Assembly: GCA_003235465.1 (NCBI GenBank)
Contig: QJWD01000281.1
Span: 1 to 6,648, forward strand
Length of the DNA stretch: 6,648 bases
Direction: 5' to 3'
Source of the DNA: Nitrospirota bacterium
Lineage (GTDB): Bacteria > Nitrospinota > Nitrospinia > Nitrospinales > VA-1
The translations under genes were made by a program, and so were the position numbers. Below the pieces are notes generated by a model, which saw only the letters and a list, made by a program, of their open reading frames with translations, searched no databases and was not told the DNA's origin. Shown here in pieces: positions 1 through 6,648 of this stretch (the first letter of the stretch is position 1; each line of letters opens with the position of its first letter).

Positions 1-1389
1 GATGAGCGCGGCGATGACGCCGGTCAGCACGTCGCCGGAACCGGCGGTGGCCATGCCGGGGTTGCCCGTCGGGTTGATGAAAGCCGTGCCGTCGGCGAGG
101 GCGACCACGCTGGCGGCGCCCTTCAGCACCAGGTGCACGCCGTGGCGTTTGGCGAAAGCGGTGGCGGTGCCGATGCGGTCGGCCTGCACCGCGTCGACCG
201 CGAGGCCCGAGAGCCGCGCCATTTCCTTCGGGTGCGGGGTGAGCACCGCTTCGCTTTGCAGGCCGCCGAGGTCGAAACCGGACTCGGCGATGCCGTTCAG
301 CGCGTCGGCGTCGATGACAAGGGGGCAGGGGGCAAGCGGCAGCAGGCGGCCGAGCAGGGCGACGGTCTCGGGCTCGGTGGAGAGGCCGGGGCCGATGGCG
401 ATGGCCGCCTTGCCCGGAATGAGGTCCCTCAGTTGATCGAGCGCCTGAAGGGCGAACGTTCCGCTCGCGGTTTCCTTGAGGGGCACAGTCATCACCTCCA
501 GGGGGTGAAACTCGACGGCGCGCTGCACGCTCTCGGGCAAAGCCAGGGTGACGAGGCCGGCGCCCGAACGCAAGGCCGCAAGCGCGGTGAGGGCCGCCGC
601 GCCGCCCTTGCCGACGCTGCCCGCCACCACCAGCACGTGGCCGAAGGTCCCCTTGTGGGCGTCAGCCGGGCGCGCGGGCAGGGCGATGTCCTGGGCTTCG
701 GGCCGAAAGACGGACACCGGATCATCGGTAACGCACTTTTCCGGCAGGCCAATGTCCACCGTGTGAACCTCGCCCATTTCTCCGGCGGCGGGATGGAGGC
801 AGTGGCTCAGCTTCAGGCAGCCGAGAGCGGCGGTGAGCGTCGCGTGGACGCTGGGCCCAAGCACTTGGCCCGTGTCGGCGTCGAGGCCGGAGGGCAGGTC
901 GACGGCGACGACGAACTTTTCGGCGCTGTTGATGAGGCCGATGGCCTGGGCCTCGAGCCCCCGGGCGGGAGGCTTGAAGCCGGTGCCGAAGATCGCGTCG
1001 ACGATGACGTCGGCGTGGCGGAGGGCATGCAGGTGGCCAGAAAGGCTGGCCTCGTCCACCTCGCGGAGAGTGACGCCCGCCTTGACGGCGATTTCGGCGT
1101 GACGCAACGCATCGGCCTTGAGCGCGGCCGCTTGGCCTAGGAGGAGCACCTCCACCCTGCACCCGGCGGTGAGCAACGCCCGCGCGACCACGAAGCCGTC
1201 GCCGCCGTTGTTGCCCCGGCCCGAGACGACGACGATTCTTTTCCCCTCAAGCTCCGGCACCCGGGCCTGGATCAGCTGGAAAACGCCTCGCCCCGCGTTT
1301 TCCATGAGCACGGCCCCCGGCACGCCGATCTCTTCGATGGCGCGGCGGTCGATGGCTTGCATCTCGCTGGCGGTGACAATGGGTTTCAA
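1..1389 (-). CDS. nnr: Bifunctional NAD(P)H-hydrate epimerase / ADP-dependent (S)-NAD(P)H-hydrate dehydratase, C-terminus cut by window edge
   Basis: Cytosolic metabolite-repair enzyme: the N-terminal domain epimerises hydrated NADH/NADPH (NADHX/NADPHX), and the C-terminal domain dehydrates the S form back to NAD(P)H using ADP. The minus strand reads open for 463 codons to the left edge. The YjeF_N half shows GRGNNGGDGF (residues 58-67), DAIFGTGF (131-138) and DLPSGLDADTG (164-174). The kinase-like dehydratase half starts near HKGTFGHVLVVAG (245-257) and shows IGPGLS (332-337), DADALN (360-365), LTPHPKEM (383-390), KGA (423-425) and the signature NPGMATAGSGDVLTG (443-457), with the expected catalytic Asp at 453. 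Family members have about 490-515 residues, so only the last few dozen are missing. I chose a TTG start because it gives the usual N-terminus (MKPIVTASEMQAIDRRAIEE) and has a Shine-Dalgarno sequence 5 nt upstream; the first in-frame ATG (codon 10) would cut into the conserved helix. It lies 87 bp downstream of the antiporter gene with no visible terminator between them, so co-transcription is likely. Confidence 0.96.
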   Translation of the reverse strand, partial: MKPIVTASEMQAIDRRAIEEIGVPGAVLMENAGRGVFQLIQARVPELEGKRIVVVSGRGNNGGDGFVVARALLTAGCRVEVLLLGQAAALKADALRHAEIAVKAGVTLREVDEASLSGHLHALRHADVIVDAIFGTGFKPPARGLEAQAIGLINSAEKFVVAVDLPSGLDADTGQVLGPSVHATLTAALGCLKLSHCLHPAAGEMGEVHTVDIGLPEKCVTDDPVSVFRPEAQDIALPARPADAHKGTFGHVLVVAGSVGKGGAAALTALAALRSGAGLVTLALPESVQRAVEFHPLEVMTVPLKETASGTFALQALDQLRDLIPGKAAIAIGPGLSTEPETVALLGRLLPLAPCPLVIDADALNGIAESGFDLGGLQSEAVLTPHPKEMARLSGLAVDAVQADRIGTATAFAKRHGVHLVLKGAASVVALADGTAFINPTGNPGMATAGSGDVLTGVIAALI

Positions 1390-1394
1390 TGGCG

Positions 1395-1400
1395 TTCCTC
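1395..1400 (-). promoter_or_regulatory. Ribosome binding site supporting the TTG start of nnr
   Basis: GAGGAA on the minus strand, 5 nt before the TTG at 1389-1387. It decides the start over the first in-frame ATG nine codons downstream, which has no comparable site. Confidence 0.7.
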
Positions 1401-1476
1401 GCGGCGGATTGGCTGCCGTTCAGTTTAGCGTATTCGCCAGGCGGAGGAAAGGCCCGCGGCGGTTAACGGGGCGGGG

Positions 1477-3273
1477 TCACCTCTTTTCCGGCTCGGTCTT
1501 TTGCAGGGAGAAGCTGATGATGGTGTCGTCGGGCTCGGGGGTGGTGTTGTTCTGCATGAAATCGAAATCGATGCGGCTGTTTTTCTTCAGCAGGATGAGC
1601 GGCTGGCGGTTGTCGCTTGCCGCCTGCAGGAAATCCGCATAGTCGAATTCCTTGGTGAGGCGGGTCTTTTGAAATCGCCAGCCCTCGAAATAGCGGATGA
1701 TCAGTTCCTCATAATGCAGCTTGCCGCCGAAGGCGATCCTGCCGCGCGCCGAGCCGCGCATCTCCTTGCCCGATTCCTTCTCGTGCACCCCGAGCTGGAA
1801 CACCCGGTCGCGCCCGAAGTGGGAGACGAAGGCGTTACACACCAGGGAATTGTAGGCGTCGTTGCCGGTGGCGGCGAACAGGTAGCCCATCTCCGAGAGA
1901 TCGAGGTTTTCCTCGGTGGTGTCGGAGAGAATCTCGCCGTAATGCACAGGCAGGCCGATGAGCCTCGCTTCGCGCAGGCTGTGCCAGGAACTGTCCACCA
2001 GAAGCACCGGGTAGCCGGAGCTTTTCAGTACGCGCGCGAGTTCGATGGTGAAAGGGTAGGAGCCGATGATGAGCACGCCCTCCTGCGCGTGGCTGGCCAG
2101 GCCCAGCCTGCGGGACAGCCACTGGATGCTGAAGCCGTGCAGGACGACGGTGCTGAAAATCACCAGAAACACCAGCGGGCTGAGCAGGTGCGCGTCATCA
2201 AAGCCGTGCTTGGCCATCTCCAGCCCAAACAACCCGGCGACGGACGCGGCGACGATGCCGCGCGGAGCGATCCAGCCGACGAACAGCTTTTCTTTCCACG
2301 TCATGCCGGAGCCAAGGGTGGAGATCCACACCGCGAGCGGCCTGACCAGGAACAGGATGCACAGGATAAACGCCGCCGCCCGCCAGTTCAGGTTGGTCAG
2401 GCTTTGCAGGTTGGTGTCCGCCGTCAGCAGGATGAACACCACCGACACCAGGACCACCGTGATGGTTTCCTTGAACTTGCGCAACTCGTAAATAATGAGC
2501 ATGCCGATGTTGCCCATGGTCATGCCGAGAACGGTGACCGCGAGCAGGCCGATCTCCTCCTGCATCAGGTTGGCGAAAGCGTAGATGGCGAGCACCGTCG
2601 AGAGCACCATCGGCAGCTTGAGGAACTCCGGCACGTGCCCCTTCTCGAACAGGAACTTCAGGATAAAGGCGGCGGCGACGCCGATCAGGATGGCGGCGGC
2701 GATGGCCATCGCCAGCTTCATGACGAGCAGCTCGCCGGTGGCGGCGTGCTCGGTGACGATAGCGAACTGGAACACGAGCACGGCGAGCAGCACGCCCAGG
2801 GGATCGTTGATGATGCCCTCCCACTTGAGCAGGGAGGCGGTGCGCGGCTGCAGCCGCGTTTGCCGGATGAGCGGCATGATGACCGTCGGCCCGGTGACCA
2901 CGAGGATGGATGAAAGCAGGAGAGACACCGGGATGGAGAGGCCGGCCGCCACCCGGCAGGCCAGGTAGCCGAAAAACCACGACAGGGGCAGCCCCAGGCC
3001 GATCAGCTGGCGAAGCGCCTTGCCCGTCGTCTTCAGTTCGTGGAAGCGGAGGTTCAGGCCGCCTTCGAACAGGATGATCGCTACCGCCAGTTTGACGATG
3101 GTTTCGAGCAGGGTGCCGAAATCCCGGCTCGGGCTGATCCAGTCCAGCCCGGGGCCGAGAATGAGGCCGGTGACCGAGAGCAGGACGATCGACGGCAGTT
3201 TGAAGCGCCACGACAGCCACTGCGATACGATGCCCAGAATAAAAACGAGAGCGATGGCCGGGAGAAGTAGCAT
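1477..3273 (-). CDS. CPA1-type cation/proton antiporter with C-terminal TrkA-N-like (RCK) domain
   Basis: Inner-membrane secondary transporter expected to exchange Na+ or K+ for H+, serving pH and cation homeostasis; the cation cannot be read from the sequence. It has 598 residues. Residues 1-385 are a dense run of hydrophobic segments, roughly a dozen helices. FEGGLNL (69-75), VTGPTV (126-131), EGIINDP (152-158, the acidic ND motif of CPA1/NhaP exchangers) and APRGIVAAS (336-344) match Na+/H+ exchanger signatures. Residues about 398-495 form a Rossmann-like TrkA-N domain: beta-strand GVLIIGS, a following helix, VLLVDSS, and FAATGND (466-472). In this domain the GxGxxG loop is replaced by GSYPFT (404-409). 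The last 60 or so residues end in PDDTIISF (581-588), suggestive of a degenerate TrkA-C domain. ATG at 3273 is the first start after an in-frame TGA (3309-3307) and opens directly into helix 1, but has no good Shine-Dalgarno sequence. The upstream leader is structured. Confidence 0.93.
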   Translation of the reverse strand: MLLLPAIALVFILGIVSQWLSWRFKLPSIVLLSVTGLILGPGLDWISPSRDFGTLLETIVKLAVAIILFEGGLNLRFHELKTTGKALRQLIGLGLPLSWFFGYLACRVAAGLSIPVSLLLSSILVVTGPTVIMPLIRQTRLQPRTASLLKWEGIINDPLGVLLAVLVFQFAIVTEHAATGELLVMKLAMAIAAAILIGVAAAFILKFLFEKGHVPEFLKLPMVLSTVLAIYAFANLMQEEIGLLAVTVLGMTMGNIGMLIIYELRKFKETITVVLVSVVFILLTADTNLQSLTNLNWRAAAFILCILFLVRPLAVWISTLGSGMTWKEKLFVGWIAPRGIVAASVAGLFGLEMAKHGFDDAHLLSPLVFLVIFSTVVLHGFSIQWLSRRLGLASHAQEGVLIIGSYPFTIELARVLKSSGYPVLLVDSSWHSLREARLIGLPVHYGEILSDTTEENLDLSEMGYLFAATGNDAYNSLVCNAFVSHFGRDRVFQLGVHEKESGKEMRGSARGRIAFGGKLHYEELIIRYFEGWRFQKTRLTKEFDYADFLQAASDNRQPLILLKKNSRIDFDFMQNNTTPEPDDTIISFSLQKTEPEKR

Positions 3274-3400
3274 GCGGGTGAAACCCAGGCCCCGGAGCGG
3301 GGCGGTTCAGGATGATCGCCTGAAACTAGGCAGGCGCGCGGCAACGGATCGCCGCAGGAGAATCCTTGCACATTAACCGCTCCTTGTAAAATTATTTAAA
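3274..3400 (-). promoter_or_regulatory. Candidate structured 5' leader of the antiporter gene
   Basis: Read on the minus strand, an A+T-rich block (3381-3400, containing the -10-like AATAAT at 3396-3391 but no convincing -35) is followed by a strong Shine-Dalgarno sequence, a 15-codon ORF and a series of hairpins. H1 (3355-3338) has a 7-bp stem GCGGCGA/TTGCCGC with one G-U pair. H2 (3324-3306) is TTCAGG/CCTGAA with a 7-nt loop. H3 (3303-3289) is GCCCCG/CGGGGC with a 3-nt loop. H4 (3286-3276) is GGGT/ACCC, 2 nt before the ATG. An alternative pairing CGCCT/AGGCG (3336-3332 with 3321-3317) excludes H2 because both use the same AGG. No U-run follows H3, so a classical terminator is not evident; control of translation at H4 is more plausible. 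The pairings are seen in the sequence; regulation is inferred. Confidence 0.35.
3326..3373 (-). CDS. Possible 15-residue leader peptide upstream of the antiporter
   Basis: A short minus-strand ORF, MCKDSPAAIRCRAPA, ending in TAG. It is preceded by AAGGAG with a 6-nt spacer (3385-3380), the best Shine-Dalgarno sequence in the window. Its stop lies in the loop of the alternative hairpin and 2 nt before H2, so a terminating ribosome would cover the 5' arm of H2. It is out of frame with the antiporter and ends 52 nt before the antiporter ATG. No run of regulatory codons is evident. It could equally be a chance ORF. Confidence 0.25.
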   Translation of the reverse strand: MCKDSPAAIRCRAPA

Positions 3401-3437
3401 GACGGCGGCGCGAAATTTTCCGGCGGGCTGTGCGCTC

Positions 3438-4058
3438 TTAGACGTAGATCGAGTAGGGGTAGTCGCTCGCGGCTCTTAGCTGAAGTTCCTCGCGCGTCGG
3501 GGCGAGGCCGTGAATCACGGCGAACAGGCAGGGGTCTTTGAAGCCTTTTTTGCGCTTGTCCTCGGGGGAAAGGCGGTCGTACTCTTCTTCCGGGGTGAGG
3601 AACTGGGTGCCGAAGAAATAATTCTTCACGAAACCGTTGAAGTTGATCGTCCGGCCGCCGAGTTCGGGGAGCGCCCTTAACCGTTCTTCGTTGCTGTCGA
3701 GATTGTAGTTGAAGGTGTACCGCGCCAGCGCGTCGTGCAGAAAGGCGAAGTGGTAGGCGTTCATGTGGTACCAGGCGCTTTTGTCGTGGTGCCCGTCCTT
3801 CACTATGGCGAGCGTCGCGGCGAGGGTGCGGAAGCCGCCGGCGCGGTGCGAGGCGGGAAAGAATTTGCGGCCATCCTGGCCCCAGTATTCCGCCGGCTGC
3901 CGCTCGAGGAAGTGCAGGGTTTCTTCCTCTTCCTCGAGAACGCGGGTGAGCAGGTGGGCCGGGTCGAAGGCCTGGTCGAACCCTGGGTCCGGGGAACGGA
4001 GAAAATCGCCGGCCACGGGTTCGTTGTCCGCGTACAGGTTGTTTTTGAATATCAGCAT
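3438..4058 (-). CDS. Hypothetical protein A, paralogue of the protein encoded at 4842-5420
   Basis: I do not recognise a family. The protein has 206 residues and no signal peptide or membrane helix, so it is probably cytosolic. Motifs are WYHMNAYH (96-103), EERLRALPEL (124-133), NYFFGTQFL (146-154) and DKRKKGFKDPCLF (167-179); Cys177 is its only cysteine. An acidic run, EEEEE (42-46), lies in the poorly conserved N-terminal third. From W96 to Y202 it aligns without gaps to protein B with 44 of 107 identities, and the N-termini also match (MLIFKNNLYA versus MLAFKKDIYA). That match favours the ATG at 4058 over the GTG one codon earlier. No Shine-Dalgarno sequence is visible. It has its own candidate promoter (TATAAT at 4145-4140) in the region shared with the divergent peroxidase gene. 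The antiporter gene follows in the same direction after 164 bp. Function unknown. Confidence 0.9.
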   Translation of the reverse strand: MLIFKNNLYADNEPVAGDFLRSPDPGFDQAFDPAHLLTRVLEEEEETLHFLERQPAEYWGQDGRKFFPASHRAGGFRTLAATLAIVKDGHHDKSAWYHMNAYHFAFLHDALARYTFNYNLDSNEERLRALPELGGRTINFNGFVKNYFFGTQFLTPEEEYDRLSPEDKRKKGFKDPCLFAVIHGLAPTREELQLRAASDYPYSIYV

Positions 4059-4074
4059 CACAGGGGGCGGGGAA

Positions 4075-4084
4075 CGGATTCACC
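4075..4084 (+). repeat. First copy of a 10-bp direct repeat in the divergent promoter region
   Basis: CGGATTCACC, repeated exactly at 4194-4203. A close variant, CCGAATCACC, reads on the minus strand at 4130-4121, between the two copies. Three related sites within 130 bp of a promoter region could be regulator sites, but a chance match is possible. Confidence 0.3.
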
Positions 4085-4139
4085 CGCGCTCGTTGCAGGC
4101 GCATGTGTTTTAAGCGCCCCGGTGATTCGGTTCAGGGTT

Positions 4140-4170
4140 ATTATAGCCCATCGGCGTCCAGCCCGGGCAA
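4140..4170 (-). promoter_or_regulatory. Candidate sigma-70 promoter for gene A
   Basis: A perfect -10 hexamer TATAAT lies at 4145-4140 on the minus strand. The best -35 match is TTGCCC at 4170-4165, four of six consensus bases, with a 19-bp spacer that is slightly long. Transcription would start near 4133, giving a 5' UTR of about 75 nt before the ATG of gene A. The same bases read TATTAT (4139-4144) on the plus strand, but no -35 is visible for the peroxidase gene in that direction. Confidence 0.5.
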
Positions 4171-4181
4171 CTATTTGCCCG
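4164..4181. promoter_or_regulatory. Operator-like dyad over the -35 of the gene A promoter
   Basis: A perfect inverted repeat, CGGGCAA-CTAT-TTGCCCG, with 7-bp arms and a 4-bp spacer. The left arm contains the candidate -35 hexamer of the gene A promoter. An 18-bp dyad at this position is typical of a binding site for a dimeric repressor or activator. No regulator gene is in the window, so the ligand and sense of control are unknown. Confidence 0.4.
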
Positions 4182-4193
4182 CCGCCGGTTCGC

Positions 4194-4203
4194 CGGATTC
4201 ACC
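4194..4203 (+). repeat. Second copy of the 10-bp direct repeat
   Basis: CGGATTCACC, identical to 4075-4084, 62 bp upstream of the peroxidase start. Its first three bases overlap a small CCGG-TTCG-CCGG hairpin at 4185-4196. Confidence 0.3.
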
Positions 4204-4254
4204 GTCGCCTGCCGCCATGCTGGGCGGATTTGCACGAAAAATTTCTCGGTTCCC

Positions 4255-4260
4255 GGGAGG
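4255..4260 (+). promoter_or_regulatory. Ribosome binding site of the peroxidase gene
   Basis: GGGAGG, 5 nt before the ATG at 4266. The reading frame stays open far upstream, antisense to gene A, so this site together with the start of family homology fixes the true start. Confidence 0.75.
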
Positions 4261-4265
4261 CCGCC

Positions 4266-4838
4266 ATGCCCTCAGTCCACGATTTTGATTTCAAAACCCT
4301 GGCCGGTGAAGCGGTGGCGGGTGAGAGCTACCGTGGCCGGGTGCTCCTGATCGTCAACGTCGCCTCCCGCTGCGGCTTCACGCCGCAATACCAGGCCCTG
4401 CAAAAACTGCACGAGCGCTACCAGGCGCGAGGGTTGAGCGTGATCGCGTTTCCCTCGAATGATTTCGGCGACCAGGAGCCGGGGGAGGCGGGCGAGATCG
4501 CCGCCTTCTGTGAGCGGCGTTTTGGCGTCGGCTTCGACATGATGGCTAAGGTCCACATCCGAACGGGCGACCAGGAGCCGCTCTACCGCTATCTCGAATC
4601 GGCCGGGCTCGAGGCCCTGAGGGCAGGCGGTCTCAAGGCGCGCCTGTTCGAGGCCTTCAAGCGGTTTTATAATTTCGTGCGCGGAAAACCCATGCCGGCC
4701 GGCAACCAGGTGAGCTGGAACTTCCACAAATTCCTCGTCGACCGCGCGGGAAAGCCCGTCGCCCACTTCGCCTCGGTGGTGGAGCCGGACGATCCGGCGC
4801 TCATCGCCCTCCTGGAACAGGAGCTTGCCAAGCCCTGA
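4266..4838 (+). CDS. Glutathione peroxidase family protein (BtuE-like thiol peroxidase)
   Basis: A cytosolic thioredoxin-fold peroxidase of 190 residues that reduces hydrogen peroxide or organic hydroperoxides. No signal peptide is visible. The catalytic tetrad is complete: Cys36 in NVASRCGFTPQY (31-42), Gln70 in GDQEPG (68-73), and Trp151-Asn152 in SWNFHKFLVD (150-159). Cys rather than selenocysteine is used. Cys82 (AFCERRFGVGF) aligns with the Cys of the TYCTTTWGVTF segment of E. coli BtuE, recalled from memory, the position of the resolving cysteine in thioredoxin-dependent members; thioredoxin may therefore be the real reductant. The insert near residues 121-148 also follows BtuE. The normally conserved FPCNQF is FPSNDF here (62-67). 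It is the only plus-strand gene, divergent from gene A, and its stop is 3 bp from that of gene B. I leave the symbol blank because btuE versus generic gpx cannot be settled. Confidence 0.95.
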   Translation: MPSVHDFDFKTLAGEAVAGESYRGRVLLIVNVASRCGFTPQYQALQKLHERYQARGLSVIAFPSNDFGDQEPGEAGEIAAFCERRFGVGFDMMAKVHIRTGDQEPLYRYLESAGLEALRAGGLKARLFEAFKRFYNFVRGKPMPAGNQVSWNFHKFLVDRAGKPVAHFASVVEPDDPALIALLEQELAKP

Positions 4839-4841
4839 TGG

Positions 4842-5420
4842 CTAGCGCGGGTAGGGGTTGCCGGCGAGCACCTTGAGGGCCACCTCCTCCTCGGAGGGGA
4901 TGAACTTGTTTACCACCCCGAACAGGCAGGGGTCAGTGAACCCGGCCTGCTCCTTGTCATCCCGGCTCATGGCGTTCAGGCGTTCGGGTGCGATGAGAAA
5001 CGCGGTGTTGTCGAAATACTCCTCGAGAAACGCTTCGAAGGGCAGCGCCTCGCCCTCGAGATCGGGCAGCATCCGCATGCGTTCCTCGCGCGATCCGTAG
5101 CTGTAATCCTCCACCAAACCGCTCAGGCTGTCGTAGATGTAGCAGAGATGGTAGGCGTTCATGCCGTACCAGACATCGCGGCGCACCAGGCCCTCGAGCA
5201 GGCGCTTGGAGAGGTTGTTCAGGAGGGGCAGGGGCGCGAAGCGGGAGGCGTGCGGAAACAGCGTCTGGTAGCGCACGAGGTCCTCCTCGGTGAGGCGGAC
5301 GAGCAGCCCGTTCATGATGCCGCGGTCGGCGGAAAGCGCGTGCAGGATGAACGGGTAGGGAGAAAACCCCTGGGCGCAGGCGGCGGGCGGCGCATAAATG
5401 TCCTTCTTGAACGCCAGCAT
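4842..5420 (-). CDS. Hypothetical protein B, paralogue of protein A, coupled to glgP
   Basis: I do not recognise a family. The protein has 192 residues and no signal peptide or membrane helix, so it is probably cytosolic. Motifs shared with protein A are WYGMNAYH (84-91), EERMRMLPDL (112-121), EYFDNTAFL (134-142) and DKEQAGFTDPCLF (155-167), all at the same relative spacing. The N-terminal third differs by about 12 residues in length between the two. The cysteines are C15, C93 and C165; only C165 is conserved in A. The start lies 7 nt after the glgP stop with no Shine-Dalgarno sequence at a usable distance (the nearest GAGG is 18 nt away), which suggests translational coupling to glgP. The link to glycogen phosphorylase hints at a role in glycogen use, such as a regulator or accessory protein, but this is context only. 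Confidence 0.92.
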   Translation of the reverse strand: MLAFKKDIYAPPAACAQGFSPYPFILHALSADRGIMNGLLVRLTEEDLVRYQTLFPHASRFAPLPLLNNLSKRLLEGLVRRDVWYGMNAYHLCYIYDSLSGLVEDYSYGSREERMRMLPDLEGEALPFEAFLEEYFDNTAFLIAPERLNAMSRDDKEQAGFTDPCLFGVVNKFIPSEEEVALKVLAGNPYPR

Positions 5421-5427
5421 GGAAAAA

Positions 5428-6648
5428 TCAGGCGCCGGCCTCGGGCGGCGGAATGGGGCAGGGCTGAGTGCGCCAGATGTCGCGCGCGTAATCGTAGATG
5501 GTGCGGTCGCTGGAAAACTTGCCCATGTTCGCCGCGTTGATCACGGATTTTTCCGTCCAGCGCCGGGTCCTTAGAAATTCCTCCTCGATGTCCCGGTGCG
5601 CCCGGCAGTAGTCGGCGAAATCGGCGAGGACCATGAAGCGGTCGCCGCCGTCGAGCAGGCTGTCGACGAGGCCATGGAACAGGTCGCGCGCTTCCGGGTT
5701 GAAAAAACCCTCGCGCACCATGTCGATGGCCTGCTTGAGCTCGGGGCTGGCGTGGTAGATGTCGCGCGGGCGGTAATGGTCGCGCTGCATCTCAGCCACC
5801 TCGTCGGACTTGAGCCCGAAGATGAAGATGTTGTCCTCGCCCACCTCCTCGAGGATCTCGATGTTGGCGCCGTCGAGGGTGCCGAGGGTGAGCGCGCCGT
5901 TGAGCGCGAGCTTCATGTTGCCCGTCCCCGAGGCCTCCATGCCGGCGGTGGAGATTTGCTGCGACAGGTCCGCCGCTGGAATGATGCGCTTGGCCATCGA
6001 CACGGAATAGTTGGGCAGGAACAGCACCTTGAGGCGGCCCTGCATGTCCGGATCGCGCTCGATGACGCGGCCGACGCTGTTGATGAGCTTGATGATGCGC
6101 TTCGCCATCGCGTAACCGGGTGCGGCCTTGCCGGCGAACAGGACGGTGCGCGGCAAAGGGTCGCCCGAGGGGTTCTTCTTGATGCGCGCGTAGAGCACGA
6201 TCACATGCAGGATGTTCAGCAGCTGGCGCTTGTATTCGTGGACGCGCTTAATGTGGACGTCAAACAGCGATTCCGGGTCCAGGGTGACGCCGTGTTCGCG
6301 CTTGACGAAATGCGCGAGTTCTTTTTTGTTTTCGAGCTTGATGGCGCGCCAGCGGTCGAGGAACGCGGCGTCGTTTTTGAGCGGGACGAGCTTTTTCAAG
6401 CGATACAGGTTTCGCAGCCAGTCGTCGCCGATGGTCTCGTCGATGAATCCGGCGAGCCTGGGGTTGCAGAGTTTCAGCCAGGTGCGCTGCGAGATGCCGT
6501 TGGTCTTGTTCTGGATTTTGCTGGGGTACATTTCATCGAAATCGCGAAACAGGCTCTTTCTCAGGATGTGCGTGTGCAGCGCCGCGACGCCGTTGACCGC
6601 GTGGCTGCCGACGATGGACAGCTGCGGCATGCGCACGCTCTTGACCGG
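5428..6648 (-). CDS. glgP: Glycogen/alpha-glucan phosphorylase, C-terminal half, N-terminus cut by window edge
   Basis: A cytosolic PLP enzyme that releases glucose 1-phosphate from the non-reducing ends of glycogen by phosphorolysis. The 406 visible residues are about half of a typical phosphorylase of 800-850. Visible family features are GSHAVNGVAALH (visible residues 14-25), NKTNGISQRTWL (47-58), HIKRVHEYKRQ (132-142), FLPNYSVSMAKR (210-221) and the signature EASGTGNMKLALNGALTLGT (238-257), whose Lys246 (codon 5913-5911) is the expected PLP-binding lysine. The end, ANMGKFSSDRTIYDYARDIW (373-392), is the standard C-terminus. A short proline-rich tail (PCPIPPPEAGA) follows. The frame runs open through the right edge, so the GTG and ATG near 6636 and 6630 are internal. 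Gene B follows after 7 nt, so the two almost certainly share a transcript. Confidence 0.97.
   Translation of the reverse strand, partial: PVKSVRMPQLSIVGSHAVNGVAALHTHILRKSLFRDFDEMYPSKIQNKTNGISQRTWLKLCNPRLAGFIDETIGDDWLRNLYRLKKLVPLKNDAAFLDRWRAIKLENKKELAHFVKREHGVTLDPESLFDVHIKRVHEYKRQLLNILHVIVLYARIKKNPSGDPLPRTVLFAGKAAPGYAMAKRIIKLINSVGRVIERDPDMQGRLKVLFLPNYSVSMAKRIIPAADLSQQISTAGMEASGTGNMKLALNGALTLGTLDGANIEILEEVGEDNIFIFGLKSDEVAEMQRDHYRPRDIYHASPELKQAIDMVREGFFNPEARDLFHGLVDSLLDGGDRFMVLADFADYCRAHRDIEEEFLRTRRWTEKSVINAANMGKFSSDRTIYDYARDIWRTQPCPIPPPEAGA

Follow-up and report, generated by a model that had tools for sequence, protein, structure and literature searches.

The window analysed here is a stretch of 6,648 nt from contig QJWD01000281.1 of a Nitrospirota bacterium (GenBank assembly GCA_003235465.1). 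Its minus strand carries the C-terminal part of glgP (5428..6648; PF00343, E 7e-179), directly upstream of the ORF encoding protein B (4842..5420, minus strand, 192 aa), which starts 7 bases past the glgP stop. A glutathione peroxidase (GPx) gene on the plus strand (4266..4838; PF00255, E 6.5e-35) lies between B and the gene for protein A (3438..4058, minus strand, 206 aa), an all-helical orphan protein recognised from its ORF, its homologues and an AlphaFold2 model. Downstream of A, the minus strand encodes a cation/proton antiporter with a TrkA_N domain (1477..3273; PF00999 and PF02254) and the N-terminal part of nnrDE (NAD(P)H-hydrate epimerase/dehydratase), which is cut by the window end (1..1389, minus strand; PF03853 and PF01256, and NCBIfam). 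No RNA element was detected in the window by Rfam at the gathering score. The coordinates and frames that the sequence-only reading had assigned to A and B were correct; the start codon of A is the ATG at 4058, and the ORF list opens one codon sooner, at a GTG. A Shine-Dalgarno-like 4-mer is rare 5' of the A/B genes (5 of 37; the starts in the window are at 4058 and 5420), compared with 64 of 127 among ORFs of ribosomal operons and 220 of 647 among the other ORFs compared, the starts being unrefined in both comparison sets.

The sequence-only reading had presented A and B as paralogues of an undescribed family, on the basis of a gapless alignment from W96/W84 to Y202/Y190 with 44 identities in 107 positions. 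This count was reproduced exactly, and 2000 shuffles of the B segment compared with A gave a mean of only 6.9 identities and a maximum of 16. BLASTP of A against B showed 62 identities over the whole length of 202 positions (E 5e-34), and the N-terminal likeness (ML-FK----YA) was also confirmed. As judged from these alignments, we concluded that A and B are paralogues.

Protein searches returned 15 matches with B (B itself counted), 71 homologues with A and 367 proteins with the mixed profile. Among the matches listed (120 of the 367 for the mixed profile), each of the ten names that give an organism is Nitrospinae, Nitrospinaceae, Nitrospina or Nitromaritima. Long paralogues emerged from searches of genomes, C/D (284-325 aa) and E (244-336 aa, with start codons unrefined). 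Alignment of the A/B profile with the C/D profile by hhalign gave a probability of 98.7 and an E value of 1.7e-16. In a tree of 60 proteins, from which E was left out, the long paralogues form one clade (100/100) inside which C and D separate poorly, B is a clade of 22 proteins (96/100), A is a weaker group of 16 (90/44), and the second copies of genomes G012 and G013 fall apart from both A and B. On these comparisons, A and B are two branches of a larger family consisting of A, B, the C/D paralogues of about 290 aa and E, and the family has at least four branches.

To assess the range of the family, genomes related to Nitrospinaceae bacterium bin1391 were searched with the mixed profile. In the class of this bacterium 66 of 77 genomes match, with 1 to 5 matches per genome, and the phylum-level search returned the same 77 genomes, again 66 of them with the family. 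Two of the 66, G068 and G070, have distant partial matches only: the partial homologue of G068 lies at a contig end after an ORF that resembles PEP/pyruvate kinase by eye, and that of G070 is in a reading frame whose start is unrelated, on a short contig that also carries an integrase-like ORF (likewise by eye). The genomes without a match are G003-G005, G069 and G071-G077. The same profile gave no match in 310 further genomes, which are a sample of near phyla and not of all bacteria, and which are placed outside the class by inference, since the same 77 genomes were returned for class and for phylum; among all 387 relatives the same 66 are thus positive. The C/D profile matched 63 of the 387 genomes, all within the 77. 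A scan of genome contigs with B gave two loci and, with the mixed-profile protein search, provides wider evidence on the range. The family is old within its class and, as far as searched, confined to it. Three other associations were considered and rejected. A phage or plasmid origin was not borne out by tblastn with B against phage and plasmid records, which gave no match. A tie to nitrite oxidation was sought through EB_dh (PF09459), a loose proxy; it matches 73 of the 77 genomes, including 9 of the 11 family-negative ones, and therefore does not separate genomes with and without the family. Sigma-54, considered as a partner, gives no separation either, because it matches 70 of the 77 genomes, including 10 of the 11 family-negative ones.

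Neither Pfam nor NCBIfam contains a family matching A or B at E values up to 1, and nothing in these two libraries exceeded a curated cut-off for A, B, C or E. Pfam searches with 29 members of alignment A2 (A, B and C/D) yielded scattered weak matches, each in 1-3 members (best E 0.00052), and those with five E proteins and one C protein yielded one weak sub-cut-off match (E 0.019); NCBIfam gave none for C and E. When A, B, one C and one E were compared with PADLOC (anti-phage defence) and PHROGs, the former gave no match and the latter a single weak one, for E (E 0.075). Among PDB sequences, the best match of the A1 profile had an E value of 0.27, and the A3 profile had one match, to vinorine synthase (E 0.014 over 39 positions). 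The claim that A and B belong to no known family therefore holds against Pfam, NCBIfam, PADLOC, PHROGs and PDB sequences. The AlphaFold2 model of A is all-helical (pLDDT 81.7, pTM 0.82). Structure prediction followed by a fold search, which had been proposed as a check, provided no usable match in the PDB: no structural match of the A model was significant there, and the best E value against a viral structure library was 1.3. Absence from such match lists does not show a new fold. Among the papers listed in literature searches, no title or abstract opening names such a family, and passages of PMC10839748 and PMC3578206 selected by term are silent on it. The family is unannotated in the libraries used; its novelty is absence from them, which is not the same as a demonstrated new fold or function. 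Being real, old in the class, class-restricted as far as searched and unannotated, the family was rightly singled out by the sequence-only reading. Lineage-restricted orphan families of hypothetical proteins are a known kind, and the present family resembles them in its occurrence in one class only, its lack of annotation and its several paralogues; it differs in having several old branches, recurrent neighbourhoods and one N-terminal peptide in all branches.

All branches share the same layout, in which the start MLxFxK[N/D]I is followed by a variable linker and a common core. In the window, residues 1-9 are MLIFKNNLY in A (4032..4058, minus strand) and MLAFKKDIY in B (5394..5420, minus strand), and the core comprises residues 94-155 of A (3594..3779, minus strand; WYHMNAYH ... 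D109 ... Y118 ... NYFFGTQF) and residues 82-143 of B (4992..5177, minus strand). In an alignment of 80 rows drawn from all branches, conservation of M, L, F and I in the peptide is 97-99%, and the linker of about 15 residues after the peptide is not conserved. Mean identity between branches is 48-79% for residues 1-9, 4-37% for the linker (10-24), 15-23% for the helices of residues 25-93, 23-39% for the core (94-155) and 10-38% after the core. Part of the variation of the peptide is systematic: A/B have K5-N7-Y9, and C/D and E have A5-D7-S/T/G9. Synonymous changes at codons 2, 4 and 8 are seen in all branches, thus selection acts on the protein. In the model of A, which was built with 40 sequences, the pLDDT of this peptide is about 50. 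The peak hydropathy over 19 residues is 0.59 for A and 0.99 for B, and no row of the 80 exceeds 1.6; A and B are accordingly predicted to be small soluble proteins in which no hydrophobic stretch reaches the length of a membrane segment.

The residues kept (A numbering) are N100 (76 of 80 rows), D109 (76 of 80), Y118 (80 of 80), F153 (99%), L194 (97%) and Y202 (96%). Membership of the family is recognised for A, B, C, D and E by the MLxFxK[N/D]I start together with N100, D109 and Y118 in the helical core. Within A1, the alignment of 40 A/B rows, W96, Y102, H103, D109, Y118, F148, F153 and K168 are present in every row, and N100 in all but one. Such a cluster could be read as the active site of a small enzyme family, built from N100, Y102, H103, D109, Y118 and K168, and its near-invariance in A/B is what speaks for this. 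The other branches argue against it. Position 103 is His in A, in B and in 19 of 20 E rows, but in C/D it is Tyr in 19 of the 20 rows and Phe in the remaining one. K168 and W96 are each kept in 1 of 20 E rows, W96 being present in all 60 rows of A, B and C/D. These losses weaken the case for a common catalytic site, an all-branch site would shrink to N, D and Y, and we regard an enzymatic role as very unlikely. No set of metal ligands common to all branches is kept in the 80 rows. HPt domains, whose hallmark is a phosphorylatable His on a four-helix bundle, gave weak structural matches only (8rqj_A and 2ooc_B); in the family, the His at position 103 is replaced by Tyr or Phe in C/D.

A has one cysteine and B has three, so the earlier statement that the conserved Cys is the only one in A was accurate. 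This Cys is indeed present in 35 of the 40 rows of A1, but it is not kept across the whole family: in the 80-row set it is found in 6 of 16 A, 15 of 22 B, neither of the two second copies of G012 and G013, and none of 40 long paralogues. Since it is patchy in A/B and missing from the long paralogues, it is not family-defining, and a family-wide conserved redox Cys is ruled out by the latter count. The strict spacing that the sequence-only reading had taken as the mark of a constrained fold was borne out; the functional site that it had also proposed is possible, although H103, W96, K168 and the Cys are not family-wide.

A/B-type matches occur in 54 genomes, two in 36 of them and one in 18 (hand count). 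In the 36 two-copy genomes, which include G034 and G064, where the second copy is a fragment, both copies are always on the same contig and the same strand. One lineage has B alone, in all four members tested. In G016, G020, G021 and G022, from a lineage with a single short copy, the contig of that copy also carries a second long copy, some 15 kb away. The GPx gene adjoins A in 10 of the 22 A/B loci outside the window and was not found in the other 12, and it is therefore a context gene and not a member of the family.

As B begins 7 bases past glgP in the window, B, and with it A, might be accessories of glycogen storage that regulate or anchor glycogen phosphorylase or UGP. Nitrospina gracilis stores glycogen, according to the available part of PMC3578206. 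Of the 54 genomes with A/B-type genes, 35 match glgP strongly (E at or below 1e-80), and an A/B-type gene directly follows glgP in 14 of these 35 (in 13 no more than 60 bases past the end of the match, in G007 at 192), the glgP-adjacent cases being scattered over distant parts of the B clade; UGP is moreover the divergent neighbour in 20 of 23 A/B loci. On the other side, the other 21 of the 35 have glgP and the A/B-type genes on different contigs. The remaining 19 of the 54 genomes lack a strong match: in six (G006, G010 and G012-G015) only a phosphorylase of a more distant type is matched, and weakly, and in 13, e.g. G011 (5.3 Mb) and G048 (3.4 Mb), no phosphorylase of any kind is matched, although some genomes may be incomplete. 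Furthermore, family-negative genomes such as G004, G005 and G072 carry glgP, and glgP is absent from the recurrent genes of the examined C/D and E loci. The genomes negative for glgP and those with glgP elsewhere weaken a role in glycogen metabolism, which we consider quite unlikely. Thus the survey of the glgP neighbourhood, suggested by the sequence-only reading, established a real link in 14 of 54 genomes but not a general one.

Other genes are steadier neighbours than glgP. Across 23 A/B loci (the window, L001, L002 and L037-L056; BLAST clusters were each named from one representative), nnrDE is present in 21, in addition to the divergent UGP, and tsaE, lptC, lptA, lptB and rpoN are each present in 18; several loci without these neighbours are cut by contig or stretch ends. 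The C/D loci are marked by HflK/HflC and TrkA (12 of 20), with ABC exporters in 4 and a lytic transglycosylase in 3 of the 20, and the E loci by nadE (13 of 20), some of them also with epimerase, WbqC, glycosyltransferase and two-partner-secretion genes. No gene neighbour common to all branches was found. Two further proteins recur in these loci. One, near C/D in 9 of 20 loci (e.g. L075:6093-7163, minus strand), is a radical-SAM protein some 356 aa long; its SPASM domain scores 30.5 against a cut-off of 27 (NCBIfam TIGR04085), and the equivalog models shown, many of them for peptide maturases, score far below their cut-offs. The other, near E in 13 of 20 loci (e.g. L085:8943-9545, minus strand), is unannotated and mostly about 145 aa long, and the one member scanned had no Pfam or NCBIfam match.

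The recurrence of nnrDE with A/B, nadE with E and trkA with C/D points to NAD in the loci of three branches. TrkA binds NAD(H), the nnrDE product repairs hydrated NAD(P)H, and nadE encodes NAD synthase. The strongest rival to the adaptor role proposed below is therefore that the proteins bind a nicotinamide nucleotide: the aromatic and polar core would bind NAD(P)(H) or a relative and report the redox state to the neighbouring systems, and the TrkA_N-domain antiporter adjoining A in the window agrees with this. However, the pattern was spotted post hoc and may reflect the chance recurrence of some pathway. In addition, operons of the nnrE-tsaE or lptCAB-rpoN kind are widespread among other bacteria, so that A/B may simply lie next to one, and the all-helical model of A suggests that there is no Rossmann fold. 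We hold this role to be unlikely. The same neighbours also raise the question of whether the proteins are housekeeping factors of the cell envelope, linked to the genes for LPS transport (lptC-lptA-lptB-rpoN near A/B), K+ transport (trkA with hflKC near C/D, whose loci in some cases have ABC exporters or a lytic transglycosylase) and surface polysaccharide (the epimerase, WbqC, glycosyltransferase and two-partner-secretion genes of some E loci). Since these neighbours vary by branch, with none found common to all, and hydropathy gives no membrane segment, such a function is very unlikely.

The reading that we favour, tentatively and at less than even chance, is that the family members are non-enzymatic helical adaptors or scaffolds that dock through the N-terminal peptide, with A and B acting as a pair. 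The N-terminal end is conserved yet poorly ordered in the model, which fits a docking peptide; it would dock onto a partner that the branches have in common, or into a groove of another family member, and the divergent helices outside the core could give each branch its own second partner. We infer docking from the pattern of conservation, and the peptide may instead pack against its own domain, a placement that a model from 40 sequences could miss. A and B would work as a hetero-oligomer, as suggested by their being neighbours in every searched genome with two short copies; the 18 of 54 genomes with one short copy indicate that the pair is not obligatory. A conserved short peptide, a variable linker and a folded domain are also the features of proteins with N-terminal targeting or encapsulation peptides. 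The A-E family has the same layout, although no compartment shell or partner is known for it. Codon bias gave no consistent sign of high expression: 13 family genes from four genomes ranked from 0.17 to 1.0 among their neighbours, in a test of low power because ribosomal genes hardly differ from the background in those four genomes.

According to PMC10839748, the phylum Nitrospinota includes those known nitrite oxidizers that are most abundant in the marine water column, and the nitrite-oxidizer role belongs to the class Nitrospinia. The class searched here is probably Nitrospinia. A more far-reaching proposal, which we consider rather unlikely, is that the family is a class-defining module of the Nitrospina lineage, in which old paralogues of a previously unseen helical fold would all dock via one peptide onto a common partner and form a lineage-specific assembly or signalling scaffold that connects storage carbon with NAD metabolism and with functions of the envelope or K+ in these ocean nitrite oxidizers. 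That a family carried by most genomes of the class lacks annotation leaves a clear gap in the knowledge of these cells. The family offers a marker gene for the class and poses a biochemical question, namely what the common N-terminal peptide binds.
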